A DNA stretch of 6,134 nt from Chloroflexia bacterium (GTDB lineage: Bacteria; Chloroflexota; Chloroflexia; QHBQ01; JADMIH01): positions 1-6,134 of the forward strand of contig JAICKM010000430.1 in the NCBI GenBank assembly GCA_025927935.1. Direction: 5' to 3'. The first letter of the stretch is position 1. Each line of letters starts with the position of its first letter. Both the position numbers and the translations under genes were made by a program. The notes below the pieces were generated by a model. That model was not told the origin of the DNA and made no database searches. It saw nothing but the letters and a program-made list of their open reading frames with translations. Of the stretch, positions 1 to 6,134 are shown piece by piece.

Positions 1-1497
1 GGCAACCAGGATGCCGCAGCCGCCCAGGTCACCGGGCTGATCTTCAGCGGCCTGACCCGGCTGGACGACCAGTTGCGCCCCGTGCCCGACCTGGCCGAAA
101 GCTGGGACGTGGCCCCCGATGGCCTGAGCCTGACCTTCAAGCTGCGCCCCGGCGTTAAGTGGCAAGACGGCAGCCCGCTCACCTCAGCGGATGTGATCTG
201 GACGTATAATACGTGGCTCAATCTCACCGGCACCACCGCGCTGCAATACCATCTGCGTGATGCCGTGTTGCAGATCCAGCCCGCCAGCCCGCCGGAGTCG
301 ACCGTGCGCTTCTGGCTCAAGAAGCCCTACGCGCCCATCCTGGCCGACCTGGCCGCCCCGATTCTGCCCAAACACCTGCTGGGCGATGTGCCGCTCGACC
401 AGCTCGATGCCAGCGACTTCAACTTCAAGCCGATAGGCACTGGGCCATACGAGTTCAGCGATCATAAGGAGGGCGAAAACGTCATTCTGACGGCTAACCC
501 CAACTACTATGGGGGACCGCCCAACATCAGCCGGGTCGCCTTCCTGGTGGCGCCCGACGCGCAGGTGGCGGTGAACGCGCTGAGCCAGGGCACGCTCTCG
601 CTGGCCGAGGTGCCGCAAGCGGCGTGGGAGGAGTATTCGCGGCGGCCCGGCATCCAGAGCCTGTTCACCCTGGCGCGCTATGCCGATCCCAGCTACTATT
701 TCCTGGCCTTCAATGTGCGCGAGGGCCACGCGCTCAGCGACCCCCGCTTGCGCCAGGCGTGGGCGCTGGCGCTGAATAAGGAGCCGCTCGTGCGCACGGC
801 CACTGGCGGCGCGGGACTGCCCATCTGGGGAGACATCAATCCGGCGTCGTGGGCGTTCGCGCCCGACACGCCCCGGCTCAACAACGACCCGGCGCGCGCC
901 CGCCAATTGCTGACCCAGGCCGGGTGGACCGACAGCAACGGGGACGGCATCGTGGATAAGGGCGGGGAGCCGCTCAAGATCAGCCTCTATGTGCGCGCCG
1001 ACGATCCCGCGCGCCGCCAGGCCGCCGAACTGATGGGGCCGCCGCTCGCCGCCGTCGGCATCAGCACCACGGTGGTCCCGGTGGATTTTGAGTCGGTGAT
1101 CAACGCCAAGATCGATCCGCTGCACGATCCGCCGTTCGACTTCCACGCCATGGTCATGGGCTGGGACAACCAGTCGCCCGACCCGGACGACTACGCGCTG
1201 TTCCATTCGAGCCAGATCCGCAGCAAGAGCAACCCGAACGGGCTGAACTACGTGGGCTACAACTCGCCGGAGTACGACGAACTGAGCCGCAAAGCGCGCA
1301 GCGAGTATGACCCGGTGAAGCGCGCGGCGCTCTACGCGCAGATTCAGGCCCTGCTGGCCCAGGATCTGCCCTACTACTTCCTCTGGGCCGACCAGCACTA
1401 CATGGTATTGAACCACCAGGTGCAGGGGCCGATCAACCTGGCCTCGCCCCGCTATCTGTGGAATGTGGAGAAATGGTGGATCACGCCGGGGCCGTAG
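1..1497 (+). CDS. ABC transporter substrate-binding protein, family 5 (peptide/oligopeptide type), 5'-truncated by window edge
   Basis: Captures a peptide or similar ligand outside the membrane and hands it to an ABC permease; the ligand cannot be read from sequence. The frame is open from base 1 (codons read GNQDAAAAQVTGLIFSGLTRL), so the gene starts upstream of the window; an internal TTG at 73 is not the start. The 498 visible residues cover most of a protein usually 520-600 aa long. Family hallmarks: LIFSGLTRLD near residue 13, PDLAESW followed by FKLRPGVKWQDG near 33-60, GTGPYEF near 146-152, DPRLRQAWALALNKE near 247-261, and a C-terminal section ending YLWNVEKWWITPGP. DSNGDGIVD at 311-319 resembles an Asp-rich metal-binding loop, common at this place in the family. 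The signal peptide and lipobox would lie upstream and are not visible. Permease and ATPase genes are not seen downstream; the gene ends at a terminator, so any partners are upstream or elsewhere. Confidence 0.93.
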   Translation, partial: GNQDAAAAQVTGLIFSGLTRLDDQLRPVPDLAESWDVAPDGLSLTFKLRPGVKWQDGSPLTSADVIWTYNTWLNLTGTTALQYHLRDAVLQIQPASPPESTVRFWLKKPYAPILADLAAPILPKHLLGDVPLDQLDASDFNFKPIGTGPYEFSDHKEGENVILTANPNYYGGPPNISRVAFLVAPDAQVAVNALSQGTLSLAEVPQAAWEEYSRRPGIQSLFTLARYADPSYYFLAFNVREGHALSDPRLRQAWALALNKEPLVRTATGGAGLPIWGDINPASWAFAPDTPRLNNDPARARQLLTQAGWTDSNGDGIVDKGGEPLKISLYVRADDPARRQAAELMGPPLAAVGISTTVVPVDFESVINAKIDPLHDPPFDFHAMVMGWDNQSPDPDDYALFHSSQIRSKSNPNGLNYVGYNSPEYDELSRKARSEYDPVKRAALYAQIQALLAQDLPYYFLWADQHYMVLNHQVQGPINLASPRYLWNVEKWWITPGP

Positions 1498-1518
1498 CCG
1501 GCGCGGCGAAGAAAGCAC

Positions 1519-1554
1519 AAAAAGGGCGGCCCGAATGGGCCGCCCTTTCGTTTT
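1519..1554. terminator. Bidirectional intrinsic terminator between convergent genes
   Basis: A perfect 12-bp inverted repeat (AAAGGGCGGCCC at 1521-1532, GGGCCGCCCTTT at 1537-1548) encloses a four-base GAAT loop. The stem is followed by CGTTTT on the plus strand. On the minus strand it is followed by an uninterrupted run of five T (plus-strand AAAAA at 1519-1523, partly inside the stem). It lies 23 nt after the solute-binding protein stop and about 21 nt after the FtsK-like stop, so it can end transcripts from both sides. The minus-strand T-run is the better one, suggesting stronger termination of the lexA operon. Confidence 0.9.
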
Positions 1555-1569
1555 CAGCATCCGCGTATT

Positions 1570-2733
1570 TCAGCGCAACAGGCTAGGCCCGGCGCCGGAG
1601 CGCCGTTGCACCATCTGCGGTCCCTTGCGCGCCGCGCTGGGGCGGCCCGCCTGCAATTCCATTTCCGCCGACATCTGCTCGGCGTCGGCGACCTGCTCCA
1701 GCAGGGCCACGGTGCGCGCCACTTCCTCCGGGCTGAGCGTGGCGGCCTGGAAGCGCACGGCCTCCCCACCCAACAAGGCCAGGAAGTCGCCGCCCCCCAG
1801 CAAGCCTTCGGCGCCACTGCCCTGCATACTCGACGCCGCCCGCGCCGCGGCGGCATCCCGGCAGCGCCCGACCAGCCGGGCGCCCCAGCTCAGTTGCTCC
1901 ACCAGCCCGGAACCCCGGCTTGACGCGACGAGATAGACGCCCAACTCGCGGCCATCGCGGACAATGCGGTCCAGCAGATCCAGCGACTCGGCGGCATGAG
2001 GTCCGGCGGCCAGTTCTTCCAGCCCATCGACCAGCATCACCAGGGAGGCGCCCTCGACGGGTTCGCCTTCCTGCACCAGTTCCGCCCGCTCTTTCATCAG
2101 GCGGCCTACCCAGCGCAGCCGCATATAGGCTTCCTGGGGTTCGCGCACCGGCTCCGTCACCATGTGGGGCAAGGGCGCCAGCGCCTCCCAGGCACTTTGC
2201 TGCTGCTTGCGGCCCCAGCGGGCCGGGCCGCTCACATCCATGAGCAACATGCGCAGCGTATCGGGGCTGTTATGGAGCGCGAGCGAGACGGCCATCGTCT
2301 GTAACAGATGCGTCTTCCCGGCGGCGGGCGCGCCGATAACCAGCGTGGGGCAGACTTCCGGCGCGTCAAGGCGCAACAGCAAGGGCGTGCCGCCAGTGTC
2401 CAGGCCCAGGGTCGCCGTGCAGGGCGGCACGATTTCGGCCACCTTTTTAGCGAGCGGCAGCAGGCGCACCGGCATCGGATCGGGGCGCGGTACTTCGAGC
2501 ACGGGTTCCCCCGTTTCGGGGTCGGGCGCCAGGCGCACGGCGGGCACCTGCAAGGCTTCGGCGATCTGCGGCAACAGTTGCGCGATCCGCGAAGTGCGCA
2601 CCGTCGGCGGCAGGCGCAGGTGGAAGTGAACCAGGCGGGGCGACAGCGCCCCGCCCGCCACCCGCCCATTGATGTCATGGGCGTGCAGCACATACTCTAT
2701 TGCGTTGGCATGGTGGTCTAACAAGTCGCGCAT
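1570..2733 (-). CDS. Short FtsK/SpoIIIE-type P-loop ATPase (motor core only), third gene of lexA operon
   Basis: A 387-aa soluble protein matching the FtsK/SpoIIIE motor core. Residues 32-90 resemble the alpha subdomain (LVHFHLRLPPTVRTSRIAQL, then a PETGEPVLEVPRPDP strand). A beta-like P-loop domain follows: LGLDTGGTPLLLRL at 109-122, Walker A GAPAAGKT at 134-141, LLMDVSG at 163-169, PLPHMVTEPV at 187-196 (compare the LPHL..PVVTD segment of FtsK), Walker B LVMLVD at 231-236, LGVYLVASSRGSG at 264-276 (compare GIHLVLATQRPS) and GAEGLLGGGDFL at 307-318 (compare GAEKLLGMGDML). FtsK proteins usually exceed 700 aa; the N-terminal membrane helices and C-terminal gamma DNA-reading domain are absent. 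Walker B reads DG where FtsK has DE, and the conserved Gln of the ATQRPS motif is missing, so ATPase activity may be reduced. The ATG at 2733 is the first standard start after the in-frame stop at 2794-2796, but no good Shine-Dalgarno precedes it. Family assignment is firm; function (DNA pumping, or a regulatory ATPase) is unknown. Confidence 0.85.
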   Translation of the reverse strand: MRDLLDHHANAIEYVLHAHDINGRVAGGALSPRLVHFHLRLPPTVRTSRIAQLLPQIAEALQVPAVRLAPDPETGEPVLEVPRPDPMPVRLLPLAKKVAEIVPPCTATLGLDTGGTPLLLRLDAPEVCPTLVIGAPAAGKTHLLQTMAVSLALHNSPDTLRMLLMDVSGPARWGRKQQQSAWEALAPLPHMVTEPVREPQEAYMRLRWVGRLMKERAELVQEGEPVEGASLVMLVDGLEELAAGPHAAESLDLLDRIVRDGRELGVYLVASSRGSGLVEQLSWGARLVGRCRDAAAARAASSMQGSGAEGLLGGGDFLALLGGEAVRFQAATLSPEEVARTVALLEQVADAEQMSAEMELQAGRPSAARKGPQMVQRRSGAGPSLLR

Positions 2734-2793
2734 CGAGTCCCAGGGGCGAGATAGTAAGGCGGCACGGGCGCCACGTAGCCCACGCGACCTAGG

Positions 2794-2823
2794 TTAGCTA
2801 CTCTTGATTTAGCTACTCTTTAT
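2794..2823 (-). repeat. 15-bp tandem duplication spanning the stop codon of the S24-like gene
   Basis: Two adjacent 15-bp units (2794-2808 and 2809-2823) match at 14 of 15 positions. Read on the minus strand, each encodes Ile-Lys-Ser-Ser-stop (ATA or ATC, then AAGAGTAGCTAA). The first copy forms the true C-terminus and stop of the S24-like protein; the second repeats the tail and adds a second in-frame TAA. The unit length is a multiple of three, so the frame is preserved. This looks like slippage or a local duplication. Confidence 0.85.
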
Positions 2824-3498
2824 AACGACAATGACCCGGCCCTGTACTTTCACCCGGTCCCGATCGGCACCCCTACTCCGGGCATTGGGGTAGAGCCGGA
2901 TCGGTTCTTGCGCCGCCGTGGCCGACTGCAAGAAGATGTGGTCTTGCTTGCGATAGAAGCGCTTCAGGGTGACATAGCCTTCCGGGTCGTCGGAGTCGGT
3001 CAGGTGGGCGACGACGAAGTCGCCGTTGTCGGCCCGATCCTGGGGATGGATGATGACCAGGTCGCCGGGGTCAATGCCGACATGGGTCATGGAGGTGCCG
3101 CGCACACGCAGGGCAAAGACGCCGCTCCCGTCACGGATCAGGGCGCGATCCACTTCCACGCCGTGTTCGTATTCGAGGTAGTCGTGGTAGGCGACGGTGG
3201 CATCGTAGCGGCCCGCGGCGATCTCGCCGACCACCGGCACGCGCACGGTGGCGCGGGCGACGGCCCGGCGCCGGGCGTCGGTGACATAAACACCGGCGTT
3301 CTTGCTGTTGCGGCGGAACGCCAGGCCGGGCGCGACAGGTTCGCTGCCGAGCACGCGCATGCCCTCCAGCGGGCCGCTTGCGTCGCGTATGGTGACTCCG
3401 GCGCCGGGGGCGCGCTCAAAAGCACCCCAGGCAGGAGCCGCGCCGGGGGCCAGCGCATCGGCTGCCCCCCGCGGCGCCATCCAGCGAGGATCCGGCAT
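2809..3498 (-). CDS. LexA/UmuD-type S24 family protein lacking a DNA-binding domain, second gene of lexA operon
   Basis: A 229-aa protein. Residues about 85-228 form a LexA-like S24 autoprotease domain: VRVPVVGEIAAG carries the predicted Ala95-Gly96 cleavage bond, RVRGTSM supplies the nucleophile Ser136, GIDPGDLVIIHPQ and NGDFVVAHL match the core strands, and YVTLKRFYRK supplies Lys179. The set needed for RecA-stimulated self-cleavage is therefore present. The N-terminal 85 residues are rich in Ala, Gly and Pro and show no winged helix like that of LexA upstream, so direct DNA binding is doubtful. The ATG at 3498 is backed by GGAGGG with an 8-nt spacer, and lexA ends only 24 nt before it, so a missed upstream HTH exon-like extension is excluded. 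Layout resembles UmuD (cleavable arm, no HTH), but the arm is far longer and no Y-family polymerase gene adjoins. It could be a signalling or decoy protein cleaved on DNA damage, or a divergent regulator; the role is inferred only. Confidence 0.88.
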   Translation of the reverse strand: MPDPRWMAPRGAADALAPGAAPAWGAFERAPGAGVTIRDASGPLEGMRVLGSEPVAPGLAFRRNSKNAGVYVTDARRRAVARATVRVPVVGEIAAGRYDATVAYHDYLEYEHGVEVDRALIRDGSGVFALRVRGTSMTHVGIDPGDLVIIHPQDRADNGDFVVAHLTDSDDPEGYVTLKRFYRKQDHIFLQSATAAQEPIRLYPNARSRGADRDRVKVQGRVIVVIKSS

Positions 3499-3506
3499 GG
3501 CGGTAT

Positions 3507-3512
3507 CCCTCC
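3507..3512 (-). promoter_or_regulatory. Ribosome binding site of the S24-like gene
   Basis: GGAGGG on the minus strand sits 8 nt upstream of the ATG at 3498, inside the short gap after the lexA stop. It is the strongest Shine-Dalgarno in the minus-strand operon and fixes the start, which matters because it shows that the protein lacks an N-terminal DNA-binding domain. Confidence 0.8.
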
Positions 3513-3522
3513 GTCGGCGAGC

Positions 3523-4191
3523 TTAGTCTACGTGCCGCAGAACGCCAACGACGCGGCCCTTGATTTCGAGATTGTCGGCCTCGGTGAAGATCGGATTCAT
3601 CGTTTCGTTGGCCGGCTGCAAGCGCACCCGCCCATCCGGCTCCAGATAGAACCGCTTGAGCGTGGCTTCCTGCTCGTTGCGCAGCCAGGCCACCACCGTC
3701 TGTCCCACTTCCGCCGTCTCCTGGGCCAGCACAATCACTACGTCGCCGTCGTTGATCAGATCTTCGATCATCGAGCGACCCTTGACGCGCAGGGCATAGA
3801 GGCTCTCCGGGTGCGCGGCGTACCGGCCCAGCAGCATCTGCGACACGTCCAGCATATCCTCCGTGGAGGCAAGCACGTCTTGCAGCACCGGGATAGGCGA
3901 ACCGGCAGCGATGGGCGTGGGGGCGACGGGGATGCGGAATACGGCGGGATTATTGCGATGGCCGTTCCCGTTCTCGACCAGCTCGATAGCGCGCGAAATC
4001 CCCTTGCCGCGCCGGATCTGCCCGCGCTCTTCCAGCGCCTTCAGGTTATAATCGACCACCGACGTAGACGATACCCTGGGCTGTAGCCCTTCCTGGATAT
4101 CGCGCACACTGGGCGGAAAGCCGTGGTCGTCGATGAACTTGCGGATAAACTCCAGGATCTTGGTCTGGCGCTCGGAAATATTCTTTGCCAT
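3523..4191 (-). CDS. lexA: LexA repressor, SOS regulator with autoprotease domain
   Basis: A 222-aa LexA, close to the usual 200-230 aa. It represses SOS genes as a dimer and self-cleaves when stimulated by RecA filaments. The N-terminal winged helix is clear: SERQTKILEFIRKFIDDHGFPPSVRDI begins at residue 6, the recognition-helix region SSTSVVDYNLKALEERG spans 41-57, and the wing with RRGKGISRAIEL follows to 71. The C-terminal S24 domain has the Ala96-Gly97 cleavage bond in PTPIAAG, nucleophile Ser140 in RVKGRSM, and Lys179 in ATLKRFY. The linker, NGNGHRNNPAVF, is about 15 residues. The ATG at 4191 is preceded by AAGGGGAG a few bases upstream. It is the first gene of a probable operon with the S24-like and FtsK-like genes. 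A LexA-type box lies inside the spacer of its strong promoter, implying autoregulation. The identification is firm. Confidence 0.97.
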   Translation of the reverse strand: MAKNISERQTKILEFIRKFIDDHGFPPSVRDIQEGLQPRVSSTSVVDYNLKALEERGQIRRGKGISRAIELVENGNGHRNNPAVFRIPVAPTPIAAGSPIPVLQDVLASTEDMLDVSQMLLGRYAAHPESLYALRVKGRSMIEDLINDGDVVIVLAQETAEVGQTVVAWLRNEQEATLKRFYLEPDGRVRLQPANETMNPIFTEADNLEIKGRVVGVLRHVD

Positions 4192-4412
4192 GGTCTCCCC
4201 TTCGATCAGTTCGTGTATGCCGGCTCCTTGCGGCTACACGCGCGGCACGTCGAGTACCTGACCCCTAGCTCCATCTACTTATCTAAAGGCGACAACCCCC
4301 GGCTCGATGAGGCCGGGCCGTTGCCTGCCGATTTCCACCAGTCGCCGCCGACAAAACAAAAAGTGGCATTTCACACTGACGGCAACACACATACACAGGG
4401 TACAAGGCTACT
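4192..4412 (-). other. Long 5' leader of lexA mRNA (predicted)
   Basis: If the promoter at 4419-4448 is used, transcription should start near 4412 and leave about 220 nt before the lexA ATG. The segment holds no convincing gene. It contains a U-rich stretch (plus-strand acaaaacaaaaag at 4351-4363), one GC-rich hairpin and a 37-codon frame without a Shine-Dalgarno. No known riboswitch was recognised. The leader extent depends wholly on the predicted promoter being the only one. Confidence 0.5.
4298..4317 (-). other. GC-rich hairpin in the lexA leader
   Basis: CCCGG (4298-4302) pairs with CCGGG (4313-4317), and CTC (4303-4305) pairs with GAG (4309-4311) around a GAT loop, leaving one bulged G at 4312. 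On the RNA this is an 8-bp stem. No U-run follows closely on the lexA strand, so it is not a canonical terminator; it may be only a leader structure. Confidence 0.4.
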
Positions 4413-4418
4413 AGGCTC

Positions 4419-4448
4419 ATCATAGCACAGAACAATCGTTCGTGTCAA
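4419..4448 (-). promoter_or_regulatory. Sigma70-type promoter of the lexA operon
   Basis: On the minus strand a perfect -35 TTGACA (plus 4443-4448) is separated by 18 bp from a -10 TATGAT (plus 4419-4424; 5 of 6 matches to TATAAT). A TG one base before the -10 gives an extended -10. The surroundings are AT-rich compared with the window. The spacer is occupied by a LexA-type operator, so repressor binding would block RNA polymerase directly. It is the best promoter visible in the window. Confidence 0.85.
4429..4442. promoter_or_regulatory. LexA operator (SOS box) in the lexA promoter spacer
   Basis: AGAACAATCGTTCG on the plus strand contains an exact palindromic GAAC-N4-GTTC core. This is the Bacillus/Gram-positive type of SOS box (consensus CGAAC-RNRY-GTTYG) rather than the proteobacterial CTGT-N8-ACAG type. 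It lies wholly between the -35 and -10 of the lexA promoter, the expected place for an autoregulatory operator. That this LexA uses this motif is inferred from position and palindrome. Confidence 0.85.
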
Positions 4449-4467
4449 TACTTTTAGGCCCAAAAAC

Positions 4468-4481
4468 CGAACAAGGGTGCT
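4468..4481. promoter_or_regulatory. Possible second, degenerate LexA box
   Basis: CGAACAAGGGTGCT has a GAAC-N4-GTGC core, matching 7 of 8 palindrome positions. It is centred about 39 bp from the perfect box and abuts an AT-rich TATAAATATA stretch at 4481-4490 on the cvpA side. It may be a weak second operator or chance. Confidence 0.3.
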
Positions 4482-4544
4482 ATAAATATAGAAACCCGCG
4501 CCCGGCACCGCCCGCGGACGGAGCGCGGCTCCATCGGCAGGCCG

Positions 4545-4574
4545 TTGCGTTATGCAGCTAAAAGCAGTAGAATG
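4545..4574 (+). promoter_or_regulatory. Weak candidate promoter for cvpA
   Basis: TTGCGT at 4545-4550 is separated by 18 bp from TAGAAT at 4569-4574 (5 of 6 to TATAAT), about 75 bp before the RBS of cvpA. The -35 match is only 3 of 6. TATAAATATA at 4481-4490 is an alternative -10 region but has no -35 at a suitable distance. The true start is unresolved. Confidence 0.3.
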
Positions 4575-4642
4575 GCAAAGACCGCAGCGCACGGACGCTC
4601 TGTGCTGCCGGTCTCCTGATGCGCCAACCCTGACCCCAGGCC

Positions 4643-4648
4643 AAGGAG
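4643..4648 (+). promoter_or_regulatory. Ribosome binding site of cvpA
   Basis: AAGGAG lies 7 nt before the ATG at 4656. This spacing favours the ATG over the in-frame TTG at 4650, which would be only one base from the AAGGAG. Confidence 0.8.
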
Positions 4649-4655
4649 TTTGCTC

Positions 4656-5303
4656 ATGCCACCAGAGCTTATTCAATTCATCAAAGACCTGCATGTGGTA
4701 GATATCATCCTGTTCTTGATTATCGTGGGCTTTGCTTTCCTGGGCTTCACGAAGGGGACAGTGAAGCTGTTCATCATCCTGGCGTCCATTTATCTGGGCT
4801 TCATCATCGCCGCCATCTATTACCTGCCGGTGGCCGACCTGGTGCACAACGTGTTCAATGTCAGCCTGAGTCGCGTAGCCCAGATCATCGCCTTCTTGTT
4901 GATTAACGTGGTCGTGGCGGTGGTGCTCACGATTCTGCTGTTGCAGTTCTTCGGCCACATTGAGATCGAGGGCCGGGCCGGGGCCTGCATCGACCGGCCC
5001 ATCGGCATGTTGCTGGGCTTCGTCACGGGCATCCTGTTCACGGCGATCCTGGTTATCTTGCTTGAAGTGCCCTACACCCTGTACGAAGATCTGCGCCTGG
5101 CCGGCGACCAGGCGCCCTTGTTCGGCATCCTCCACGACTGGTTCAGCAACTCGCTGCTCGTGCCGGTGCTGGTCAAGGGCTTACCCATCCTCATGGGCAG
5201 CATTGCGCCGCTGCTCAACGGGCACGAGCCGCCGATCCTGATCAAACCAACCAGTGAGGCAATGCCGTTCTTAATAGGGCTGGTCGATTCGCGGCTGGGC
5301 TAA
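4656..5303 (+). CDS. CvpA-family integral membrane protein
   Basis: A 215-aa inner-membrane protein of the CvpA (colicin V production) family; the general role of the family is poorly understood and no enzymatic function is assigned. Four hydrophobic segments are visible at about residues 14-32, 36-57, 74-98 and 115-138. The family pattern holds: a short N-terminus, then VDIILFLIIVGFAFLGFTKG, and an IDRPIGMLLGFVTG motif at 112-125 (compare the DR..G...G motif of CvpA) before the last helix. A polar C-terminal tail with DWFSNSLLVPVL at 161-172 follows, as in relatives. The start is fixed by AAGGAG upstream. It lies directly ahead of mutS2; a cvpA-like gene (yshB) also lies near mutS2 in Bacillus subtilis, with polX between, so the pairing looks conserved. 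It is transcribed divergently from lexA. A terminator follows, so mutS2 may depend on read-through or its own promoter. Confidence 0.85.
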   Translation: MPPELIQFIKDLHVVDIILFLIIVGFAFLGFTKGTVKLFIILASIYLGFIIAAIYYLPVADLVHNVFNVSLSRVAQIIAFLLINVVVAVVLTILLLQFFGHIEIEGRAGACIDRPIGMLLGFVTGILFTAILVILLEVPYTLYEDLRLAGDQAPLFGILHDWFSNSLLVPVLVKGLPILMGSIAPLLNGHEPPILIKPTSEAMPFLIGLVDSRLG

Positions 5304-5314
5304 CCCGGTCCGTA

Positions 5315-5332
5315 ACCGGCGCACTTGCCGGT
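5315..5332 (+). other. Small hairpin after cvpA
   Basis: A perfect 6-bp stem (ACCGGC at 5315-5320, GCCGGT at 5327-5332) with a GCACTT loop lies 11 nt after the cvpA stop. No T-run follows, so it is not a terminator alone; it may protect the transcript end or be incidental. Confidence 0.3.
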
Positions 5333-5346
5333 GTCGTCGCTCGCCC

Positions 5347-5379
5347 AGGGCGCGCCCGTACCGTCGGGGGCGCCTTTTT
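5347..5379 (+). terminator. Intrinsic terminator between cvpA and mutS2
   Basis: AGGGCGC (5347-5353) pairs with GCGCCTT (5370-5376), including one G-T pair. After a G-G mismatch, CCCG (5355-5358) pairs with CGGG (5365-5368) around a TACCGT loop. Five T follow the GC-rich stem (5375-5379). It lies about 43 nt after the cvpA stop and should at least partly separate cvpA from mutS2. Confidence 0.75.
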
Positions 5380-5408
5380 CCTGACTTGCTAATTATCGCG
5401 CGTTACTA

Positions 5409-5414
5409 GAAGGA
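5409..5414 (+). promoter_or_regulatory. Ribosome binding site of mutS2
   Basis: GAAGGA precedes the GTG at 5424 by 9 nt and supports that start. An AT-rich stretch just before it (TTGCTAATTAT at 5386-5396) could contribute to a promoter, but no convincing -35/-10 pair was found. Confidence 0.55.
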
Positions 5415-5423
5415 CCCAATCGC

Positions 5424-6134
5424 GTGAACCCTAAGACAATCAACATCCTGGAGCTACCCAAGGTCCTGGCGCGCCTGGCAGGCTATACCGCCTTCAGCGC
5501 CAGCCGGACCGCGGCCCAGGCGCTCACGCCCTCGACCGATCTGGCCGAGGTGCGCCGCCGCCAGCAGCACACCACCGAGGCAGTGCGCCTGCTCGGGCTG
5601 CGCCCGGAAATCGGCCTGGGCGGCGTCCACGACATCCGCGACAGCGTGCGGCGCGCCGATCTGGGTGCGGCCCTCGAACCCGGCGAGTTCCTGGTGATCC
5701 AGAGCACGATGGAGGCGGCGCGCGAACTGCGCACGGTCATGCTGCGCACCGAGGAGCAGAAAGGGGGCCTGCCGGTGCTGGCCGGACTGGCCGGCGGCAT
5801 CACGCCCCTGCCCCGGCTCGAAACCGCCATCCGTCGCACCTTCGACAAGGACGGCAATATCCCCGACTCGGCCAGCCCGGCGCTAGGCCGCATCCGCGCC
5901 CAGGTGCGGATCGCCCACGACCGGCTGATGAGCAAGCTGCAACAGATCGTCAATTCGAGCAGCGCGTTGCAAGAGCCGATCATCAGCATGCGTGGCGACC
6001 GCTATGTGGTGCCGGTGAAGGCCGACTTCCGCAGCCAGATGAAGGGCATCGTCCACGACCAGTCGTCCAGCGGCGCCACGCTCTGGGTGGAACCAATGGC
6101 CGTGGTCGAGCTGGCGAACGACTGGCGCAAGCTA
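5424..6134 (+). CDS. mutS2: MutS2 family protein, N-terminal part, 3'-truncated by window edge
   Basis: The first 237 residues of MutS2, a MutS-homologous ATPase. In studied bacteria MutS2 suppresses recombination or acts on stalled ribosomes, depending on species; full-length members are about 780-800 aa. The GTG start at 5424 gives MNPKTINILELPKVLARLAGYTAFSASR, matching the usual N-terminal LE..KVL..LA.Y..F..GR pattern. LGGVHDIRDSVRRADLGAALEPGEFL at 65-90 matches the family core near this position. Near the window end, MRGDRYVVPVKADFRSQMKGIVHDQSSSGATLWVEPMAVVELAND (189-233) is the highly conserved segment of the lever/clamp-linking region. The Walker A/B ATPase domain and C-terminal Smr domain would lie beyond the window. 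The frame is uninterrupted to the edge. Identity is firm; mutS2 here follows cvpA, a known pairing. Confidence 0.95.
   Translation, partial: MNPKTINILELPKVLARLAGYTAFSASRTAAQALTPSTDLAEVRRRQQHTTEAVRLLGLRPEIGLGGVHDIRDSVRRADLGAALEPGEFLVIQSTMEAARELRTVMLRTEEQKGGLPVLAGLAGGITPLPRLETAIRRTFDKDGNIPDSASPALGRIRAQVRIAHDRLMSKLQQIVNSSSALQEPIISMRGDRYVVPVKADFRSQMKGIVHDQSSSGATLWVEPMAVVELANDWRKL

Follow-up and report, generated by a model that had tools for sequence, protein, structure and literature searches.

A putative SOS operon of Chloroflexota: lexA, an S24 protein without a DNA-binding domain and an FtsK-fold ATPase without the catalytic glutamate

Background

What might a LexA repressor, a second protein of the S24 type and a relative of the FtsK motor do together in a single transcription unit? 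The question is raised by a stretch of 6,134 nucleotides from a Chloroflexia bacterium (contig JAICKM010000430.1), analyzed here at its full length and called the window, where the three genes follow each other on the minus strand. This combination of genes gives a hint of a damage checkpoint of an unfamiliar type. Among the literature matches listed, no title or abstract opening deals with a combination of lexA, S24 and FtsK genes or with an SOS regulon in Chloroflexota, and none, judged in the same way, is a study of the SOS response in Chloroflexota. The available part of PMC3323433 names Chloroflexi only before restricting the analysis to other groups; RegPrecise 3.0, as presented in the available part of PMC3840689, includes a Chloroflexi collection.

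Organization of the operon and predicted LexA control

The features of the transcription unit are the following, in order of transcription:

4419..4448, minus strand: sigma-70-type promoter TTGACA-18-TATGAT with an extended -10 (TG), matching 11 of 12 consensus positions
4430..4441, strand not assigned: putative LexA box GAACAATCGTTC, of the form GAAC-N4-GTTC, lying inside the promoter between its -35 and its -10
4192..4412, minus strand: leader of about 220 nt, from the predicted transcription start, placed from the position of the -10, to the lexA ATG
3523..4191, minus strand: lexA, 222 aa, LexA DNA-binding domain and S24 domain (TIGR00498, PF01726, PF00717)
2809..3498, minus strand: HTH-less S24 protein, 229 aa, N-terminal arm and LexA-type C-terminal domain (PF00717, residues 88-223)
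1570..2733, minus strand: FtsK-alpha-beta-fold ATPase, 387 aa (FtsK_alpha and FtsK_SpoIIIE)
1520..1549, minus strand: intrinsic terminator hairpin with a 13-bp stem, 20 nt past the stop of the third gene

An earlier note on this DNA had proposed three minus-strand genes, separated by gaps of 24 and about 75 nt, behind one strong promoter carrying a LexA-type box and ending at a single terminator. This layout was borne out in all its parts: lexA, the S24 protein gene and the FtsK-like gene follow in this order, with gaps of 24 nt (3499-3522) and 75 nt (2734-2808), and promoter, box and terminator are present as listed. The promoter is the better of the two such sites found in the window, where shuffled sequences contain 1.2 on average (sd 1.1).

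The putative box is the sole exact GAAC-N4-GTTC in the window; a site of this kind occurs by chance in 22 out of 5000 shuffles of the 458-nt intergenic stretch 4192-4649, and in 20 out of 500 shuffles of the whole window. The longer 14-nt pattern CGAACNNNNGTTCG, searched with at most 2 mismatches, shows no enrichment in the window (4 found, 3.04 expected), so that the evidence for a LexA box rests on the exactness of the shorter motif and on its position. The available text of PMC3323433 describes GAAC-N4-GTTC as the B. subtilis LexA box and extends it to Gram-positive bacteria in general; Chloroflexota LexA presumably recognizes it as well. An Rfam search of the window, leader included, gave no match.

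In the 75-nt gap before the FtsK-like gene, neither a promoter-like site nor a clear Shine-Dalgarno sequence was seen; co-transcription of the three genes is likely. From the sequence of the locus we infer that all three genes are under LexA control.

The first gene is identified as lexA by its score with TIGR00498 (157.6 bits, against a curated cut-off of 110.95) and by the presence of both PF01726 (HTH) and PF00717 (S24). The protein resembles solved LexA structures along its length, the best in the Foldseek list being 3k2z, the LexA of Thermotoga maritima. It shares with known LexA systems the combination of HTH and S24 domains, the Ala-Gly site, the Ser-Lys dyad and the GAAC-N4-GTTC motif at its own promoter; the locus differs from them in the two additional genes downstream in the operon.

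An S24 protein without a DNA-binding domain

In the second gene product, S24 is the only domain recognized by Pfam, with no HTH family at E<=1; the predicted structure (pLDDT 69, moderate) contains no HTH in the N-terminal arm, most of which is modeled with low confidence. The claim, made in the earlier note, of a second S24 protein without DNA-binding domain is thus upheld. For the model of this protein, the Foldseek matches listed at E<=0.001 are LexA, UmuD and lambda repressor. Conservation was evaluated on an alignment of 121 sequences, namely the window protein and the best 120 of 320 matches:

3286..3312, minus strand: arm motif R63-N64-x-x-N67-x-x-V70-Y71, each position kept in 118-119 of 121 sequences
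3211..3216, minus strand: Ala95-Gly96, predicted cleavage site, kept in 120 of 121 (1 gap)
3091..3093, minus strand: Ser136 of the Ser-Lys dyad, kept in 121 of 121
2962..2964, minus strand: Lys179 of the Ser-Lys dyad, kept in 121 of 121

A genome-collection scan with the S24 alignment returned 38 loci, titled as Patescibacteria-type groups, as TM6 bacterium or just as "bacterium", with no Chloroflexota among them. As relatives of the three-gene set they were rejected, being all of the LexA type with HTH and without ATPase (no ATPase of the type found here at E 1e-5), and they serve as a control: a LexA DNA-binding domain is present in all 38 S24 open reading frames, indicating that the absence of the HTH is not a mere by-product of searching for S24 proteins.

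An Ala-Gly bond (Cys-Gly in UmuD) and a Ser-Lys dyad are given as the determinants of RecA-mediated self-cleavage in the available text of PMC8565304. Both being kept, the S24 protein would cleave itself at Ala95-Gly96 on RecA filaments; the self-cleavage competence proposed earlier holds as far as site and dyad are concerned, and cleavage itself is predicted from sequence.

UmuD, the E. coli polymerase V subunit, shares with the S24 protein the S24 domain without HTH, the C-terminal fold and the cleavage chemistry. In UmuD, however, 24 residues precede the cleavage site, and umuD normally adjoins umuC; here the site is preceded by about 95 residues, carrying a motif of their own, and the next gene is FtsK-like, rather than a UmuC-type polymerase. 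These differences weigh against a translesion-synthesis accessory, where the S24 protein would play the part of UmuD for a polymerase of the Y family or DnaE2 type encoded elsewhere, with the ATPase as an ImuA-like adaptor; moreover, the window has no polymerase gene among its identified genes, and the ATPase is FtsK-type by family. In favor of such a role are the matches of the S24 C-terminal domain to UmuD and UmuD' structures, a match to the UmuD model NF007621 (46 bits, below the cut-off of 110), and the standing of UmuD, a polymerase subunit, as the best-known example of a self-cleaving S24 protein without HTH (PMC8565304, in its available part). All considered, we regard it as unlikely.

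An FtsK-fold ATPase without the catalytic glutamate

In the model of the third gene product, the alpha-beta fold takes up all 387 residues, and VIA-align places FtsK first, followed by EccC/EssC, TcpA and HerA. Its nucleotide-binding motifs, located by alignment, are:

2311..2334, minus strand: Walker A (P-loop) GAPAAGKT, kept
2023..2028, minus strand: Walker B Asp236-Gly237, with Gly at the position of the FtsK catalytic Glu

The alignment comprises 103 rows, with P0223 and P0224 left out, and was split on residue Glu596 itself into 90 rows without the glutamate, including the window protein, and 13 paralogues keeping it. By construction, Glu596 is therefore found in 0 out of 90 rows of the first group and 13 out of 13 of the second. 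The P-loop lysine is kept in both (89 out of 90 and 13 out of 13). The phosphosensor Gln631, present in all 13 Glu-keeping rows, survives in only 6 of the 90, and the loop II K/R643, again present in 13 out of 13, in 7 of the 90. Loop II itself is 16 residues long in all Glu-keeping rows, as in E. coli FtsK, while it measures 11-13 residues, 3-5 fewer, in 86 of the 87 Glu-less rows with letters there. K/R632 of loop II survives in 30 of the 90 Glu-less rows, and an arginine is found at the finger position in 37, the alignment being uncertain in this part. The window protein has, by alignment, K/R neither at 632 nor at 643. Lys657 of loop I, absent from almost every row in either group, does not discriminate between them.

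Tree reconstruction by a quick maximum-likelihood method groups all 83 full-length Glu-less rows in one clade (SH-aLRT 100); the tree omits 8 short or ambiguous rows, and the program warned of long branches meeting at the base. A single, old loss of the glutamate, followed by long conservation of P-loop and fold, speaks for a protein that binds ATP but has no motor action, and against decay: the ATPase, judged from its residues, probably binds ATP without translocating DNA. Hydrolysis by another residue may nevertheless occur, since a Glu is found at the Gln631 position in 45 of the 90 Glu-less rows, and the window protein features Glu239-Glu240 near Walker B.

Compared to the FtsK alpha-beta motor, fold and P-loop are the same, while the catalytic Glu is missing, the phosphosensor is mostly lost, and loop II is shorter and mostly uncharged; Pfam lists no gamma domain at E<=1. 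Of the "P-loop motor related to FtsK" originally proposed, the relationship and the P-loop are hence confirmed, the motor is not. An active, SOS-induced mini-FtsK DNA translocase devoted to chromosome handling, the version put forward in that proposal, is made very unlikely by the glutamate missing in 90 rows out of 90, by the loss of most loop II charges and length, both kept in the 13 paralogues, and by the gamma domain not being listed.

FtsK-fold domains are also found in the EccC/EssC type VII ATPases, where the DUF domains of EccC are devoid of a catalytic Glu (PMC11154593, in its available part); these domains, however, have a degenerate P-loop, which is kept here in a protein of a single domain. 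Models of this group score far under their cut-offs (TIGR03925, 37.2 against 346.55 bits; TIGR03924, 35.7 against 509.15; TIGR03928, 27.4 against 778.4). FtsK domains predicted to be inactive are mentioned for other systems in the available text of PMC7159879, and as such are therefore not new.

Conservation of the three-gene set

Among the matches listed for the three proteins, all organism-named homologues (13 out of 13, 8 out of 8 and 10 out of 10) belong to Chloroflexia or Chloroflexota, which points to the same affiliation for the window. The lists comprise the best 120 of 320 matches for the S24 protein, the best 120 of 7993 for LexA and all 104 for the ATPase; as the lists contain best hits, absence from one of them means little. 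Co-occurrence was evaluated as equality in length of the longest contig between hit lists, rather than by accession numbers, and compared with a jittered control, on 118 S24, 101 ATPase and 118 LexA entries (hits without a length, 2, 2 and 3, were left out). LexA and S24 lists share 31 lengths, against a control mean of 2.2 and maximum of 8; S24 and ATPase lists share 16 (mean 1.1, maximum 6), as do LexA and ATPase lists (mean 1.0, maximum 7). Nine lengths, including 4377, 5402 and 6299 nt, are common to all three. Entries P0298, P0082 and P0167 agree at 4,377 nt, and P0230, P0009 and P0122 at 11,836 nt.

The data source, compared by eye, is also shared in 16 out of 16 S24-ATPase cases, in 16 out of 16 LexA-ATPase cases and in 29 of the 31 LexA-S24 cases, the exceptions being 1186 and 1006 nt. 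A second ATPase, P0171, equals a 3041-nt S24 contig in length; its source differs. The shortest same-source LexA-S24 contig measures 1,398 nt and accommodates proteins of 214 and 235 aa, with about 50 nt left over. The contig-linked ATPases are all Glu-less, none falling among the 13 Glu-keeping rows. Distances between S24 proteins and between their linked ATPases are correlated over 15 pairs (r 0.87, 0 out of 5000 permutations; the fragment P0137 was left out), as expected of joint inheritance. On this evidence, the three-gene set looks conserved in Chloroflexota.

The S24 gene neighbors lexA in the window and accompanies it on the contigs shared by length, which could also reflect a tuner of LexA: the S24 protein, which has the same C-terminal fold and 29% identity to the LexA of the window, would pair with LexA or compete for RecA filaments, setting the threshold or shut-off of the SOS response, with the ATPase as a passenger or an ATP-dependent helper. 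Such a decoy leaves both the conserved arm motif and the co-inheritance with the ATPase unexplained, and appears quite unlikely to us.

Proposed role

As a tentative interpretation, possible rather than probable, we propose an SOS operon composed of LexA, a UmuD-like switch triggered by RecA and an ATP-binding, probably non-translocating partner, with a division or chromosome checkpoint as the likeliest output. On RecA filaments, LexA would cleave itself and thereby derepress the three genes, as the LexA box and the features of LexA suggest. The S24 protein, with no recognized DNA-binding domain, would act as a second, UmuD-like switch: cleavage at Ala95-Gly96 on RecA filaments would free the N-terminal arm with its RN..N..VY motif, leaving a C-terminal domain of the LexA/UmuD' type. 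The ATPase, given the conserved loss described above, most likely binds ATP as a ring or scaffold acting on protein partners instead of pumping DNA; its partners would probably be the S24 protein, together with active FtsK or the division machinery. The result would be a damage-timed hold on division or on chromosome translocation. Contact of the S24 protein with the ATPase is conjectural, as is any connection to division.

A checkpoint is suggested by three observations from the available parts of the cited papers: Gram-positive SOS division inhibitors are commonly co-localized with lexA (PMC6851548), FtsK is a septum-located translocase (PMC3025954) and E. coli ftsK has an SOS promoter (PMC4080785). 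The inhibitors YneA, SosA, DivS and ChiZ resemble the present genes in their proximity to lexA and in LexA control, which is predicted here; they have a single membrane span (PMC6851548, same part), in contrast to the S24 and FtsK-fold proteins of this operon. The damage-linked role in chromosome handling or division, advanced in the earlier note, is therefore partly retained, as the likeliest output, without the active translocase.

A more specific scheme, speculative and to be considered rather improbable, is that the hydrolysis-dead FtsK paralogue, induced by SOS, enters or caps the active FtsK-type ring or holds a division protein, stalling chromosome translocation and septation, while S24 cleavage, through the arm, times its loading or release. 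A naturally Walker-B-dead subunit could lock a ring. If the proposed interpretation is true, the core lexA operon of these bacteria includes, besides LexA, a further switch under RecA control and a relative of FtsK that no longer works as a motor. This would offer a natural test of the effect of a Walker-B-dead hexamer subunit inside cells, and a way to study how bacteria beyond the well-studied phyla hold back division while DNA is repaired.

Mobile elements, viruses and defense systems

A defense reading was dropped: with the defense models, the ATPase gave only weak matches to SspH and mad8, LexA and the S24 protein none. In viral contigs, no relative of the S24 protein or of the ATPase was confirmed. 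Plasmid matches to the S24 protein come from 27 records, none covering 80%, and the named ones among the 10 listed are lexA. For the ATPase, 55 phage records, mostly mycobacteriophage FtsK-like genes, likewise include none covering 80%, and 21 plasmid records include two, at 25% identity.

A remnant of a mobile element, that is a phage-type repressor and an FtsK-like gene stuck beside lexA, would be in keeping with the matches of the ATPase to phrog_1358 (FtsK/SpoIIIE-like) and of the S24 protein to phrog_4 (repressor). We consider this origin extremely improbable: besides the result on viral contigs, the phage matches of the ATPase and the plasmid matches of both proteins all stay below 60% identity, and joint inheritance extends over the 15 linked S24-ATPase pairs.

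Catalytic-site residues of the ATPase homologues

In the alignment of 103 ATPases, 90 lack the FtsK catalytic Glu and 13 keep it. Half of the former (45 out of 90), mostly within P0157 to P0203, carry a Glu at the position of the FtsK phosphosensor Gln631, which may possibly provide a replacement acidic residue. The Glu-keeping ATPases (P0206, P0209-P0218, P0220, P0221) are of the stand-alone FtsK alpha-beta type: the catalytic Glu, the phosphosensor, the finger and the loop-II charges are all retained, while Lys657 of loop I is not. These proteins may represent a sister group of the operon ATPase that is still active.

Genomic context of the operon

The genes flanking the minus-strand operon are the following:

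73-1497, convergent with the operon: family-5 solute-binding protein gene (PF00496), whose start may lie outside the window
4650-6134, divergent from the operon: CvpA-like gene (PF02674), followed by a partial mutS2 start (TIGR01069, 214 bits)

On the divergent side, therefore, lexA adjoins another DNA-maintenance gene. Between the convergent genes a terminator hairpin is located (1520-1549): because of this placement, and of a T run also on its plus-strand side, weaker and not called by the terminator scan, it may serve both genes.

The leader 5' of lexA (4192-4412) is long, about 220 nt, and matches no Rfam family at or above threshold. A tandem duplication of a 15-nt unit, 14/15 identical (2794-2823), adjoins the S24 stop codon: the gene ends inside one copy, while the other falls within the 75-nt gap preceding the ATPase gene.
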